Positions 1 through 64,000 of a stretch of DNA of 64,000 nucleotides are shown one piece after another (position 1 is the first letter of the stretch; every line of letters starts with the position of its first letter). Source of the stretch: Candidatus Nanosynbacter sp. TM7-075. GTDB taxonomy: Bacteria > Patescibacteriota > Saccharimonadia > Saccharimonadales > Saccharimonadaceae. The stretch is taken from assembly GCF_022828255.1 (NCBI RefSeq), contig NZ_JAJQJW010000002.1, positions 62,001 to 126,000 of the forward strand, in the 5' to 3' direction. Made by a program: the position numbers and the translations under genes. The notes under the pieces are model-generated. The model was given only the letters and a program-made list of their open reading frames with translations, made no database searches and was not told the origin of the DNA.

Positions 1-438
1 ATTTGGCACCTCATAAGCTACAAAATGCGGAGCTACAGTCGTGATATCATTAAGCGGTTCAACAACTAGCACATCTTTAATCGCACTCGCATTAATAAAA
101 TCACGAGAGACTTTATCTTCTACGTTCGCAGTAATTAGCAAATCTGGCTGCTCAGCAGTGGTCGTATGAAAATCTAGCACCAATTCTGGCTGCAACAACT
201 TAATTCGATCTTCTATAGCCTTCGATCGTCGCGCTTCGTACGTATCCAAACCAGACCCATAACTCCTATTCAAATCAGACTCAACGTATCGAACGTTCTG
301 CGAATAAGCTCTGGGGTTAGCCACCATAAAATCAACGTATTCTAACAGCTCCGAACGTTTATTTAACATATACGAAAGCACGTTCGGTCCCAGCAACTCA
401 TTGCCATGAGTAGAAATAATTGCAAGTATTTTCGTCAT
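1..438 (-). CDS. Succinylglutamate desuccinylase/aspartoacylase-family zinc hydrolase (partial, C-terminus outside window)
   Basis: The N-terminal 146 residues are visible; the rest lies beyond base 1. Zinc-hydrolase signatures of the AstE/AspA (M14-like) family are in order: HGNE near residues 11-14 (zinc His and Glu), NPRA near 41, DLNR at 55-58 (substrate Arg) and DFHTTT at 90-94 (second zinc His). The family removes acyl groups from N-acylated amino acids or trims small peptides; the substrate cannot be told here. The ATG at 438 shares one base with the stop of the upstream GNAT gene (TAATG), so the two are probably co-translated. Confidence 0.8.
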   Translation of the reverse strand, partial: MTKILAIISTHGNELLGPNVLSYMLNKRSELLEYVDFMVANPRAYSQNVRYVESDLNRSYGSGLDTYEARRSKAIEDRIKLLQPELVLDFHTTTAEQPDLLITANVEDKVSRDFINASAIKDVLVVEPLNDITTVAPHFVAYEVPN

Positions 439-1001
439 TACGCCTCACTTTCTTTAATAACTTTTGATGCCAAGACTAATGCACTACCCGGATTAGAGAG
501 CTCGGGAAACCTTTCCTTTAGTGATATGTTATCGCCTCTTAGGTTACGATTAGCAGGGTCACTGACACCATAAAGACCCTCTTGACCATATCTACCAACA
601 TGATAAGCAACTCCATCCACAAATTCCGCACCATTCATACTACCAGCCAACAATTCTAGTTCTTTATCCGCATTAAGAGGAAATGTCCCACTATAACGAT
701 TGAGTATGCCTACTGTAGATGGATTTCTAGTATATGCAGTCAGATAGGTTGGTCTCTCGTTTTCTACATAATCGGCTACTAATTGTCCACCAAATCCATT
801 GCCCTGATATCGTGGATCTATTGCTATGCCCACAAGCTCCACCGCTAAACTGCCAACACACGCACTGTACAAAGCAAATCCCTTCAATTCACCATCAACA
901 TAGCCCAACTGTATGCAATCAGATTCCAAAACATGCGCCTCTGTATCCTGATACATTGCAGACTCAGACTGTTCAAACCCTAGAGAAGCTAGATAATTCA
1001 C
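438..1001 (-). CDS. GNAT-family N-acetyltransferase, body reading frame
   Basis: The 187-residue frame contains a clear GNAT motif A (VGIAIDPRYQGNGFGGQL, about residues 57-74), where the Q-G-x-G-x-G loop binds acetyl-CoA. The only start in this frame is a GTG at 1001 on the edge of a run of seven G. A far better start (ATG at 1057, preceded by AGGAGG) lies upstream in another frame and ends in the G run. The gene is therefore either frameshifted or phase-variable; one extra G would fuse the two parts. The substrate is unknown. It is followed by the aspartoacylase-family gene with a one-base overlap. Confidence 0.75.
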   Translation of the reverse strand: MNYLASLGFEQSESAMYQDTEAHVLESDCIQLGYVDGELKGFALYSACVGSLAVELVGIAIDPRYQGNGFGGQLVADYVENERPTYLTAYTRNPSTVGILNRYSGTFPLNADKELELLAGSMNGAEFVDGVAYHVGRYGQEGLYGVSDPANRNLRGDNISLKERFPELSNPGSALVLASKVIKESEA

Positions 1002-1057
1002 CCCCCCATTTGAGCATCGGTCATATTGTTTGGCTTAATAGTTAAAATTTCTCTCAT
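998..1057 (-). other. Detached N-terminal segment of the GNAT gene
   Basis: An ATG at 1057 is preceded by AAAAGGAGG with about 7 nt spacing, the best ribosome site nearby. It opens a 19-codon frame (MREILTIKPNNMTDAQMGG) that stops right after the G7 tract at 1001-1007. With eight G it would read straight into the acetyltransferase. A promoter-like TTGTAT, 16 bp, TAAAAT lies just upstream. Confidence 0.6.
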
Positions 1058-1133
1058 AAATTTATCCTCCTTTTTAGCATAAATCCATTTTACACCATAG
1101 ATATATTTATACAAGACTGTATACACTAGCGTT

Positions 1134-2483
1134 TTACCGTATAAAGTCCTCAACCTTAACTCGCCTCTGCTCCGTCGTATCTCGCTCACGAATGGTAACG
1201 GTGTCATCTTCCAGCGTCTGAAAATCGATAACTACGCAGTGCGGCGTACCAATTTCATCCTGACGGCGATAACGCTTACCGATGTTTCCATTGTCATCCC
1301 ACATAACGCGTCCAGGATTTTTCTTAGATAGGTTAGCGTAAATTTCACGCGCCTTCTCCACCAATTCTGGCTTATTTTTAAGCAACGGCGAAACGGCAAA
1401 TTTAACCGGCGCCAAATGTTCTGGAAGCGCCAAATAAACACGCTTACTGCCGTTCTGCTCGTCCTCACGATACGCGCTCGACAACACCGCCATCAGCGCC
1501 CGCTCGACGCCAAAACTCGGCTCAATCACATGCGGCACGAACTTTTCATTCGTCCCCTTAATCGTATATTCCATACTCTTCCCGCTGACGCGCTGAATAT
1601 TCATCAGGTCAAAATCAGTCCGATACGCAATTCCCATCAGCTCTTCTTTGCCAATTGGAAAATCGTATTCGATGTCAATCGTCTTCTTGCTGTAGTGCGC
1701 CCTGTCTTCCGCCGGAACATCCAACTCGTGAATATTATCAGGATTTAATCCCAACGCCTCCAAAAACTCGTGCGTCGACTTCAACAATTCATCAAACGCT
1801 TCCTGCCAATTTTCTGGATTGACAAAATACTCAATCTCCATTTGTTCAAACTCACGGCTACGGAAAACAAAATCTCGCGGCGCAATTTCATTGCGAAACG
1901 CCTTGCCCTGCTGAGCAATTCCAAACGGCAAGTCTGGATAAAAACTATCAACAACGTTCTTAAAATTGGTAAAAATTCCCTGAGCAGTTTCCGGGCGAAG
2001 ATATGCAACACTGTCTTCACTTTCGGTGGCGCCGACGCTCGTCTTAAACATCATATTGAACGTTCGCGATTTGCTTAGCGGATTTCCATCTGGACTTTTA
2101 ATTCCTTTTTCTGCAATCACTTCGTCCATTTGCTCCATCGTCAAGCCGTCAACATCAATACCATTGTCCTTAAGAATGTGGTCAGTGCGATAACGCCGAT
2201 GATTAACCGTATCTTCGCACAATGGGTCAACAAACGTATCCACATGCCCACTCGCCTTCCAAACTTTCGGATTCATCAAAATCGCCGCATCGACGCCATA
2301 GATATCATCACGCTCATCAACAAACATTCGCCACCATAAATTCATGATGTTTCGCTTCAATTGAACGCCCAGTGGACCGTAATCCCACGTTCCAGACAAA
2401 CCGCCATAAACATCCGAACCCTGATAAATAAAACCACGGCGCTTACACAGGCTAATAATATCTTCCATTTTTGCTTGACTCAT
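1134..2483 (-). CDS. glyS: Glycyl-tRNA synthetase (dimeric, class II)
   Basis: This 449-residue protein charges tRNA-Gly. It is the single-chain alpha2 type, not the alpha2beta2 type. Visible signatures are WDYGPLG near 33-39, RPETAQG near 163-169, class II motif 2 (FRNEIAPRDFVFRSREF, about 196-212) and motif 3 (EPSFGVERAL, about 321-330), with an anticodon-binding domain at the C-terminus. I start at the ATG at 2483 because GAGAAAGG lies 7 nt before it; the frame stays open further upstream without a better start. A TGGTATAAT promoter lies at 2535-2543, giving a leader of about 45 nt with a perfect palindrome. Confidence 0.95.
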   Translation of the reverse strand: MSQAKMEDIISLCKRRGFIYQGSDVYGGLSGTWDYGPLGVQLKRNIMNLWWRMFVDERDDIYGVDAAILMNPKVWKASGHVDTFVDPLCEDTVNHRRYRTDHILKDNGIDVDGLTMEQMDEVIAEKGIKSPDGNPLSKSRTFNMMFKTSVGATESEDSVAYLRPETAQGIFTNFKNVVDSFYPDLPFGIAQQGKAFRNEIAPRDFVFRSREFEQMEIEYFVNPENWQEAFDELLKSTHEFLEALGLNPDNIHELDVPAEDRAHYSKKTIDIEYDFPIGKEELMGIAYRTDFDLMNIQRVSGKSMEYTIKGTNEKFVPHVIEPSFGVERALMAVLSSAYREDEQNGSKRVYLALPEHLAPVKFAVSPLLKNKPELVEKAREIYANLSKKNPGRVMWDDNGNIGKRYRRQDEIGTPHCVVIDFQTLEDDTVTIRERDTTEQRRVKVEDFIR

Positions 2484-2497
2484 CAAAAAACCTTTCT

Positions 2498-2514
2498 CCA
2501 TGTTGGCAACATGG
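2498..2514. promoter_or_regulatory. Perfect palindrome in the glyS leader
   Basis: CCATGTTG-G-CAACATGG is a perfect 17-bp inverted repeat, placed between the likely transcription start and the ribosome site of glyS. It could be a dimer-bound operator or an RNA hairpin next to the ribosome site. No regulator is identifiable. Confidence 0.45.
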
Positions 2515-2534
2515 CGATTCACATTATTACCCAA

Positions 2535-2543
2535 ATTATACCA
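2535..2543 (-). promoter_or_regulatory. Extended -10 promoter of glyS
   Basis: The minus strand reads TGGTATAAT, a consensus TGn extended -10, just after the end of recO. Transcription should begin near 2528. Confidence 0.6.
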
Positions 2544-2557
2544 TTTTACGAGCAATT

Positions 2558-3238
2558 TTACACTGCCGCGTGCTGTCTGGCGGTCAACCAACAATCGTTT
2601 ATAACCTCAGTTATTCCGCCAATTTGCGCCACATTCGCGAGCGGCTTGGCCTGGATTAACCTTAACAATTTGATTGCGTCTGCACCCAAATCGCCCTGTT
2701 CCGCCAATCTCAAACCTTTTTCCGCGCTATCGTACATATATTTTTTATCAGGAAGTAGCGCCGCAGTCGTTACGTCCGTTCGAAGATTCAGTTCATCTCC
2801 CAGCAAACTCGCGTATTGCAAATAAAACCACGTTTCAATCAATTTTTGGTTTATCGCAGGATTATTCAATTGCTCCAAAACTTGACTCAGTACATAATAC
2901 CACTCTGGTTCGTCAATATTTTCGCTCGCTGCAGAGACCAATTTCATCACCGAATATGCAAATTGCATTCGATCATAATCTTCCAAAATATGCCGATAAA
3001 AAGCCGACAATCGAGCGGAAGTTAATAGCCCCAAATCGCCCCGACCAGAACGAATAACCACGTCGCAAATCGCGAATAATTCAATTCCGCCCGCCAATTT
3101 ACTGCGCTCCCGACGCACACCTTTTGCGATTACGCTACGTCGACCTTTTGGCGTTAATAACTGCAAAACTCGATCAGCTTCGGCGTAATTCGTTCGCCTC
3201 AGAACAATTGCTTTTACTCGCTCACTCTGCCCCGTCAT
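2558..3238 (-). CDS. recO: DNA repair protein RecO
   Basis: This 226-residue protein matches RecO, which loads RecA with RecF/RecR on SSB-coated gaps. The N-terminal OB-fold shows the typical start: KAIVLRRTNYAEADRVL, then LLTPKGRRSVIAKGVRR and an ELF segment near 53-55. The rest is the helical domain. It overlaps the preceding response-regulator gene by 17 bp, so it sits in one operon with a histidine kinase and a receiver protein. recF is present elsewhere in the window (37 kb). Confidence 0.88.
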   Translation of the reverse strand: MTGQSERVKAIVLRRTNYAEADRVLQLLTPKGRRSVIAKGVRRERSKLAGGIELFAICDVVIRSGRGDLGLLTSARLSAFYRHILEDYDRMQFAYSVMKLVSAASENIDEPEWYYVLSQVLEQLNNPAINQKLIETWFYLQYASLLGDELNLRTDVTTAALLPDKKYMYDSAEKGLRLAEQGDLGADAIKLLRLIQAKPLANVAQIGGITEVINDCWLTARQHAAV

Positions 3239-3593
3239 TTAGAACCTCGCGAAAAATCGCCCGCGCCTCATTCGGACGCATCGATGTTTTATTCAAAATC
3301 GCCTTCACGCCAAGCGGACGCAAATTGTCCATTTTAACGTCAATATTCGTACAAACCACAATCGGCAAACTCGCCAAATCCGCGTACGATCGTAGCTCAT
3401 TCAACAAAGCAATCGCCGTTTCGCCAGCCAACAGCATATCCAAAATTAAAGCATCGGGTTGCCAATCGTCAATAATTTCAATCGCCTGACCACCAGAAAC
3501 CGCCACTCGATATTCCGCGCCAACATCCGCGGCAAACTTGCCCAGAATATCCGCCCAATTCTTATCATCCTCAACGATTAACAGTTTTTTCAT
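3222..3593 (-). CDS. Response regulator, receiver domain only
   Basis: The protein is a 123-residue stand-alone receiver domain. The acidic pocket (E8, D9, D10), phospho-acceptor D52 (LILDMLL), switch T82 and K102 are all present. There is no DNA-binding output domain, so it probably acts by protein contact. Its start overlaps the kinase stop (ATGA) and its end overlaps recO by 17 bp, so the pair is transcribed with a DNA-repair gene. Confidence 0.88.
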   Translation of the reverse strand: MKKLLIVEDDKNWADILGKFAADVGAEYRVAVSGGQAIEIIDDWQPDALILDMLLAGETAIALLNELRSYADLASLPIVVCTNIDVKMDNLRPLGVKAILNKTSMRPNEARAIFREVLNDGAE

Positions 3594-4306
3594 ATCAAGC
3601 TCAACTGCCGACTAATTGGCATTTCTACATAAAAAGTCAGTCCATCACGATGACGAATCAGACCAATTCGCCCGTTCATCGCCCGCGCAAATTGATTCGC
3701 CACGTAAATCCCCAGCCCGCTACTTTCCGGCCTTGTTCGCACGGTTTTTCGCATTTCCATTTCATCAAGCAAAAGCCGATATTCCTTCAAACTCATCATC
3801 GGTCCAAAATCCCGCACGCTCATCCTTACGGCATCTTTTGTCGCCTTAACCGAAACCTTAATCTCCGATCCATCCTCCGTATACGCCAACGCGTTATTCA
3901 AAAAGTTCGCTAAAATTCGCCCCAAAAGTATTCGGTTCGCTAATATCAATTGACTATTTCGACTACTCTTAGGCCAGCTAACTTTTCGCCCATAAAGTAT
4001 TGCGTTGAACTTCGTTTCCATCGCTACTTGCTGACATAAAGCCAACGGGTTGACCGGCTCAAGCGGAAATAACGACGGCGTTAAATTGGCTGAATTTGCC
4101 AAATCAATCGTAAGTTGCAACGCCTGCTCGGAAGTCCGAATGATTCGTTGCTGGATCTGAGTTTTATCGGCAGAACTGGTTAAATCATCGTCCAACAGTA
4201 GCGCCAATTGCCTAATCAAAGCCAACGGCGTTTTCAGCTCGTGTGCCGCCACCAAAACGCTCGGCAATCCCCCAAAATCAGCATCACTCCACTCTTTACC
4301 TGCCAT
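3590..4306 (-). CDS. Soluble sensor histidine kinase
   Basis: The 238-residue kinase has no membrane segment. The H-box AAHELKTPLALIR carries H22, the N-box is FLNNALAY (about 134-142), the G1 region is a degenerate RDFGPMM (about 165-171) and G2 is SSGLGIYVANQFA (about 195-207). There is no obvious sensor domain beyond a short N-terminus, so it likely responds to a cytoplasmic partner. A TATACT hexamer with TGC in front lies 8 nt upstream of the ATG and there is no Shine-Dalgarno, predicting a leaderless mRNA. The kinase, receiver and recO overlap as one operon. Confidence 0.88.
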   Translation of the reverse strand: MAGKEWSDADFGGLPSVLVAAHELKTPLALIRQLALLLDDDLTSSADKTQIQQRIIRTSEQALQLTIDLANSANLTPSLFPLEPVNPLALCQQVAMETKFNAILYGRKVSWPKSSRNSQLILANRILLGRILANFLNNALAYTEDGSEIKVSVKATKDAVRMSVRDFGPMMSLKEYRLLLDEMEMRKTVRTRPESSGLGIYVANQFARAMNGRIGLIRHRDGLTFYVEMPISRQLSLI

Positions 4307-4314
4307 ACAATTCT

Positions 4315-4323
4315 AGTATAGCA
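4315..4323 (-). promoter_or_regulatory. Promoter of the kinase-receiver-recO operon (leaderless)
   Basis: The minus strand reads TGCTATACT, an extended -10, with 8 nt to the start codon at 4306. Confidence 0.55.
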
Positions 4324-4341
4324 AATATGTCTCGGGTTTTT

Positions 4342-5001
4342 CTATTCAGAGATTTTTACGGTGCTCAATATAGTCTGGAAATCTGGCTTAAACGTATCCG
4401 CATCGGTTGAAAAACGAATAGTTTTATCGCGAACTTTCATCAAAACCACAGAGCCGCGCAATTCTTTCTCAAACGTACCGTCAATCCGAGTTGCTGAAAT
4501 TCCATTAAACTCAGTACTACTTGAGGTCAATTCACCCTTCTTTAGTCGTGATTGATAGTCATTCAGCACCGTATCCATATTCTTATTGATAATCTCTAGC
4601 CTCAGCGCAAACCGACTATTTTTATTAGTTGTCGAAGGAACTGAAATAGGGTGAAGATAAGCTTTGTAATCGCCCCTGTCGCTGCCGTCATTCCCTACAT
4701 ATACACTCCAAGTCTTTGGATACATGAACGATACTCGACCATATTCAGCAGGACCAACAAATTCAATACGCGGGTTTTTTGCTTCTTCAGAAAATTTCTT
4801 CTGGTCTGATTCGGCTTGTTCACTCTTCCCCTTAGCAACTTCAATCGCAACTTTACTATCAACGCTGCTTTTTTCTCGGGAATATTGCATGTACGCCCAA
4901 ATTGCCAAAGATCCAGCAATCAAAAACAATATCAGACAGCCGATTGTGCCGACCATCCAGCCATTAACTGAGCCACGCTCACTCTTATCTCTCGTCATCA
5001 T
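4342..5001 (-). CDS. Membrane-anchored extracytoplasmic protein of unknown function
   Basis: This is a 219-residue protein with one transmembrane segment at about residues 14-38, then a charged stalk (about 40-75) and a globular outer domain (about 78-219). The outer domain has a PsbP-like flavour (VSFMYPKTWSVYV, then ISATRIDG), which is a resemblance by eye only. Its -10 (TATACT) lies 7 nt before the ATG with TTTACA 17 bp further up, so it should be leaderless. I do not recognise a specific function. Confidence 0.7.
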   Translation of the reverse strand: MMTRDKSERGSVNGWMVGTIGCLILFLIAGSLAIWAYMQYSREKSSVDSKVAIEVAKGKSEQAESDQKKFSEEAKNPRIEFVGPAEYGRVSFMYPKTWSVYVGNDGSDRGDYKAYLHPISVPSTTNKNSRFALRLEIINKNMDTVLNDYQSRLKKGELTSSSTEFNGISATRIDGTFEKELRGSVVLMKVRDKTIRFSTDADTFKPDFQTILSTVKISE

Positions 5002-5008
5002 ACTGTAA

Positions 5009-5037
5009 AGTATAGCTTATGCTTTAATTGATGTAAA
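5009..5037 (-). promoter_or_regulatory. Sigma70-type promoter, leaderless spacing
   Basis: On the minus strand TTTACA, 17 bp, TATACT, then 7 nt to the ATG at 5001. No ribosome site intervenes. Confidence 0.65.
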
Positions 5038-5041
5038 GATC

Positions 5042-5230
5042 CTACTCAGCGTTGAAATCCTCACTAAGAACTTCAATGTCATGTCGCATATCTTCCAGAG
5101 TGGCAGTAATTTTTTTCGACAATTCTCTCGCCTCAATAAACTTCTGCTTTGCCTCATCCAGATTAAAATCATCGCCTTGGAACCACGCGATTTGCTCGTT
5201 CAATTCAGCCATCATTTGCTCAATTGTCAT
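5042..5230 (-). CDS. xseB: Exodeoxyribonuclease VII small subunit
   Basis: XseB is the small helical subunit that assembles on XseA to degrade single-stranded DNA. The 62-residue protein starts MTIEQMMAELNEQIAWFQ, like the family's two-helix hairpin, followed by LDEAKQKFIEARELSKKI. I prefer the ATG at 5230, which overlaps the end of xseA by 11 bp. A TTG at 5251 would add seven residues (MRIVNND) but is spaced poorly from any ribosome site. Confidence 0.85.
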   Translation of the reverse strand: MTIEQMMAELNEQIAWFQGDDFNLDEAKQKFIEARELSKKITATLEDMRHDIEVLSEDFNAE

Positions 5231-6320
5231 ATCGTTGTTCACTATTCTCAATCCTCGCTTTCATAATTATATCTTTTGTTGTAATCTCTACAATATTACC
5301 AATCTGTAAATCACCCTTGATCATTGCATAACCGCGACGAAGCGCCATTTCCGGATCATACTCAGCGATTACTTTTTGTTGCGACAATGTTGCATTTGCA
5401 GCCACATCCACACGACTTGACCACTGTTTTAGTGCTTCTTTTTGCAACATTGTTGCATTAAGCGACTGTTCTTCGATAACTCTACAAATTGAATCTTTCG
5501 CGTCAATTAGCCTGTAATGCAAATGCCGAATCACTTCTCGCTTGTCAGGAAACAGCAATTGCGCAGCGTTACTCGGCGTGGCTGCGCGAACGTCCGCTGC
5601 CAAATCGCACAAACTCTCATCAATCTCATGACCAATTCCAGTCATTGTCGGAATGCGACTACTCGCCACCGCCCGTACTAGTTTTTCATCGTTAAAACTC
5701 GCCAAATCTTCCGCACTGCCACCGCCACGAATCAAAACAATCACATCTGGAGATTCTGACATTTGACTAAAATATGATATTGCCCGCACAGCTTGATCTG
5801 CAGCGTTCACGCCCTGTACATTAACATCGGCGACTACAAACTTCACGCCGCCCCAACGTTCGCTAGAAATCTTCATAAAGTCCGCATATCCTGCTGCTTT
5901 CGTACTGGAAATAACAGCCACCCTCTGAGGATATTGCGGTAATGGACGCTTTCTTTCAGAATTAAACAAACCCTCAACTGTCAATTTTTGCTTCAAAAGC
6001 TCAAAACTTCGCTTCAAACTTCCCTTGCCTAATGGGCGAATCTCTTGAACATTCAAGCTAAAGGCGCCATTATCCCTAAGCGCCGGCATCGCTCGAACGA
6101 CAACTTTCATTCCATCTTCAATTGGCGTACGTAAATTACTAAAACCAACAAAACACCGAACCAGCCCATCATCATCTTTCAGATCGAAAAAAGCGTATTT
6201 CGGAGGATAAGACTTAAAACTAGAAACCTCGCCCTCAACTTCAACCATTCCAGCAAAAGCCACGTCAAAGGTTTGATTGACAATTGCTATGAAATTGCTA
6301 ACACTAAACCTGGGAATCAT
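5220..6320 (-). CDS. xseA: Exodeoxyribonuclease VII large subunit
   Basis: This 366-residue catalytic subunit of ExoVII has an N-terminal OB-fold (VEGEVSSFKSYPPKYAFFDLKD, with about residues 28-49 covering the ssDNA groove). The catalytic core follows: RVAVISSTKAAGYADF, then VIVLIRGGGSAEDLASFND and GIGHEIDESLCDLAADVRAATPS. It is shorter than the roughly 450 residues usual in proteobacteria, with a reduced coiled-coil tail. It overlaps the upstream membrane-protein gene by 17 bp and the downstream xseB, forming a three-gene operon. Confidence 0.93.
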   Translation of the reverse strand: MIPRFSVSNFIAIVNQTFDVAFAGMVEVEGEVSSFKSYPPKYAFFDLKDDDGLVRCFVGFSNLRTPIEDGMKVVVRAMPALRDNGAFSLNVQEIRPLGKGSLKRSFELLKQKLTVEGLFNSERKRPLPQYPQRVAVISSTKAAGYADFMKISSERWGGVKFVVADVNVQGVNAADQAVRAISYFSQMSESPDVIVLIRGGGSAEDLASFNDEKLVRAVASSRIPTMTGIGHEIDESLCDLAADVRAATPSNAAQLLFPDKREVIRHLHYRLIDAKDSICRVIEEQSLNATMLQKEALKQWSSRVDVAANATLSQQKVIAEYDPEMALRRGYAMIKGDLQIGNIVEITTKDIIMKARIENSEQRYDN

Positions 6321-7371
6321 CTGGCTTGCCGTATTTAATCAGTGCGTGTTGATAGAAAATATAGCCAAAGATAATCGTACCAGTAAGTAAAATTGCTCGC
6401 GTCAAAATTATTCCAGCAATCGCCAAATCTGGCGGAGTGCCTGCCATACTCAAGAAAATAATCATAATGGTCTCATAAACACCCGTCCCTCCAGGCGTAA
6501 ACACGACAATTGCTGCCAATCCCGCCACGCCATATCCAACCATCAGAATCGCCGGATTAACAAAAACACCCAGAGATAGAAACGCCACGGCAAACATCGC
6601 TACATCAAAAACAGTATAAACAGCTCCCCAAATCATCGGTTTTATCAGAAGTTTCGGATGATTGGACAAATCTTGAAAATCGTCCTGCATGTCAACAAAA
6701 AACTCTTCGACTTTCTTCGACTTCATCACTCGTCGCTTCTTACCTAAGGTTGCGATTTTTACCAATGTATTGATGAATTTAGACAATTTAGCGGCAGTCA
6801 TCTGCATACGCCGCTTTGACGAAAACACGAAAATCAGACCAAACGTCAGCGCCAAAACCACGATAATCAGCAAGAAACTCGCCGCAACGATATAACGATT
6901 AACCTTACCGTCAATAGCCAGCGCCAACACAGCAATCACCAATAAAACCAAAAGCGACAAAAATCCCGTAACGTAACGAATCACCTGCGCAAATGTCGAA
7001 CGCGCCGAACTCACGCCAAGTTTATGCATTCGCCACGTCGTATACGAAATACCGCTAACTCCGCCCGACGGAAAAATATGATTGACCAAATTGAGCTCCA
7101 GCGCAATCCTCGTCTGCTCCAGCCTGGAAATATGATGAATCAGGTTCTTCTCTCTTAAATATGAAAAAATCATCTCGCCGCCAGCGAAGTACACGATAAT
7201 CTGAAACGGCAACAATAAGAACAATAGCCATAAATCCGCATGCAAAAACAAATTCCAAGCCTTCACGAGCTCATGCCGAGATAGAAAAATTATTATTGCC
7301 AAAACCGCCAACGTCAAAACGCTCATAATGGCTCGTGGCGATTTCAACAATTGCAACACCTTCGGTAACAT
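6304..7371 (-). CDS. Lysylphosphatidylglycerol synthase TM-region (UPF0104) family membrane protein
   Basis: This is a polytopic protein of about 355 residues with some eight hydrophobic segments. Family hallmarks are NLVNHIFPSGGVSGISYTTW (about 92-111) and FTPGGTGVYETIM near the C-terminus, as in the MprF flippase portion and its stand-alone relatives. The soluble lysyl-transferase domain is absent, so lipid transport or flipping is likelier than aminoacylation. An earlier ATG at 7380 lies inside the TATAAT; the ATG at 7371 is 7 nt after it and suits a leaderless mRNA, so I use it. It is divergent from the Trm11-like gene. Confidence 0.8.
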   Translation of the reverse strand: MLPKVLQLLKSPRAIMSVLTLAVLAIIIFLSRHELVKAWNLFLHADLWLLFLLLPFQIIVYFAGGEMIFSYLREKNLIHHISRLEQTRIALELNLVNHIFPSGGVSGISYTTWRMHKLGVSSARSTFAQVIRYVTGFLSLLVLLVIAVLALAIDGKVNRYIVAASFLLIIVVLALTFGLIFVFSSKRRMQMTAAKLSKFINTLVKIATLGKKRRVMKSKKVEEFFVDMQDDFQDLSNHPKLLIKPMIWGAVYTVFDVAMFAVAFLSLGVFVNPAILMVGYGVAGLAAIVVFTPGGTGVYETIMIIFLSMAGTPPDLAIAGIILTRAILLTGTIIFGYIFYQHALIKYGKPDDSQV

Positions 7372-7378
7372 AACCTTC

Positions 7379-7403
7379 ATTATACCACGATAAATGTTAT
7401 AAT
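7379..7403. promoter_or_regulatory. Divergent pair of extended -10 promoters
   Basis: The minus strand carries TGGTATAAT (hexamer at 7379-7384, 7 nt before ATG 7371). The plus strand carries TGTTATAAT (hexamer at 7398-7403, 6 nt before ATG 7410). Both predict leaderless transcripts. Confidence 0.7.
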
Positions 7404-7409
7404 TACGAC

Positions 7410-8603
7410 ATGTTTATAGCTATTCTTGGCCGTCAACCAGAAATCTCTATCGCTGAATTAGAGGCGGTTTACGGTACTAAAAATGTCCAAAAAATCTCCA
7501 ATCAAGCTGCCACGGTTAATTGCGACAATTTTTCAATTGACAACCTCGGCGGAACGATTAAGTGCGGACAAGTCATCACGAAGATAAAATCGCAAAAATC
7601 AGACCGCAATACCCTGCTCCAAGCCTCAAAAATTATTGTTGAAAAATACACGAAAAAACTTTCGAATAGTCAGAAAAAAATAACGCTTGGAATAAGTTTT
7701 TATGGCAATAAAACAGATCCGAGGAATGTCCAAAAAATCGGAATTATCCTGAAAAATAACCTGAGAAAATCTGGCGTCAGTTTGCGCCTAATTCCTAATA
7801 AAACCGCCGCGCTGTCCACTGCGACCTCTCATAATAATAAACTCGGCAGGTCTGAAGCAAAAATTGAAATTATTATAGCTAAGAACGTGTATGGAGATTT
7901 GATAGTTGCCGAAAGCCGTGGCGCTCAAAATATCAATTCATACACTCAGCGCGACCGCGAGAGACCGAAACGCGACGCTTTCGTGGGAATGCTCCCACCT
8001 AAGCTTGCGCAAATTATGATTAACCTGTCTCACGCAAAACCTAACGATTACCTCTGGGATCCGTTTTGTGGCACAGGAACAGTATTGCAAGAAGCTGCGC
8101 TTATTGGCGTGAATGCTTATGGTAGCGATTTGAGCGACAAGATGATATCTTACACGACTGAAAATATGAACTGGGTGGAAAAAACTTTTTCAACAAACAC
8201 TTTCTGGCAAGCGCATCAGGCCGACGCCACCTCTGTAAAATTAACAAATGAACAGAAGGAGCGGATTTCTCGCGTTGTTTGCGAAACATATTTAGGTCAG
8301 CCGTTTTCCGCGCCACCTAGTCCAGAAAAACTTCACGAAGTAGTCGGAAATTGTAATCACATAATTAGCGGTTTTCTGCAAAATATCCATTCGCAAATCC
8401 GCCCAAACACGACGCTTTGCATAGCCATTCCAGCGTGGCAAAATCACGAAGGTAAATTTACTCACTTGCCTCTGATAAAAAATCTTAAAAAACTTGGATA
8501 TCAGCAAATTATCGATAAAAACCTCTTATATTACCGTGAAGATCAAGTTGTTGCCAGAGAAATATTGGTGTTAAAACCGGCAGATATAGCCAAAACCGCT
8601 TGA
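7410..8603 (+). CDS. Trm11-like RNA (guanine-N2) methyltransferase
   Basis: The 397-residue protein has an N-terminal THUMP-like region (about 1-170). A Rossmann methyltransferase of the UPF0020/TRM11 group follows. The linker RERPKRDAFVGMLPPKLAQIM and the SAM loop DPFCGTGTVLQEA (about 216-228) are diagnostic. The catalytic D/N-P-P-Y motif is not seen; ETYLGQP stands at the expected place near residue 291. By family it should modify guanosine in tRNA near position 10. It is a single plus-strand gene with a -10 hexamer 6 nt before its ATG. Its TGA stop overlaps the -35 of rpmA. Confidence 0.82.
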   Translation: MFIAILGRQPEISIAELEAVYGTKNVQKISNQAATVNCDNFSIDNLGGTIKCGQVITKIKSQKSDRNTLLQASKIIVEKYTKKLSNSQKKITLGISFYGNKTDPRNVQKIGIILKNNLRKSGVSLRLIPNKTAALSTATSHNNKLGRSEAKIEIIIAKNVYGDLIVAESRGAQNINSYTQRDRERPKRDAFVGMLPPKLAQIMINLSHAKPNDYLWDPFCGTGTVLQEAALIGVNAYGSDLSDKMISYTTENMNWVEKTFSTNTFWQAHQADATSVKLTNEQKERISRVVCETYLGQPFSAPPSPEKLHEVVGNCNHIISGFLQNIHSQIRPNTTLCIAIPAWQNHEGKFTHLPLIKNLKKLGYQQIIDKNLLYYREDQVVAREILVLKPADIAKTA

Positions 8604-8628
8604 CAACTGGCTTTATTTTCGATAAACT
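8600..8628 (+). promoter_or_regulatory. Promoter of rpmA
   Basis: TTGACA at 8600-8605, a 17-bp spacer, TAAACT at 8623-8628. The -35 overlaps the stop of the upstream methylase gene. The leader is about 30 nt and ends in AAGGAG, 6 nt before the ATG. Confidence 0.75.
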
Positions 8629-8666
8629 AGAACAGATTGTTTTATAGAAACTATAAGGAGTAAAGA

Positions 8667-8939
8667 ATGTCAAAGGTTAAAGCTGGTGGTTCTAGTAAGA
8701 ACATCCACAACAATGCTGGTCAACGTCTTGGCGTTAAGCGATTTGGCGGTCAAAAAGTTTCCGCTGGAGAAGTTCTAGTTCGTCAAACTGGCGCCACAAA
8801 GATTGCTGGTGACGGCACATATGTTAGCCGTAATTTCACCATCCACGCTGCAAAAGATGGCGTAGTTGGCTTTAAGTCAGTTAAGAAAACCAAGTTTACC
8901 GGCAAATCAGAACGCCGAACGCAAGTTGTTGTTCTTTAG
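8667..8939 (+). CDS. rpmA: 50S ribosomal protein bL27
   Basis: The 90-residue bL27 lies near the peptidyl-transferase centre. The signature AGGSSKN at the N-terminus and AGQRLGVKRFGGQKVSAGEV identify it. The N-terminus begins MSKVKAGG, with no cleavable Firmicutes-type extension. Unlike most lone plus-strand genes in the window it has a strong ribosome site (AAGGAGTAAAGA-ATG). rplU, usually its neighbour, lies 40 kb away. Confidence 0.96.
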   Translation: MSKVKAGGSSKNIHNNAGQRLGVKRFGGQKVSAGEVLVRQTGATKIAGDGTYVSRNFTIHAAKDGVVGFKSVKKTKFTGKSERRTQVVVL

Positions 8940-8959
8940 TCAGTAAAAACTTTTTTATT

Positions 8960-8990
8960 AAAATAGCTCCGGTAAATACGGAGTTATTTT
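8960..8990. terminator. Bidirectional hairpin terminator
   Basis: AAAATAGCTCCG, loop GTAAATA, CGGAGTTATTTT: a 12-bp stem with one G-T pair, flanked by A and T runs, so it serves rpmA and the convergent gene ending at 8995. Confidence 0.85.
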
Positions 8991-8994
8991 AATA

Positions 8995-10344
8995 TTAATA
9001 ATTATTTCTTACATATTCGAGAAGTGCCCTTGCTGAATCCCTATGCATACCACTTCTCTCCCTGCCACCCCTGTAATGAGTAACCATCTTGTCTTGTCTG
9101 TCTACATCAAATGAGCCGTCCATCATAGCAATTGCCAGCACTACAGTATATTCACGACTGCGCATTTTGCCCGCATAATAATTACCTCCGAGGTAATTAG
9201 GAGATTTTAGATTATCATATGAGTCGCGAAGGACTCTGTCTGCCAAAGCGCCTGGATTAACTACCGCCAGCCTATCAAGACTGGAGGTTAAATATTCAAA
9301 CAAGCGGCAACGCGTAAGGTGACTAGATCTAACGCCGTTTATGATCACTTCAGGGTCAAGCGCTCTCTCGGGATTAATTATTTGCATTAACGATGGATTC
9401 GTAGCTAGATCATAAATAGCCTCTTTCGCAGCATTAAAGCTATTCTCAGATACAGGAACTCCTTTTGGGTTTCTAACGGCAGCGTCCTCTACATTATTTG
9501 ACGGCACATAATTTGGATCGTATAGATAATCATAATAGTTTACTCGCACAGATTCGTTCTCAAAAGGCATGCCGTCTACATCAGTCTCTAGAGGCTTCAT
9601 CAGTTCTCGCACTCTCTCGTCAAAACGATTTAGCTCTGGGCTATCGCTTTCATCTAGCCCCGTCTCCACCGGCTTTTTAATTCCAGTAGCCTTAACCGCT
9701 GGCTTTTTAACTGGCTCGTTGGTTTCTACCCTATTCGTATCTATCGGCTTTCTAACTCCAGCAGCCTTAACCGCCGTGCTTCCTACCTTAGGACTGACTT
9801 TACTAATTGAAGGTCTCTCGTGATCAGAACCGTCCTTTTTCACGACCAAACTATTACTGGAATTTTCCGGATGCTTCTTTGCGACTAAAGACTCAATCCT
9901 CCTACTATCCGGATGTTTCTGCTGCCAAATTCGCTCAGCAGCCTCTGCTCCTTCTTTAAGCATTTCCTCAGTAGATTTTCCGTAAAGTGCCTGAATATAG
10001 GACTCCGTAAAGACCCCATTTTCTTTTAGATTTCGAAGAATATTCAATGGCGCAATCCCAGTTACAGGAACATGCTCTCCATTAACTTTAATCGTTTTAT
10101 ATACTTCCACAAACAATTCAGTCGGACCAGCACCCTTCTCTGGATCAGTGTTGCATACACACAACATAGCGCTAGGAACCCAACCCCCCTCATATATAAC
10201 ATCCTCCTTGTCTTTACCGCTACGAATAACAGTTAATGGACGTTTCGCAATATCTAAATCAGCATGGAAAGTTGCAACTACATAATCTCTCAGGGTTTTT
10301 CGTTGTTCTTGTTCATGGTTCTGTGTTGGTTTTGGTTTTTCCAT
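8995..10344 (-). CDS. Hypothetical protein with Lys/Pro-rich repeat linker
   Basis: This 449-residue cytoplasmic-looking protein is one I do not recognise. The N-terminal region (about 15-140) is globular. A linker follows (about 150-225) with two copies of a unit like KAxGVRKPIDT / KATGIKKPVET. The C-terminal domain (about 235-449) ends REYTVVLAIAMMDGSFDVD, then a Gly/Arg/His-rich segment and RALLEYVRNNY. There is no signal peptide or membrane helix. The promoter is TTGACT, 17 bp, TATAAA, with 10 nt to the ATG. It resembles other orphan hypotheticals here (28 kb, 39 kb, 41 kb) in being a single acidic gene wedged among housekeeping genes. Confidence 0.65.
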   Translation of the reverse strand: MEKPKPTQNHEQEQRKTLRDYVVATFHADLDIAKRPLTVIRSGKDKEDVIYEGGWVPSAMLCVCNTDPEKGAGPTELFVEVYKTIKVNGEHVPVTGIAPLNILRNLKENGVFTESYIQALYGKSTEEMLKEGAEAAERIWQQKHPDSRRIESLVAKKHPENSSNSLVVKKDGSDHERPSISKVSPKVGSTAVKAAGVRKPIDTNRVETNEPVKKPAVKATGIKKPVETGLDESDSPELNRFDERVRELMKPLETDVDGMPFENESVRVNYYDYLYDPNYVPSNNVEDAAVRNPKGVPVSENSFNAAKEAIYDLATNPSLMQIINPERALDPEVIINGVRSSHLTRCRLFEYLTSSLDRLAVVNPGALADRVLRDSYDNLKSPNYLGGNYYAGKMRSREYTVVLAIAMMDGSFDVDRQDKMVTHYRGGRERSGMHRDSARALLEYVRNNY

Positions 10345-10354
10345 ATATAACTAC

Positions 10355-10383
10355 TTTATACCAAAAAACAAGCAAAAAGTCAA
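10355..10383 (-). promoter_or_regulatory. Promoter of the 449-residue hypothetical gene
   Basis: On the minus strand TTGACT, 17 bp, TGG-TATAAA (extended -10); the start codon is 10 nt further. Confidence 0.65.
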
Positions 10384-10419
10384 CCCCTAAAAAGCTGACC
10401 TTTCGCTCGATTTACTTCT

Positions 10420-10803
10420 CTACTGAATACCCAAATGATGTTTTACACGCGCCACAACGTCGCCAATTACAACCTGAGATTTTACCAAATAATCATCAAC
10501 ACCCAAGCTCTCAGCACGTTCCTTATCCTTTGGCTGACTGAGTGCCGTTAACATAATAATCCTCACATTAGCAGTTTCTGGCGTATTGCGAAGAATATCC
10601 AAAACATCAAAACCACTAATCTTTGGCATCATCACATCCAAAAGAATCAAATCTGGACGATATTCAACAGTGGCAGACAGAGCGTCTTCTCCATTGTTGG
10701 CTTCTCTAACATCAAACCCTTCAATCTCTAGTCGCGACCTATAGACCGCAGACAGAGCCATATCATCCTCAACTAGTAAAATCTTCTTTTTTTGTCCGTT
10801 CAT
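10420..10803 (-). CDS. Response regulator, receiver domain only
   Basis: The 127-residue receiver domain has the acidic pair E12-D13-D14, phospho-acceptor D56 (LILLDVMMPKISG), T86 and K108 in place. No output domain and no kinase is adjacent, so it is an orphan. It follows the Ctp protease gene by 41 bp in the same direction and has its own ribosome site (GGAG, 6 nt before ATG), so the two are probably one transcript. Confidence 0.88.
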   Translation of the reverse strand: MNGQKKKILLVEDDMALSAVYRSRLEIEGFDVREANNGEDALSATVEYRPDLILLDVMMPKISGFDVLDILRNTPETANVRIIMLTALSQPKDKERAESLGVDDYLVKSQVVIGDVVARVKHHLGIQ

Positions 10804-10844
10804 ACTATCTCCATTTTATGTTGTCCAGCCCAAAAACACAAGCT

Positions 10845-12020
10845 TTATAACGACTTCGCCTTATCCATCTGCGGATCTACGTTATTATTGACATCGTCCG
10901 ACGAAAGATCAACTTTTACATCAGGTTCTATACCTGTTTTATCTATATTTTTGCCCTTTGGGGTATACCATCTGGCTTCAGTAACTTTCATTTGCGACCC
11001 GCCAGGTAGTCCAAGTACAATCTGCACGCTTCCCTTGCCGTAACTCTTCTGACCAACCAGCGTGGCTTTTCCGTATTCACGAAGCGCCCCAGCTGTAATT
11101 TCGCTAGCACTGGCGCTGTTACCGTTAATAAGCACCACCGTCTTCATATTGCCCAGAATTGGCGTTCCGGTCGTACGCAGCGTTTTAACAATTTCAGGAC
11201 CTCGACGCTCGGTCATAGCTATTTGATTGTCCAGCCAGATGCCCAATAGCCCTTGAGCAGCCCCAACCGTTCCGCCCGGGTTGTTTCGCAGATCCAAAAT
11301 CACCTTCTTAACGCCTTTTTCAACAAATTCCGAAGCGTATTTTCTGGACAAGCTTACTGTATCATCGCCGAATCGATTAACTTTCAAAATACCAATTTCT
11401 CCATCAATTTCCGACTCCACTGCCGGAGAAACTATATTCTGACGCACAACCGACACTTCACGCGTTTGACCACCGCTTAATAACGTCAATTTAACAGACG
11501 TACCAACTTCTCCGCGGATTTTACTCACAACTTTTTCCACTGACCAATCAGAAGAAGCCTCGTCATTCACCTTAACAATCGCCTCGCCAGCCTTAATTCC
11601 CGCCTTCTGAGCTGGACTGTTTTCCAGAGGTTTTATGATAGTCGGCTTATTATTCCTAAGGCCAATCTCCGCACCAATTCCACCACCAATTTGACCACTT
11701 AATGACTTGTCAAACTCCTTCGTCTCATCTGGGTCCATATACGCCGTATGAGGATCGCCAGCCGCTTCAACTAGCCCACGATTAGCGCCGTAAATTAACT
11801 TTTGGGTGTCCAATTTTCCATCGTAGTTAGCAATCAGTTCTTGGTATGTTTTTTGAACGCTAGATAAGTCAATCGTTTTATTTGAAGTTCTAACGCCAAA
11901 TACCGACGCCACATTAGCAAACAGCGCATCAGAGCGAGCTCCCGCCACAAAACTAACAATAGCCACAATAACAAGCGTCAAAAACCAACTTAATTGTTGT
12001 CTTTTCTCTCCCGTAACCAT
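10845..12020 (-). CDS. ctpA: Carboxy-terminal processing protease, S41 family
   Basis: This 391-residue serine protease is anchored by an N-terminal membrane helix (about 10-30). Its PDZ domain (about 105-190) includes GIGAEIGLRNNKPTIIKPLE and SPAQKAGIKAGEAIVKVND. The catalytic domain has LDLRNNPGG (about 242-250), Ser304 in NSASASEITAGAL and Lys329 in GQKSYGKGSVQ, the usual 25-residue Ser/Lys spacing. It should trim C-termini of envelope proteins outside the membrane. TATAAT lies 6 nt before the ATG, so the mRNA should be leaderless. Confidence 0.94.
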   Translation of the reverse strand: MVTGEKRQQLSWFLTLVIVAIVSFVAGARSDALFANVASVFGVRTSNKTIDLSSVQKTYQELIANYDGKLDTQKLIYGANRGLVEAAGDPHTAYMDPDETKEFDKSLSGQIGGGIGAEIGLRNNKPTIIKPLENSPAQKAGIKAGEAIVKVNDEASSDWSVEKVVSKIRGEVGTSVKLTLLSGGQTREVSVVRQNIVSPAVESEIDGEIGILKVNRFGDDTVSLSRKYASEFVEKGVKKVILDLRNNPGGTVGAAQGLLGIWLDNQIAMTERRGPEIVKTLRTTGTPILGNMKTVVLINGNSASASEITAGALREYGKATLVGQKSYGKGSVQIVLGLPGGSQMKVTEARWYTPKGKNIDKTGIEPDVKVDLSSDDVNNNVDPQMDKAKSL

Positions 12021-12026
12021 ATGCTT

Positions 12027-12032
12027 ATTATA
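12027..12032 (-). promoter_or_regulatory. -10 of ctpA (leaderless spacing)
   Basis: TATAAT on the minus strand, AAGCAT between it and the ATG at 12020. Confidence 0.6.
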
Positions 12033-12036
12033 CTAC

Positions 12037-12064
12037 AAAACGCCCGTTTAACACGAGCGTTTTT
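12037..12064. terminator. Hairpin terminator after the CHAP hydrolase gene
   Basis: AACGCTCGT / ACGGGCGTT stem (one G-T pair, 5-nt loop) followed by T residues on the minus strand. Confidence 0.75.
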
Positions 12065-12083
12065 GTATATCACTTTATGCCGA

Positions 12084-13223
12084 TTAGAAGTAAACGTATG
12101 TCAATCCTGAAGCTGAGCGTGTGTAATGCCTATATAAACCGTCCCAGGCAAAGTTGTAGTCACTAACAGTAATGGTTCCATCGCCATTGACAGACTCAAC
12201 ATACATAACGTGTCCGTAATATCCAATATTCATCACAGCTGCTGCACCAGCTTTTGGTGTTGAGCCGCTAGAAATACCATAGCGCGCTGCAGTTGACGGC
12301 CACTGATTCGCGTTACCTGCGCCACCAAAATGCGGAACATACCGTCCAGTGCTATGAATTTTCCAAGCCACGTAGCTCACACATTCACGCGTGTATAGTC
12401 CCCATGGATCGATATAAGCATCAAGTGGAGCACTCGCCCAGACACCAGGATAACCGCCACCGCCAGGTATGCCGCCTGGAATGGAGACATTGCCGCCACC
12501 AAGAGCTCGTCGGTTGGCCGCAGCCTGCTCTTCTCGCAACTTCGCTACTTCAGAATTACGTTTCTGAGCCAGAGCCGCATAGTTATTCTGGTCATTCTTC
12601 GTGTCAGTAATCAGTTTCGCCTTCTCAGATTGCTTAGCCGCCATTGCATTGCGCTGCAATTCTTGGTCGCGAAGCGTATTCTCGACAGACTTCTTATTCT
12701 CTTCCAGCTTTTTCTGCAGAGACTTAATCTCTTTAATTTTATCATTCAACGAAGTTTTCAGAGAATTACGCTGTTCTTGCTTGTCAATGTAATCGCTAAT
12801 ATTTTTTGAACTAGCAAGCATCTCCAGTGGCGAAATCTGATCATCAACATACAAATCCGCCAAAATTCGCCCCATCGCTTTACGATTGTGCTTAATTAAC
12901 TCTTCGTTCTTTTTTATCTGATCATTAAGGCTATTTATCTTCTTTTGGCTATCAGAAATCTGCGCTTGAATAGCTGATATTTGTCCGTTTATCTTATCAA
13001 GTTCCGCCTGTAAACTATCAGCCATCTCACCCAAGCGTGAAGCCTCAGAGTTATAATTGTCTGCTTCTTGTTGTTTTGCCTGAATTTCGGCGTTATAGTC
13101 GCGAGCTAATACGTGTGATGCCAAGCCAAAAATGCCCGATCCAGCGAGCAATGCAGACATCGCCACCAGAGAAGCTCTGCTGACTAATGATGCCGAAACT
13201 GGTGTGGTGGACCGTAGTTTCAT
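12084..13223 (-). CDS. Secreted peptidoglycan hydrolase, coiled coil plus CHAP domain (PcsB-like)
   Basis: The 379-residue protein has an N-terminal signal/anchor (about 15-40) and a long coiled coil (about 45-235). A Gly/Pro linker (about 242-260) precedes a C-terminal CHAP amidase/endopeptidase domain with catalytic C281 (RECVSYVAW) and H338 (GHVMYVE). This is the layout of PcsB/CwlO-type hydrolases activated by FtsEX through the coiled coil, and ftsX-ftsE lie directly upstream in the same direction, which supports that pairing. It has its own promoter (TTGACA, 18 bp, TAACAT) with 6 nt to the ATG, so it can be expressed apart from ftsEX. Confidence 0.88.
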   Translation of the reverse strand: MKLRSTTPVSASLVSRASLVAMSALLAGSGIFGLASHVLARDYNAEIQAKQQEADNYNSEASRLGEMADSLQAELDKINGQISAIQAQISDSQKKINSLNDQIKKNEELIKHNRKAMGRILADLYVDDQISPLEMLASSKNISDYIDKQEQRNSLKTSLNDKIKEIKSLQKKLEENKKSVENTLRDQELQRNAMAAKQSEKAKLITDTKNDQNNYAALAQKRNSEVAKLREEQAAANRRALGGGNVSIPGGIPGGGGYPGVWASAPLDAYIDPWGLYTRECVSYVAWKIHSTGRYVPHFGGAGNANQWPSTAARYGISSGSTPKAGAAAVMNIGYYGHVMYVESVNGDGTITVSDYNFAWDGLYRHYTRSASGLTYVYF

Positions 13224-13229
13224 ACGTCT

Positions 13230-13259
13230 ATGTTAGCATAAGCATAATCAGTATGTCAA
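13230..13259 (-). promoter_or_regulatory. Promoter of the CHAP hydrolase gene (leaderless)
   Basis: On the minus strand TTGACA, 18 bp, TGC-TAACAT, then 6 nt to the ATG at 13223. Confidence 0.7.
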
Positions 13260-13265
13260 GGACTT

Positions 13266-14252
13266 TTACAACTTAAGATATTTGCGAGTTGCCACCCAGG
13301 ATGACGCTACGCCAATCGCCGCGCCAACCAGAATCATGCTCAAGAAAACCAGCACGCCGTACATTTTTAGATGATTCAAAAGATTATCGATAGGAATTCC
13401 GTATTTTACCATCGGATCATGCGCAAGAATTAGCAGTCCATACCCAACCACCGTTGCGATAATTGCCGCGATAAATCCGTACATTATAGCCTCAACGATA
13501 AACGGACCTCTGATGAAACTGCGTTCTGCGCCAATCAACTTCATCATCTCAATCTCATCCTTGCGGTTGAAAATTGCCATACGAATTGTATTAAAGACCA
13601 CAAGCGATGAAATCACCACGAAAACAACCGTAGCGATCGACCCGCCGATACTCGCCAATCTCACCCAATTGCCAACTGTTTTAATAGCTTGCTGGCGCTC
13701 ACCTGAGAATGATGGTTCCCTGTTAGGATCTTTGTACTTTTTATACAGATCATCTGTTTTAACAAAATTATTTAATGACTGCTGGTTGTTCAATTCCTTC
13801 ACGGAAACACGAAGCGTTGCCGACATCTCATTGCTAGACTCACGAATTGCCTCGAGCGTGTCTGGATTGTCCTTATATTGTTCAGCTTGCTTTTCGCGCG
13901 CTTCTTCCGCGGAAATATACTTAACGCTATCGACATTATCTAATTTTTCAATTCGAGATTTAATCGTTTTAATCGTTTTTTCTGGCGTGTCGCCCTTTAA
14001 GTAAATTGACATATCGGCACGCTTGGAAACGTTTGAAACAGTATCAACCAAAACCTGACGCGCTGATAACGTTATAAACACGATGATCAACGTGACGCTC
14101 ATCACCGCAGTCGCAGCAATTGTCAGCCAGGCATTACGGCTAAAGTTATTGATGCCATATCGACACATTCTGACAAACGTCAACCAACCTCGTCGGCACT
14201 GACGTATACGAATAGTTTCTTTGCTCTTGTTGGATTTACTAGCTGATTTCAT
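13266..14252 (-). CDS. ftsX: Cell division ABC transporter permease FtsX
   Basis: The 328-residue membrane subunit has a first transmembrane helix at about 43-66 after a basic N-terminus and a large outer loop (about 70-195) that would contact the hydrolase. Three more helices (about 200-230, 252-280, 295-320) follow. Family marks are NAWLTIAATAVMSVTLIIVF and RKDEIEMMKLIGAERSFIRGPF. Its start shares one base with the ftsE stop. FtsEX uses ATP to switch on a periplasmic or extracellular hydrolase, here presumably the CHAP protein encoded next. Confidence 0.93.
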   Translation of the reverse strand: MKSASKSNKSKETIRIRQCRRGWLTFVRMCRYGINNFSRNAWLTIAATAVMSVTLIIVFITLSARQVLVDTVSNVSKRADMSIYLKGDTPEKTIKTIKSRIEKLDNVDSVKYISAEEAREKQAEQYKDNPDTLEAIRESSNEMSATLRVSVKELNNQQSLNNFVKTDDLYKKYKDPNREPSFSGERQQAIKTVGNWVRLASIGGSIATVVFVVISSLVVFNTIRMAIFNRKDEIEMMKLIGAERSFIRGPFIVEAIMYGFIAAIIATVVGYGLLILAHDPMVKYGIPIDNLLNHLKMYGVLVFLSMILVGAAIGVASSWVATRKYLKL

Positions 14253-14935
14253 TACTGTTTATAACTCCCTCTCGCCTGATCAGAGGTGATTTTACCATGA
14301 TCAATTGTAATAACGCGCCGCTTCAATTTGTTAACAATCTCCACGTTGTGAGTCGTCAAAATAACCGTCGTACCATATTTGTTAATCTTTTCCAGCAAGC
14401 GAACAATATCCCAGCTATGCTTCGGGTCCAAGTTTCCAGTCGGCTCATCTGCAATCAGAATCTTCGGCTGACGCACCACCGCCCTAGCAATCGCTACACG
14501 CTGACGCTCACCGCCAGAAAGCTGATGAGGAAAATGCTTTTCCTTCCCCTTAAGACCAACCAGTTCGATCACCTTCGGCACAGTTGCCTTAATTTCCCGA
14601 TTTGTCATTCCAGCAATTTCCAGCGCAAACGCCACATTTTCAAACACCGTTCGATTCGGAAGCAACTTAAAATCCTGAAAGACCACGCCAATTTTCCGAC
14701 GCAACAGCGGAATATGTTTGTCCTTCAAATTGTCATAATCAATTCCGCCAACCACAATTTTTCCAGAGCTTGGCTTTTCTTCACGAGTCAGAAGTTTCAA
14801 AAGTGTCGATTTGCCAGCACCCGACGTACCAACAATAATCACAAATTCACCAGCGCCAACATGGATGCTTGCTCGGTTCAGCGCCGGCTTGTTACTTTTT
14901 CCGTAGTTCTTCGTTACCCTATCTAACAGAATCAT
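14252..14935 (-). CDS. ftsE: Cell division ABC transporter ATP-binding protein FtsE
   Basis: The 227-residue ATPase has Walker A GTSGAGKST (about 36-44), Q-loop FQDFKLLPNRTVFENV, signature LSGGERQRV (139-147) and Walker B ILIADEPTGNLD (159-170). The DFKLLPNRTV segment is typical of FtsE rather than other exporters. TATAAT with TGG in front lies 7 nt before the ATG, so ftsEX should be a leaderless operon diverging from nothing but following prfB. Confidence 0.95.
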   Translation of the reverse strand: MILLDRVTKNYGKSNKPALNRASIHVGAGEFVIIVGTSGAGKSTLLKLLTREEKPSSGKIVVGGIDYDNLKDKHIPLLRRKIGVVFQDFKLLPNRTVFENVAFALEIAGMTNREIKATVPKVIELVGLKGKEKHFPHQLSGGERQRVAIARAVVRQPKILIADEPTGNLDPKHSWDIVRLLEKINKYGTTVILTTHNVEIVNKLKRRVITIDHGKITSDQARGSYKQ

Positions 14936-14942
14936 TACTAGT

Positions 14943-14951
14943 ATTATACCA
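14943..14951 (-). promoter_or_regulatory. Extended -10 of ftsEX (leaderless)
   Basis: TGGTATAAT on the minus strand, 7 nt to the ATG at 14935. Confidence 0.65.
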
Positions 14952-14955
14952 TAAG

Positions 14956-16047
14956 CTAAATATTTTTAGAATTAGCATTTTGTTCTAAATACGCCGTAAT
15001 GAATTCGTCAATATCGCCGTCCAGAACACCTTGAGCGTTGCGATTTTCGTGCTTTGTGCGCGTATCTTTAACTAGCGTATATGGATGCAAAACGTAATTT
15101 CTAATTTGACTGCCCCAGTTTGCCGATTCACCAGCCCTAAGATCAGACAAAGTTTCGGCATGTTGCTCTAATTTCATCGCTAACAATTTTGACCGCAAAA
15201 TCTTCAGTGCCGTTTCTTTATTCTGAATCTGCGAGCGCTCATTCTGAATAGCCACCGTAATCCCTGTCGGCTCATGCGTCACCCGAACCGCCGAATCCGT
15301 CGTATTCACACCTTGACCGCCCTTGCCGCCCGAACGATAGACATCAATTCTTAAATCATTCGGGTCAATTGATATTTCATCTGGCGCGTCAATTTTCGGC
15401 AAAACCTCGACAAGCGCAAAACTAGTCTGCCGCAAATTGTCCGCGTTAAACGGACTTAATCGCACCAAACGATGCACGCCATTTTCCGACCGCAATTTTC
15501 CATAAGCAAAGGATCCAGAAATCTCCAAGACGACCGTTTTAATTCCAGCGTCGTCATTCGTCGAGCGTTCCAGCGTATCAACTTTCATGCCAGACTTTTC
15601 CGCCCAGCGCAAATACATTCGCTCCAACATCGCCGCAAAATCCTGTGCATCTAGCCCGCCCACGCCAGCGGAAATGCGCATAATTGCCGAACGATTATCA
15701 TATTCGCCAGAGAATAATAAATCGGTTTTATGCCTATCAAAACTCTTCTCAATTGCCGAAACTTGCGCCTGGAATTCCGGCAACAAATCGTCATCACCAA
15801 GTTCCATCAACTCAACCATATCACCAACCTGCACCGTCAAAGTCTGCCAAGGCTCGACGGTCTGACGAAGGCTAGCGGCTTGTTTCGTTAATTCTTGGGC
15901 GTAATCAGGATTATTCCAAATTTCCGGCTGGTTCAATTGATCATCCAGCTCCGCCAATTTCTGCTCCAAATCAGAAAACTTCAGCGCTTTTTTAGCCTGT
16001 TCAATTTCTTTTTCTAACTCACCAATTTTCTTTTTTAGCGGTTGCAT
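14956..16047 (-). CDS. prfB: Peptide chain release factor 2
   Basis: This 363-residue RF2 reads UAA and UGA. The SPF tripeptide at about 198-200 (codon recognition) and GGQ at about 243-245 (peptidyl-tRNA hydrolysis) are both intact. The reading frame is continuous, so the programmed +1 frameshift used by many bacteria to autoregulate RF2 is absent. I use the ATG at 16047 because an extended -10 (TGGTACAAT) lies 7 nt upstream; a GTG at 16074 would extend the frame by nine residues through the promoter. Its presence argues that UGA is a stop codon here. Confidence 0.94.
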   Translation of the reverse strand: MQPLKKKIGELEKEIEQAKKALKFSDLEQKLAELDDQLNQPEIWNNPDYAQELTKQAASLRQTVEPWQTLTVQVGDMVELMELGDDDLLPEFQAQVSAIEKSFDRHKTDLLFSGEYDNRSAIMRISAGVGGLDAQDFAAMLERMYLRWAEKSGMKVDTLERSTNDDAGIKTVVLEISGSFAYGKLRSENGVHRLVRLSPFNADNLRQTSFALVEVLPKIDAPDEISIDPNDLRIDVYRSGGKGGQGVNTTDSAVRVTHEPTGITVAIQNERSQIQNKETALKILRSKLLAMKLEQHAETLSDLRAGESANWGSQIRNYVLHPYTLVKDTRTKHENRNAQGVLDGDIDEFITAYLEQNANSKNI

Positions 16048-16054
16048 GTATTTT

Positions 16055-16092
16055 ATTGTACCATTTTTCAACACTCAATTCTCTGTTAAAAT
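16055..16092. promoter_or_regulatory. Divergent leaderless promoters of prfB and hpt
   Basis: Minus strand: TGGTACAAT, hexamer 16055-16060, 7 nt to the prfB ATG. Plus strand: TGTTAAAAT, hexamer 16087-16092, 6 nt to the hpt ATG. Confidence 0.65.
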
Positions 16093-16098
16093 AAAAAG

Positions 16099-16638
16099 AT
16101 GGATAAAGATATTGAGAAAATTCTATTTACAAACGAAGATATAAAAACGGCAGTTCAAAAACTTGGGAAAAAATTGACCGAGGATTATCACGATAAAAAT
16201 CCTGTCGTCGTGGGTATTTTACGCGGCGCAGCGCCGTTTATGATCGACTTGATACAGGCGATGGATTGCTATATGGAAATTGATTTCATGGCGGTTTCCA
16301 GCTACGGCGACGACACAAAATCTTCTGGATCTGTAAAAATTATCAAAGATTTGGACACCGACGTGGCGGATAGGCACGTGTTGATCGTTGAGGACATAAT
16401 TGACAGCGGTCGAACCGCCCAAGCGCTAAGAGAATTATTTGCCGCAAAAAATGCTGCGTCGGTAAAAATATGCTCGCTATTAGACAAACCAGCGCGGCGC
16501 GAAGTTGACGCGGAAGCTGATTATGTCGGCATCGATACGCCAAACGAATTTGTCGTTGGTTACGGTCTGGATTTTCGCCAGCAATATCGTAACTTGCCAT
16601 ACATCGGCATCTTAAAACCAGAAGTCTATCAAGATTAA
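16099..16638 (+). CDS. hpt: Hypoxanthine phosphoribosyltransferase
   Basis: The 179-residue purine-salvage enzyme makes IMP (and usually GMP) from the base and PRPP. The PRPP motif is [14 protein letters not shown] (94-107). The early [11 protein letters not shown] segment, [11 protein letters not shown] flexible loop and late DEF-like region ([19 protein letters not shown]) match the family. Its last four bases overlap the end of the convergent murD. Purine salvage fits a host-dependent organism. Confidence 0.95.
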
Positions 16639-17879
16639 AGTTCTTCTACGGCGGCAACAAATTGCTCGCCACGATCAGAATAGCTCTTAAACATATCAAA
16701 GCTGGCGGCCGCTGGGCTAAGAATCACCACGTCGCCAGATTGCGCTTTATTTTTGATTGATTTGGCAACCTCTTTCATTGTCGCCATATCTAATTGGATA
16801 ATTTCGCAATCAATTTTCTCTTCCCTTAAGACTTCCCTAATTTCATCAGAGTTGGCACCATTGATAATTACCAGTCGTACGTTTTGTCGGGCAATTTCTT
16901 TTGCTAGTTCAGAATAGTCCGCGCCTTTATCCGATCCGCCCAAAATCAAAATTTTCGGCTCCGCAAAAGCTTTTAATGCCGCAATCGCACTGCCCGGAGT
17001 TGTCGAAATACTGTCATCGTAATATTTCACGCCGTATTTTTCAGCAACAAACTTCAATCGATGCGGCAACCCCGTAAACTCGCTAAGCCCTCTCTTTATC
17101 TCATCATCCGACACGTTCGGCAAAATCGATTTCACCGCCGCTATCGCCGCGCACGCATTATCAATATTATGTTTCCCCGGCAAGCGAATCGCAGAAGTTA
17201 TGCTGTCCGAAAGAACAAATGGGTACTCCTTTTTCTGTGCCAAACTCGCATCTGCAATCGACGAACTAAACTCATTTTGAGAATTATAGACAACATAATC
17301 GTCCGCGGTTTGGAACTTGGCAATATTCGCTTTTGCCGCCAAATAGTCATTAAAATCAGCGTGGACATTCAAGTGGTCAGGCTCAATCATCAGCACCACA
17401 GCAACGTGCGGAGATTTCTGCAAATCCCACAATTGAAAACTGGACAATTCATAAACGACAATGTCATCTTTCTCAATTTTCGGCAAAATATCCAAAGCTG
17501 GCACGCCAATATTTCCCACTAAATGAACGGTTTTACCTGCCGCGCGCAAAATCGACGAGATAAAACTACACGTCGTCCCTTTGCCTTTTGTGCCAGTCAC
17601 GCCAATTATAGTCGCTGGGCAATTGGCAAAAAACTCATTTGTCGCCGACCAAATTTGACCGCTAGTCTTTATCTTTTTTGGCGGAAGACTTGGCGACCTA
17701 ACGATTAAATCTGCATCCTCCAGCCCCGAAAATCCCGTCTGATAAGCCACATTTTCCGGCAAATTATCTACTTTTTCACACTCGTCCGCCACTAAAAAAT
17801 CAGCTTCCGGAAACTTCTCCCGAAAATAACGCAAATTAGATTGACCTTCAACACCAAAACCAGCAATGACATTTTTCAT
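16635..17879 (-). CDS. murD: UDP-N-acetylmuramoylalanine--D-glutamate ligase
   Basis: The 414-residue Mur ligase adds D-Glu to UDP-MurNAc-L-Ala in peptidoglycan synthesis. The ATP loop is [11 protein letters not shown] (93-103), the central domain has SSFQLW and EPDHLNVH, and the C-terminal domain carries LPHRLKFV then [17 protein letters not shown] and [11 protein letters not shown], typical of MurD. It is slightly shorter than the E. coli enzyme. TGA-TATAAT lies 6 nt before its ATG (leaderless). Confidence 0.94.
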
Positions 17880-17885
17880 AACCTG

Positions 17886-17894
17886 ATTATATCA
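17886..17894 (-). promoter_or_regulatory. Extended -10 of murD (leaderless)
   Basis: TGATATAAT on the minus strand, 6 nt to the ATG at 17879. Confidence 0.65.
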
Positions 17895-17915
17895 CGAGCA
17901 ATTTACGATTACACC

Positions 17916-19193
17916 CTAAAACAGCTTGTCGAGCTTATCATACAGCTTTGTTAATAGCTCTTTTTCTTCCGAAGTAACTGCCGCCAACGTCCACGTGTTG
18001 GATGCGAAAAATTGACGAGCCGTTTCAATCAACTGATCAGGAGTTACCGCTAAAATAGAATCTGGAACGGCGGCATAATCTCTCACGAAATCATCAGCAA
18101 AATATCGTCCTACGTAAAAATTACTTACTTGCCCAACAGTTTGAGCGCCCATTTGATAACGACCCAACGAATATGACTTCACACTTTCCAAATCCTCTTC
18201 GGAAATAGATCCAGCCAAAACCTTCTTCAACTCTCTCACGATAATATCAAAGAGTTTTTCTGCAGTTTCGACGTTTACTTGTCCACCAAAATCCCAAGCC
18301 GAATCGTAAAAACCAATCGACGTATCACTAAAAATACCATACGCCAAGCCTTTTTTACGAGCCGCGCCAAAAATCCTCGAGCTCATCGTGCCGGTCAGAA
18401 TGTGGTTCAATGCGTTCATGGCCGTGACTTCTTCGTCACTTAGCTCACGTGGAGTCATCATCGACCAGCCAAACGTCAAATTCGTCGCCTCTTTTCGCTT
18501 AACTAAGACTGGGTTAGCCCTGCGTGGTTCATCGCGCGGAATAACGAACCGCTCGCCCGTCTCTAATTGCCATCCCTCAAGATGTTCTTTAATAGCCGCT
18601 TTTCGTCCAGCCATTTTTCCAGCCACCACAAACCGCATATTCTTCAAGGTATGCGTTCGCTTGTGATGATTTTTAATGTCTTTCAGCTCAATATTAGCAA
18701 TTGTTTTTAAGCGCTGATTATACGTCAAAATATCTTCACCCAGCGCCTGCTGAATGCGCGGCCACATCACGCGGTTATGATTGTTGAGATAGCCAGTCAA
18801 TTCAGAGCGAACATTGCCCTTTTCCGCCTCAAGCTCATCAGCGTTGAATCGCGGCGTTGTAATAGCCAATCTCTGAAGCTCCAAAATCCTGTCCCACTCA
18901 AAATCCGCACAAATCGCTTCATAAACCATTGAATAGTCAGAAGTGTAAGCGTTGTGATAGGCGCCGTTCTTGGTAAATTCCTGCTCGTAATTGTGCTCCG
19001 AACGAAACTTTTCATTCGCACCGAACGCCATATGCTCCATAATGTGAGCCGTTTCGTAAATATCTTTATTCAGAACATAGCGATTGCCTGCCCTGAATTG
19101 CACCTGAAAACTCATTACCGTAGCATCTGGAACGTCAATCAACAAGCCGCGCGCACCATTCTTCAGTCTAATTTCCTCAACTGTATGTTTCAT
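17916..19193 (-). CDS. M16-family zinc peptidase (insulinase/processing-peptidase type)
   Basis: The 425-residue protein has the inverted zinc motif H50-I-M-E53-H54 and a downstream glutamate region (ELEAEKGNVRSELTGYLNN) supplying the third ligand. This makes it the catalytic half of an M16 pair. No inactive partner is adjacent, whereas Firmicutes homologues often occur in pairs. It follows secA by 15 bp in the same transcript. Substrate unknown; a role in clearing exported or imported peptides is possible but not shown. Confidence 0.88.
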   Translation of the reverse strand: MKHTVEEIRLKNGARGLLIDVPDATVMSFQVQFRAGNRYVLNKDIYETAHIMEHMAFGANEKFRSEHNYEQEFTKNGAYHNAYTSDYSMVYEAICADFEWDRILELQRLAITTPRFNADELEAEKGNVRSELTGYLNNHNRVMWPRIQQALGEDILTYNQRLKTIANIELKDIKNHHKRTHTLKNMRFVVAGKMAGRKAAIKEHLEGWQLETGERFVIPRDEPRRANPVLVKRKEATNLTFGWSMMTPRELSDEEVTAMNALNHILTGTMSSRIFGAARKKGLAYGIFSDTSIGFYDSAWDFGGQVNVETAEKLFDIIVRELKKVLAGSISEEDLESVKSYSLGRYQMGAQTVGQVSNFYVGRYFADDFVRDYAAVPDSILAVTPDQLIETARQFFASNTWTLAAVTSEEKELLTKLYDKLDKLF

Positions 19194-19208
19194 TGCCTAA
19201 TTCTCTGA

Positions 19209-21839
19209 TTATTTACGATTTTTCTTACGGTTCTGTCGCTGAGCCTTTTTCTTCTTTCGAGCTTGATTCTTCGCACGATTTGATTCCGCGCTAGTCTTGC
19301 CTTTTTTCACAGAGAAGTCATCGTCTCGATTTTCCTCGCCCGAACCAATTTCATTTACGCCACGCTCAACGGCATTTTCTGCCAACCTAGTTAGCTCAGT
19401 GTCATATTCGTCGTCTTGAGATTGACGAACCGTAGCATCGGCTTTATGAATATTAAATATCGTCGCCAGAACTTCATCGCGGAGATTAGCCTGTAAACTC
19501 TCAAACAACTTCTGGGATTCTGATCGGTATTCTACCAAAGGATCGCGCTGTCCAACACTTCGCCAGTGAATTCCCTCACGCAAATGTTGCATATTTTCCA
19601 AATGTTGCATCCACAATGTATCCAGCACCGCCATGTAAACTTCGCGCTCAACTCCGCGCAAATCATCAGCGCCAATCTCACGCTCTTTCTCCGCGTAAGC
19701 TTCTTCAGCCAGCTCCAGCGCCTTCTCATAGCGCAAACGATCTTTCTTCTCCTTGCCAACCTTTTCAATTTTTTCCTTATCAATTGGGAAAATAACTGAG
19801 AAATCCTCGACAAACTTTGGGTTATTCTTTGATGGAAGAGTCGTCAATTCGTGAACTTTAGCTCGCAATAATCGCTCAATTTCTGGCTTAATATTGTCAC
19901 CTTCCAAAATCCTGCGTCGCATGACATAAACGACGCGGCGATGACGGTTAATCACATTGTCGTATTGAACAACATTTTTGCGCGTATCAAAGTTATAACC
20001 CTCAACTCGCTTCTGTGCTGCTTCCAATGTTTTCGATACGGCGCGAGTTCTGATTGGCGTATCATCATCAACGCCCAGCCTATCCATCAATGACGCAATT
20101 CGCTCACCCTGGAAAATTCGCATCAAATCATCTTCGGTCGAAACATAGAACTGAGTCTCGCCTGGATCACCCTGACGTCCGCCACGACCGCGCAACTGAT
20201 TGTCAATTCGGCGTGATTCGTGTCGCTCTGAACCGATAACAACCAGTCCGCCCAATTCCTTCACGCCCTCGCCAAGCTTAATGTCGGTACCACGACCAGC
20301 GATATTCGTAGCCAAAGTAATCGCGCCTTTTTCGCCGGCTTTCGCAACAATCGCAGCCTCACGCTCATTGTTCTTAGCGTTCAGAATCTCAAATTTAATA
20401 CCTTCTTTTTCCAAATATTTAGCAATTTGCTCATTCTTTTCAATAGAGCCAGAACCAACCAAAACAGGACGACCTTGCTTGTGGTAATCCTTAATCGCCT
20501 CAGCGACAGCTTTAAGTTTGGCTTTTTCAGTCTTAAAAATCAGGTCTTCCTTATCCTCGCGAATAACTGGTTTGTTCGGTGGAATTTGAATAACATCAAG
20601 TGAATAAATTTGCTGGAACTCTTCAGCCTCAGTAAATGCCGTACCGGTCATACCGCTCAATTTATTGTACAAACGGAAATAATTCTGGAAGGAAATTGTC
20701 GCCAAGGTCATACTCTCTTCCAGCACAGGAACGCCTTCTTTTGCCTCAATTGCCTGATGCAAACCTTCGTTGTAGCGGCGACCCTGCATCAAACGACCAG
20801 TGTGTTCGTCAACGATGATCACCTCGCCGTCATTGGTTACAACATAATCCTTATCACGCTTGAATAATGTCTGTGCTCGCAAAGCTTGATCCATGTGATA
20901 AACACTGCGCACGTGATCTGGCGTGTACAAGTTTTTTATTCCCAACAATTTCTGAACTTTTTCAACGCCTTCGTCAGTCAAAGCAACACTTCGGCGCTTT
21001 TCATCCAAAACATAATCTTCCGGAACCAACTTCGCGGCGATTTTAGCAAACGTATAATAATTATCAGGATTTTCAGCCGCTGGAGCAGAGATAATAAGTG
21101 GCGTACGAGCTTCGTCAATCAAAATTGAGTCAACCTCGTCAACGATTGCGAAGTTCAATTCACGCTGCCTGAGCAAATCGACATCATTAACCATATTGTC
21201 GCGCAAATAGTCAAAGCCAAACTCGTTATTCGTGCCATATGTAATGTCCGCAGCGTAAGCTTCTTTACGTGAAACCGGGCGAAGCTTGCGCATTCGAGGG
21301 TCGTCGTGATGCTCATTGTCATAATCTTTATCATAGACAAATGACGCTTCGTTAATAATCACACCGGTGGTCAAGCCCAGAAAATCATACACTTGACCCA
21401 TCCAGCCAGCGTCGCGCTGAGCCAAATAGTCATTAACCGTCACCACGTGAACACCCTTGCCTTCCAAAGCGTTCAGATAAGTTGGCAATGTCGCCACAAG
21501 AGTCTTACCTTCACCAGTTTTCATCTCGGCAACGTTACCCTCATGAAGAACCATACCGCCAATCAACTGCACGTCATACGGACGCTCGCCAATCACACGC
21601 TTAGCAGCTTCCCTTGCTACAGCAAACGCGTCTGGCAAAATCGTATCAAGTGTCACACTCTTCTTCGACAAACGCTTTTTCAGCTCGTCAGTTTGCGCCC
21701 GAAGCTCCTTGTCGGACATCTTTTCATATTTGTCATTCAGACCGTTAATAACATCAACTTGCTTACGCAATCGTTTCAAAATCTTCTTCTGTGGATCGCC
21801 AAAAATCTTACTCAGCGCTTTTTGTTGTGTAATTGCCAT
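19209..21839 (-). CDS. secA: Protein translocase ATPase SecA
   Basis: The 876-residue preprotein translocase motor shows all hallmarks: MKTGEGKTLVATLP (Walker A), FAIVDEVDSILIDEARTPL (DEAD-like), TLATNIAGRGTDIKLG and SERHESRRIDNQLRGRGGRQGDPG (motif VI). The usual C-terminal zinc motif (CxCx8CH/CC) is missing; the chain ends in a long Lys/Arg/Gln tail. I start at the ATG at 21839 (MAITQQKALSKIFGD); the frame upstream is open for 12 codons but lacks a good start. A TATAAT near 21890 gives a leader of about 50 nt with GAGGGAG and AAGG near the ATG. Confidence 0.96.
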   Translation of the reverse strand: MAITQQKALSKIFGDPQKKILKRLRKQVDVINGLNDKYEKMSDKELRAQTDELKKRLSKKSVTLDTILPDAFAVAREAAKRVIGERPYDVQLIGGMVLHEGNVAEMKTGEGKTLVATLPTYLNALEGKGVHVVTVNDYLAQRDAGWMGQVYDFLGLTTGVIINEASFVYDKDYDNEHHDDPRMRKLRPVSRKEAYAADITYGTNNEFGFDYLRDNMVNDVDLLRQRELNFAIVDEVDSILIDEARTPLIISAPAAENPDNYYTFAKIAAKLVPEDYVLDEKRRSVALTDEGVEKVQKLLGIKNLYTPDHVRSVYHMDQALRAQTLFKRDKDYVVTNDGEVIIVDEHTGRLMQGRRYNEGLHQAIEAKEGVPVLEESMTLATISFQNYFRLYNKLSGMTGTAFTEAEEFQQIYSLDVIQIPPNKPVIREDKEDLIFKTEKAKLKAVAEAIKDYHKQGRPVLVGSGSIEKNEQIAKYLEKEGIKFEILNAKNNEREAAIVAKAGEKGAITLATNIAGRGTDIKLGEGVKELGGLVVIGSERHESRRIDNQLRGRGGRQGDPGETQFYVSTEDDLMRIFQGERIASLMDRLGVDDDTPIRTRAVSKTLEAAQKRVEGYNFDTRKNVVQYDNVINRHRRVVYVMRRRILEGDNIKPEIERLLRAKVHELTTLPSKNNPKFVEDFSVIFPIDKEKIEKVGKEKKDRLRYEKALELAEEAYAEKEREIGADDLRGVEREVYMAVLDTLWMQHLENMQHLREGIHWRSVGQRDPLVEYRSESQKLFESLQANLRDEVLATIFNIHKADATVRQSQDDEYDTELTRLAENAVERGVNEIGSGEENRDDDFSVKKGKTSAESNRAKNQARKKKKAQRQNRKKNRK

Positions 21840-21916
21840 AAACCTTAAAACTCCCTCACTTTCAGGCATTTTCAAAAACTTCTTTTATTATAACTTTTTT
21901 CAGGCAATTTGAAAAG

Positions 21917-21944
21917 AAAAAGCGCCCAGAATCTGAACGCTTTC
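21917..21944 (-). terminator. Intrinsic terminator of serS-hpf
   Basis: Minus strand: AAAGCGTTCAG, loop ATT, CTGGGCGCTTTTTC; an 11-bp stem with two G-T pairs and a T run. Confidence 0.85.
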
Positions 21945-21964
21945 CTGCTAATTTCATCTATCAA

Positions 21965-22336
21965 TTATTTTCGACCGAAAGTTTGCTTTAGCTTCGCCAA
22001 AACCCCACGACTTCCGCCAACGTGAGCCAGCACATCGTCTTTGTACTTACGAACTTGACCATTCAACCTAGCTTCAACAATATCCACTGCAGCCAAAACG
22101 TTCATGGTTGAATCCTTAGCTACAATCTTCTTATCCGGCACATTGATGATAACTTCAACCTCGTACTTGTTGCCGCCAGGATTGTCAATCTGCTTAATCT
22201 TAACGTCTGCAGATGCACTTTTTCGCGCGTGGCGTGGCAAGTATTTTCCCAGAGAACCAATTTTCCTTTCAACATATTTTTTTGTTGTGGCGTTCAGCTC
22301 ATATTTAACGCCAGTAATTGTAATATCCTTAATCAT
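21965..22336 (-). CDS. hpf: Ribosome hibernation-promoting factor (short HPF/RaiA type)
   Basis: This 123-residue protein has the HPF/YfiA fold. It opens MIKDITITGVKYELNATTKKYVERKIG, followed by the lysine-rich helix and VIINVPDKKIVAKDSTMNVLAAVDIVEARLNGQVRKYKD. It binds the 30S decoding region during inactivity. It lacks the C-terminal dimerisation domain of long HPF. A strong ribosome site (AGGAGG) and a TGATATAAT overlapping the serS stop suggest it can be expressed on its own in addition to reading through from serS. Confidence 0.9.
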   Translation of the reverse strand: MIKDITITGVKYELNATTKKYVERKIGSLGKYLPRHARKSASADVKIKQIDNPGGNKYEVEVIINVPDKKIVAKDSTMNVLAAVDIVEARLNGQVRKYKDDVLAHVGGSRGVLAKLKQTFGRK

Positions 22337-22366
22337 TTTTCCTCCTACTAACTAGTATGCTCTCTA

Positions 22367-23608
22367 TTATATCACGTCACGACCATTCATATACGGACGA
22401 AGTACTTCAGGGACAGTCAAAGTTCCATCTGGATTCTGGAAATTCTCCAAAATCACCACCAATGAGCGAGCCAGCGACACCGCAGTTCCGTTCAACGTGT
22501 GAACAGATTCAATCGTGCCGTTTTCTCGCCTGACTCGAATATTCAAACCACGAGCTTGATAATCAGTACAATTTGAACAACTCGTCAGTTCACGATAAGT
22601 TTGGTCAACCGGCGACCAATATTCAATGTCGTACTTTTTCGCAGCCGGCGCACCCAAATCGCCCGCCGCAATATTAACCACGTGATAAGAAATCCCAATT
22701 TGCTGCCAAAGCGCCTCTTCAACGCTAAGAATTTTCTCATGAATCTCTTTAGATTGCTCCGGCAGACAGAACGCGTACATTTCCAGCTTATTAAACTGAT
22801 GAACTCGGAATAGACCACGTGTGTGCTTGCCGTATGTTCCCGCCTCTTTTCGATAGCAAGGACTATAGCCAGCGTACAGTAATGGCAAATCTTTTTCGTC
22901 CAAAATCTCATCCGCGTGGTAGCCGGTTAATGGCATTTCCGCCGTACCGATTAGCGTCAAATCTTCACCGTCAACTACATATTCATTGCTGCCTTCACCC
23001 TTCGGAGTAAAACCTGCGCCCTCAGCCGTTCGCAAATTGACCATATGTGGCACGGTCATAAATGTGAAGCCCTGCTTTGTTACGTAATCCAAGGCAAATT
23101 GAGTTACGGCATTTTCCAGCAAAGCCAAATCGCCCTTCAAATAATAAAACTTCGCACCAGCCACTTTAGCGCCACGTTCAAAGTCCGCCCAACCGCGACT
23201 TACGGCATAATCCAAATGATCTTTTGCGCCAGTTTTGCAATCGCCATAAACTTTTATTTCAACAGAATCTTCTTCACCACCCAAAGGCACGTCGTCAAAA
23301 GTGATATTCGGGACGTTTTTAAGAATTGCCGCAACTTTTTCCTCGGTCGATTTCAAATAACTCTCACGCTCTGCTAGCTCAACTTTCAATTGCTTGCCCT
23401 GATCAATTAACTCTTGATCTGGTCGACCGCCCTTCATCTTCGCTGAAATAGCATTGCGCTGTTCGCGTAACGCTTCAACCTGCTTCTGCAAATCGCGGCG
23501 CTCATCGTCTAATTGCAACAACGCCGCAATATCAACTTTATAGCCTTTATCATTTGCCGACTTTTGCACCAAATCGGCATTTTCTCGGATGAACTTGATG
23601 TCTAACAT
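22367..23608 (-). CDS. serS: Seryl-tRNA synthetase
   Basis: The 413-residue class II synthetase has an N-terminal antiparallel coiled coil (about 25-105, with DERRDLQKQVEALREQRN) that grips the long variable arm of tRNA-Ser. Catalytic motifs follow: TAEMPLTGYHADEIL, the motif 2 region SPCYRKEAGTYGKHTRGLFRVHQF and motif 3 NGTAVSLARSLVVILEN. I start at the ATG at 23608 because TATAAT ends 6 nt upstream; there is no Shine-Dalgarno, so it should be leaderless. Confidence 0.96.
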   Translation of the reverse strand: MLDIKFIRENADLVQKSANDKGYKVDIAALLQLDDERRDLQKQVEALREQRNAISAKMKGGRPDQELIDQGKQLKVELAERESYLKSTEEKVAAILKNVPNITFDDVPLGGEEDSVEIKVYGDCKTGAKDHLDYAVSRGWADFERGAKVAGAKFYYLKGDLALLENAVTQFALDYVTKQGFTFMTVPHMVNLRTAEGAGFTPKGEGSNEYVVDGEDLTLIGTAEMPLTGYHADEILDEKDLPLLYAGYSPCYRKEAGTYGKHTRGLFRVHQFNKLEMYAFCLPEQSKEIHEKILSVEEALWQQIGISYHVVNIAAGDLGAPAAKKYDIEYWSPVDQTYRELTSCSNCTDYQARGLNIRVRRENGTIESVHTLNGTAVSLARSLVVILENFQNPDGTLTVPEVLRPYMNGRDVI

Positions 23609-23614
23609 ATCTTC

Positions 23615-23620
23615 ATTATA
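23615..23620 (-). promoter_or_regulatory. -10 of serS (leaderless)
   Basis: TATAAT on the minus strand, GAAGAT between it and the ATG. Confidence 0.6.
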
Positions 23621-23642
23621 TAACAATTCTGAATAAAATCTT

Positions 23643-24482
23643 TCAAACGTGAGAAATCATTCCTACGCCAAGCATAACCAATAAAAACAGCCCCAGGACA
23701 AATCGATAAATTATGAATGGTCGGAAATTATTGCTCTGAATAAATTTTAACAGCCACGACACAGCCAAATAACCGACGCCGAATGAAATTACCGTGGCGA
23801 TTATAGTTGGAGTCCAGCCAACGCCGCCAGAAATGTGTTTATATTTGGTAGCGACTTCCAACAACCCCGCCGCGACTAGCGCTGGAATACCCAAGAAGAA
23901 ACTCAATTTCGTAACCGACACGCGGTCAAATCCACGGAATAAACCGACTGAAATCGTTGCGCCAGAGCGACTAATTCCCGGAATGAGCGACAAACATTGC
24001 CCCGCGCCAATAGCCAGCGTGTCTTTCCAACTCGTCTCAGTTTCGCCACGCTTGTTATTTGCCGCACGATTGTCAGCCAGCCACATAACAACACTCCAGC
24101 CAATAAGCCCGAACGCCACAAACCACAAACTGCGCAGAACTGTTTCAACTTCGTGCTTGAATAACAGTCCGACAATCGCAATAGGAATTGAACCGATAAT
24201 AATTGCCCAGCCATATTTATAATCAAACTTTCGACGCGCTCGTCTCCACCATAAACCACGCCACCAAGCCTGTAAAATTCGCCAGATGTCGCTCCAGAAA
24301 TAAATCACCGCCGCCAAAATTGCTCCGATCTGGATTATCGCCGTAAAAGCCACGACGCTCGGATCGTCAATTCGCATTCCCATCAACTTCTCAGCAATTG
24401 TCAAATGTCCAGTCGAAGAAATCGGTAAGAATTCCGTAATTCCCTCGATTATGCCGAGAATAATCGCTTGCCACCAAGCCAC
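23643..24482 (-). CDS. uppP: Undecaprenyl-diphosphatase (BacA/UppP)
   Basis: The 279-residue polytopic enzyme dephosphorylates undecaprenyl diphosphate to recycle the lipid carrier for wall synthesis. The two active-site signatures are EGITEFLPISSTGH (13-26) and PGISRSGATIS (about 169-179). It starts with GTG at 24482. A five-codon ORF ends two bases before this start (see separate entry), suggesting coupled translation. Confidence 0.94.
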   Translation of the reverse strand: MAWWQAIILGIIEGITEFLPISSTGHLTIAEKLMGMRIDDPSVVAFTAIIQIGAILAAVIYFWSDIWRILQAWWRGLWWRRARRKFDYKYGWAIIIGSIPIAIVGLLFKHEVETVLRSLWFVAFGLIGWSVVMWLADNRAANNKRGETETSWKDTLAIGAGQCLSLIPGISRSGATISVGLFRGFDRVSVTKLSFFLGIPALVAAGLLEVATKYKHISGGVGWTPTIIATVISFGVGYLAVSWLLKFIQSNNFRPFIIYRFVLGLFLLVMLGVGMISHV

Positions 24483-24484
24483 GC

Positions 24485-24502
24485 TTAAAAATTACCTTTC
24501 AT
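24485..24502 (-). CDS. Five-codon leaderless upstream ORF of uppP
   Basis: TGCTACACT (extended -10) is followed after 6 nt by ATG AAA GGT AAT TTT TAA, then two bases and the uppP GTG. If transcription starts at the ATG, uppP can only be reached by re-initiation or coupling after this peptide (MKGNF). Confidence 0.35.
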   Translation of the reverse strand: MKGNF

Positions 24503-24547
24503 CCTTCAAGTGTAGCATTAGCGGTAAAATCATTCAAATGCATGAGC

Positions 24548-25825
24548 CTAAGATTCGGAATTTTCTGCTTCAATCGAGTTTTGATAGAACAAACCGCTGA
24601 CATTCACACCCGCAGGAGCATAAATTTTCAAGCCGGTTATCGGCTTATAAAACTTCAAGCAGCCGTCAAAGAATATCGCGTTACACTTCCTAGAAACGGA
24701 CAGTACAATTTTATCGCCATCGCGGCGCACGTTAATTTCTGGTTTATTCGCCTTTGGCAAATCCACAAACTCCGCTTCCACCTTAAACTTGTCAGAATTT
24801 ATTCGCGAAACATTCCCCACTGGCATATCAATAAAAATTGAATTAGCGTTTGTCGTATCTGGAATATCGATATTCACTTTCTTCGTGAGCTGCTGCGATT
24901 CACGTGCATATTCCAAGCCAGCGTGCGCGCTAAATATTGCGGCGCTTGCCAAACTCATGAAAACAACGGATGCCGCCACGATCATTGTGATTACAGACAT
25001 TCGATTGACCTTCCAAACAAATATGCTACGCGTTACAATTGCGCCAAATATTACCGTCGCGATTCCGCCAATTGCCAAGGAAATCCATACTCCCCACGCC
25101 CACATTTGCATTCCCAAACCGCCGAGCATATCAACCATGGAAATACCAAGCGCCCCGCCAACAATCAGCCCAAACAGTATCGCTAGCGTCGTAAACAGTA
25201 CCACAGTGCCGACAAAATATTGGAAAAATTTCGCAATTGGGGTTTTTCCGACAGACACAGTTGAAATTCCATCAGCGGAAGCTTCCTTAAGCGCAGCCAA
25301 AGTTACTGGCTTTCCGCGCATTCGTAACTTGTCCGACACGGTTTTTGCTGGCGGCATCGACACCCACATCGCGAGGTAAACCAGCACCATCGTACCAAAT
25401 GTTACGAACGGCGAGATAATTGCAATCAGTCGCACCCACAACGGATTGATATTAAAGTACGCCGCTATTCCCGCGCACACGCCGCCAATGACAGCTCCGT
25501 CCGTGTCGCGCATCAATTGCTTTTCTGGTTTTTCATTATCATCCGTCAATTCGTCAATTGTGCCATCACTATCATCCGAAAAATCACGCGGCTCACCCAT
25601 TTGATTTTTAATCGCCAAAACGTCATCGTCGCTAATAACACCCTCTTTCATAACGCCACGCTCGGCTAGAATTTCAACCATTCGCGCCTCAATTTCCTTC
25701 ATCGCTTCCGCGTCGGCGTGCATATTTTTCTGAATCGAATTAAGGTACTTTTCTAGCGATTTCTTAGCGTCAATTTCCACGCTAAACGCCGTTTTTGCCA
25801 GATGAATCCTGGTTATTTCCTTCAT
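24548..25825 (-). CDS. PspC-domain membrane protein
   Basis: This 425-residue protein has three parts. A cytoplasmic helical N-terminus (about 1-95) resembles the DUF1700-like region that often precedes PspC. The PspC domain (about 101-160, GGVCAGIAAYFNINPLWVRL) has one hydrophobic segment. Three more membrane segments (about 195-300) and an outer beta-rich domain (about 310-425) follow. PspC proteins sense or protect against membrane stress. Its start overlaps the padR stop by one base, and AAGGA precedes it, so it is the last gene of the ABC-padR operon. The chain of permease, ATPase, PadR and PspC points to an envelope-stress exporter unit. Confidence 0.82.
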   Translation of the reverse strand: MKEITRIHLAKTAFSVEIDAKKSLEKYLNSIQKNMHADAEAMKEIEARMVEILAERGVMKEGVISDDDVLAIKNQMGEPRDFSDDSDGTIDELTDDNEKPEKQLMRDTDGAVIGGVCAGIAAYFNINPLWVRLIAIISPFVTFGTMVLVYLAMWVSMPPAKTVSDKLRMRGKPVTLAALKEASADGISTVSVGKTPIAKFFQYFVGTVVLFTTLAILFGLIVGGALGISMVDMLGGLGMQMWAWGVWISLAIGGIATVIFGAIVTRSIFVWKVNRMSVITMIVAASVVFMSLASAAIFSAHAGLEYARESQQLTKKVNIDIPDTTNANSIFIDMPVGNVSRINSDKFKVEAEFVDLPKANKPEINVRRDGDKIVLSVSRKCNAIFFDGCLKFYKPITGLKIYAPAGVNVSGLFYQNSIEAENSES

Positions 25826-26169
25826 TATTTTATTCCTTTCTCTAAGTTATCAAGCGAATTATTTAGCATATTTATGCGATCTTTGAGTTCGTGAATCAAT
25901 TGATCGCCGTGATCTGTCAATGAATAATATTTTCGCGGCGGACCTTGCTCGCTTTCCTGCCATTCGTGTTGCAAATATCCGTCTTTCTGCAGCCTGTTCA
26001 GCAGCGGATAAATCGTACCTTCGACCACTGTTAAGTCCGAATCGTTCAACTGCTTAACAATGTCGCCGGCGTACTGCGCTTTATTAGAACAAACCAGTAA
26101 AACGCAATAAACCAAAAATCCTTTTCGCAATTGGACCGCCAAGCTTTCCGCATAGCTATCAACGTCCAC
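25825..26169 (-). CDS. PadR-family transcriptional regulator
   Basis: The 114-residue winged-helix protein shows LRKGFLVYCVLLVCSNKAQYAGDIVKQL, TVVEGTIYPLLNRLQKDGYL and PRKYYSLTDHG, the PadR signature. It starts with GTG 11 bp inside the end of the ABC ATPase gene, with GAAGG 5 nt before. PadR repressors usually control a neighbouring exporter and bind a palindrome at its promoter. A 14-bp perfect palindrome sits on the promoter of this operon. Confidence 0.9.
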   Translation of the reverse strand: MDVDSYAESLAVQLRKGFLVYCVLLVCSNKAQYAGDIVKQLNDSDLTVVEGTIYPLLNRLQKDGYLQHEWQESEQGPPRKYYSLTDHGDQLIHELKDRINMLNNSLDNLEKGIK

Positions 26170-26857
26170 TTTTACCTTCTTTCGGTATGTTAGAGCCCTT
26201 AATTTTGCCGTCTTTAATTAGGATTTGATAATCGCATTTCTTAGCCAAATCAACGTCGTGTGTCACGATAATCAGAGTTGCGCCTTCTTGCTTGTTGTAA
26301 TTGAACAGCAATTCTTCCACCTTCGCGCCAGTTTCGCTATCCAAATTTCCCGTAGGTTCGTCCGCAAAAATAATCTGAGGACTGCTGACAATCGCCCGCG
26401 CAATCGCCAAACGCTGCTTCTGACCGCCCGACAAATCCTTTGCACGATTCTTACGCTTCTCATACAGATCAACCGCCTTCAGCGCCTCATTGATTTTACT
26501 TTCCCTCAAGCCCCTTGGCATTTTCACAATTTCCAGTGGCAAACTCACATTATCCGCCACGCTTTCATTGCCCTGAACAAAGAAACTCTGGAAAATAAAA
26601 CCTATTTTTCTCGCGCGGAACTCGTCAACTTGCTTTTGTTTCAATTTCAAAATATCCTGACCGTCAATAATCACTTGACCTTGCTGCGGTCGATCCAAGC
26701 CAGAAATTGCATGCATCAGCGTCGATTTTCCCGAACCAGATTTTCCCAAAATCGCCACGCTCACACCAGTCGGAATTTGCATACTAACATCATTTAGCGC
26801 CACAAATTGGTTCTTCTTTTTGCCGTAAATTTTCGTCACATTTTTAAGCTCAATCAT
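26159..26857 (-). CDS. ABC transporter ATP-binding protein (MacB/LolD type)
   Basis: This 232-residue ATPase has Walker A GKSGSGKST (38-46), Q-loop FQSFFVQGNESVADNVSLPL, signature LSGGQKQRL and Walker B IIFADEPTGNLD. The NLDSETG after Walker B is typical of MacB-type exporters. It pairs with the permease encoded directly upstream (10 bp gap) and carries its own ribosome site (AGGAG). Confidence 0.93.
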   Translation of the reverse strand: MIELKNVTKIYGKKKNQFVALNDVSMQIPTGVSVAILGKSGSGKSTLMHAISGLDRPQQGQVIIDGQDILKLKQKQVDEFRARKIGFIFQSFFVQGNESVADNVSLPLEIVKMPRGLRESKINEALKAVDLYEKRKNRAKDLSGGQKQRLAIARAIVSSPQIIFADEPTGNLDSETGAKVEELLFNYNKQEGATLIIVTHDVDLAKKCDYQILIKDGKIKGSNIPKEGKSGR

Positions 26858-26867
26858 AACAATTCTC

Positions 26868-28157
26868 CTATTCCGTCCTTAACGCCTCAATTGGATCTAA
26901 TTTTGTTGCCTTACGGCTCGGCAGCCATCCAGAAAGCACCGCCATAATCATCAGCCCGATTATCAAAAGTCCCATTTGCAGAGGATTAACGACTAATAGA
27001 TTCGTACCTTGCTCCAACTTCAGGAAATTAGCAATCATAGGATTGAGCAGCGACATCAAACTCGCCAAACCAACGCCGATCAAACCGCCGAGAAGCCCGA
27101 CCCACGCCGCTTCATACCTGAACATTTTACCGATATCACGACCTCGCATTCCCAAAGCTTTCATTAGTCCAATCTGACTAGTTCGCTCCAGAACCGAAAT
27201 GTACATCGTATTAACAATTCCAAACACGCTCGCAAGTAGCGCCAAAGCGCCAAACCCAATTAGCGCCATTTGAGCCATATTCACAAAAGTCAGCATAGCC
27301 TTGCGTACATCCTGAACCGAAGACGCCATATAGTCCTTGCCAAGCTCACTCTTCACCGCCTCAACATTTTTCTCATCATCAACCGACGCAATTACGTAAG
27401 AATAATCATTAGGCAAATCTTTGGCGTGGCTGAAGGCGTAAATCTCCTTAGCATCATCCACAGAAACGCGCACAGCTGGCTGGTAAAACAGGATCGTATC
27501 CGAAGGTTTATCGACTGCTGCGACTTTCAGAGATATTTCCTTGTCAGCGTTCTTGCTCGGCGAATCTCCTTTTTTCAATCCTAGCGTAATCGTTTGTCCA
27601 ATTGCCGATTTCGCATCACTAAATCCCATTTCTTTTACGTAAGATTCCGGAATAACAACTTCGCCTTTTTTCGGCATAAAATTGTCCAAATTACCAGCCG
27701 CAAACTTCATTCGAGTTTTATCAAACTTCACGGTTACATTAGGCACGAATTTTTTGTTATTTGCCGAACTTTTGGCGTATAAAACTCCATACATAGAATA
27801 AGCTGGCGTCACTTTTTCTACGTGCGGGGTTTGCTGTATTTTTTTCACGTCGTTATCAGTCATCGAATATTTTTCTATCGCCTTAGACTGATCCTTCTCC
27901 GTATCTTCCGAGTCGCTATATTCTGGAAGATTGCTATCAGGTCCTGACGAGGTCACTTTTTTATAGACCGAAACGGATTTTTTATCGCCAGCCGCGTCGA
28001 CCATGCTGTTTGTATACAGCCGACCGCCTTCTCCAGCCATCAGCGCCAGACCAATCGTAAACGCTCCAACTGAAATTGCCAGCGCGGTTAAAATCGTGCG
28101 GCCTTTTGACTGTCCCAAATTTCGACCGGCGCGTTTAATAATGTCAATTCTTCTCAC
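26868..28157 (-). CDS. ABC transporter permease (MacB/FtsX-like)
   Basis: The 429-residue permease has one N-terminal helix (about 17-38), a large outer domain (about 40-290, MacB_PCD type) and three C-terminal helices (about 296-325, 350-372, 390-412). The conserved signal LERTSQIGLMKALGMRGRDIG precedes the second helix. It starts with GTG, 6 nt after AAGGAG. As a MacB-type mechanotransmission pump it would expel or move peptides or lipoproteins at the membrane. It is the first gene of the PadR operon. Confidence 0.9.
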   Translation of the reverse strand: MRRIDIIKRAGRNLGQSKGRTILTALAISVGAFTIGLALMAGEGGRLYTNSMVDAAGDKKSVSVYKKVTSSGPDSNLPEYSDSEDTEKDQSKAIEKYSMTDNDVKKIQQTPHVEKVTPAYSMYGVLYAKSSANNKKFVPNVTVKFDKTRMKFAAGNLDNFMPKKGEVVIPESYVKEMGFSDAKSAIGQTITLGLKKGDSPSKNADKEISLKVAAVDKPSDTILFYQPAVRVSVDDAKEIYAFSHAKDLPNDYSYVIASVDDEKNVEAVKSELGKDYMASSVQDVRKAMLTFVNMAQMALIGFGALALLASVFGIVNTMYISVLERTSQIGLMKALGMRGRDIGKMFRYEAAWVGLLGGLIGVGLASLMSLLNPMIANFLKLEQGTNLLVVNPLQMGLLIIGLMIMAVLSGWLPSRKATKLDPIEALRTE

Positions 28158-28182
28158 ATTAAGCTCCTTGTTGATTTACTAT

Positions 28183-28221
28183 ACATAGTACTATGTTATA
28201 CAAGGTACCTTAAATAGTCAA
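28183..28221 (-). promoter_or_regulatory. Promoter and candidate PadR operator of the ABC-padR-pspC operon
   Basis: On the minus strand TTGACT (28216-28221), 17 bp, TAACAT (28193-28198). A perfect 14-bp palindrome ACATAGTACTATGT (28183-28196) covers the -10 and start region, where a repressor would block polymerase. Its core recurs at 43211-43220. Confidence 0.65.
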
Positions 28222-28276
28222 GGTATTTTTGAAAATAATATTCAAAAAATCGTAGATTCTGTCAGCTTAGGTATCG

Positions 28277-28927
28277 CTATTTTCGCCTAGCTTTAACTAT
28301 CTTCGCCAATCCATTAAGCGCGCGCTTATAAAAAGAGTCAACGTTCACACGTTCCCGCGGCTCGTCGTCACTCACATCGTCCTGAATCTCGTGGCTGCCC
28401 GCAACAACCTCGTTCTTCTCTATCGACTCATTATCCACCAAGCCAGCCATATATCTAGCAGCATCAAAAAACGTCGGATCTCCCCAAATCTTGACTTCTT
28501 CATCATCTCCGCAATCAATTACTGCGGAAATAACCTGCTCGTCGTCCTTATTGTAGATTTCATCATCAATTCCATCGCAATCATCGATCTCTTCGTCGCC
28601 ATATTCAACGTCAAAGCGCCCGCTATAAAATCGACAATCGGCGATAATGCCACGACACAAATCACCTTGGTCATTTCTCTGCCATACGCTCATCAATATC
28701 ACCAGATCAGAAGTAGACAGATCAGCCTCCTTAAGCAACTTAACAGACTGTCCTTTACTGATAATTAGACGACCACTCCCCTCTGCTCTAGACTCATCAA
28801 TATACATCACATCCTGTGGCGATACGTCCGGATAAGTATCGAGTGTGTATAGCACTTCGGGAGACATTGTCTCGGCTGTAACTTGTCGTAATCTATCAGG
28901 CACTCCATTATTATATTTTTCAGACAT
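28277..28927 (-). CDS. Hypothetical acidic protein
   Basis: This 216-residue soluble protein is one I do not recognise. A possibly folded N-terminal half (about 20-115, with SGRLIISKGQSVKLLKEADL) leads into a strongly acidic stretch (about 112-150). A Lys/Arg-rich C-terminal helix (KRALNGLAKIVKARRK) ends the chain. No signal peptide or membrane helix is visible. It has a textbook ribosome site (AGGAGG, 7 nt). It sits 23 bp after the CNNM gene and may be cotranscribed with it. Confidence 0.6.
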   Translation of the reverse strand: MSEKYNNGVPDRLRQVTAETMSPEVLYTLDTYPDVSPQDVMYIDESRAEGSGRLIISKGQSVKLLKEADLSTSDLVILMSVWQRNDQGDLCRGIIADCRFYSGRFDVEYGDEEIDDCDGIDDEIYNKDDEQVISAVIDCGDDEEVKIWGDPTFFDAARYMAGLVDNESIEKNEVVAGSHEIQDDVSDDEPRERVNVDSFYKRALNGLAKIVKARRK

Positions 28928-28950
28928 TTTATGACCTCCTCAATTTAATC

Positions 28951-29904
28951 TTATTCCTCATCATACTCATCTTCAATCTCTTGGTCCAGAATCTCTTCAA
29001 TCACGTCTTCCAGCGTAATAATTCCCAGCTCCGCCTCATCATCCATCACCACAAACAAATGATTCCGCGTTTGAATGAATCGACTTAAGACCGTATCCAG
29101 GCGCGACCTCTTGTCAATATCGTAAATTTTATCGCGGTACAATTGGCTAATTGGCAACGGCAAATCTCGTCCAACGACATCCTTCACGTATAAAACTCCG
29201 ACCAATTCCCCGTCAGATTGAACTGGAATTCGCGAATGTCCAGCGTGCTTAATCTGAGCGAGTAGAGTTGCATCCAGCTCGTCATCCAAATCCACGACAA
29301 AAACCTCGCTCATCGGCGTAACCAAATCGCCAGCCGTCTTTTTACTAAACTGTAGCGCTCCCGCCGCGATTCGACTTTCATCATAATCAACCGGACTGTC
29401 AGACCTAACGGCGTGCTCATGAATGATCTCCTCCAACTCCTGATGAGAATATAATTGCGGCGTTTCCTTACCCAGCCAGCGATTCAACAATTTCGACATC
29501 GGCTGAGCAAGCGGCCAAAATAGCACGTAAATCACATCAAGCAGCCAAAAGAAATATCGCACAAATCGATATCCACGCTGCGAGAAAATCGCCTGCGGCA
29601 AAATCTCGCCAAACATCGTAATGAGGAGTGTCGCAATCAAGCCACCAACCACGCCATTCGTCATGTTGCCAAGTAAAATTGACATCGCGGTATTCACGCC
29701 GACGTTGCCGAGCAAAATACAGAAAATCAAATAATAGCCGTCTTTTCGATATCGATATACTCGCGCCGCAATTTTGTCGCCCTGCCTGGCCTTTCGCTTC
29801 AAGTCATCAGGTCGCGCCATCATTAGACCAATATTCAACCCGGAAAATAGCCCAGAAAGCGCCAATAGAACAGTCGCCGCCAACCACAATAGAATATCAG
29901 ACAT
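28951..29904 (-). CDS. CNNM/CorC-type transporter with DUF21 and CBS domains
   Basis: The 317-residue protein has an N-terminal DUF21 membrane region (about 1-150, with FSGLNIGLMMARPDDLKRKA and FGEILPQAIFSQ) and two CBS repeats (about 190-310, VTPMSEVFVVDLDDELDATL and HLFVVMDDEAELGIITLEDVIEEILDQEI). Family members are implicated in magnesium/sodium export. The C-terminal transporter-associated domain is missing and the chain ends in an acidic tail. A 25-codon leaderless ORF overlaps the start by 8 bp. Confidence 0.85.
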   Translation of the reverse strand: MSDILLWLAATVLLALSGLFSGLNIGLMMARPDDLKRKARQGDKIAARVYRYRKDGYYLIFCILLGNVGVNTAMSILLGNMTNGVVGGLIATLLITMFGEILPQAIFSQRGYRFVRYFFWLLDVIYVLFWPLAQPMSKLLNRWLGKETPQLYSHQELEEIIHEHAVRSDSPVDYDESRIAAGALQFSKKTAGDLVTPMSEVFVVDLDDELDATLLAQIKHAGHSRIPVQSDGELVGVLYVKDVVGRDLPLPISQLYRDKIYDIDKRSRLDTVLSRFIQTRNHLFVVMDDEAELGIITLEDVIEEILDQEIEDEYDEE

Positions 29905-29974
29905 AATTACAACCTCTACTCTGAATCGCAGCTAAAAATAGCCTGCCAGAAAATAACTCCAATAAAAAATCCAT
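29897..29974 (-). CDS. 25-codon leaderless upstream ORF overlapping the CNNM gene
   Basis: TGCTATAAT (hexamer 29982-29987) lies 7 nt before an ATG that opens a 25-residue frame starting MDFLLELFSGRLFLAAI. Its TGA stop overlaps the CNNM start (ATGTCTGA). The hydrophobic peptide may be only a means of delivering ribosomes by coupling, or a regulatory leader peptide. GAGG sits inside it, 8 nt before the CNNM ATG. Confidence 0.4.
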   Translation of the reverse strand: MDFLLELFSGRLFLAAIQSRGCNYV

Positions 29975-29993
29975 ATCTTTAATTATAGCAAAA

Positions 29994-31496
29994 TTACAAG
30001 TTGACTTGCGGATAAATCGCCCGAGTTGTTTCGTCAATTTCGCTCTTAAGCTGTGGGAACGGCACACCTTCACGCGCTGTAACGCCCTCGAAAATCCAAA
30101 ATACCCTTTCAGAATATCCCCAACCACAAGCCGGCGGCATTCCATATTCCAACATCTCAACATAATCAATATCAAGCATCATCGCCTCTTCATCACCAGC
30201 GTCACGCATTTGCTGTTGCTCAAGGAAACGATTCAATTGGTCAATCGGATCATTCAGCTCAGAGAATCCATTGCCCAATTCCGAACCAGCGATCACCGGC
30301 TGAAAACGCTCCACCGTCTCTGGATTTTCCGGATTAGTCTTTGACAACGGACTAATAAACTTCGGCGTATTCACCAACCAGACCGGACCAGCAACGTCTT
30401 TACGAATATTCTTCCATAATTTATCAATGCTGCGTGGAATAGAATCAGTTTTTTCAACTTCCAAATTATACTCTTTCAGTTTAGCGGCAACCTCTTCAAT
30501 CGTCGTGTTATAAACATCGATTCCGTAATGCTTGCGAATAACTTCAGCGTAATCCCAAACTTCCCACTCGCCGCTCATATCGACATTGAATTTGCCCAAT
30601 TGGAATTGCAAAGTACCAAAAGTCTTCTGAAGCACATCTTTATACATCGACTCCATAAAACGCATTCCCTGTTTCCAGTCCCAGTAAGCCGCATACCACT
30701 CCATAGCAATATGCTCCGGCAAATGCTCGTCCGAGTAATTTTCATTGCGAAAACGCGGACCGAGGTCATAGACTTTCTCAAATCCAGCACCAATCAATCG
30801 CTTCAACGGCAATTCGTGGCTAATTCGCAAGTAAAACTGCTGATCACCCAGCGCATCCATATGCGTCACAAATGGGTTCGCGTCCGCACCGCCAGTGGTG
30901 TGCTCCAAAACAGGAACATTAATCTCAATGAATCCATGACTGTTCAAATAATCTCGCGTTGCCTGCCAAAACTTACTTCGGCGAATAAATCGCTCGCGAA
31001 CTTCAGGATTGACGTTCATATCAACATAACGTCGGCGCAAGCGCTCTTCCTTATTCTCTAATTTTTCTGGCATTGGTCTCAACGATTTAGTCAACAATCT
31101 AAGTTCGCGCACACCAACGGATTTTTCGCCCGTTTGCGTCGTGGTCATCACACCCTTCGCCTCAATAAAATCGCCCGTGTCCAGCAATTTAAGTTGCCTC
31201 ATTCCAAGCACACCGCGCGCAGCATCTAATTCCGCCACGTCATCACGCTGCAAGTAAAGTTGCACATCACCAGATTGATCGCGTAATTTAATAAATGCCA
31301 ATTTACCAAAACTGCGAATAGACGCCACACGACCCGCAACAACAACTTCCTTACCAGCTAGCTCATCATACTTAGACAAAACCTCAGCACAAGTATGAGT
31401 TCGTTCTGATTTTGCTGGATATGGTTCAACGCCTAATTGACGTAACGTTTCCAGTTTTCGTAGTCGTTCATTGCGATAATCTTGAAGTGTAGCCAT
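29994..31496 (-). CDS. lysS: Lysyl-tRNA synthetase, class II
   Basis: The 500-residue enzyme has an N-terminal OB anticodon domain (about 50-150, VVVAGRVASIRSFGKLAFIKLRDQSGDVQLYLQ). The class II core follows with motif 2 FRNENYSDEHLPEHIAMEWY. Motif 3, usually GxGIDR, reads GWGYSERVFW here: the arginine is kept but the preceding residues differ. The metal-binding ELNDPIDQ segment is present. The start (ATG 31496) is 10 nt after TGC-TATAAT, so it may have its own near-leaderless promoter as well as read-through from greA 46 bp upstream. Confidence 0.92.
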   Translation of the reverse strand: MATLQDYRNERLRKLETLRQLGVEPYPAKSERTHTCAEVLSKYDELAGKEVVVAGRVASIRSFGKLAFIKLRDQSGDVQLYLQRDDVAELDAARGVLGMRQLKLLDTGDFIEAKGVMTTTQTGEKSVGVRELRLLTKSLRPMPEKLENKEERLRRRYVDMNVNPEVRERFIRRSKFWQATRDYLNSHGFIEINVPVLEHTTGGADANPFVTHMDALGDQQFYLRISHELPLKRLIGAGFEKVYDLGPRFRNENYSDEHLPEHIAMEWYAAYWDWKQGMRFMESMYKDVLQKTFGTLQFQLGKFNVDMSGEWEVWDYAEVIRKHYGIDVYNTTIEEVAAKLKEYNLEVEKTDSIPRSIDKLWKNIRKDVAGPVWLVNTPKFISPLSKTNPENPETVERFQPVIAGSELGNGFSELNDPIDQLNRFLEQQQMRDAGDEEAMMLDIDYVEMLEYGMPPACGWGYSERVFWIFEGVTAREGVPFPQLKSEIDETTRAIYPQVNL

Positions 31497-31542
31497 AACA
31501 GAGATAATTATAGCACATTATACGCGGCAAATCCCGCTAGGT

Positions 31543-31998
31543 TTAAGATATCGACTTAATAATGTAGGTAATTTCGGCTTTTGGCGTTTTAATCGTTACT
31601 TCATCACCAATTTTCTTACCAATCAATTCTTTACCAATTGGCGACTGATCTGAGATTCGTCCAGCCAATGGATCAGCTTCAACTGGTCCAACTACCGTGT
31701 AAGATACGGTTCTTTCTGGGCATTGCAATTCAACTGTACTGCCCAAACCAACACTTGAGCTGCCGTTGGATTTAATAATTTCGGCGTTCTGTATAATATC
31801 TTCAATTTCCAAAATTCGCGTTTCCACCAAGCCCTGCTCTTCGCGTGCAGCGTCATATTCCGCGTTTTCACTCAAGTCGCCAAAATCTCGCGCTGCCGCA
31901 ATTTTTTCAGCAATCTCGCCACGTCGCCCTTTCAACTCTGCCAATTCTTTTTCTAAATCAGCCTTTCCAGCTTCTGTAATTTGATAAGTTTTTTTCAT
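31543..31998 (-). CDS. greA: Transcription elongation factor GreA
   Basis: The 151-residue factor rescues backtracked RNA polymerase. The N-terminal coiled coil carries the catalytic acidic tip (ARDFGDLSENAEYDAAREEQ, about 36-55), and the FKBP-like C-terminal domain has ISDQSPIGKELIGKKIGDEV. It starts after AGGAGG with 8 nt spacing. The roughly 90-nt leader contains two inverted repeats (see entry). It is followed by lysS, a common pairing in bacteria. Confidence 0.96.
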   Translation of the reverse strand: MKKTYQITEAGKADLEKELAELKGRRGEIAEKIAAARDFGDLSENAEYDAAREEQGLVETRILEIEDIIQNAEIIKSNGSSSVGLGSTVELQCPERTVSYTVVGPVEADPLAGRISDQSPIGKELIGKKIGDEVTIKTPKAEITYIIKSIS

Positions 31999-32012
31999 AA
32001 AAATTTCCTCCT

Positions 32013-32061
32013 CTACTGTATGTAGTGGTATTAGTCTTACGATCTACACTAAATATAGTGT
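32013..32061. promoter_or_regulatory. NrdR-box-like palindrome pair in the greA leader
   Basis: ACACTAAATATAGTGT (32046-32061) differs at one position from the NrdR box ACACWATATATWGTGT. CTACTGTATGTAGTGG (32013-32028) is a weaker second copy, 33 bp centre to centre. Both also form small RNA hairpins, so an RNA role is possible. Confidence 0.4.
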
Positions 32062-32090
32062 TTTTAATTAGTCTTGATTAAGTCTATCTG

Positions 32091-32119
32091 AGTATATCAA
32101 TCGCTATTTATTATGTCAA
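32091..32119 (-). promoter_or_regulatory. Promoter of greA-lysS
   Basis: On the minus strand TTGACA (32114-32119), 17 bp, TGA-TATACT (32091-32096): near-consensus sigma70 promoter with a leader of about 85-90 nt. Confidence 0.8.
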
Positions 32120-32130
32120 TATAATCAGCC

Positions 32131-33378
32131 TTACCGACTCAAGCAAAAATCCATCAATTGCTGATAATCCATTTTTCGCGTTTCGCCAGTTGCTCGTTCC
32201 GTCAATTCAAACAAGCCATCACCGTCAATCGCTCGATCTCCAATCGTTATCCGCCACGGCAGACCCATAAGTTCAGCATCGGCAAATTTCACGCCTGGAC
32301 GCTCGTCGCGATCATCAAGTAGCGCATCGACGCCGCTATTAGCCAGCTCGTCATAAAACTTACCTGCTAGTTCCTGCCCTTTTTTGCCAATTGCAACAAT
32401 ATGAACCTTAAACGGCGCAATATTTTCCGGCCAAACCAAACCTTTATCATCAGCGAACTTCTCGACAATCACGCCCATAACTCGCGTAATTCCAATACCA
32501 TAACTTCCCATATAAGCGTATCGCTCTTTACCTTCGGCGTCGGTAAACACCAACTTCATTTCTTCGGATTTCTGCGTACCGAAATTAAAGATATTGCCAA
32601 CTTCAGCAGTTTTCACTTTCTCTAACTCACTACGATCAACACCGAGCTCCTTAATCGCCTCGTCCAAAACTTCCTCATTAACAGCGATATTTTTACCGCG
32701 ATGCAAATAAATATAATCCTCACCAGCATCGCAAATCGTCTGAAACTCATGGCTAAACTTCGTGAAAGCGCCGCCAGAAGCAAACGTCACATACGTTTCA
32801 TCGCCAATTCCAAATCGGTCATAACAACGCTTATATGCCTCGATGACTGAATTGTAATAATTATCCAAACTCTCCTTGTTGTCGTGAATCGAATACATAT
32901 CCTTCATCACAAATTCACGACCACGCATAATTCCACTCTTAGCGCGAAGTTCATTTCGCAATTTATTCTGGAATTGATAAACGCTAATTGGCAAATCTTT
33001 GTAGCTCTTTAAGTAATTACGGAGAAGATCAACAATCGGCTCCTCGTGTGTCCAACCAAAGCCAATGTCCGTGCCGTCTTGCAATTTAGACTTAAACCAA
33101 ACGTCGACCAATTCATCACTCCAGCGACCAGTTTCTTGCCACAATTCCTTTCGCTGCAAAGTACTCATCACCAATTCCTGGCTATCGACTTTATCCATTT
33201 CCTCGCGAACAATTTGCTTAATATTCTCAAGAACCCTCAAACCCAACGGCAAAAACGAATAAACGCCAGCCATCGTTTTATGTACGTAGCCAGCACGAAT
33301 CAAAAGCTGGGCGTTTCGCGCAACCTCGCCAGCTGGCGCCTGTTTCAAAGTTCTAGTAAAAAGTTGTGTCATTCGCAT
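32131..33378 (-). CDS. proS: Prolyl-tRNA synthetase, short form without editing domain
   Basis: The 415-residue enzyme contains class II motifs (VARNAQLLIRAGYVHKTMAG, motif 2 KLRNELRAKSGIMRGREFVMKD, motif 3 GIGITRVMGVIVE) and an anticodon domain ending in MDYQQLMDFCLSR. Between motifs 2 and 3 there is only a short connection (about residues 180-260), so the 180-residue Ala-tRNA-Pro editing insertion of typical bacterial ProS is absent. I use the ATG at 33378, 6 nt after AAGGAG; the frame is open for 52 more codons upstream, inside the CPBP gene. Confidence 0.94.
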   Translation of the reverse strand: MRMTQLFTRTLKQAPAGEVARNAQLLIRAGYVHKTMAGVYSFLPLGLRVLENIKQIVREEMDKVDSQELVMSTLQRKELWQETGRWSDELVDVWFKSKLQDGTDIGFGWTHEEPIVDLLRNYLKSYKDLPISVYQFQNKLRNELRAKSGIMRGREFVMKDMYSIHDNKESLDNYYNSVIEAYKRCYDRFGIGDETYVTFASGGAFTKFSHEFQTICDAGEDYIYLHRGKNIAVNEEVLDEAIKELGVDRSELEKVKTAEVGNIFNFGTQKSEEMKLVFTDAEGKERYAYMGSYGIGITRVMGVIVEKFADDKGLVWPENIAPFKVHIVAIGKKGQELAGKFYDELANSGVDALLDDRDERPGVKFADAELMGLPWRITIGDRAIDGDGLFELTERATGETRKMDYQQLMDFCLSR

Positions 33379-33389
33379 ATTTTTCTCCT

Positions 33390-34199
33390 TTACATAAATA
33401 TAAATGGCAATAACGATTCCGTCTGATTGATTGCGCCCGTATTGACAAACAAGAAATAAAAAGCTATTCCGTTTTTCGCCATATGCATCATAATCGGCAC
33501 CCAAATTGCGCCAGTGTATTCCCTGGTCGCACACATCACTAGGCTTAAAGTAAATGTATCAACTGCCACCGCCCATTGCAATGGCGAATCCGGACCAACC
33601 CAAAGATGCGCCGCGCCAAACGCTATGCTCGTTATGATAATTGATAGCCAAATTGAGAAAGAATTGCGCAACTTACCGTAAAGATATCCGCGATACAAAA
33701 GTTCCTCAACAATCGGCGCCAGCACCACCAACACAACGAAAGCCATGATAAATTGCCAATGGGTCGCCAACATACTCTGGCTGAACGGTATGGCTTGTTT
33801 TTGTTGTATGTCAACCGAGAAAATACCACTGGCGATGCTCATCATAACCATTGTTAGTAAAAAGTACGCCACAAAAGCAAACGGAGAAATGAATATTTCC
33901 AAAAACGTCGGCCAATCGTTCACGCCCAAATTGCTCAAAGTTGTTCGGCGCTTCTTAACCAAAAACGGCACACCAATCACGACAATTAGCGACAAAATAT
34001 ATACAACAACCGAAAGCACCGTATTAAAAATAACTGGATTCGCAGAATTGAGAGGTACGCCGATTTTTATTAAAGCACCGACCGCCAATGAAACAATAAC
34101 TTCCACCGCCAAAAATACGCCATAAACCCAAGCTGGGAGCGCCAAAATCAGCCACCATTTGCGGTTTTTTAATTTCTTAGAAGAACTTTCCAACATCAC
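33390..34199 (-). CDS. CPBP-family intramembrane metalloprotease
   Basis: This 269-residue membrane protein has about seven hydrophobic segments. The CPBP (Abi/RCE1-like) motifs are EELLYRG with E165, E166 and R170, GAAH with H198, and a third histidine in IMMHMAKN near 240. Bacterial members cleave membrane peptides or confer self-immunity to bacteriocins; the substrate is unknown here. It overlaps the end of the RseP-type protease gene by 23 bp, so two intramembrane proteases are made together. Confidence 0.88.
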   Translation of the reverse strand: MMLESSSKKLKNRKWWLILALPAWVYGVFLAVEVIVSLAVGALIKIGVPLNSANPVIFNTVLSVVVYILSLIVVIGVPFLVKKRRTTLSNLGVNDWPTFLEIFISPFAFVAYFLLTMVMMSIASGIFSVDIQQKQAIPFSQSMLATHWQFIMAFVVLVVLAPIVEELLYRGYLYGKLRNSFSIWLSIIITSIAFGAAHLWVGPDSPLQWAVAVDTFTLSLVMCATREYTGAIWVPIMMHMAKNGIAFYFLFVNTGAINQTESLLPFIFM

Positions 34200-35337
34200 T
34201 GATCGTCACCAAAATTGTTAAGATTAATAGAATCAACATACCGGTTGCCTGAATATTTTCTTCACGTTCTTTTGTTAAATCTTTCTTAAATAAGCGGAAA
34301 ATTGTCATCGTAAACCAACGACCGCCGTCGAGCGCTGGGATTGGTAGAATGTTCATCACAGCCATCATCAGCGAGATTAACGCCGCCACGAAAATGATAT
34401 TTTCAATTCCAGAACTGACAACCGACGGGAACAATACGCCTAGCATGCCAATTGGTCCTACTACACTCCCGCTAACAGATGCCAAATCAGCTCGTGCGGA
34501 TTCTTTTGATTCTGCGGAACCGAATATTTGTCCAATTGATCCGTGCACGGTTTTTACTAATAACACACCAACGCCTTTGATAGTTTCGTATGACAATTGC
34601 CCGGTGGTCGCCACACCCACAATAGGCGCCGACCATGTGCTATACATTTTCTCCGTCTGCCCCGGAATAACGCCCAAATATCCGCTTCCCTTCACGGACT
34701 TTTCATCATTCAGCTGGACGTCAACAGCTGACTCTTTGCCGTCACGCCTGTACTTGACGTTGATTTTTTTGCCAGCATTCTCCTTCGTTACAATTGGCAA
34801 CTTTCCCGCCTCTGTAAGCGGTTGATTATTTATTTGCATCAATTGATCATTAACCTTAAGTCCAGCTTTATCGGCAGGCGAACCTGGCGTAACTTTCGCT
34901 ATCGCCACTGGTGAACGCCTAACCTCTGTGTCAAATGGCAATTGAACTTGGTTCGACAGGATTTTCGGCATGCCAATTACCGCAAGAATCGTGAACAAAA
35001 CAATTGCAGTTATCCAGTTCGTCACGACGCCAGCCAGCAAGATTTTCGTCTTCACCCAAAATGTTGATCCGCCATATGTACCCTCGCCTTTTGCGGAATC
35101 GTATTCGCCTTTCAATCTAACAAATCCACCAAGCGGCAGCCAATTCAGACTAAACGTTACGTTTTCGCCCAAGAAGCTTCGCTTTACTTTCCATTTTTTT
35201 GCGGCAGGCGGAAATCCGACTCCGAATTCCTCAACCTTGACGCCGTTTCTCTTGGCGACAATAGCATGACCTAATTCATGCAAAACCACCAATAAAATGA
35301 GAACGAATAGCCCTAAAAGTACTCCCCAAATAATCAT
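34177..35337 (-). CDS. rseP: RIP metalloprotease RseP (site-2 protease, M50)
   Basis: The 386-residue protein has the zinc motif H20-E21-L-G-H24 in its first membrane helix, FGVGFPP after it, one PDZ domain (about 145-225, TPGSPADKAGLKVNDQLMQIN) and the late LPIPALDGGRW motif. Such proteases cut membrane anti-sigma factors or signal-peptide remnants. It sits 3-4 bp into the end of uppS, the same order (uppS then rseP) seen in many bacteria, although cdsA and dxr are missing. Confidence 0.93.
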   Translation of the reverse strand: MIIWGVLLGLFVLILLVVLHELGHAIVAKRNGVKVEEFGVGFPPAAKKWKVKRSFLGENVTFSLNWLPLGGFVRLKGEYDSAKGEGTYGGSTFWVKTKILLAGVVTNWITAIVLFTILAVIGMPKILSNQVQLPFDTEVRRSPVAIAKVTPGSPADKAGLKVNDQLMQINNQPLTEAGKLPIVTKENAGKKINVKYRRDGKESAVDVQLNDEKSVKGSGYLGVIPGQTEKMYSTWSAPIVGVATTGQLSYETIKGVGVLLVKTVHGSIGQIFGSAESKESARADLASVSGSVVGPIGMLGVLFPSVVSSGIENIIFVAALISLMMAVMNILPIPALDGGRWFTMTIFRLFKKDLTKEREENIQATGMLILLILTILVTISDVGKFF

Positions 35338-36029
35338 TTCCCAAACCGCCTATTCCGATTAGCATATTCCTCTAAAATCACCGACACGTCTTCTACCGTC
35401 ATGTCTGGCCAATTTTTCTCAATAAACATCAACTCACTGTACGCTGATCGCCACAACATAAAGTTGCTGAGCCGTTGCTCGCTAGAAGTTCTAACAATCA
35501 AATCACACGGTGGCACCTCTGGCGCGTATATATTTTGAGCAATCAACTCGGGTGTAATTTCCTCAGCAGAAACTCCAGATTGAACAATTTTTTTAACCGC
35601 ATCAGCAATCTCCAAATGTCCGCCATAGTTCAAGCATAAAACCAGTTCTCCGTTTTTCAAATCGGCAGTTTTCTCCTCAGCCTCGTCAATCGCTTTGATC
35701 AATTGATCCGACAAACCTTCCCTGGATCCGATAACCCTCAAGCGAACCTCGTTTTCAATAAATATCGGCAGGTCAGCCTTCAGTATGTTCAATAGCAATT
35801 TCATCAAATGTCGGACTTCTTCCTCTGACCGTTTCCAGTTTTCCGTACTAAAAACGTAAGCGCTCGCATATTTCACGCCTCGATGAAGAACTTCCAGCGC
35901 CACGTCTTTTAGCGCGTTATAGCCCGCCAGATGTCCTTCGTATGTCGGCAAGCCATGCTGTTTTGCCCATCGCCGATTTCCATCAACAATAAACCCGATG
36001 TGTCGCGGCAAACTCACATTTTCACTCAT
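35334..36029 (-). CDS. uppS: Isoprenyl transferase (undecaprenyl diphosphate synthase)
   Basis: The 231-residue cis-prenyltransferase makes the C55 carrier lipid. The catalytic Asp16 lies in HIGFIVDGNRRWAK, and FSTENWKRS and RTSSEQRLSNFMLW are family signatures (the usual GGEQRxSNF is SSEQRLSNF here). I start at the ATG at 36029, six bases after GGAGGG; an ATG 21 bases further up lacks a ribosome site. It overlaps the preceding nucleotidyltransferase-like gene by 8 bp. Confidence 0.94.
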   Translation of the reverse strand: MSENVSLPRHIGFIVDGNRRWAKQHGLPTYEGHLAGYNALKDVALEVLHRGVKYASAYVFSTENWKRSEEEVRHLMKLLLNILKADLPIFIENEVRLRVIGSREGLSDQLIKAIDEAEEKTADLKNGELVLCLNYGGHLEIADAVKKIVQSGVSAEEITPELIAQNIYAPEVPPCDLIVRTSSEQRLSNFMLWRSAYSELMFIEKNWPDMTVEDVSVILEEYANRNRRFGK

Positions 36030-36441
36030 TATCTGCCCTCCATTCATCAATTAATTTTACATCTTGAACATCTTTTTCGCGACTACGCCATTTTTTCCAT
36101 TGATATAAAAACTCTAAATTGACGAACCTCACGCCATCATATTCCACCGCGTAATCAAGCAAATCGTCATAACTAACAGCTTGCCCATCAAAAACCCAGC
36201 CGTCCCAAACTTCAGCCGAACCATCATCTTTTACAAAATAAAAACGCTGATTATCGTCAAACTTTTTAGACCAATCGCCACTTTCCTCAGAGAGATTTTT
36301 CATCAAATCAGAACTCGCCGCAAGATCAATATCACTAGCTGGACGAATTCCCAATTGATCCAAAATCCCACTACCAATAACAATAATTTGATCCAACGGC
36401 AAATCCAATGCCTTCACTTTATTGGCAAAAGTTTCGCTCAT
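36022..36441 (-). CDS. Nucleotidyltransferase-fold protein, possibly of the MNT type
   Basis: The 139-residue protein has the pol-beta fold signature GSG (23-25), a spacer, then D37-I-D39, followed by a helical C-terminus rich in Trp and charged residues. A third acidic residue is not obvious. No HEPN partner is adjacent, so a toxin-antitoxin role is not supported. It shares one base with the frr stop and 8 bp with uppS, so it is embedded in a translation/wall operon. Its substrate is unknown. Confidence 0.65.
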   Translation of the reverse strand: MSETFANKVKALDLPLDQIIVIGSGILDQLGIRPASDIDLAASSDLMKNLSEESGDWSKKFDDNQRFYFVKDDGSAEVWDGWVFDGQAVSYDDLLDYAVEYDGVRFVNLEFLYQWKKWRSREKDVQDVKLIDEWRADNE

Positions 36442-36995
36442 TAAACTGTTAAGACGCCCTTTTCTTTCGCCTTAAATGCCTCGTCAATTTGCGTCTGCAT
36501 CTTACCCATTAAGCCGTCAATTTCTTTCTCTACGCGCTTCAAATCGTCTTCGCTCAGCTCTTTATTATCCTTCATTCGCTTAGCGTCCTTTAATGCATCC
36601 TGACGAATATTACGCATCGCAATTCGAGCCTCCTCAACCTTTTCGCTAACCTGTTTTACCAATTGGTGGCGGCGCTCTTCCGTCAAAGCTGGAACTGGAA
36701 CGCGAACCACTCGCCCATCGTCAGACGGATTAAAACCTAGGCTTTGGTTATCGCGAATTGCAGAAGAAATTGCCGTAATGTTACTCGGGTCAAATGGCGT
36801 AACTAGCAGCATTTGTGCCTCTGGAGCGGTTACGTTTGCGACTTGATTAAGTGGCATTTTCGTACCGTAAGCCTCAACCATAACGCCGTCGAGCATTCCA
36901 GCGTGTGCCCTGCCCGTTCGCACCTTCTTCAACTCATCTTGAAAAAAGCTAAACGCTGCATTCATTTTTTCTTCATAAGGGTTTGTGTCGAACAT
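36441..36995 (-). CDS. frr: Ribosome recycling factor
   Basis: The 184-residue factor splits post-termination ribosomes with EF-G. It shows the family pattern: KKVRTGRAHAGMLDGVMVEAYG, then PLNQVANVTAPEAQMLLVTPFD and LGFNPSDDGRVVRVPVPALTEERR, with the three-helix tail. GGAGG precedes the ATG and TGA-TATAAT lies about 25 nt upstream. The gene heads frr, NTase, uppS, rseP, CPBP and proS, which overlap or nearly touch. Confidence 0.96.
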   Translation of the reverse strand: MFDTNPYEEKMNAAFSFFQDELKKVRTGRAHAGMLDGVMVEAYGTKMPLNQVANVTAPEAQMLLVTPFDPSNITAISSAIRDNQSLGFNPSDDGRVVRVPVPALTEERRHQLVKQVSEKVEEARIAMRNIRQDALKDAKRMKDNKELSEDDLKRVEKEIDGLMGKMQTQIDEAFKAKEKGVLTV

Positions 36996-37073
36996 ATTTC
37001 CTCCAATTTATCTATCCGTTATTATATCAAACTTCAAGCGTCTTGTCTGCTAATTTTGCCTTACGCCCCGTGC

Positions 37074-37079
37074 TATAAT
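37074..37079 (+). promoter_or_regulatory. Extended -10 of recF (leaderless)
   Basis: TGC-TATAAT, with AACAGA between the hexamer and the GTG start at 37086. Confidence 0.65.
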
Positions 37080-37085
37080 AACAGA

Positions 37086-38138
37086 GTGATTTCTAAGATT
37101 AAGCTATACAATTTCCGGTCTTATCATCTGCACGAAGCGACTTTTAGCAATTCTGGGACGGTAATCGTTGGACCAAATGGCACCGGCAAGACGAATCTGC
37201 TTGAAGCGGTTTATGTGGCGCTGCGCGGCAGTAGTTTTCGTGGCAGCCTTAGCGATTGTATGGCACTGAACGCTCCGCAAACAATTGTTCATCTGGAAGG
37301 TGATTTCGGCGAGCGACGCATTAAGCTAGACTCAATTTCCGGAAAAATCAACAAAGAATTCATCATAAATGACAATAAATCAAAGGTCTTAACCAGAAAA
37401 AACCGCTTGCCTGTCGTTTTATTTGAGCCAAGCGAGCTAAGATTAATTTCCTCCTCACCGTCCCGACGACGCGACTTTTTGGACGGCTTAATCGCCCGAC
37501 TTGACCCCAAATACGACACGGATTTAAGAGCTTTCAATCGCACTCTTTTACAGCGCAACGAACTCTTAAAATCCCACCAAGAAGACTCATCAATTTGGCG
37601 CGACAACCTGTTTGCTTGGGACATAAAATTTGTCCAATACGCGACCAACATTGCCCAAAAACGAGCCAAATTTCTCCAGATAAACGAGCCTCGCATAAAA
37701 AATTTATACGAATCTTTGGCGGGAAAAGACACGCAATTATCAATCGAATATGGCGCTATTGTACCTCTGGAAAATTACGACCAAGCCCTACTAAATCGCT
37801 TAGGAAAATCCCGCGAATATGAAATAGCTACAGGCTTCACTTCTGCCGGACCACACCGTGAAGATTTCACAATTTTCCTCCATGATCAGCCCGCTATTAA
37901 AGTTGCTTCACGTGGCGAAATGCGAACCATTATGCTGGCGTTCAAGTTGCTAGAGCTTGAAATGCAGACGGAGACTAGTCAATCTCGACCGCTAATTCTA
38001 CTGGATGACGTTTTTTCTGAATTAGACGCCACTCGCGAAAAACTCCTCCAAGAAACGATCCAAAATCACCAATTCATCGTCACCACGACAGATGCACGCC
38101 ACCAAAAAGACGGCTGCTCAATAATTTCCACACAATAA
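37086..38138 (+). CDS. recF: DNA replication and repair protein RecF
   Basis: This 350-residue SMC-like ATPase has Walker A GPNGTGKT (29-36), LLLDDV-like Walker B (LILLDDVFSELDATR) and signature TSAGPHREDF. The N-terminus MISKIKLYNFRSY is typical. A GTG at 37086 is the start: it lies 6 nt after TGC-TATAAT and gives the expected N-terminus, while the longer open frame upstream runs through the promoter. It is separated from dnaA/dnaN/gyr, and converges on tsf with a shared terminator. Confidence 0.94.
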   Translation: MISKIKLYNFRSYHLHEATFSNSGTVIVGPNGTGKTNLLEAVYVALRGSSFRGSLSDCMALNAPQTIVHLEGDFGERRIKLDSISGKINKEFIINDNKSKVLTRKNRLPVVLFEPSELRLISSSPSRRRDFLDGLIARLDPKYDTDLRAFNRTLLQRNELLKSHQEDSSIWRDNLFAWDIKFVQYATNIAQKRAKFLQINEPRIKNLYESLAGKDTQLSIEYGAIVPLENYDQALLNRLGKSREYEIATGFTSAGPHREDFTIFLHDQPAIKVASRGEMRTIMLAFKLLELEMQTETSQSRPLILLDDVFSELDATREKLLQETIQNHQFIVTTTDARHQKDGCSIISTQ

Positions 38139-38140
38139 AG

Positions 38141-38166
38141 AATCGGCCGCATTATTACAGCCGATT
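38141..38166. terminator. Bidirectional terminator between recF and tsf
   Basis: AATCGGC / GCCGATT stem with a 12-nt loop and T-rich flanks on both strands. Confidence 0.7.
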
Positions 38167-38197
38167 TCTTTCCTGGGACAATTTTCTAAACTAGGAA

Positions 38198-38794
38198 TTA
38201 TTCGCTTACACCCAGCTCGATTCGCTTAAACTGACGAACCACAATGTTCTCACCTAATTTCGCAATCGCTTCTTTGACGTGTTGCTCAACAGTCTTAGAA
38301 TCGTCTAAGATGTAAGACTGACTCATAAGAACTTGCTCAGCAAAATGCTTCTTCAATTGACCTTCAACGATCTTTTCGCGCATTTCTTCAGGTTTGCTTG
38401 CCAAAGATTCGCTCGCCATAAGTTCAGCTTTAACGCGCTCCACTTCCTCCGCTGGAATGTCAGCTTCAGAAACATACTTTGGGCTCATCGCTGCAATTTG
38501 CATAGCAACTTCGTGCGCCAATGTCTTAAAGTCGTCAAGTCGAGCCACAAAGTCGGTTTCACAGTTTACCTCAACGATAACGCCGATTCGACCAGAGTGA
38601 ACGTAGCTTTCGATCAAACCTTCACGAGCTTCACGATCACCTTTCTTTTCAGCTTTCGTCAAGCCTTTTTTGCGCATAGCTTCCAAAGCTTTATCGAAAT
38701 CGCCCTCAGCTTCAACCAAAGCTTTTTTAGCGTCAGTCAAGCCTACGCCAGTCAATTCGCGCAATTTTTTGATATCGTCAACAGAAACGCCCAT
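38198..38794 (-). CDS. tsf: Elongation factor Ts
   Basis: The 198-residue nucleotide-exchange factor for EF-Tu has the diagnostic LRELTGVGLTDAKKAL and EAMRKKGL, then VNCETDFVAR and the MSPKYVSE core region. It is a short form with a single core repeat, compared with about 280 residues in E. coli. It starts one base after the rpsB stop region, preceded by GAGGAG, and is translated with rpsB. Confidence 0.96.
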   Translation of the reverse strand: MGVSVDDIKKLRELTGVGLTDAKKALVEAEGDFDKALEAMRKKGLTKAEKKGDREAREGLIESYVHSGRIGVIVEVNCETDFVARLDDFKTLAHEVAMQIAAMSPKYVSEADIPAEEVERVKAELMASESLASKPEEMREKIVEGQLKKHFAEQVLMSQSYILDDSKTVEQHVKEAIAKLGENIVVRQFKRIELGVSE

Positions 38795-38795
38795 C

Positions 38796-39524
38796 CTATT
38801 TCTCCTCTTTTTTAGCTGGTTTCTCTTCAACCTTTACGCTACCTGCACCTTCAGCAACAGCCGCAGTGAAGTAGTCTAATAGCAATTGAATACCCTTAAC
38901 AGCGTCGTCATTACCTGGAATTACGTAATCAATTCCTGTTGGGTTAACGTTGGTATCAACAATTGCAAATACTGGCACGCCCAAAGTTTGAGCCTCGCGA
39001 ACTGCATTTGCGTCAGTCAATGCGTCAACTACAACAACGGCGCCTGGCTTGCCCATCAAATCCTTGATGCCGCCATATTTCATATTCAAGCTGTCGATTT
39101 CCTCCTGGAAACGCTGCACTTCAAGCTTGTTATAACGCTTTTCCAAGTCACCTGAAGCCATTCGCTTTTCAAGATTCTTCAGCTTCTTAATTTGCTGAGC
39201 AATAGTTGAACCGTTAGTCAACATACCACCAATCCAGCGCTCAACTACATATGGCTGGTTGATCTTTTCAGCTGCTTCACGAACAACGTCTTTGGCTTGT
39301 TTTTTGGTGCCAACGAACAAAACCTTGCGGCCTGATGCGGCGATTTTTGTCAATTCTGGCAAAGCCTTATCCAAAGCTTCAACAGTTTTAGTCAAGTCAA
39401 TAATGTGACTATCCTGACGCTTACTGTGAATATATGGCGCCATCTTTGGGTGCCAGCGGCTGGTTTTGTGTCCAAAATGAACACCTGACTCCAGCAAAGC
39501 CTTAATGTCTACCTTTACAGACAT
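38796..39524 (-). CDS. rpsB: 30S ribosomal protein uS2
   Basis: The 242-residue protein shows VHFGHKTSRWHPKMAPYI, FVGTKKQAKDVVREAA and WIGGMLTN, classic uS2. I start at ATG 39524 (MSVKVDIKALLESG), after AAGGAGAAAAGG. A C-terminal Lys/Glu tail ends it. The leader is about 75 nt long and may hold a regulatory structure. Confidence 0.96.
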   Translation of the reverse strand: MSVKVDIKALLESGVHFGHKTSRWHPKMAPYIHSKRQDSHIIDLTKTVEALDKALPELTKIAASGRKVLFVGTKKQAKDVVREAAEKINQPYVVERWIGGMLTNGSTIAQQIKKLKNLEKRMASGDLEKRYNKLEVQRFQEEIDSLNMKYGGIKDLMGKPGAVVVVDALTDANAVREAQTLGVPVFAIVDTNVNPTGIDYVIPGNDDAVKGIQLLLDYFTAAVAEGAGSVKVEEKPAKKEEK

Positions 39525-39601
39525 CCTTTTCTCCTTTTGCCTCATCCGCCCACGATTTGGAGTGTGAAACGGATTGTGTCATTAAAATTAGTTACCTGGT
39601 A

Positions 39602-39631
39602 ATTATACCAAATAATCAGTAAATCTGCAAA
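39602..39631 (-). promoter_or_regulatory. Promoter of rpsB-tsf
   Basis: On the minus strand TTTGCA (39626-39631), 18 bp, TGG-TATAAT (39602-39607). The leader to the rpsB ATG is about 75 nt and contains ATCCG...CGGAT, a possible stem near the ribosome site. Confidence 0.7.
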
Positions 39632-39633
39632 TA

Positions 39634-40620
39634 TTACCCTTTCTCTAGCAATTGTCTAAATCGCGACAGACCATCAAAATCCTCACCGTTTCGATACGGT
39701 CGCACTATATTTACCAACGCAGGTAAAGTTAACCTATCAATTCTCTCCCCCTTGAGAATCCCCCCATCGATAGCACGATAAGCTATATCATCAACCTCAC
39801 AGCCAAATGCGCTATCAGTCGAAGAATGTATACCTGTTACTCTACTCACACCCCAATCATTATGGTCATTTTTGAGTCTGTAGTAAGCCTCTACAGGATA
39901 TGTCGCCTCCCCCCACAGAGAGTCCGCACCTATACCATTATCAATGTAGTTACTACTAGCTGCCATAACCAAAACACTTGCCTCATGACTCTCAGGATCA
40001 TTATCTACTCCAAATCCTGCAATTCGCTTCTTTACTTGATCACCGCTAATAATCCAATCATCAAGAAATAAAACCTTAGAACTCTTGTCAATCTCACCTC
40101 TACCGCCATACACTTTCAGTCTACCTTCATATTCTTCGAATTCATCGTCTGGAAATTTAGATAAGACCAGACTTAGAATATACTGACTACTTTTCATCTC
40201 GTTTTTAACACGACACTGACTTAGCGAATTTCCTACGTCAATATAGACTGGATTATTATCAACTTCTAAATGGTGCCTAAGTCTTTTTGCTAGCGCTGTT
40301 GCCGCAAAATGCAATTCCGACATGCCCAAAAAAACCAATTCATCTATTAATTCTTTAGCGCAATACTCCATGTAATCAGGTAAATAATGCTTTGTCATCT
40401 CTATAAATTGCACAAAATCATTTATCGCTTCGTATTCAGTCATTTCACATCGACTTTTCATAAATGAAGGGTCACTCGTTTCCGTGCCCAGATAATTATC
40501 CGCTTTCACATAGACCATAAGATTATCTCGACTAGCGTCTTGAGCCTGCGATAATAACTTTGGCGGCGCCACTGGACTTAACTCACTCAAAGCATCAGGA
40601 CTGGTCGGTAACTCAATCAT
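39634..40620 (-). CDS. Orphan phosphoribosyltransferase-fold protein (putative)
   Basis: This 328-residue soluble protein contains KVLFLDDWIISGDQ at about 182-195, which fits the type I phosphoribosyltransferase PRPP loop (hhhhDDhxxSGxQ/T). The preceding helical region (about 60-120) and a beta-rich core (about 125-260) are otherwise unrecognised. Similar PRTase-like modules occur in bacterial conflict and stress operons, but nothing here proves activity. The start at 40620 lies 6 nt after TGA-CATAAT, with TTGCTA 17 bp further up, so the mRNA should be leaderless. It is divergent from rpmE. Confidence 0.6.
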   Translation of the reverse strand: MIELPTSPDALSELSPVAPPKLLSQAQDASRDNLMVYVKADNYLGTETSDPSFMKSRCEMTEYEAINDFVQFIEMTKHYLPDYMEYCAKELIDELVFLGMSELHFAATALAKRLRHHLEVDNNPVYIDVGNSLSQCRVKNEMKSSQYILSLVLSKFPDDEFEEYEGRLKVYGGRGEIDKSSKVLFLDDWIISGDQVKKRIAGFGVDNDPESHEASVLVMAASSNYIDNGIGADSLWGEATYPVEAYYRLKNDHNDWGVSRVTGIHSSTDSAFGCEVDDIAYRAIDGGILKGERIDRLTLPALVNIVRPYRNGEDFDGLSRFRQLLEKG

Positions 40621-40673
40621 ACCTATATTATGTCATAATTTCGCCAAAATAGCAAAGTTAGGGTAACGGACTT

Positions 40674-40702
40674 TTGACATTTTCCGATAAATTATGTACA
40701 AT
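40674..40702 (+). promoter_or_regulatory. Promoter of rpmE
   Basis: TTGACA (40674-40679), 17 bp, TACAAT (40697-40702): near-consensus. The ATG is 9 nt further with no ribosome site, so the transcript has at most a 2-3 nt leader. Confidence 0.8.
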
Positions 40703-40711
40703 TGAACAGTT

Positions 40712-41056
40712 ATGAAAAGCAGTATTCACCCACAGAACTATCGCCCTGTCGTATTTAGCGACGAACAAGCGGGCTTCGCGTTCTTGACTCAGTCAACAGC
40801 GCAAACAACCGAAACTATCAAATGGGAAGACGGCAACGAATATCCATTAGTTAAGGTTCACATTTCATCAGCTTCACACCCATTCTTTACTGGTGAAGAA
40901 AAGATTATCGACACCGAAGGTCGTGTTGATCGCTTTAAGGCTCGTCAAGCAGCCGCTGAAGCTCGTAAAGCAGCTTTGGCAAACAAAGCAAAGAAAGCTA
41001 ACGCTAAAAAAGCAGCTAAAACTGATTCTCCAAAATCAGACAAAAAGACTAAATAA
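40712..41056 (+). CDS. rpmE2: 50S ribosomal protein bL31, type B (zinc-free)
   Basis: The 114-residue protein begins [21 protein letters not shown], the type B pattern, and has [23 protein letters not shown]. It contains no cysteine, so it is the zinc-independent form. A Lys/Ala-rich tail of about 40 residues is added at the C-terminus. Confidence 0.94.
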
Positions 41057-41081
41057 TCTGACGAATTAGTCCGACAACTCA

Positions 41082-41108
41082 AAAACCGCTCAATCACTGG
41101 GCGGTTTT
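41082..41108. terminator. Bidirectional terminator after rpmE
   Basis: AAAACCGCTCA, loop ATCAC, TGGGCGGTTTT: an 11-bp stem (one T-G pair) with A/T flanks for the convergent gene ending at 41117 as well. Confidence 0.85.
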
Positions 41109-41116
41109 ATTTTACG

Positions 41117-41716
41117 TTAGTTCAATCTGACAATACTTATCTCGCGACATAATATTTCACGGTCTCCCCGCATTTTTGCAGCACATAAGCGGTGAGCACC
41201 ATCGCCTTGCAAAGCCAAAAATACTCCGCCGTCAGAATCCACTACAATATCTACGCTGCGTATTGGAGGGCTAGTTTTCGGATTCATTTCTGCGTATTGC
41301 CTAATAATATCGCGACTACTTTTCCCACCTTTCGACTCCGACATTCGCCCTTCTCGCCAATCTTTAATCATCGGTGCAGCCACAAATAATTCAACCGGCA
41401 ACGGAATGTCAGATTCCGGAATCGCTCTCATGTCAGGCCACTCACCCTCATATATAGATATTTTTGTTTCACTGGCAATATTACCTTTAATTGATTCATT
41501 CAAATCGCGTAATGAAACCGGCTTCTCTATTGGATTGGTATCAATCTCAAACAAACTCTTCACGATCAAATCAATCCTCGGATCGTTTGCTGGTATATCC
41601 TCTGGAAGATCTTCAATACACTGCACCAGTTCAGGCGACTTTCCAACATCACAAAGCGCCAACTTATCAGTATTTTCGTAAACCAAATCACGCGAATCAA
41701 CCTTGCATTCTCTCAT
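41117..41716 (-). CDS. Orphan ParB/sulfiredoxin-fold-like protein (putative)
   Basis: This 199-residue soluble protein has a C-terminal region with a ParB/Srx-like motif: VDIVVDSDGGVFLALQ, then GDGAHRLCAAKMRGD (G-x-x-H-R-h-x-A at about 172-186). That motif binds nucleotide in ParB-like CTPases and sulfiredoxins. The N-terminal 110 residues are unrecognised. I use the ATG at 41716 (MRECKVD); a TTG 18 bases upstream overlaps the promoter. A TTG-TATTAT hexamer 9 nt before the ATG suggests near-leaderless expression. It is not adjacent to parAB and probably has another role. Confidence 0.55.
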   Translation of the reverse strand: MRECKVDSRDLVYENTDKLALCDVGKSPELVQCIEDLPEDIPANDPRIDLIVKSLFEIDTNPIEKPVSLRDLNESIKGNIASETKISIYEGEWPDMRAIPESDIPLPVELFVAAPMIKDWREGRMSESKGGKSSRDIIRQYAEMNPKTSPPIRSVDIVVDSDGGVFLALQGDGAHRLCAAKMRGDREILCREISIVRLN

Positions 41717-41761
41717 TATCACTATATAATACAATACTGAGAAACATTTGTCAATGTATGA

Positions 41762-41767
41762 TATAAT
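41762..41767 (+). promoter_or_regulatory. Extended -10 of prfA
   Basis: TGA-TATAAT, 9 nt to the ATG at 41777; no Shine-Dalgarno. Confidence 0.6.
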
Positions 41768-41776
41768 TTTATAGAT

Positions 41777-42847
41777 ATGGCAAAGATTTCTTTAGATATG
41801 GATTCTCTGAAAAATGAACGAGCTGATTTAAGCAATTTTTTAGCGCAACCTGACGCTTACAGCTCGCCAAATTTTACAGTAAAAAACAAACGATTTTCAG
41901 AATTAGAAACGCTTATTTCCAAAGGTGAAGAGCGAGAAAACCTGGAAAAAAACTTAGTAGAGGCCAAAAAGTTAGCTAGCGAAGGCGGTGAATTGGCTGC
42001 CCTGGCAAAACTTGAGATCACTGAAACTGAAGCTCGATTGACCGAATTAGAAGAAGAATTATTCATCCTGCTTACCCCGAAAGACCCCAACGATGAGAAA
42101 AATATCATCATGGAAATCCGCGCTGGTGCGGGTGGTGATGAAGCGTCGTTGTTTGCGGCGGAACTATACCGCACGTATTTACGTTGGTGCGAATCTAACG
42201 GCTATAAAGTAGAACTAATTAGCGAATCAGCCAACGATTCTGGCGGCTATAAAGAAGTTATTTTCATGATCAAGGGCGATGCGCCATACTCTAAATTGAA
42301 GTTCGAAGGTGGCGTACACCGAGTTCAGCGAGTTCCAGTAACCGAAAGCCAAGGTCGCGTCCACACTTCAACCGTAACGGTGGCGGTTTTGCCAGAAGCA
42401 GAAGAAGCTGACATTGAGATAAATCCGAACGATTTGCGAGTTGATATTTATCGCTCCAGTGGACACGGTGGTCAAAGTGTGAACACAACAGACTCAGCGG
42501 TGCGAATCACCCACTTGCCGACTGGAATGATAGTTACAAACCAGGATGAAAAGTCGCAAATTAAAAACCGAGAAAAAGCCATGAGCGTGCTTCGTTCGCG
42601 ATTGTTGCAGATGAAAATTGACGAGGAAAACGCCAAATTAAGTGCCGAGCGACGCTCATTGGTCGGAACTGGCGACCGCTCGGAAAAAATCCGAACCTAC
42701 AACTTCCCGCAAGACCGAATCACCGACCACCGCATTCACTACAGTCGCAGCAATATCCCCGCTGCAATGAACGGGGATATCGACGATTTGATTGAAAATC
42801 TACAGAGATATGAGCGTGAGCTGAAAGCTCAGAATGCTAATCATTAA
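41777..42847 (+). CDS. prfA: Peptide chain release factor 1
   Basis: The 356-residue RF1 reads UAA and UAG. It has the PVT tripeptide at about 187-189 for codon recognition and GGQ at 231-233. Flanking sequence ([26 protein letters not shown] and [13 protein letters not shown]) is standard. The usual partner prmC, which methylates the GGQ glutamine, lies 450 bp downstream on the same strand, separated by one inserted minus-strand gene. Confidence 0.96.
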
Positions 42848-43166
42848 AGAGGTCTGGATTCCTAAATTCTAAATCAAGCGCAGCCTCACTCCACTTATCA
42901 CGGTCGTCAAGACTTAGAGATTCGTCGCTAGCACGTCGTTTATATTTTCCGTACAAACTCTTAATCGCCGCTTCATCAGCCGCCTTCTGCTCCTCGGGAG
43001 TCATCTCTCGACGCTCTTCCTCTCGTTGGCTCAACAACACATCAGTATCACTCTCTACTGTTGCAGCTGGAGTCTCTTTAGTCTTATTCCATCCATAATC
43101 AGCTCCCACTTCAAGACCTATTCCCATAACCACGTTAGCGATAGGAAGCTCATACTTTTTTGTCAT
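42837..43166 (-). CDS. Hypothetical protein inserted between prfA and prmC
   Basis: This is a 109-residue charged protein with a short hydrophobic N-terminus ([19 protein letters not shown]) too weak to call a membrane helix, followed by a Glu/Arg/Ala helical region (about 45-105). I do not recognise it. It overlaps the prfA end by 11 bp. Two possible promoters exist: TATATT 7 nt before the ATG, and a stronger TTGACA, 17 bp, TACTAT further up, covered by the ATAGTACTAT palindrome also found at the PadR operon. Confidence 0.55.
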
Positions 43167-43210
43167 ATTATCTAATATAATCCTTTTCTTCCGCTTAATA
43201 ATATATCTAT

Positions 43211-43239
43211 ATAGTACTATCTTTTTCTTTATTTGTCAA
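43211..43239 (-). promoter_or_regulatory. Promoter with PadR-like palindrome upstream of the 109-residue gene
   Basis: On the minus strand TTGACA (43234-43239), 17 bp, TACTAT (43211-43216). The perfect palindrome ATAGTACTAT (43211-43220) contains the -10 and matches the core of the palindrome at 28183-28196. Confidence 0.6.
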
Positions 43240-43283
43240 TGTCAACTATCTTCCCTCGCTTTTTACATTCCATAGATATATGT

Positions 43284-43289
43284 TATAAT
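43284..43289 (+). promoter_or_regulatory. Extended -10 of prmC (leaderless)
   Basis: TGT-TATAAT, 7 nt to the ATG at 43297. Confidence 0.65.
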
Positions 43290-43296
43290 TAGCAAT

Positions 43297-44121
43297 ATGA
43301 TTATCTCTGAATGGCTAAAAATTGCCACAAAATCCTTAAAAACGGCAAACATCCCGTCCGCCAGATTAGACGCTGAATTGATATTAGCCAACACTTTACG
43401 AAAAAACCGCACTTACCTACACGCTCACCTGGACGAAGAAATTGACCCCAGAAGATTTGATATCGCAAATGCCAGACTAGATCTGAGATTAGACCGCGTA
43501 CCAATCGCCTACATTCTGGGCTATAAAGAATTTTACGGGCGTAGATTTACCGTATCTCCTTCCGTTTTAATTCCCCGCCCTGAATCCGAAGATCTAATTT
43601 CATTGTTCTTAGAACTAACCGCCAGTGAAATTGCCGAAAAAGTTTTAATTGACGTTGGCACAGGATCTGGTTGTCTGGGAATTACTGCCAAATTAGAGAG
43701 AAACAACTTGTCAGTAATTTTATCCGATATCAGCAAACCGGCCTTAAATATTGCAGAAAAAAATGCGAATGCCTTAAATGCAGACGCCCATATTCAACAG
43801 CAATCATTACTTAATGGTCAACTTCGACCTGTTGACTATATATTTGCCAATTTGCCTTACGTTGACAAAAATTGGGACGTATCTCCAGAACTTCAATACG
43901 AACCAGAAATTGCGCTTTTCGCCGAAGAGGAAGGATTGAAATTGATATTGCAATTGATCTCACAAGCACCACGATGTCTCACCTCAGAAGGTTTGTTATT
44001 TATCGAGGCGGATCCCCAGCAGCACAATAGAATAATTGACGAAGCCGTGAAAAATGGTTTTGTAAAAGAGAGAGTTCTCAATTACATCCTAGTCCTGCGT
44101 TTCACTGGTGCTAAAGATTAA
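43297..44121 (+). CDS. prmC: Release factor glutamine N5-methyltransferase
   Basis: The 274-residue enzyme methylates the GGQ glutamine of RF1 and RF2. It has the N-terminal helical domain (about 1-75), RVPIAYILGYKEFYGRRF, IPRPESE and SAM loop DVGTGSGCLGI (119-129). The catalytic NPPY motif is NLPY (185-188). Both release factors with intact GGQ are present in the window, so the enzyme is expected to be functional. Its last 4 bp overlap the convergent membrane-protein gene. Confidence 0.9.
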   Translation: MIISEWLKIATKSLKTANIPSARLDAELILANTLRKNRTYLHAHLDEEIDPRRFDIANARLDLRLDRVPIAYILGYKEFYGRRFTVSPSVLIPRPESEDLISLFLELTASEIAEKVLIDVGTGSGCLGITAKLERNNLSVILSDISKPALNIAEKNANALNADAHIQQQSLLNGQLRPVDYIFANLPYVDKNWDVSPELQYEPEIALFAEEEGLKLILQLISQAPRCLTSEGLLFIEADPQQHNRIIDEAVKNGFVKERVLNYILVLRFTGAKD

Positions 44122-44882
44122 ATCACTACGGAATTTAAGAACACTAGCATCACTAAGATAACTCCAATCGTAAGAATCACCGGAGCGGATATGTCTGAAA
44201 ATCGAATAGCTTTGTGTTTGTTGTAAGACTGGTAAGCTTTACTGGCGACGAGCGAAAATAGCAATAAGATTATCGTAACCTGTGAAACGCCGCCAAATAA
44301 TGACTTTCCGTAACTATAAGTCCAATAATACGATAGCCAACCCAGTTCAGCAAAGACGAGTCCCCAGATTGCCGAAAGTAAAACCGTTTGTTCTTCGTCA
44401 TAACTGTGCAAGAAATGACGCGCAGAACTATAGCCGATCAAGAACATCAGAACAACAACTACAGAAACTGACCACTCGTACGATACCACCATAAGCGCAG
44501 TTACGCCGACAAAAATAGCGATCAACGACTGCATAGCAACCTGCCAGCGCTTAGACATCGGCTTAATCACAACTAGCCAAATCGCATATAATATTGCCAA
44601 TGCTACGCGGAAATAAAACACTGACGTAGGTAGATACATCAGACCAACAACGCCAATTCCGACCGTTAAGTCAACTAAATTAGCCTGAATGTTTGCCCAC
44701 CAAAAACGCGGACGAACGGCAATTATGCGCCATTTACTCAGTACAACAAGTGCTAATGCTGGAAACGGGGTCTGAAATGCTTGAGCAATAACGAGCAATG
44801 CAGCCGCCAAGCCAATATTTAAGACATAGTAAACTAACTCGCTCCAAAACGTTCTTCGTTTAACAGTTTTCAGTAACTCCAT
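44118..44882 (-). CDS. Polytopic membrane protein of unknown function
   Basis: The 254-residue protein has about eight hydrophobic helices in a regular array (first about 14-50, last about 230-252) and short charged loops. No transporter motif is visible. TGG-TATAAT lies 10 nt before the ATG. It is next to the LCP gene (21 bp) in the same direction, so an envelope role is possible but not shown. Confidence 0.65.
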   Translation of the reverse strand: MELLKTVKRRTFWSELVYYVLNIGLAAALLVIAQAFQTPFPALALVVLSKWRIIAVRPRFWWANIQANLVDLTVGIGVVGLMYLPTSVFYFRVALAILYAIWLVVIKPMSKRWQVAMQSLIAIFVGVTALMVVSYEWSVSVVVVLMFLIGYSSARHFLHSYDEEQTVLLSAIWGLVFAELGWLSYYWTYSYGKSLFGGVSQVTIILLLFSLVASKAYQSYNKHKAIRFSDISAPVILTIGVILVMLVFLNSVVI

Positions 44883-44903
44883 AACTTACTCTATTATACC
44901 AAA

Positions 44904-46547
44904 TTATGAGCCAGTTCCCACAACAACGATGAATTGTGCGTCAACATTCAAATTATACTTCGAGGAATCTGACGAAACCGAACCGTACAACTCCTTAAAT
45001 TTATCTTTTGTGGCAGTTTTTTCTTTACCAGCTGGCAATTGATAAACTTGAGTCTTCCCTAGCTTTTCACTACCTGGAGCATTGCCGACATGAACAACTT
45101 TCATTCCTAATTCTGTCAATTTGTCCGCTTCTTTCTGCGCTGCACCAGCCACGCCGGAGCCATTCAAGACAGCAACTGTGGCTTTTTCCTTAGATAATGG
45201 CGTTGCGTAAATCTCAGACTTTATATAAGCGCGAATATCGTCATAATCATACAATCCCGCAGCTGGCTGAACTATGCTTGCGCCACCCGCCGTACCAGTA
45301 GTCATAAGTACGTTATTTTCCTCCACAAAACTCAATCTGTGAATATCAGATTCTTTTATCTCCGAGCCAAGGTTCATAATTGTACGGATTTCTTTCGTGT
45401 CAATGTTTGTGCGCAAGTTTTTGCCCATAGCATCCATCAGAGACGTCACCTTGCCAAAGTCAGTCAGCGTTCCCGTGGAAGTAGCTTTGTTTTTCAGAGC
45501 CATAAGTACCAATTGCTGGTTTTTCTCTCGGTCAAAGTTGGATTGTTCCAATCCGTAAGTTGGCGCCACCAAACCACGCGCTCGAGAGAACCACATCGCC
45601 TTTTCGCCGTCCATTTCGTGCTTGCCGTTAGTCAATTGCATATAGTGACCCGTTGGACATCGTTCGCGACGTTGCTGATAATTCAATTCCTTCGCCCGAC
45701 ACATCCAGTCCATACTTGGATCAAGGATTCCTCGTGGATCACGACTCTGTACGTCAACGGTAACTCCGCCGACCGCATTGACAGCATCACGAATCACCGC
45801 AGTATTAATATGCGCCACGTATTGAATATCCATACCGAATATATCGCCGATGAATTTCTTCGTTTTATCCATTCGTTCGGCTTCCGCCTGTGCGCTATCT
45901 CCGTTATTCACGCAACCAAAATATTCATTGATTTTACCAGCGTAGCCAGAATTACATGCCATGCCAAATTTTACATACAAGTCACGTGGAATGCTGAACA
46001 TATACGCGTCTTTCTTTGTCTGATTGACGCTAAGAATCATCATCGAGTCGGTCAATGTCGCACCTGGATGGTCTGGATCGTCATCTGTTGTACCTAAAAT
46101 CAGCACATTGCTTCGGCCATAAGCATCCTCTTTCAGCTTCTGCTGAGAAAATAGTCCTAAGATTCCGCCATTATGGAACACCGAGTTCATCGTCTGCCAT
46201 AATTTTAATAGCAGCCAGCCCGCCACAATTGCAATAATAATTCCGATAATCGCAAGAATAATCCTGGTAATTAACTTTTTCTTACGCTTCTGTTTGCGCT
46301 CCTGCCGATGAGAAGGCTTGGTGTTTTCATCAATTGCCGCCAACGATTCGCTAATATTCTGCTTTAATTTATTAGCAGAAGTTGGTTGCTGAATATTTCT
46401 TGTCGTATTATTCGACACCTGCGGACTATCTTCGTTACTACGAGGATGCCCGAGCGTAGTCGTTCTTTTGCTAGTAATTTCCCCCAACGAAGTTCGCTGT
46501 GGTCGCTTGGCGACAAATCCGTCCATCGACTGTTTGCGTGGTTTCAT
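44904..46547 (-). CDS. LytR-CpsA-Psr (LCP) family cell-wall glycopolymer transferase
   Basis: The 547-residue protein has a basic, disordered cytoplasmic N-terminus (about 1-85), one membrane helix (about 91-115), an outer LCP domain (about 150-380) and a LytR_C domain (about 455-540, VAVLNGSGVAGAAQKEADKL). LCP marks include NVLILGTTDD, DSMMILSVN and SIPRDLYV. LCP enzymes move lipid-linked polymers onto peptidoglycan. It has TGT-TATAAT 8 nt before its ATG and is divergent from lepB. Confidence 0.9.
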   Translation of the reverse strand: MKPRKQSMDGFVAKRPQRTSLGEITSKRTTTLGHPRSNEDSPQVSNNTTRNIQQPTSANKLKQNISESLAAIDENTKPSHRQERKQKRKKKLITRIILAIIGIIIAIVAGWLLLKLWQTMNSVFHNGGILGLFSQQKLKEDAYGRSNVLILGTTDDDPDHPGATLTDSMMILSVNQTKKDAYMFSIPRDLYVKFGMACNSGYAGKINEYFGCVNNGDSAQAEAERMDKTKKFIGDIFGMDIQYVAHINTAVIRDAVNAVGGVTVDVQSRDPRGILDPSMDWMCRAKELNYQQRRERCPTGHYMQLTNGKHEMDGEKAMWFSRARGLVAPTYGLEQSNFDREKNQQLVLMALKNKATSTGTLTDFGKVTSLMDAMGKNLRTNIDTKEIRTIMNLGSEIKESDIHRLSFVEENNVLMTTGTAGGASIVQPAAGLYDYDDIRAYIKSEIYATPLSKEKATVAVLNGSGVAGAAQKEADKLTELGMKVVHVGNAPGSEKLGKTQVYQLPAGKEKTATKDKFKELYGSVSSDSSKYNLNVDAQFIVVVGTGS

Positions 46548-46552
46548 ATCTA

Positions 46553-46581
46553 TTGATTATAACACACAAAACGCTTATAAT
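46553..46581. promoter_or_regulatory. Overlapping divergent promoters of the LCP gene and lepB
   Basis: lepB: TTGATT (46553-46558), 17 bp, TATAAT (46576-46581), 7 nt to ATG 46589. LCP gene: TGT-TATAAT on the minus strand, hexamer 46556-46561, 8 nt to ATG 46547. The lepB -35 and the LCP -10 share bases, so both cannot be occupied at once. Confidence 0.7.
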
Positions 46582-46588
46582 TGAAACA

Positions 46589-47194
46589 ATGGACGCTACT
46601 TTTATGGATCGTCATCCGAAATTACAAGATGGCCTGGGAATGGTCATTTTCGTTGTTGGCGTGGTGATTGGCACACTTTTATTGAACACTTTTGTATTTC
46701 AAACTTTCAATGTTGAAGGCGCCAGTATGGAAACGACGATGTACACCGGTGATCGCCTGATCGTCAATCGATTGCCCGTTACTAGCTCAAAATTGCAAAA
46801 TAAAAATTATACCCCAAAGCGCGGACAAGTAATTGTGTTTAAGAATCCAAATTTCAATGCATCCACAGGTAAAGACGAGTACATTGTTAAGCGTGTAATT
46901 GCCTTTGCTGGTGAGCGAGTTACTGTGAAAAACGGCACCGTAACTGTTTACAACACAGAAAATCCCGACGGATTTGACCCTGACACCTCAGTCAATAAAA
47001 ATGAGCCAGGACAGCCTACTTCTGGAGATGTCGATACGATCGTACCAGAAGGCACAATATTCGTTATGGGCGATCACCGCCAAGGAAGCTATTCTTGCGA
47101 CTCTCGAAACTGCATGGGACCGATCCCCCTTTATGACATCGTTGGGCCAGTTAGCCTACGAATATTCCCGTTCAATAAGATCCGCTCGTTCTAA
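46589..47194 (+). CDS. lepB: Signal peptidase I
   Basis: The 201-residue enzyme has one membrane anchor (about 16-38), catalytic Ser46 in VEGASMETT, Lys101 in YIVKRVIAFAGER and the late GDHRQGSYSCDSR motif. It removes signal peptides of secreted proteins such as those of the 55-60 kb surface cluster. I use the ATG at 46589 because the TATAAT ends 7 nt upstream; the open frame further upstream runs through the promoter and the LCP gene start. Confidence 0.94.
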   Translation: MDATFMDRHPKLQDGLGMVIFVVGVVIGTLLLNTFVFQTFNVEGASMETTMYTGDRLIVNRLPVTSSKLQNKNYTPKRGQVIVFKNPNFNASTGKDEYIVKRVIAFAGERVTVKNGTVTVYNTENPDGFDPDTSVNKNEPGQPTSGDVDTIVPEGTIFVMGDHRQGSYSCDSRNCMGPIPLYDIVGPVSLRIFPFNKIRSF

Positions 47195-47200
47195 TAAAAA

Positions 47201-48079
47201 TTATTTTTCGAGTAATTCTCTTATTCGTTCAAATTCAAGATTATCCTTAAACTTGATACTAATCTGACCAGCTCCACGGCCGTTTGTACGAATTTTCACC
47301 CCTGTTCCAAATCGCTTTGAAAGACTTTCAACAGCATCTGCATGAGGAATATCTACTGGACGTCGTTTATTCTCGATTGGACTAGACTTCGCCTGTTTCC
47401 ACAAAGTAACAACTTGCTCGATCCGTCGCGCCGACCACTCCTCGCGAATAGCTCGCTCCATAATATCTTCCGCGGCGTCATCAGGCAAACCGATTAGAGG
47501 CCTTGCCTGCCCTTCATTTAATCGCCCCTCAAACAACGCCTGCTGCACAGACTTCGGCAATTTCAGTAGCCTCAACGTATTACTGACCGCGCTTATAGAT
47601 TTGCCACCCAGACGCTTGCCAATTTCCTCCAGCGTCATATTGAATTGGTCGCGCAATTTTTGATAAGCAGTCGCAGTTTCAAGCGCATTCAAATCATGTC
47701 GTTGCAAGTTTTCAATCAAAGAAATCTCCAGGCGATTTTGATCGCTCATACTCCTAACAATACATGGTACCTCTTTTAAATTCGCCCTATTCGCCGCACG
47801 CCAGCGTCGCTCGCCTGCCACGATCAGATATTTATCACCCTTTGGCGTCACAACAATCGGCTGAACCACGCCATGCTCGCGCACCGATTCCGTCAACTCA
47901 TTCAAAGCATTCTCATCAAAAAAGCGACGCGGCTGATCTGGATCTGGGACGACTTGGTCAATAGCAATATCTCTCAAATGAGAAACTTTCACATCTTGTT
48001 GTGCGGTTGGATCAAACGTTTCATCAATCAAATTGGTTGGAATCAATGACCCAAAACCTCTGCCTAAACCTTTTTTCAT
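47201..48079 (-). CDS. parB: Chromosome partitioning protein ParB
   Basis: The 292-residue CTPase/DNA-binding protein shows the ParB core: VPDPDQPRRFFDE, ESVREHGVVQPIVV, GERRWRAANRANL and NRLEISLIENLQRHDLNALE. A helix-turn-helix region (TLEEIGKRLGGKSISAVSNTLRLLKLP) and C-terminal dimer domain follow. Its start overlaps parA by 4 bp. No convincing parS site (TGTTTCACGTGAAACA) is visible in the window. Confidence 0.95.
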   Translation of the reverse strand: MKKGLGRGFGSLIPTNLIDETFDPTAQQDVKVSHLRDIAIDQVVPDPDQPRRFFDENALNELTESVREHGVVQPIVVTPKGDKYLIVAGERRWRAANRANLKEVPCIVRSMSDQNRLEISLIENLQRHDLNALETATAYQKLRDQFNMTLEEIGKRLGGKSISAVSNTLRLLKLPKSVQQALFEGRLNEGQARPLIGLPDDAAEDIMERAIREEWSARRIEQVVTLWKQAKSSPIENKRRPVDIPHADAVESLSKRFGTGVKIRTNGRGAGQISIKFKDNLEFERIRELLEK

Positions 48080-48840
48080 CGTTCCACCCTCTCTATAATT
48101 TCTTTCGTTAGCGCCTTATAAGCCCGAGAACCTTTTGAAAAACGATCGTACGCTCCAACTGGCGCGCCATGACTAGGAGCTTCAGCCAAGCGAATATTTC
48201 GCGGAATGCTATTCTTGAAAATCTTATCTGGGAAATACTTTTTAACCTCAGCATGAACTTGCCCAGATAATGTAGTCCTGGAGTCCATCATCGTCAGTAA
48301 AACACCCAATAATTCCAGAGGTGGATTAAGCCCCTTCTTTATCAATTTCATACTTTCCAAAAGCTGCCCCAATCCTTCCAATGCGTAAAATTCCGCCTGA
48401 ACTGGAAGCAATACATAATTAGCGGCAATCATACCGTTGACCGTCAACAGACTCAAGCTTGGCGGACTATCAATAATAATATAATCGTAATCCGTCGCCT
48501 TCTGTAAAGCCTCTCGCAAGCGAACAAACCTTCCCTGCGCCTGCGCCAATTCCACTTCCGTATTTGCCAAATGAGGTGTAGCTGGAGCGATTGATAAGTT
48601 TTTATATTCCGTTGGCAATATAATATTCGCCAGGTCAATTTGTCGCATAATCACCTCTGATATTGTTGCGCCCAAATTCTGCTTATCTATTCCAAGTCCA
48701 CTAGTGGCATTGCCCTGTGGATCAAAATCCACCAACAACGTTTTCTTGCCAGCTTTTGCCAAAAAATATGCTACGTTAATTGACGTCGTTGTTTTGCCGA
48801 CGCCACCTTTTTGATTTGTCACCGCAATGATTTTTGTCAT
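48076..48840 (-). CDS. parA: Chromosome partitioning ATPase ParA (Soj)
   Basis: The 254-residue deviant Walker ATPase carries NQKGGVGKTTTSINVAY (8-24), VDFDPQGNATSGLGI and IIIDSPPSLSLLTVN. It is the chromosomal Soj type with a short N-terminus. It starts after AAGGGG with a TGC-TATAAT about 30 nt upstream, and forms a two-gene operon with parB. Confidence 0.95.
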   Translation of the reverse strand: MTKIIAVTNQKGGVGKTTTSINVAYFLAKAGKKTLLVDFDPQGNATSGLGIDKQNLGATISEVIMRQIDLANIILPTEYKNLSIAPATPHLANTEVELAQAQGRFVRLREALQKATDYDYIIIDSPPSLSLLTVNGMIAANYVLLPVQAEFYALEGLGQLLESMKLIKKGLNPPLELLGVLLTMMDSRTTLSGQVHAEVKKYFPDKIFKNSIPRNIRLAEAPSHGAPVGAYDRFSKGSRAYKALTKEIIERVER

Positions 48841-48898
48841 TCGTTCCCCTTTTTACCTGCCTTAATTATAGCATGAGCAGAACATAAATAACAGACAT

Positions 48899-48928
48899 CA
48901 AAAAACCGCTTCCTTTGCGAAAGCGGCT
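48899..48928 (-). terminator. Intrinsic terminator of rplU
   Basis: Minus strand GCCGCTT / AAGCGGT stem with a 9-nt loop, followed by six T. Confidence 0.8.
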
Positions 48929-48935
48929 CTTTAGA

Positions 48936-49241
48936 TTATTTGATTGACGTAATTTCAATCTTCGTGTACTTCTGGCGATGACCAGTTTCTTTGTGTACAC
49001 GCTTCTTGCTCTTGTAGCGGATAACGCGAAGCTTGTCGCCCTTAACTTCCGCTTCTACAACCTTAGCTTTAACGCTAGAGCCTTTTACAGTTGGCGTACC
49101 AACCTTAATTTTATCACCATCAATCACTAAAAGTGCGTCGAGAGTGAGTTCTTTTGTGCCTTCAGGGAGGAGATCCACCAAGAGGGACTCTTTTTCGCTG
49201 GCAAGATATTGTTTGCCAGAGATTTTTACGACTGCTTTCAT
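48936..49241 (-). CDS. rplU: 50S ribosomal protein bL21
   Basis: The 101-residue protein has MKAVVKISGKQYLASEKESL at the start and the family signature KSKKRVHKETGHRQKYTKIEI. AAGGAAAG precedes the ATG. A promoter TTGATT, 17 bp, TGA-TAGAAT lies about 45 bp upstream. It is alone here; rpmA is elsewhere. Confidence 0.95.
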   Translation of the reverse strand: MKAVVKISGKQYLASEKESLLVDLLPEGTKELTLDALLVIDGDKIKVGTPTVKGSSVKAKVVEAEVKGDKLRVIRYKSKKRVHKETGHRQKYTKIEITSIK

Positions 49242-49319
49242 TTCTTTCCTTAATTATTATGAATTAACTCTAATAATTCTATCAAAAACTAGCAATAAAA
49301 TCAAGTACACATAGTCAAG

Positions 49320-50147
49320 TTAGCAAGTGGCGTTTTTCGCCATGGCGTTATTCGCCTTCAACCAACCGCTCGGTGAGCCGCATTCCATATATTCGCCCTT
49401 AGCTTCGCCAACAACAATCACGCCGCCGCCATCGATGTACGCATTAATCGCGTCCGTTAGCTCAAACTCGCCTCTCTTAGGATTCGCCGGCAAAATTCGC
49501 GCCAACTCAAAAATCTCTTTATTCAAGACGTAAAAACTTGAATTACTGAGATTACTTGGAGCTTCTTCCAATTTTGGCTTTTCAATTATTCGCACAAAAT
49601 TGCCCTGATTGTCAGTTTCAATAATTCCTGTTTGCGGAATAAATTCCTCTTCGACAGGATTTCCCAATAGCCCAGCCGACAATCCGCGCGACTCCACCAA
49701 CTCCGCCAAATCAGCCGCATTTGAGCCACCGTCGTCACGCCAAAAGAATTGATCGCCCATAATTACAAATGCCGACTCGCCCTGTTCGATAAATTCACTT
49801 GCCAAACCAACTGGAATGCTTGTTCCGTAGCCACCAGTTCCCGGCTGAGTTAAAAAATGTATTCGGACGTCGCGAAGTGGAGCCACCAGAGGAAGCTTAT
49901 CCTGTTTGCCCGCTCGACATAAATAATCGTTCAATTGAATATTCGATCGATAATAGCTCTGCACCTGTGTGCTCTGTTCACCCACCACAAAGTAAATATC
50001 CTTTACGCCCGCTCGCACAACATCTTGCACAATATAATCAATCACTGGGCGAGTACCGACCGGCAACATACACTTTTCGATAGATTTGGTAATCGGCAAC
50101 ATTCGCGTGCCCCAGCCCGCAACTGGAATAATGGCTTTAGTAATCAT
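49320..50147 (-). CDS. galU: UTP--glucose-1-phosphate uridylyltransferase
   Basis: The 275-residue nucleotidyltransferase makes UDP-glucose for glycan synthesis. The N-terminal loop AGWGTRMLPITKSIEKCMLP (10-29) and KGEYMECGSP near the C-terminus match GalU; YVLNKEIFELA and GEFELTDAINAY also fit. In the common GalU the substrate loop carries KAxxKEMLP; here it is SIEKCMLP. A strong AGGAGG precedes it. It follows the Tim44/DUF3137-like gene by 8 bp. Confidence 0.88.
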   Translation of the reverse strand: MITKAIIPVAGWGTRMLPITKSIEKCMLPVGTRPVIDYIVQDVVRAGVKDIYFVVGEQSTQVQSYYRSNIQLNDYLCRAGKQDKLPLVAPLRDVRIHFLTQPGTGGYGTSIPVGLASEFIEQGESAFVIMGDQFFWRDDGGSNAADLAELVESRGLSAGLLGNPVEEEFIPQTGIIETDNQGNFVRIIEKPKLEEAPSNLSNSSFYVLNKEIFELARILPANPKRGEFELTDAINAYIDGGGVIVVGEAKGEYMECGSPSGWLKANNAMAKNATC

Positions 50148-50155
50148 AGCACCTC

Positions 50156-51505
50156 CTACATTTTCAGCTCTTTGTGAGCTCTTCTTAAAATCTCCAACAT
50201 TTCTGCATAGCGTTTTTCATCAGAAGAAACCCGGGCATATAGAATAACTATATTGTCCATCACTTCAATGTTAGCTTTTATATCCTGGTCATACAGCCAC
50301 GCCATAAAACTCGGATTTAATAACTCAAAGCTTGCCGCCTGATCTTCGTTTGTGGCAAAAATAGTATAGCGCTTATTAAAATCACCCCACTCCATTTTAA
50401 TTTTCTTGTAGCCAATTGGCGATATTATCCGCTTCCTAAAAATGCTGTTATCGTCCCTATCAATCAAAATTCCGCCGTAAGATTTGGGTAGCATAATCTG
50501 ACCAATAAGGTAATTAACTTCATCCTTATTTTTACCTTCATCTGTAAATCCATTGCCATTTTTAAGCACGCAAGTATAAAGCTGAACAAGAATGCCACCA
50601 TCCCAAACACCAATAACGTGGTTATTTACGTCAGCAGAGTTAAAATAGCGCGGCAAAAATAAGTTACCACCCTTCGGAAGAAGTAGTCTACCCCAATCCA
50701 GGCTAAAATACATACCGTTATCTTCGGCAAACTTATTGAGTGAGCCAATCAACGTACTTACATCTTCAGTTGGCTGATTTATGCCATCTAATTTCCACTC
50801 ATTGCCTTCACGAACAAAGTTCCACTTCTCTGCAAATTCTTCGTTAGCACTTCGGATTTTCTTACCTGTAGCAACCTCCTCTAGCCTATCGTCTGCTTCC
50901 GCCAAAAATACTACACTCACCCGATCGCTTTGATTATTAGCATCGTCATGCGCGTCAGCAAAAATGGCCTCATTTATCCGCACGTTATCGACGACATTCC
51001 TACGACCCATTTGACGCAAAGCCTGCATTACTAGTCCAATATGATTTGAATATCTCTGTGTCGTGTACTTATGAATTGACTCATAATCTAAGTTACTCCA
51101 ATCATACTGAAACCTCTCGAAAACTTGCCTAGCGTAATTAGTAAGATTATCTGGCTGCCATAACGAATCGGCAGAGGAGGCTTGGCGAACTGTATTCGTA
51201 GCCGCCTCACTATTTTGGCGAAATACTTTGAGCTTATCAACAAATACAGAGATAGCAGCCCCCACAAAAGTAGAAATAACTGCACATATGAACCACATCA
51301 AATCGGCTAAATACAGTAAACTAAAAACTAGTCCAACGGCAACACCCACCAAGAAGCCTGCTATTTTTGATCTAGTCTTCCTTTTTACAAAGCCTGCCAC
51401 ACCGCCCGATACAGCTGCAGGTAGCATCAAAATTAAGGACCCCCCAGAGGAGCCCGACCCTCCTCCGCCAGCTCGAGCAAAAAAAGTAAAAAACTCAATT
51501 AACAT
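50156..51505 (-). CDS. Membrane protein with Tim44-like and DUF3137-like domains (putative)
   Basis: The 449-residue protein opens with a hydrophobic stretch and a Gly/Ser-rich segment (AGGGGSGSSGG, about 12-22). Two or three membrane helices (about 25-92) follow. The next domain (about 118-245, YARQVFERFQYDWSNLDYES and VSVVFLAEADDR) has the Tim44-like shape. The last part (about 255-449, with FNKRYTIFATNEDQAASFELLNP and SFMAWLYD) resembles DUF3137. Assignments are by eye. TATAAT lies 6 nt before the ATG, so it should be leaderless. Function unknown. Confidence 0.6.
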   Translation of the reverse strand: MLIEFFTFFARAGGGGSGSSGGSLILMLPAAVSGGVAGFVKRKTRSKIAGFLVGVAVGLVFSLLYLADLMWFICAVISTFVGAAISVFVDKLKVFRQNSEAATNTVRQASSADSLWQPDNLTNYARQVFERFQYDWSNLDYESIHKYTTQRYSNHIGLVMQALRQMGRRNVVDNVRINEAIFADAHDDANNQSDRVSVVFLAEADDRLEEVATGKKIRSANEEFAEKWNFVREGNEWKLDGINQPTEDVSTLIGSLNKFAEDNGMYFSLDWGRLLLPKGGNLFLPRYFNSADVNNHVIGVWDGGILVQLYTCVLKNGNGFTDEGKNKDEVNYLIGQIMLPKSYGGILIDRDDNSIFRKRIISPIGYKKIKMEWGDFNKRYTIFATNEDQAASFELLNPSFMAWLYDQDIKANIEVMDNIVILYARVSSDEKRYAEMLEILRRAHKELKM

Positions 51506-51522
51506 GAGCTAATTATACACTA

Positions 51523-51711
51523 TCAGCTATCAAAATCTCCATCCGCACGAGACCAAAACTTGCGAATATCCTCTATATCGTCGGCATCTAGACGAATTGC
51601 CTGTGGCTCCCGCTGCTCTTTAATAATCTCTTCAGCAAGTCCATCCGCCAGCGGATCAATCGGCAAAAATCCTACTTTACTACCAAATAATTTGTTGAAT
51701 AAATTTTGCAT
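51523..51711 (-). CDS. Small hypothetical protein
   Basis: The 62-residue protein MQNLFNKLFGSKVGF... is acidic toward its C-terminus (LDADDIEDIRKFW). No recognised domain. A promoter TTGACT, 17 bp, TGC-TAATAT lies about 35-40 bp upstream (51745-51773), giving a short leader without a ribosome site. It precedes the Tim44-like gene by 17 bp and could be cotranscribed. Confidence 0.5.
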   Translation of the reverse strand: MQNLFNKLFGSKVGFLPIDPLADGLAEEIIKEQREPQAIRLDADDIEDIRKFWSRADGDFDS

Positions 51712-51772
51712 AACTTTTTTATTTTTATCAATTAACAATGATATATTAGCATAAGTATGATTAAAAGTCAAT

Positions 51773-51802
51773 AGGATATCCTCCCCATGGAGAGGATATC
51801 CT
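51773..51802. terminator. Perfect 11-bp inverted repeat after ileS
   Basis: AGGATATCCTC, loop CCCATGGA, GAGGATATCCT. It lies between the ileS stop and the next promoter, with only a short T run, so it is a probable but imperfect terminator; its edge touches the next -35 (TTGACT). Confidence 0.6.
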
Positions 51803-51820
51803 CATTTCACTTACTGCCCT

Positions 51821-54730
51821 TTAAGCCTTTTTCAGGGAAATTTCTACCAATTTACCCTCGATTTTGGCATCATATTTTTCTGATTCATCAGCCGTAGAAT
51901 TCAACTCTACAGCAAGCGTTTCAGATTTAATGACGTCAGCGAAAGCGTCAATAGCTTGAGATATTTCAGAATCGTCACTGGAAATGCTCAGTACAATTCG
52001 ATCATCTATCTGCAGACCAGCTTGCTTGCGCGCGCTTTGGACATGGCGAACGATTTCACGCATCAAGCCTTCGCGCTTTAGTTCAGGAGTGATTGTTAAG
52101 TCATAAACAACGCTCGGTTGCGCCGACTCAGACTCTGAATCTGCAACAATTTCGACAGATTTCACGTTCAATTCATCTTTAGCAATATCGATCAAGAACT
52201 GCGCAACTTCCGCTGGTGTATCCTGAGAAATAGTATTGATAAGCTTCACAGACGCCAACGGCTGACGCACCTTAATTCCCTCCGATGCGCGCTTCGACAA
52301 GCCATCATTCACCGCAGTACGCAGTGCATTCATGTCGCGTAGCATTGAATTATCTATTTCACCAGCTGGCAACCAATCTTTAAGATGAATTGACTCATTA
52401 TCGCCCGTCAAATTATGGTACAATTCTTCCGCTAAGAATGGTGTAAACGGCGCTAGCATATAACTTAGTCGCACCAAAACATAATGGAGCGTGCGGTAAG
52501 CGTCATTTTTATCACCATCATCTTCAGATTTCCAGAAGCGGCGGCGGCTGCGTCGGACATACCAGTTACTTGCATCATCTAAGAATGGCAAAATCGGCTT
52601 AGTCGCATCCTGAAGATTGTAATTATTAAGACCTCGCTCGACCTCTGTTATCAATTGATGCAATCTAGACACAATCCAAATATCCAACGGATTTGTTAAA
52701 TCATGAAGCGGATCTGACAAATCGCCATTAAACTCCCAGCCGTCAACTTCAGCATACATCGTGAAGAAGTCGTACATATTCCAGATCATACCAAGCTTAC
52801 GCGCTACATCCATGACATCCTTATCCGCCAAGGCAAAGTTTTCGCCGTTTGTTAGTGGACTTGAAAGCATCAAAAATCGGAAGCTGTCAGCCGAAGTCTT
52901 ATTCATAAGTTCCATCGGGTCGGTATAATTCTTCAACTTCTTGCTCATTTTTTTACCGTCGGCAGCATTGATAAATCCAGTACAAATCAAATTCTTCCAT
53001 GGAGATTTACCAAACAAAGCCACGTTTACCGCTGTTAAACTATAAAACCAGCCACGAGTTTGATCAATCGCCTCAATAATAAAGTCAGCTGGAAAACTTG
53101 CTTCAAATTTTTCCTTGTTCTCAAATGGATAATGGAATTGAGCAAACGGCATCGAGCCAGACTCAAACCAACAGTCTAAAACCTTACCGATGTGATGCAT
53201 TTCTGCGCCGTCGCACTCAAACGTAACGTCCATAACTTGCGGCAAGTGATAATCGTCCAACTTGCGACCCGTAACTTCTTCAAATTCTGCAAAGCTTCCA
53301 ATCACTTTCACCACTTCCGTGCCATCATTCTTCACGCCCTTCCACACTGGGATTGGTGTTGCCCAATAACGATCGCGGCTCAAATTCCAATCCGGCGCCT
53401 GCTCGATGATGTTGTGGAATCGTCCAGTCCTCAGATTGTCTGGCGTCCAGCTTGTCTGCTCGTTCGCCTCCAACATTTCCTTTTTCTGGCTCTGAATATC
53501 CATAAACCAACTTGGATGAGCACGATACATCAATTTCGTGCCACATCGATGACAATGCGGATATTCGTGGCGAATATATTCAATTTTCAGCGCTCGACCC
53601 TCTTCCAGTAAAGTCTTCGCTATCTCTTTATTTACTTCCCAAATATTGCGACCCAACCATCTGCCCTCCGTGTAATTTCCATCACCGTCAACCAACGATA
53701 ACACTGGAACGTCATTTTTTCGACACAATTCATAGTCGTCCTCGCCGTAAGCTGGCGCAATATGAACAATTCCCGTACCATCCTCGGTCGTCACAAAATC
53801 GGCGTGAAGAATCTTATGCGCAGCCGGCCCACGATTTTCGAATAGCGGCTCAAATCTTTTACCTACCAATTCAGAGCCCTTAATCGTCTTAATTATCGAA
53901 TATTCCAGCGGCTGGTGCTTTTCGTCCGTCATAACTTTCTCAACGCGGTCGCTTGCAACGTAAAACTTTTTATCGCCGTACGCCACCAAAGAATAATCGA
54001 CATCCTGATTCACCGCCAAGACCGTATTTGCCGGCAAAGTCCACGGCGTCGTCGTCCACGCAAGCAGATACTCATCCTCATCCTCCAGCTTAAAGTAGAC
54101 GAACAAGCTCGGGTCGGTGTCCATTTGATAGCTATTTTCCATAGCCACTTCACTCTTAGAAATTGGCGTCGCATCCTTTGTGCAATAGACCAAAATCTTT
54201 TCGCCTTCGTAGATTTTGCCTTCTTCATAAAGTCTCTTGAACGCCCACCAAACAGATTCCATGTAATTGTTATCCATGGTTTTATAAGCGCCCTTAAACT
54301 CGACCCAACGACCAATTCGCTCAATCGTATCTTCCCACTCGGTGCCAGTTCGAACCATAGCCGCTCGACATTCCTTGACATAATCTGAAACGCTAATTTT
54401 TGTGCCAATCTCTTTTTTATTAGAAATGCCTAGCGTTTTTTCAACGTAAACCTCCGCTGGCAGTCCGTGACAATCCCAACCCCAACGTCGCTCAACTCGC
54501 TGACCTTTCATCGTGTGGAAGCGTCCCATCGTATCCTTCACCGTGCTAACCAACAAATGTCCGTGATGTGGCGTTCCCGTCAAAAATGGAGGACCGTCAT
54601 AAAAAACCCAAGAATTATCAGCAGGACGCTGCGCGATCGACTTGTTAAATGTGTCATCCTCTTTCCATCGCTGCACCCAATCTTTCTCATATTCCACAGC
54701 TCGACGACGTGTTCCATGTTTGAATTTCAT
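51821..54730 (-). CDS. ileS: Isoleucyl-tRNA synthetase
   Basis: The 969-residue class I synthetase has the HIGH equivalent HHGH (55-58, in FLTGTPHHGHLL), the CP1 editing domain (WTTTPWTLPANT and GTGIVHIAPAYGEDDYELC) and KMSKK in DGKKMSKKLKNYTDP. The fold and C-terminal region fit the eukaryote-like type 2 IleRS, which is often linked to mupirocin tolerance. It starts after AAGGAGGT. Its 260-nt leader carries a T-box riboswitch. Confidence 0.96.
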   Translation of the reverse strand: MKFKHGTRRRAVEYEKDWVQRWKEDDTFNKSIAQRPADNSWVFYDGPPFLTGTPHHGHLLVSTVKDTMGRFHTMKGQRVERRWGWDCHGLPAEVYVEKTLGISNKKEIGTKISVSDYVKECRAAMVRTGTEWEDTIERIGRWVEFKGAYKTMDNNYMESVWWAFKRLYEEGKIYEGEKILVYCTKDATPISKSEVAMENSYQMDTDPSLFVYFKLEDEDEYLLAWTTTPWTLPANTVLAVNQDVDYSLVAYGDKKFYVASDRVEKVMTDEKHQPLEYSIIKTIKGSELVGKRFEPLFENRGPAAHKILHADFVTTEDGTGIVHIAPAYGEDDYELCRKNDVPVLSLVDGDGNYTEGRWLGRNIWEVNKEIAKTLLEEGRALKIEYIRHEYPHCHRCGTKLMYRAHPSWFMDIQSQKKEMLEANEQTSWTPDNLRTGRFHNIIEQAPDWNLSRDRYWATPIPVWKGVKNDGTEVVKVIGSFAEFEEVTGRKLDDYHLPQVMDVTFECDGAEMHHIGKVLDCWFESGSMPFAQFHYPFENKEKFEASFPADFIIEAIDQTRGWFYSLTAVNVALFGKSPWKNLICTGFINAADGKKMSKKLKNYTDPMELMNKTSADSFRFLMLSSPLTNGENFALADKDVMDVARKLGMIWNMYDFFTMYAEVDGWEFNGDLSDPLHDLTNPLDIWIVSRLHQLITEVERGLNNYNLQDATKPILPFLDDASNWYVRRSRRRFWKSEDDGDKNDAYRTLHYVLVRLSYMLAPFTPFLAEELYHNLTGDNESIHLKDWLPAGEIDNSMLRDMNALRTAVNDGLSKRASEGIKVRQPLASVKLINTISQDTPAEVAQFLIDIAKDELNVKSVEIVADSESESAQPSVVYDLTITPELKREGLMREIVRHVQSARKQAGLQIDDRIVLSISSDDSEISQAIDAFADVIKSETLAVELNSTADESEKYDAKIEGKLVEISLKKA

Positions 54731-54777
54731 TGTACTACCTCCTTATTTTTAGGCTTTTGATAGCTATTTTTCAATTA

Positions 54778-54992
54778 AAAATCACCTCTTCTGACTTCGA
54801 GAATCCGCTTAGGTGTTTTATGCGGACGGTACCATCTCGATTCCAAAAGAAGTGATTCTTTCAGCTCTTTATTTGCTATTTACGCAAGCTCACGGCAGGT
54901 TCTAATCTCGACTTTATGCCGATTTCTTCCCGCAGACTTCACGGCTGATAACCGCTCATTTCACGCCAATTCAACATACGCGAAAACGCCCT
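54778..54992 (-). promoter_or_regulatory. T-box riboswitch of ileS
   Basis: The leader contains a textbook antiterminator: helix GAGA/UCUC, the 7-nt bulge UGGUACC (54828-54834) and helix GUCCGC/GCGGAU. The bulge pairs with the free NCCA end of uncharged tRNA. A long helix (54835-54857 with 54780-54802) runs straight into UUUUU (54777-54781), acting as the terminator stem. Upstream, 54880-54970 can form a Stem I with GCGGUU/AACC(U)GC and GCCG/CGGC helices; candidate Ile specifier codons are AUU and AUC in its internal loop. I cannot fix the specifier without folding. Confidence 0.85.
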
Positions 54993-55013
54993 ACTGTTAT
55001 TGTAGCGCGTTTT
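54983..55013. terminator. Terminator hairpin of the LiaF-like gene
   Basis: AAAACGC, CTAC, loop, GTAG, GCGTTTT with one mismatch and T runs; just downstream of the gene ending at 55033. Confidence 0.75.
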
Positions 55014-55027
55014 CATCAAAATCCCAA
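54999..55027 (-). promoter_or_regulatory. Promoter of the ileS leader
   Basis: On the minus strand TTGGGA, 17 bp, TACAAT. It overlaps the terminator of the preceding gene; transcription would start near 54992, just upstream of Stem I. Confidence 0.5.
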
Positions 55028-55032
55028 GAACT

Positions 55033-55719
55033 TTATTTAATTTCCAGACCGCCTAAAATACACTCACCCTTCAGATATAGAGTCTTTTTGGCAGAATCTT
55101 TAGGTAGAGTTTTGTCATCAGTTCCACCCAAAAATCCGCGCACTTCGTTCTTAACAATCACATCGTCTGGCAAAGTAATATTAATGCCACCGCAAAATGT
55201 AAAAATTTCAATCACAGAACCGTCTTTAATCTTTGCTTGACGCAAATCCAAATCCACGCCGCCAAATATTGCAACCAACGAACCGCCAGTATAATCACCT
55301 TTTACGGCGTCTTCTTCGCCCCAAAAACAAGCAATCTTCTCATTACCTGCGCAGTCTTTGTTCAGCTTTTTAGAACGCTTAACACCCTTAGGACTAGTAT
55401 TAAACATCATTGCCAAACCAGCAGCAATCAAAACTACAGGCCAGAACACTTTCCAGACACTAACGTCAACTATTCCGTAAGAATTTAAGCCAATCAGAAC
55501 ACCAATCGCAATCAATAATAATCCCCAAATCCACGCCGTTTTATTTCGATAATTGAATATATTCACCAGCCCAGACAATACAAATCCTGCAGCCCAAACC
55601 GTACCCCAGAAAATATCCCAGCTAATGTTAATAATTTCGAGGTTCTTCAATAGTAAAACCCCGCCGAGCGCCACGACTACAATGCTCAAAAACGCTCTAA
55701 TCAGAGAACTTTTCTTCAT
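55033..55719 (-). CDS. LiaF-like membrane protein (cell-wall stress family)
   Basis: The 228-residue protein has four hydrophobic segments (about 8-28, 34-55, 62-80, 88-107) and a C-terminal beta-rich domain (about 125-228, with ACFWGEEDAVKGDYTGGSLVAIFGGVDLDL). These correspond to the DUF5668-like membrane part and the LiaF C-terminal domain. LiaF proteins hold a stress kinase inactive in Firmicutes, but no LiaRS is adjacent. TGA-TAGAAT lies 6 nt before the ATG (leaderless). Confidence 0.82.
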   Translation of the reverse strand: MKKSSLIRAFLSIVVVALGGVLLLKNLEIINISWDIFWGTVWAAGFVLSGLVNIFNYRNKTAWIWGLLLIAIGVLIGLNSYGIVDVSVWKVFWPVVLIAAGLAMMFNTSPKGVKRSKKLNKDCAGNEKIACFWGEEDAVKGDYTGGSLVAIFGGVDLDLRQAKIKDGSVIEIFTFCGGINITLPDDVIVKNEVRGFLGGTDDKTLPKDSAKKTLYLKGECILGGLEIK

Positions 55720-55747
55720 ACAATTATTCTATCACTTTTTTATAAAC

Positions 55748-56737
55748 TTAACGTTTTTTAAATTGAACAGTTTTTTTGTTCCGCTTTGATTTTATGATAA
55801 TTATCACTATCAAAATAATGAACAAAAGTATTCCACCGCCAATCATCATTAGCGCTGTAGTTGATGGCCAGAAGAACAATTCTTTTGGCTCGGCGGTTTT
55901 TGTGATTAGCTCATTTTTGTCCTGGCTAATTCCCCACTCGCCAGCCTTCTTTTTATAGGAAATCGACAATTCTACCTTATATTTTCCTCCCCAAAACGGC
56001 GCCAAATTGCTATCAAAATTAAACTGCCGCGTTTCATTCGCAATCATCGCATTCACGCCACCGTTTTTATAGACAACATTCCCCATCGGGTCTTTCACAA
56101 CCAGCTTTACGTCAACATCAGCCGACACATTGCCAGAATTTTTTAAGGCGATTTCATACAATTGACTACTGTTAGAATTCTTAACGTTAAACTTCTCAAT
56201 CGTCACGTCGCGGTGAATATCACCAGGAACTGTTATCGCCATACGGATAGCCTGACGAGTCTGAACTTGAATGCCGCCAGCATTATTTGACGACTGCTTA
56301 ACCTTCCGCTGAACAACCATACATGCATTATGCTCGCCAACATCTGCTTTGCTTGGGACATTTACCGTAAAATCAACAAGCGTGTTCTCGTTCGCGCCAA
56401 GAGTCACCTCTTTCTTAGAGACAGAAATCCATTTGCCCGCACCAACTTTATCCTCCGACTTCTCCTTGCAAGTCATATCACCAGTCGTCGTAACCGTACC
56501 GTCAACCGAATAAACTTCAATCGTTTCTTCTTTATCAGACCCGTTTTGAACATACAATTGGTCAGATTTCGAATCGCCACCAGAAAGATTATAGATGAAA
56601 ATTGAGCTTGTCCTGGGATTATTCGGATCAGGATTTGCTGGTCGACCACCAATACCGTTAGCAGACACCGACATAGGCAAAACCAGCCCTGCAATCATCG
56701 CCACTCCAATAACCTTACTCCACAACGAACTCTTCAT
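55748..56737 (-). CDS. DUF916-like WxL-interacting surface protein
   Basis: The 329-residue protein has a signal peptide (about 1-26, ending SVSANG). An Ig-like domain (about 40-150: SDQLYVQNGSDKEETIEVY, WISVSKKEVTLGANE, VDFTVNVPSKADVGEHNACM) fits DUF916. A second beta domain (about 160-280: DVTIEKFNVKNSNSSQLYEIALKNSG, in two parts) is DUF3324-like, and one membrane helix (about 293-316) with a basic tail ends it. This is the layout of Firmicutes WxL-interacting proteins (CscA), which bridge peptidoglycan and WxL proteins. GGAGG precedes the start, and TGA-TATAAT lies 25 nt further up. Confidence 0.8.
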   Translation of the reverse strand: MKSSLWSKVIGVAMIAGLVLPMSVSANGIGGRPANPDPNNPRTSSIFIYNLSGGDSKSDQLYVQNGSDKEETIEVYSVDGTVTTTGDMTCKEKSEDKVGAGKWISVSKKEVTLGANENTLVDFTVNVPSKADVGEHNACMVVQRKVKQSSNNAGGIQVQTRQAIRMAITVPGDIHRDVTIEKFNVKNSNSSQLYEIALKNSGNVSADVDVKLVVKDPMGNVVYKNGGVNAMIANETRQFNFDSNLAPFWGGKYKVELSISYKKKAGEWGISQDKNELITKTAEPKELFFWPSTTALMMIGGGILLFIILIVIIIIKSKRNKKTVQFKKR

Positions 56738-56783
56738 ATCCCTCCTTAAAAACCTATTATGCTTATTATATCAATGTTACACA

Positions 56784-56817
56784 TAAAAGAATAGACACTC
56801 ATCAGAATATCTATTCT
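56784..56817 (-). terminator. Hairpin terminator after the small WxL-like gene
   Basis: AGAATAGA / TCTATTCT stem with a 14-nt loop, followed by TTTT on the minus strand. Confidence 0.65.
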
Positions 56818-56842
56818 CGCTTAATAAACTAAGTCTTTTTTA

Positions 56843-57499
56843 TTAAATAGCCGTGACAGTTTGAGTCATTGGAAGAATGTATGTACCCGATAGCTGACCA
56901 GCCGGAATGTCCTGCTTTAGACCAATGCCCGTAATGTATCCTTCCCATATTTTGTCAGCACCGGCTGAAGCGGACATTAAGGTAATCGGAGTGCTTCCAG
57001 AAAATGACGCTGAGCTACCTTTTGTAATACCGGTAAGTGTAGTCGAAGATCCAGACTCTGGAGTAACCGTGCCTGCTGACGGATCGACAGTTAGTCGACC
57101 TTGAGCGGCGGTGCCGTTATATTTGTACTGCCTACCACCTGCTGCACCCCATACGCCAGTTCCTGGAGTAGTTGCATTGAGGGTCAGAGTCCAACCGTTA
57201 TCTGCAGCGCCTGTATTTAATACATAAATACGATCCGTGTTATTACCAAACGTACCCGTAGACAGCTGAGCAGTCCCCTTAACAGTTACCGCGCTCATCG
57301 CGAATGTTGGAGGATTTACAGGCGTGAGTCCAGGAGTGTCGGTAATGACAGTAGTCAATGTTCCAGGGTTGATTGTCTGAGAAAGCTTAGAATTAGCGGT
57401 AGACACCGCATTAGCAACAGAGGAGTTCGCCATACTATACAATCCCAATAGACCAATCACGCCTACGCTCGCAACGATCAATAATGTTAACTTTTTCAT
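56843..57499 (-). CDS. Small secreted WxL-like surface protein
   Basis: The 218-residue protein has a signal peptide (about 1-26, cleavage near SSVANA). The motif ANSKLSQTI follows the cleavage site. A WxL-like beta domain (about 70-218) contains GWTLTL (the W-x-L), GRQYKYNG, LTGITKG, a distal IWEGYI and the end GTYILPMTQTVTAI. The whole domain aligns by eye with the C-terminal domain of the RCC1 protein two genes away. No membrane anchor or sorting signal, so retention would rely on non-covalent binding, as for Firmicutes WxL proteins. AAGGAG precedes the ATG. Confidence 0.78.
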   Translation of the reverse strand: MKKLTLLIVASVGVIGLLGLYSMANSSVANAVSTANSKLSQTINPGTLTTVITDTPGLTPVNPPTFAMSAVTVKGTAQLSTGTFGNNTDRIYVLNTGAADNGWTLTLNATTPGTGVWGAAGGRQYKYNGTAAQGRLTVDPSAGTVTPESGSSTTLTGITKGSSASFSGSTPITLMSASAGADKIWEGYITGIGLKQDIPAGQLSGTYILPMTQTVTAI

Positions 57500-57558
57500 T
57501 TTTTCTCCTTACTTAATTGATTTAATTTATTACATTATAACTTATTATGCTTACTTTT

Positions 57559-58266
57559 TCATTTATCCCTCTTTTTCTGTTTTTTAACAATAAATAACAT
57601 AATGAACGCCGCAACAATTACACCAATACCAGCAGCCATAATCATCCATAAATTAATTCCCGTATTAGCCAAAGCCTTACTTATCTCTTTAACAATCTTT
57701 GGAATACCAATAACATCTTCAATGGTCTTTTCCACGGTCTTTTTCGGAGTAGTAGATGAAAAATCAGCAAACCGCACTATTTCCGGGGATGTTGCATTAG
57801 CCTTCAGTTTAGCTGTAACACGACCGTTATGGGTGTATTCTGGAACTGGCGGCATAAAATTATCACCTGGATGATTATTCTGCCAATTTGAAAAATCCAA
57901 CACCCATATATTTCCGTTAACTTTAAGCTTGCTATCCCGTCCCAAAACAAAAGTCCTACCACCAAACTCAACCTTCAAATCGTGCTGACCCGTCGCGGGA
58001 TTAGCTACCGTATGCACCGCATCATAAACGCCATACACCAGCAGATCTTTCCCATTTACCAAATCAAACTTAGAGAATTTTGGCGGAAAAATCGGACAAA
58101 TTGACTCATTCATCTGGCTGCCAGTTTCCAGGGAATCATGAGCGCAATCAGTAATCACTTGCGACAAATTAGAATTAGCCGACGAATCTGCAAAAGCCGA
58201 ATAAGGACTACTCAAAGTAGCTAGTAATGTTATAACGATGAATAATTTTTTTACTCTATTTTTCAT
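57559..58266 (-). CDS. Surface protein with LANTG sorting-type C-terminus
   Basis: The 235-residue protein has a signal peptide (about 5-28, ending AFADS), then SSANSNLSQVI, which echoes the small WxL-like protein. A beta-rich middle (about 60-165) follows. The C-terminal signal is LANTG, a hydrophobic stretch (about 205-226) and KKQKKRDK. LAxTG is a known sortase recognition variant. It matches the small LPxTG protein (CscD) of Firmicutes csc clusters. The ATG at 58266 has AAGG 6 nt before it; the TTG at 58272 is less likely. Two cysteines near residues 40-60 could form a disulfide. Confidence 0.78.
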   Translation of the reverse strand: MKNRVKKLFIVITLLATLSSPYSAFADSSANSNLSQVITDCAHDSLETGSQMNESICPIFPPKFSKFDLVNGKDLLVYGVYDAVHTVANPATGQHDLKVEFGGRTFVLGRDSKLKVNGNIWVLDFSNWQNNHPGDNFMPPVPEYTHNGRVTAKLKANATSPEIVRFADFSSTTPKKTVEKTIEDVIGIPKIVKEISKALANTGINLWMIMAAGIGVIVAAFIMLFIVKKQKKRDK

Positions 58267-58274
58267 ACTCAACC

Positions 58275-60695
58275 TTATTGCGCTGTTACCGTTAATGTCA
58301 TTGGTAGTTCATAAGTTCCTGGTTTTTGATATGCTGGAATAGTCTGGTTTAATCGAACGTTCCGTAGCAAAAATGCGCACCCCAATTGGTTAGTTGACCC
58401 GCTGCTGCTCATCAACGTAACGCCGTTAGCCGTAGCAGTCCCTACCTTAAATTGAGAATCAACGCCCTTTGATATTCCTGATATTTGGCAAGTTGAACCG
58501 CTCAATGAACTACCCGAAGCTAAGACAGATGATGCGCCAAAATTGACAGACAGAAATCCCTGATCGCCATTAGTGCCGTTGAACATATACGATTCCGTAC
58601 CACCAGTTCGCTTCCACTTGGCGGTCGCGCCGTCAGATGCCGACAACACAACACTCCACCCAGAGCTGGTCTGTGTATTCGTCACTTCAATTTGCTTCGA
58701 GCTTGAGTTGGACAAGAGGGCGCTGGTGGCTACGCTGCTATTACTTATAGTCGAGTTGCCAAACTTCGTACCAGTATCCGTAATTGTAGCGCCAGCATTA
58801 TCTCTAAAACGAATATCTAACGACCCAGGAGCAGTCTTAAATTCTGGATACATTGTGTAGCTATCAATGCTAGATCCAGGAGCGACAGTCGTGTCAGTTG
58901 CTACACGGACGCAATAATTTTCGTTCCTATCAAGCCCTTTATCGACAAGCGCCAAATCCCACACACCCACTTCGCCAGCAGATATTTTTTGCGCATTCGT
59001 GAACGTTCCAGCCACTCCGCTTTTTCTCACCAGACTTTGAGGTCGAGAAGCGATAGCTCCTGCCGGCAATTCTGGATCAGTCGAGTTGCTATTGATATTA
59101 GTGCCGTCAGCGGGACCGCTCGCAGAATAAGCAAGTTTTGACACTCCGGTCACGACTTGCCAATCTGAACTACTTACCGCCGAACAAGTTGCCGTGCTAC
59201 CCTTTTTTGCATATTCGACACGCAGCTTCATTGACGAGGATTCAACGGCTCCCCCTGGAGGTGCTATTAGCGCAGGACGCATGACAGGACTATTACTCGA
59301 CTGGCCATTCCCTATCTGACCCTTGTTATTATTACCCCAACAATACATCTCACCTGTACGTAAAGCGCATAAAAAGTCTTTACCTGCATACATAGAAGTT
59401 TCACCGGAACTCGTAAATGGAACATTCACTTTTACAGGGGCGGGCAAATATCCCGTAATAGACCCGTTACCCATTTGACCCTTAGAATTAGCACCCCAAC
59501 AATAAATTTCGCCAGTGTTTAATACCATACACGTAAATTCGCCACCAGCGTAAACATTTTTAACAGTCTTCCCTCCAGAAAGGATACTACTACCAAAAGA
59601 AACTCTTGAAGCAATATTTCTATAGCCCATTGCTGTAACACCCAACTGACCCTTGGTATTTTTTCCCCAACAATACACTTCTTGACCGCCAAAAATAACA
59701 GCACAGGCATGTGAATCACCAGCAGATATTGACTCAACTTTTTTTCCATTAAAACCTTTGACTTCAGTAGGATATTGAGTTCTACCAGCAGCAAGTCCTA
59801 CTCCAGTCCTTCCCGTAATATTAGACCCCCAGCAGAATGCTGTGCCTTCAACTGTCGAAGCACACGTAAATTTATCTCCTGCAACAACCTGTTTAACCGA
59901 TTCCGTCCCAAAGTTATTCATATTAACTGCTGTTGGCGTGGTTGAACCTAAGAGTACGTCACGACCTAATTCTCCATTTACACCTCTACCCCAACAGTAC
60001 AATTTTCTCTCCGAGTTAAGCGAACAAGTATGCTCATTACCTGCCGCAATTTGAGAGACGACTGTGGTTGCGAATTCCCTAACTGGATATGGAGCATTCC
60101 TCTGAACTATACCATTATCCCCTAGTCTTCCAGCCAACCCATAACCCCAGCAATAATCTTTATCGTCAGAAGCAATTACGCAAGTGTGATAATAACCAGT
60201 AGTAATCTGTTTTATAGTCTTACCGTTGAGTACGTCTTGTGTATATACAGGTACTGGGACCGTTGATGAGGTGGTTGAATTAGTACCAAGAACTCCATAT
60301 TGACCATTACCCCAACAATAAACACTATCATCCGACATAATGGCGCAGTTATGCTCATACCCGCTTCCGTACTCAGCTAATTTTTTAAAATATACACTCT
60401 TATTTTGCAGACCAACCCTCAGCCTAAAATCAGCGCCGACTTTTGGTAATGTGGCAACGGTGTTGGTATTTGCCAACGGACTGCCTGGATTAATACCATT
60501 GGACGATTCGTATAACCGATAAGAAACTTGCTCCACTTCAACCTGCTTGCCACCACTAGGAATAGTCGCACGACTTTGTTGCGAGATCAAAAACATAAAT
60601 CCTAAAGCTGCGCTAACGACAATAAAACCGCCAAGAATAAAAAATCTCTTGGCTTTACGGTCTTTTATTATTGATAACGTTCTATTATGTTCCAT
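58275..60695 (-). CDS. Large surface protein: seven RCC1 repeats plus WxL-like domain
   Basis: The 806-residue protein has a membrane anchor or signal peptide (about 19-40), then a region (about 50-100) ending RLRVGL. Seven RCC1 blades occupy about 105-475, each with a cysteine pair such as HNC...YCWG. A beta domain (about 484-622, LRVEYAKKGSTATC ... NYCVRVATD) and a C-terminal WxL-like domain (about 625-806: GWSVVL, ISGISKG, GTYELPMTLTVTA) follow. The RCC1 propeller appears inserted into one beta-sandwich split before and after it. I use ATG 60695, which lies 6 nt after a weak TATACC; the frame is open further up. It starts the WxL-type operon. Confidence 0.85.
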   Translation of the reverse strand: MEHNRTLSIIKDRKAKRFFILGGFIVVSAALGFMFLISQQSRATIPSGGKQVEVEQVSYRLYESSNGINPGSPLANTNTVATLPKVGADFRLRVGLQNKSVYFKKLAEYGSGYEHNCAIMSDDSVYCWGNGQYGVLGTNSTTSSTVPVPVYTQDVLNGKTIKQITTGYYHTCVIASDDKDYCWGYGLAGRLGDNGIVQRNAPYPVREFATTVVSQIAAGNEHTCSLNSERKLYCWGRGVNGELGRDVLLGSTTPTAVNMNNFGTESVKQVVAGDKFTCASTVEGTAFCWGSNITGRTGVGLAAGRTQYPTEVKGFNGKKVESISAGDSHACAVIFGGQEVYCWGKNTKGQLGVTAMGYRNIASRVSFGSSILSGGKTVKNVYAGGEFTCMVLNTGEIYCWGANSKGQMGNGSITGYLPAPVKVNVPFTSSGETSMYAGKDFLCALRTGEMYCWGNNNKGQIGNGQSSNSPVMRPALIAPPGGAVESSSMKLRVEYAKKGSTATCSAVSSSDWQVVTGVSKLAYSASGPADGTNINSNSTDPELPAGAIASRPQSLVRKSGVAGTFTNAQKISAGEVGVWDLALVDKGLDRNENYCVRVATDTTVAPGSSIDSYTMYPEFKTAPGSLDIRFRDNAGATITDTGTKFGNSTISNSSVATSALLSNSSSKQIEVTNTQTSSGWSVVLSASDGATAKWKRTGGTESYMFNGTNGDQGFLSVNFGASSVLASGSSLSGSTCQISGISKGVDSQFKVGTATANGVTLMSSSGSTNQLGCAFLLRNVRLNQTIPAYQKPGTYELPMTLTVTAQ

Positions 60696-60767
60696 AGTGG
60701 TGGTATAAATTGAGCATAAATATACGTCATAAATATAACATAAGCACTTTATATAAAGCAAGCAAAA

Positions 60768-61376
60768 CTAGAACAATTGGCTGCCGAATTTGGCGATTAT
60801 CGCGACAATTACCACGACAACCAACGATATTATAGTAAGCACATCATATCCACCACCAACGATCTTCTGCGCACAACGACAAGAGATATTTTTCTGTAGA
60901 ACATTATAGCGCGTCAAACCGAGTATAATCATCAGCATTCCAAGATCCAAGGTCAAACACCATGGACAAAGTACACCAATTTCAACGTAGCTCATATAAA
61001 ACATCCAAATAGCAAATATCATTCCGATGATAGCACCAGCCTGCGCCGCCTGCATAAACCACTTCGGAAACTTTGCTCCCGCCAACAACGCCACTGCAAT
61101 TGTTACCATAACAGGCAAAGTCATCACGCCGATAAAACTGTTTGGAAATCCTAAAATAGCCGCCGACCAATGATTCGCCACCGCCGAACAGCTCAGAGCC
61201 GAGCTAAAATCGCAACTTAATACAGCATGAGAGTTTTTTGCTAGTTCTAAGGCTTCAATAGACAATACGAATGACGCCAATAACCCTAAACCACTACCGA
61301 CAAGCATTATAAACGCCGCCAAATTTTGCTTTTTCAAATCTTCGTGGAATAACCAGTTTTTGATTTTACTAAACAT
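60768..61376 (-). CDS. Vitamin K epoxide reductase (VKOR) family disulfide-forming protein
   Basis: The 202-residue membrane protein has about five helices, the loop cysteine pair C55/C63 (LSCDFSSALSCS) and the active-site C137-P-W-C140. VKOR replaces DsbB in many bacteria and reoxidises a thioredoxin-like partner to make disulfides outside the membrane. It lies 72 bp upstream of the RCC1 protein with seven cysteine pairs, an obvious client. It overlaps the thioredoxin-fold gene by 8 bp. Four more helices and a Cys pair (ISCRC) near the C-terminus. Confidence 0.92.
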   Translation of the reverse strand: MFSKIKNWLFHEDLKKQNLAAFIMLVGSGLGLLASFVLSIEALELAKNSHAVLSCDFSSALSCSAVANHWSAAILGFPNSFIGVMTLPVMVTIAVALLAGAKFPKWFMQAAQAGAIIGMIFAIWMFYMSYVEIGVLCPWCLTLDLGMLMIILGLTRYNVLQKNISCRCAQKIVGGGYDVLTIISLVVVVIVAIIAKFGSQLF

Positions 61377-61626
61377 AAAAACTCACTTCGCTAATTGTTG
61401 GTAGTGGCAAGCCACGCCAAAGGTTCTGCAGTTGACCACTGTCGCTCAGCGCGATAATTGTTGGGTATTCCACAATGTCATACACTTCGCAAAAATTATT
61501 GCCTTCCACAGAATCAGGACTCATTTCCTCTAAAACCTGACCAGTTTGTCGGCTAAAATCACGCAAAAAGTCTGAGACTTGACGCGCATAATCGCTTTCC
61601 GAACGATAAATCACAACTACTCGCAT
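61369..61626 (-). CDS. Thioredoxin-fold protein lacking the CxxC
   Basis: The 85-residue protein has a thioredoxin-like layout: VVVIYRSESDYARQV at the first strand/helix and VEYPTIIALSDSGQLQNLW with the cis-proline. The CxxC position is occupied by SESD, so it cannot act as a classical oxidoreductase; one Cys remains (NNFCEVY). No signal peptide is seen. It overlaps VKOR by 8 bp and nrdR by one base, so it is translated in register with both. Confidence 0.65.
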   Translation of the reverse strand: MRVVVIYRSESDYARQVSDFLRDFSRQTGQVLEEMSPDSVEGNNFCEVYDIVEYPTIIALSDSGQLQNLWRGLPLPTISEVSFYV

Positions 61627-62081
61627 TATAATTCCCGCTCGCCCTTACTGCGTCGCTTTGCTAAAATCTCCACAAAATCATCCAACGTCTTAAACTCGTA
61701 AAAAACGCTAGCAAAACGAACATACGCCACTTCGTTGCGTTTTTCTAGCTCGTCCAAAACTTGATCGCCAATCTGTTTTGACGTAACTTCCGATTCGCCC
61801 AGCGCGTATAAAGAGTCTTCAACCGCCGTAATGATATTATCGACTTCCTCATCAGACTTAAAGAATTTTCCGACCGAACGGCGCGTAGAATTCGCCAATT
61901 TCACTCGGTCAAACAGTTCGCGATCGCCGTTTTTCTTTATCACCGCTAGATTCGGTTTTTCAACTCGCTCATACGTAGTAAATCGCTTGCCATCTGGGGT
62001 TTCCCTGCGACGTCGAATTGCGGCACCGTCAGAAACTTCGCGTGATTCAATAACGCGACTATTGCCGATATTAAATACCAT
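61626..62081 (-). CDS. nrdR: NrdR-like transcriptional regulator without zinc cysteines
   Basis: The 151-residue protein keeps the NrdR sequence VIESREVSDGAAIRRRRE...GKRFTTYERVEKP and an ATP-cone domain (about 45-140, LAVIKKNGDRELFDRVKLANS). All four zinc-ribbon cysteines are missing: the N-terminal CPxC is replaced by VFNIGN and the second pair (RECxxCG) reads RETPDG. NrdR represses ribonucleotide reductase genes when dATP is high. The ribbon region may fold without zinc or use another contact. It follows ftsZ by 5 bp. Confidence 0.85.
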   Translation of the reverse strand: MVFNIGNSRVIESREVSDGAAIRRRRETPDGKRFTTYERVEKPNLAVIKKNGDRELFDRVKLANSTRRSVGKFFKSDEEVDNIITAVEDSLYALGESEVTSKQIGDQVLDELEKRNEVAYVRFASVFYEFKTLDDFVEILAKRRSKGEREL

Positions 62082-62086
62082 TTTAT

Positions 62087-63280
62087 CTACTCCTTGTTCT
62101 TCTTTCGTCGCCTCAGAAATGCCGGCGTATCGTCCTCATCATCGTCAGCTTCAACGGTTGGAGTTTCCCAAATATTAGTTTCTGGTTCAGCTGCAAAACT
62201 TTCGGCAGGTTCTTCCTTATCCAACTCTAGGTCAATATTTTTAACCATTTCGTCATCAACTTCTGTTTCGGCGGGTTTCGTGTCGTCGCCTACAGTCAAA
62301 CTAACTTCCTGCTGGCGGAACGTATCACTATCAAATCCTGTCGCAATCACCGTAATAACCAGCTCGTCTTCCATCTCCGGCTTCAAAGTCGCACCAAAAA
62401 TAATGTTGGCATTCGGACTAACAGCGCTAGTAATAATTTCTGCGGCTTCTTGAATTTCTGCCATACTCATGTCGTAGCCGCCAGTTACATTGAATAGCAC
62501 ACCCTTGGCGCCATCAATCGACACCTCAATTAGCGGACTTTCAATAGCTTGTTGCGCCGCCTGAACCGCTCGGTCATCACCACTCGCTCGCCCGATTCCC
62601 ATTAATGCCGAACCAGCATTACTCATAATCGCCTTAACGTCAGCAAAGTCAAGGTTAATCAAACCATGCTCAGTAATCAGTTCAGAAATACCCTGAACAC
62701 CCTGCCTTAAAACATCATCGGCAATCTTAAATGTTTCTAGTAGCGGCGTTCGACGATCAATCGTTTGCAACAATCTGTCATTTGGAATAGTAATCAAGGT
62801 ATCAACCTCGCGTCCCAAGTGAGAAATCGCCCAATCCGCGTTAACTCGGCGCTTTTCACCCTCAAAGCTAAACGGTCGAGTTGCCACGCCAACCACCAAA
62901 ATACCAAGCTCGCGTGCCACTTCTGCCACGACATAGCCAGCACCAGAACCAGTTCCGCCACCAGCACCAATTGTCACAAATACCATGTCCGCGCCTTCTA
63001 GCGCTTCCCTGATTTCGTCACGAGATTCATTAGCCGCAGCCTCGCCGACAGTAGGGTCAGCACCAGCGCCCAAACCATTAGTTGCGTCACGACCAAGGTG
63101 AATTTTTATGTCAGCCTTCGAATTATGCAACGCCTGAGCATCCGTATTCATAGCAATGAACTGAACGCCAGTTAGACCAGCGTCTTTCATTCGGTTAATA
63201 GCTGAACCACCAGCGCCGCCGACACCGACGACTTTTATGCTGGCAAATGTTTGAACTTCACTTGGTTGTATTTGCGGCAT
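62087..63280 (-). CDS. ftsZ: Cell division protein FtsZ
   Basis: The 397-residue tubulin homologue forms the Z ring. GTP-binding signature GAGGGTGSGAG (105-115), early VVGVGGAGGSAINRM and MNTDAQAL are present, with NVDFADVK-like NLDFADVKAIMSNAGSALMGIG. An acidic linker (about 325-380) leads to the C-terminal peptide TPAFLRRRKKNKE for FtsA binding. GAGAGGGAA precedes the ATG, and TGA-TATACT about 30 nt upstream can drive ftsZ apart from ftsA. Confidence 0.96.
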   Translation of the reverse strand: MPQIQPSEVQTFASIKVVGVGGAGGSAINRMKDAGLTGVQFIAMNTDAQALHNSKADIKIHLGRDATNGLGAGADPTVGEAAANESRDEIREALEGADMVFVTIGAGGGTGSGAGYVVAEVARELGILVVGVATRPFSFEGEKRRVNADWAISHLGREVDTLITIPNDRLLQTIDRRTPLLETFKIADDVLRQGVQGISELITEHGLINLDFADVKAIMSNAGSALMGIGRASGDDRAVQAAQQAIESPLIEVSIDGAKGVLFNVTGGYDMSMAEIQEAAEIITSAVSPNANIIFGATLKPEMEDELVITVIATGFDSDTFRQQEVSLTVGDDTKPAETEVDDEMVKNIDLELDKEEPAESFAAEPETNIWETPTVEADDDEDDTPAFLRRRKKNKE

Positions 63281-63317
63281 ATATTCCCTCTCTTAATCCT
63301 TACATAAAGTATATCAT

Positions 63318-64000
63318 TTATTTAAATCTAGCGAAAATATTTTTGAGTAAACCGCCAGCTTTTTTAGTGACATCATTTGCGCCAACTATCGGTTTTACCT
63401 GCTGCGAAATGCCCATAGAGTCAATCAACATCAGACCAACCGCAGCCGAAAATTCCGCACCTTTTACTTCATCGCTAACTCCGCTATAGCCAGCCGGAAC
63501 ACCCAAGCGTGCCGCCACACTCAATTGATCTTTCGTGAACTCCACCATACCCTTGACTTTCGCCGCACCGCCAACCAGCACAACGCCGCTCGGCAGTTTT
63601 CCTAGTCGCCCAGCTCGCTTCAATTCTTTAGCAATTGCTTCAAAAATCTCTTCATATCGCGCTTGGACAATCTCGTCAATTTCTTCTTGGTTAAATTTAT
63701 ATGTCTGCTTTTCAACCTTCGTTTCAACTTCGCCCAAAACGTCGCCGCCAAATCTCGCGTTCGCCAATTTCACAACTTCCGCGATTTCCGGATCTGTCCT
63801 AAGCCCAATAGCCAAATCATTCGTTACATTCTGGCCGCCCATTGGGATAACCGCCAGATGTTGCAAATCGCCCTCTTCGTAAATGGCAATTCCTGTAGTT
63901 GCCGCACCAAAATCAATCACCGCAACGCCATTTTCACGCTGACTTTCCGTAAGAACGGATTGAGCTGCCGCCAAAACCGACGGAACAACAGACACAGCCT
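63318..64000 (-). CDS. ftsA: Cell division protein FtsA (partial, N-terminus outside window)
   Basis: The C-terminal 227 residues of this actin-like protein are visible. VAVIDFGAATTGIAIYEEGDL is the second phosphate loop and VVLVGGAAKVKGM the adenosine motif. It ends in GGLLKNIFARFK, an amphipathic helix that tethers FtsA to the membrane. It anchors FtsZ filaments. The start lies beyond base 64000; an in-frame GTG at 63995 is internal. It precedes ftsZ by 37 bp. Confidence 0.94.
   Translation of the reverse strand, partial: AVSVVPSVLAAAQSVLTESQRENGVAVIDFGAATTGIAIYEEGDLQHLAVIPMGGQNVTNDLAIGLRTDPEIAEVVKLANARFGGDVLGEVETKVEKQTYKFNQEEIDEIVQARYEEIFEAIAKELKRAGRLGKLPSGVVLVGGAAKVKGMVEFTKDQLSVAARLGVPAGYSGVSDEVKGAEFSAAVGLMLIDSMGISQQVKPIVGANDVTKKAGGLLKNIFARFK

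Follow-up and report, generated by a model that had tools for sequence, protein, structure and literature searches.

A diverged WxL/WxLIP (csc) surface cluster in an oral Saccharibacterium that probably displays an RCC1 propeller towards the host bacterium

WxL systems have been described as belonging almost entirely to the Lactobacillales and Bacillales, and in a published model a strand of the WxLIP fills a gap in the WxL domain in parallel orientation (PMC10599100). Firmicutes csc/WxL clusters (CscA-D), defined here according to the same work, combine one WxLIP, one small WxL protein, one large protein with a C-terminal WxL domain and a sortase-type protein, all encoded by neighbouring genes on one strand and provided with signal peptides. 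For CscD, the relevant passages of a 2006 account give a length of 90-140 aa and ascribe its link to the other csc proteins to 'as yet unknown interactions' (PMC1534035). In the open-access literature we found no description of WxL or DUF916 in Saccharibacteria, and no relevant account either of DUF916 in the candidate phyla radiation (CPR) or of a connection between WxL and donor strands.

The window, that is the whole stretch of 64,000 nucleotides analysed, carries four adjoining minus-strand open reading frames at positions 55748-60695 (Table 1), exactly where a preliminary description had placed four consecutive genes. They encode a WxLIP (CscA) of 329 aa, a small WxL-like protein of 218 aa, a sortase-type protein with a LANTG motif and a large protein of 806 aa (counted from the ATG at 60695) with a C-terminal WxL-like domain. 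The proposed member-by-member correspondence with csc clusters holds for the set as a whole, including signal peptides and gene arrangement, and the CscD-type protein is its loosest fit. All four genes are under purifying selection, with dN/dS values of 0.12-0.22 when compared to the relative L106. In contrast to the Firmicutes clusters, the WxL domains of the window are under Pfam detection and have lost the second Trp and D-x-R-G, the CscD-type protein is longer, an RCC1 propeller is present, and the host of the organism is another bacterium, as is the case for Saccharibacteria. A plasmid-borne cluster of Paenibacillus urinalis (NZ_CP118110) resembles the window locus in its adjoining genes for DUF916, WxL and RCC1-containing large proteins; however, its small WxL protein exceeds the Pfam cut-off, the WxL domain of its large protein stays below it (20.8 of 25 bits) and its RCC1 match is weaker. 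Promoter- and terminator-like sites were in no excess over shuffled sequences (17 vs 15.4 and 6 vs 5.4, respectively). The VKOR encoded next to the cluster is a possible disulfide source.

Table 1. Positions of the cluster genes, their internal features and neighbouring elements in the window
Feature	Position	Strand	Basis or remarks
WxLIP (CscA type)	55748..56737	-	signal peptide, WxLIP_PGBD, C-terminal TM, no LysM
Terminator-like hairpin	56787..56818	-	3' of small WxL gene
Swapped block of small WxL gene (approximate)	56830..57380	-	relative to close relatives L106, L117
Small WxL-like protein (CscB type)	56843..57499	-	312 homologues; AF2 pLDDT 86; WxL profile homology
First W-x-L motif (GWTL), small WxL	57185..57196	-	alignments
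N-terminal motif TANSKLSQTINPG, small WxL	57362..57400	-	
CscD-type protein	57559..58266	-	signal peptide, N-terminal motif, beta-rich middle, sorting tail; 100 homologues
LANTG sorting motif	57658..57672	-	CscD-type protein
N-terminal motif SANSNLSQVITDC, CscD-type protein	58144..58182	-	
Large WxL protein (CscC type)	58275..60695	-	signal peptide, RCC1 propeller, C-terminal WxL-like domain
WxL-like domain, large protein	58278..58841	-	phmmer 4e-15 to small protein; alignment
RCC1 propeller, seven repeats	59262..60374	-	PF00415, PF13540, PF25390; Cys spacing
VKOR	60768..61376	-	PF07884 6.6e-31; adjoins cluster in several relatives (synteny)

We favour, with moderate confidence, the reading that an oral Saccharibacterium here encodes a diverged WxL/WxLIP (csc) surface cluster, whose products form a wall-bound platform that displays the RCC1 propeller as a host adhesin. 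The WxLIP would be exported, tethered through its C-terminal helix and, by extension of the published Firmicutes models, would lend a beta strand and thereby hold WxL domains, with the two WxL-like components, namely the small protein and the C-terminal domain of the large one, resting on the WxLIP platform and the wall. A sortase would fix the CscD-type protein at LANTG, and this protein would dock via the N-terminal motif that it has in common with the small WxL protein. Turned outwards on this platform, the seven-repeat propeller would serve as a short-range adhesin that binds the host bacterium, in addition to the type IV pilus, of which PilX2 bears a similar propeller.

The WxLIP had been announced as a DUF916/DUF3324-like membrane protein, and its DUF916 part (PF06030, WxLIP_PGBD) is borne out by a direct match above the curated cut-off (E 3.4e-8; 34 bits over 27.3), a match that extends to 8/8 members of the WxLIP family alignment. 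DUF3324 (PF11797, WxLIP_HBD) gave no Pfam match in the window WxLIP, and EfmWxLIP1 aligns with it over residues 26-273. A signal peptide and a C-terminal transmembrane helix are marked by peaks of hydropathy around residues 17 and 300. A LysM domain follows the transmembrane helix in 32/35 named loci, as counted by profile (this tally replaced a cruder one of 16/35 obtained with a regular expression), and a placement beyond the helix is unaccounted for by the topology expected of a WxLIP.

In the large protein, a second WxL-like domain is indeed present at the end, as the preliminary description had it, but the seven-repeat RCC1 propeller, which makes up a large share of the protein, had been overlooked. 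It is matched by PF00415 (1.7e-55) and PF25390 (2.8e-67), and every one of its seven repeats contains a Cys pair, C-x(8-10)-CWG. RCC1 repeats were found by Pfam scan in just 3/13 large proteins. A surface RCC1 propeller is also known in a Saccharibacterium from PilX2 of the type IV pilus 2 of Nanosynbacter lyticus TM7x, and the pertinent text of that study reports that PilX2 is required for normal host binding, which dropped from approximately 10.6% to 4.6% upon deletion of pilX2 (PMC12206443). There the propeller is borne by a type IV pilin, whereas that of the window is borne by a WxL-domain protein; a PilX2-like ORF of the relative G001 is 31% identical across the propeller. The window cluster probably displays a propeller-shaped protein towards the host bacterium. 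Alternatively, the same complex might serve the epibiont's own envelope or the capture of sugars or polymers rather than host contact, which we regard as possible but not probable. A carbohydrate role has been proposed for Firmicutes csc clusters, first for Lactobacillus (in the part of PMC1534035 concerned), LysM is found on the WxLIP of most relatives, and the cluster is spread over CPR lineages whose hosts are mostly not known. However, the window WxLIP is without LysM, and the large protein carries, according to a Pfam scan, the propeller in place of a recognised glycan-binding domain. Of all parts of the large protein, the propeller differs most from one relative to another (329/378 residues identical, versus 94-97% in the remaining parts).

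The LANTG protein, previously called short, is in fact 235 aa long and exceeds the Firmicutes CscD range. It matches the TIGR01167 LPXTG anchor with 19.4 bits (cut-off 15.9), a LAxTG motif occurs in just 3/13 of the CscD-type proteins listed, and sortases are present in 22/22 related genomes. The AF2 model of this protein is poor (pLDDT 55). Behind the signal peptide, the small WxL (31/40) and CscD-type (7/9) proteins share a motif [LFY]xQxI, which was encountered in 0/24 large WxL proteins, 0/57 WxLIPs and 10/347 other proteins. This common motif is a sequence clue to the connection of CscD with the other cluster proteins. A shortened CscD relative exists in Ca. Minimicrobia naudis, and since this organism grows in co-culture with Schaalia odontolytica (as stated in the text at hand of PMC8694215), tests may be feasible.

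The distribution of this motif also fits a donor-strand, pilus-like assembly. The WxLIP would then act as a chaperone of two Ig-like domains, tethered to the membrane and comparable to PapD/FimC, and small WxL subunits would form a chain in which each places its N-terminal motif in the groove of the following subunit. The CscD-type protein (motif, no WxL domain) would be the anchored base and the large WxL protein (domain, no motif) the tip adhesin. In the AF2 model of the small WxL protein the N-terminal segment lies outside the sandwich, its best fold matches, weak as they are, are donor-strand pilins, cannulae and tubes, and the strand complementation of the published WxLIP-WxL model (PMC10599100) points the same way. 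Chaperone-usher pili and archaeal cannulae likewise consist of a beta-sandwich with a free N-terminal segment; however, the window proteins gave no Pfam or PDB sequence match to them, the WxLIP gave no Pfam match to an usher or PapD-like chaperone, and with no usher found or expected the likeness is a works-like hypothesis only. No WxL chain appeared among the 50 matches listed in each fold list, which weighs neither way. Under this reading, which strikes us as rather unlikely, WxL clusters would be the wall-bacterium counterpart of chaperone-usher pili, clearest in these epibionts, with an RCC1-propeller tip gripping the host bacterium and the body of the shaft subunit exchanged from strain to strain while its docking strand is kept.

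The kinship of the WxL-like domains counts in favour of the wall-bound platform. The small and large WxL-like domains match each other far beyond chance (phmmer 4e-15) and align in the motifs noted earlier, GWTLTL/GWSVVL, GITKG/GISKG and GTYILPMTQTVTA/GTYELPMTLTVTA. The first W-x-L motif is present in the small protein only (GWTL; GWSV in the large one), the second is absent from both, TQTV or TLTV replacing TWxL in the alignments, and the D-x-R-G ahead of the first motif is absent, NTGAADNGW standing instead; D-x-R is retained in several CPR intermediates. A direct match to PF13731 (WxL) was not obtained for the window proteins, nor in a set of 15 WxL-like domains (0/15) or in 15 genomes (0/15), and searches with the small protein or its profile against Pfam, NCBIfam and PDB sequences gave no usable match. 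Homology was recovered through a bridge of nine CPR proteins matching PF13731, some only below its cut-off: profile comparison yielded a score of 69.4 (E 9.6e-11, 153 columns), the best of 400 shuffles reaching 22.3. Proteins of the loci L067 and L072 match both the profile of the window family and, below the Pfam cut-off, PF13731. On these sequence-profile grounds, the comparison shows the WxL-like domains of the window to be diverged WxL domains. In a direct comparison with the Paenibacillus WxL, both profiles were trimmed because an untrimmed one (E 1.6e-6), since set aside, had taken in the signal peptide; the trimmed score of 29.4 is narrowly above the best of 400 shuffles (26.6). Neither BLASTP nor single-sequence hhalign gave a significant match between the Paenibacillus WxL and the window family, and a PDB search with the Paenibacillus WxL profile returned no usable match. 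An alternative in which neither C-terminal domain, small or large, is related to WxL, both being pilin- or cannula-like sandwiches by chance beside a WxLIP, would agree with the unmatched Pfam WxL family, these structural neighbours and the marginal Paenibacillus score, but is very improbable in view of the bridging profiles, the L067 and L072 proteins and the identical organisation of small protein, large protein and WxLIP.

The co-occurrence anticipated for these genes is conserved, the small WxL-like gene preceding that of the WxLIP in 33/35 named loci across the CPR, and 12/16 genomes examined whole contain exactly two WxL-like domains. The distribution of the cluster is patchy, making it accessory, not general: it occurs in 8/61 relatives, 3/9 within the genus, 1/40 high-quality genomes and 12/286 genomes sampled phylum-wide. 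Contamination was considered because 7/8 of the cluster-bearing relatives fall outside the high-quality set, and was rejected for the window, G001, G124, L107, L111 and L113, where FtsZ, VKOR or IleRS adjoin the cluster. Between close relatives, the small WxL gene has undergone a swap of its body.

New are the seven-repeat, Cys-paired RCC1 propeller, the motif common to the small WxL and CscD-type proteins and the swap of the small WxL body. With this cluster, WxL systems extend into the candidate phyla radiation. For the grip of epibionts after first pilus contact, the portion of PMC12206443 that bears on this proposes close-proximity adhesins. The cluster, carrying a propeller fold already linked to host binding in TM7x, is a concrete candidate for the means by which epibiotic candidate-phyla bacteria may grip their host after that contact.

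The four genes form a genuine csc/WxL cluster, conserved, under selection and diverged, in an unexpected group. The flank opposite VKOR is made up of a LiaF-like gene and IleRS, and the LiaF-like gene was found beside the cluster also in G001, the nearest genome compared (99.5% identity for FtsZ, 98.6% for IleRS), and in no other fetched locus (E ≤ 1e-8). The copy of the cluster in G001 (L062 9130-12205; L117 6754-9829) shows high identity and is broken into frames, either by sequencing error or by decay.

Positions of the cluster genes and adjoining features in the window
Feature	Coordinates	Strand	Remark
Large protein	60695-58275	minus	1st in transcription order
CscD-type protein	58266-57559	minus	2nd in transcription order
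Small WxL-like protein	57499-56843	minus	3rd in transcription order
WxLIP-type protein	56737-55748	minus	4th in transcription order
VKOR	60768-61376		flanks cluster at large-protein end
LiaF-like membrane protein	55033-55719		immediately behind WxLIP
Swapped block	56830-57380		small WxL gene body, relative to L106 and L117; conserved flanks

The DUF916-type membrane protein proposed in the preliminary description was recovered, as PF06030 matched the window WxLIP above cut-off in Pfam and the solved EfmWxLIP1 (9i1y, 9i25) matched its residues 26-273 at about 1e-6. PF06030 was found in all eight members of the WxLIP alignment, and PF11797, the second WxLIP domain, gave no Pfam match in the window protein. 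Over residues 1-258, the window WxLIP shares 95% identity with the one from TM7 oral taxon 352 SAG3 (L106), which places the window in an oral Saccharibacterium. The protein has a C-terminal TM helix. In WxLIP homologues of L055-L061 and L106-L140 a LysM domain lies behind this helix, on the expected cytoplasmic side (7/8 of the alignment; 32 of the 35 named loci obtained by a WxLIP-pattern scan over species genomes). The loci without LysM among the 35 (L106, L117 and L134) are all truncated or frame-broken; the window copy is intact, yet also without LysM.

The small protein is homologous to the C-terminus of the large one (phmmer, 4e-15), as had been proposed. At E ≤ 1, the Pfam WxL profile PF13731 matched 0/15 such WxL-like domains. 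Across the phylum it was found in 10/286 genomes sampled, in five over the cut-off of 25 bits, and nine of these ten possess a WxLIP (E ≤ 1e-30), the tenth (G081) a weaker one. Two WxL proteins (L067 and L072) match both PF13731, with 23 and 21 bits and thus below cut-off, and the profile of the window family, which did not match the other nine of the eleven PF13731-matched WxL proteins. A bridging profile of nine of the eleven, excluding two long ones, scored 69.4 against the window family (153 aligned columns; E 9.6e-11; best of 400 shuffles 22.3) and 56.3 against Paenibacillus WxL (E 1e-8; best shuffle 21.5), E-values applying to single comparisons; unrelated and reversed controls scored 11-16. 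By these scores, the window domain is a diverged WxL. Direct PF13731 or PF11797 matches to the suggested WxL and DUF3324 domains are lacking, but WxL homology is established through the bridging profile. The first W-x-L is retained in the small protein, and the domain has lost its second Trp and D-x-R-G.

By their titles, sixteen of the 35 loci belong to Saccharibacteria, Saccharimonadia or TM7, and others include Doudna-, Colwell-, Falkow-, Magasanik- and Peregrinibacteria and Microgenomates. The anticipated co-occurrence was encountered, a small WxL-like gene lying immediately upstream of WxLIP in 33/35 (32 via the distance rule plus the frame-broken L117). Exceptions are L132, which begins at a contig edge, and L113, where WxLIP stands alone with VKOR and IleRS either side and the small-large pair is on a separate contig. 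A large WxL gene is inside the fetched stretch in 22/35 loci, where the common order (small, WxLIP, large) differs from that of the window (large, CscD, small, WxLIP). When 16 genomes were examined in full, 12 proved to carry exactly two WxL-like domains and three a single one, and one was frame-broken. In the phylum sample, the domain (1e-10) occurs in 12/286 genomes, 11 of them with WxLIP (1e-30) too. A single-sequence search with the small protein matched 8/61 relatives, 3/9 genomes in the genus and 1/40 high-quality genomes, and such patchy matches count against generality of the cluster.

From about 57350 to 56850, nucleotide identity to two close relatives is only 43-72% (100-base steps) versus 81-99% in the flanks, alignment ends apart. 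Compared to L106, the small WxL gene has a dS of 1.27 and the other three genes have 0.16-0.23, with dN/dS of 0.12-0.22 for all four. Because of this identity drop and of nearly identical residues 1-46, motif included, we conclude that the body of the small WxL is swapped between strains with the motif retained, which fits an exposed part. The residues right behind the signal peptide are TANSKLSQTINPG in the small WxL and SANSNLSQVITDC in the CscD protein. Among the fetched loci (ORFs <100 aa excluded; identical proteins counted once per class), [LFY]xQxI occurs in the post-signal stretch of 31/40 small WxL, 0/24 large WxL and 0/57 WxLIP proteins, in 10/347 other ORFs with hydrophobic N-terminus and in 7/9 CscD-type proteins, the latter count being partly circular since the CscD profile takes in the N-terminus. 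Seven of the ten other ORFs are CscD-like with a C-terminal TM; one (L133) is a protein already in the CscD class from L058. The six new ones are not circular; five adjoin a large WxL gene, a location that played no part in the search, and that of L140 lies immediately behind WxLIP. LAxTG is present in 3/13 CscD-type proteins listed and sortases in 22/22 related genomes.

Missed in the preliminary description were seven RCC1 repeats (Pfam) in the large protein, whose gene adjoins VKOR. As each repeat has a Cys pair ending CWG, the propeller is probably disulfide-stapled. A Pfam scan of 13 large proteins detected RCC1 in three (those of the window, L055/G124 and L107), and BLAST showed it in L102 of G288. 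Between the window and L106 large proteins, the propeller is least conserved (329/378 identical, 87%; remaining parts 94-97%). A Paenibacillus urinalis plasmid (L103 5851-10783) has the same trio of DUF916, WxL and RCC1-containing large protein side by side, the WxL match of its large protein being below cut-off. According to passages of PMC12206443, PilX2 of TM7x bears a seven-blade RCC1 propeller, and on deletion of PilX2 host binding fell from about 10.6% to 4.6%. A pilin-like ORF of G001, with seven CWG repeats and 31% identity to the window propeller, would in our reading be PilX2-like. G201 encodes a pair of pilin-like proteins (L146 2288-5494 and 6735-9641), with 12 and 13 CWG repeats, near other pilin-like ORFs.

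Of the earlier claim of a four-gene cluster with a possible host-contact role, the analysis upholds the conserved, diverged WxL cluster; host contact is what we infer as its most likely role. Given its patchy presence, the cluster would be an accessory rather than a universal adhesin.
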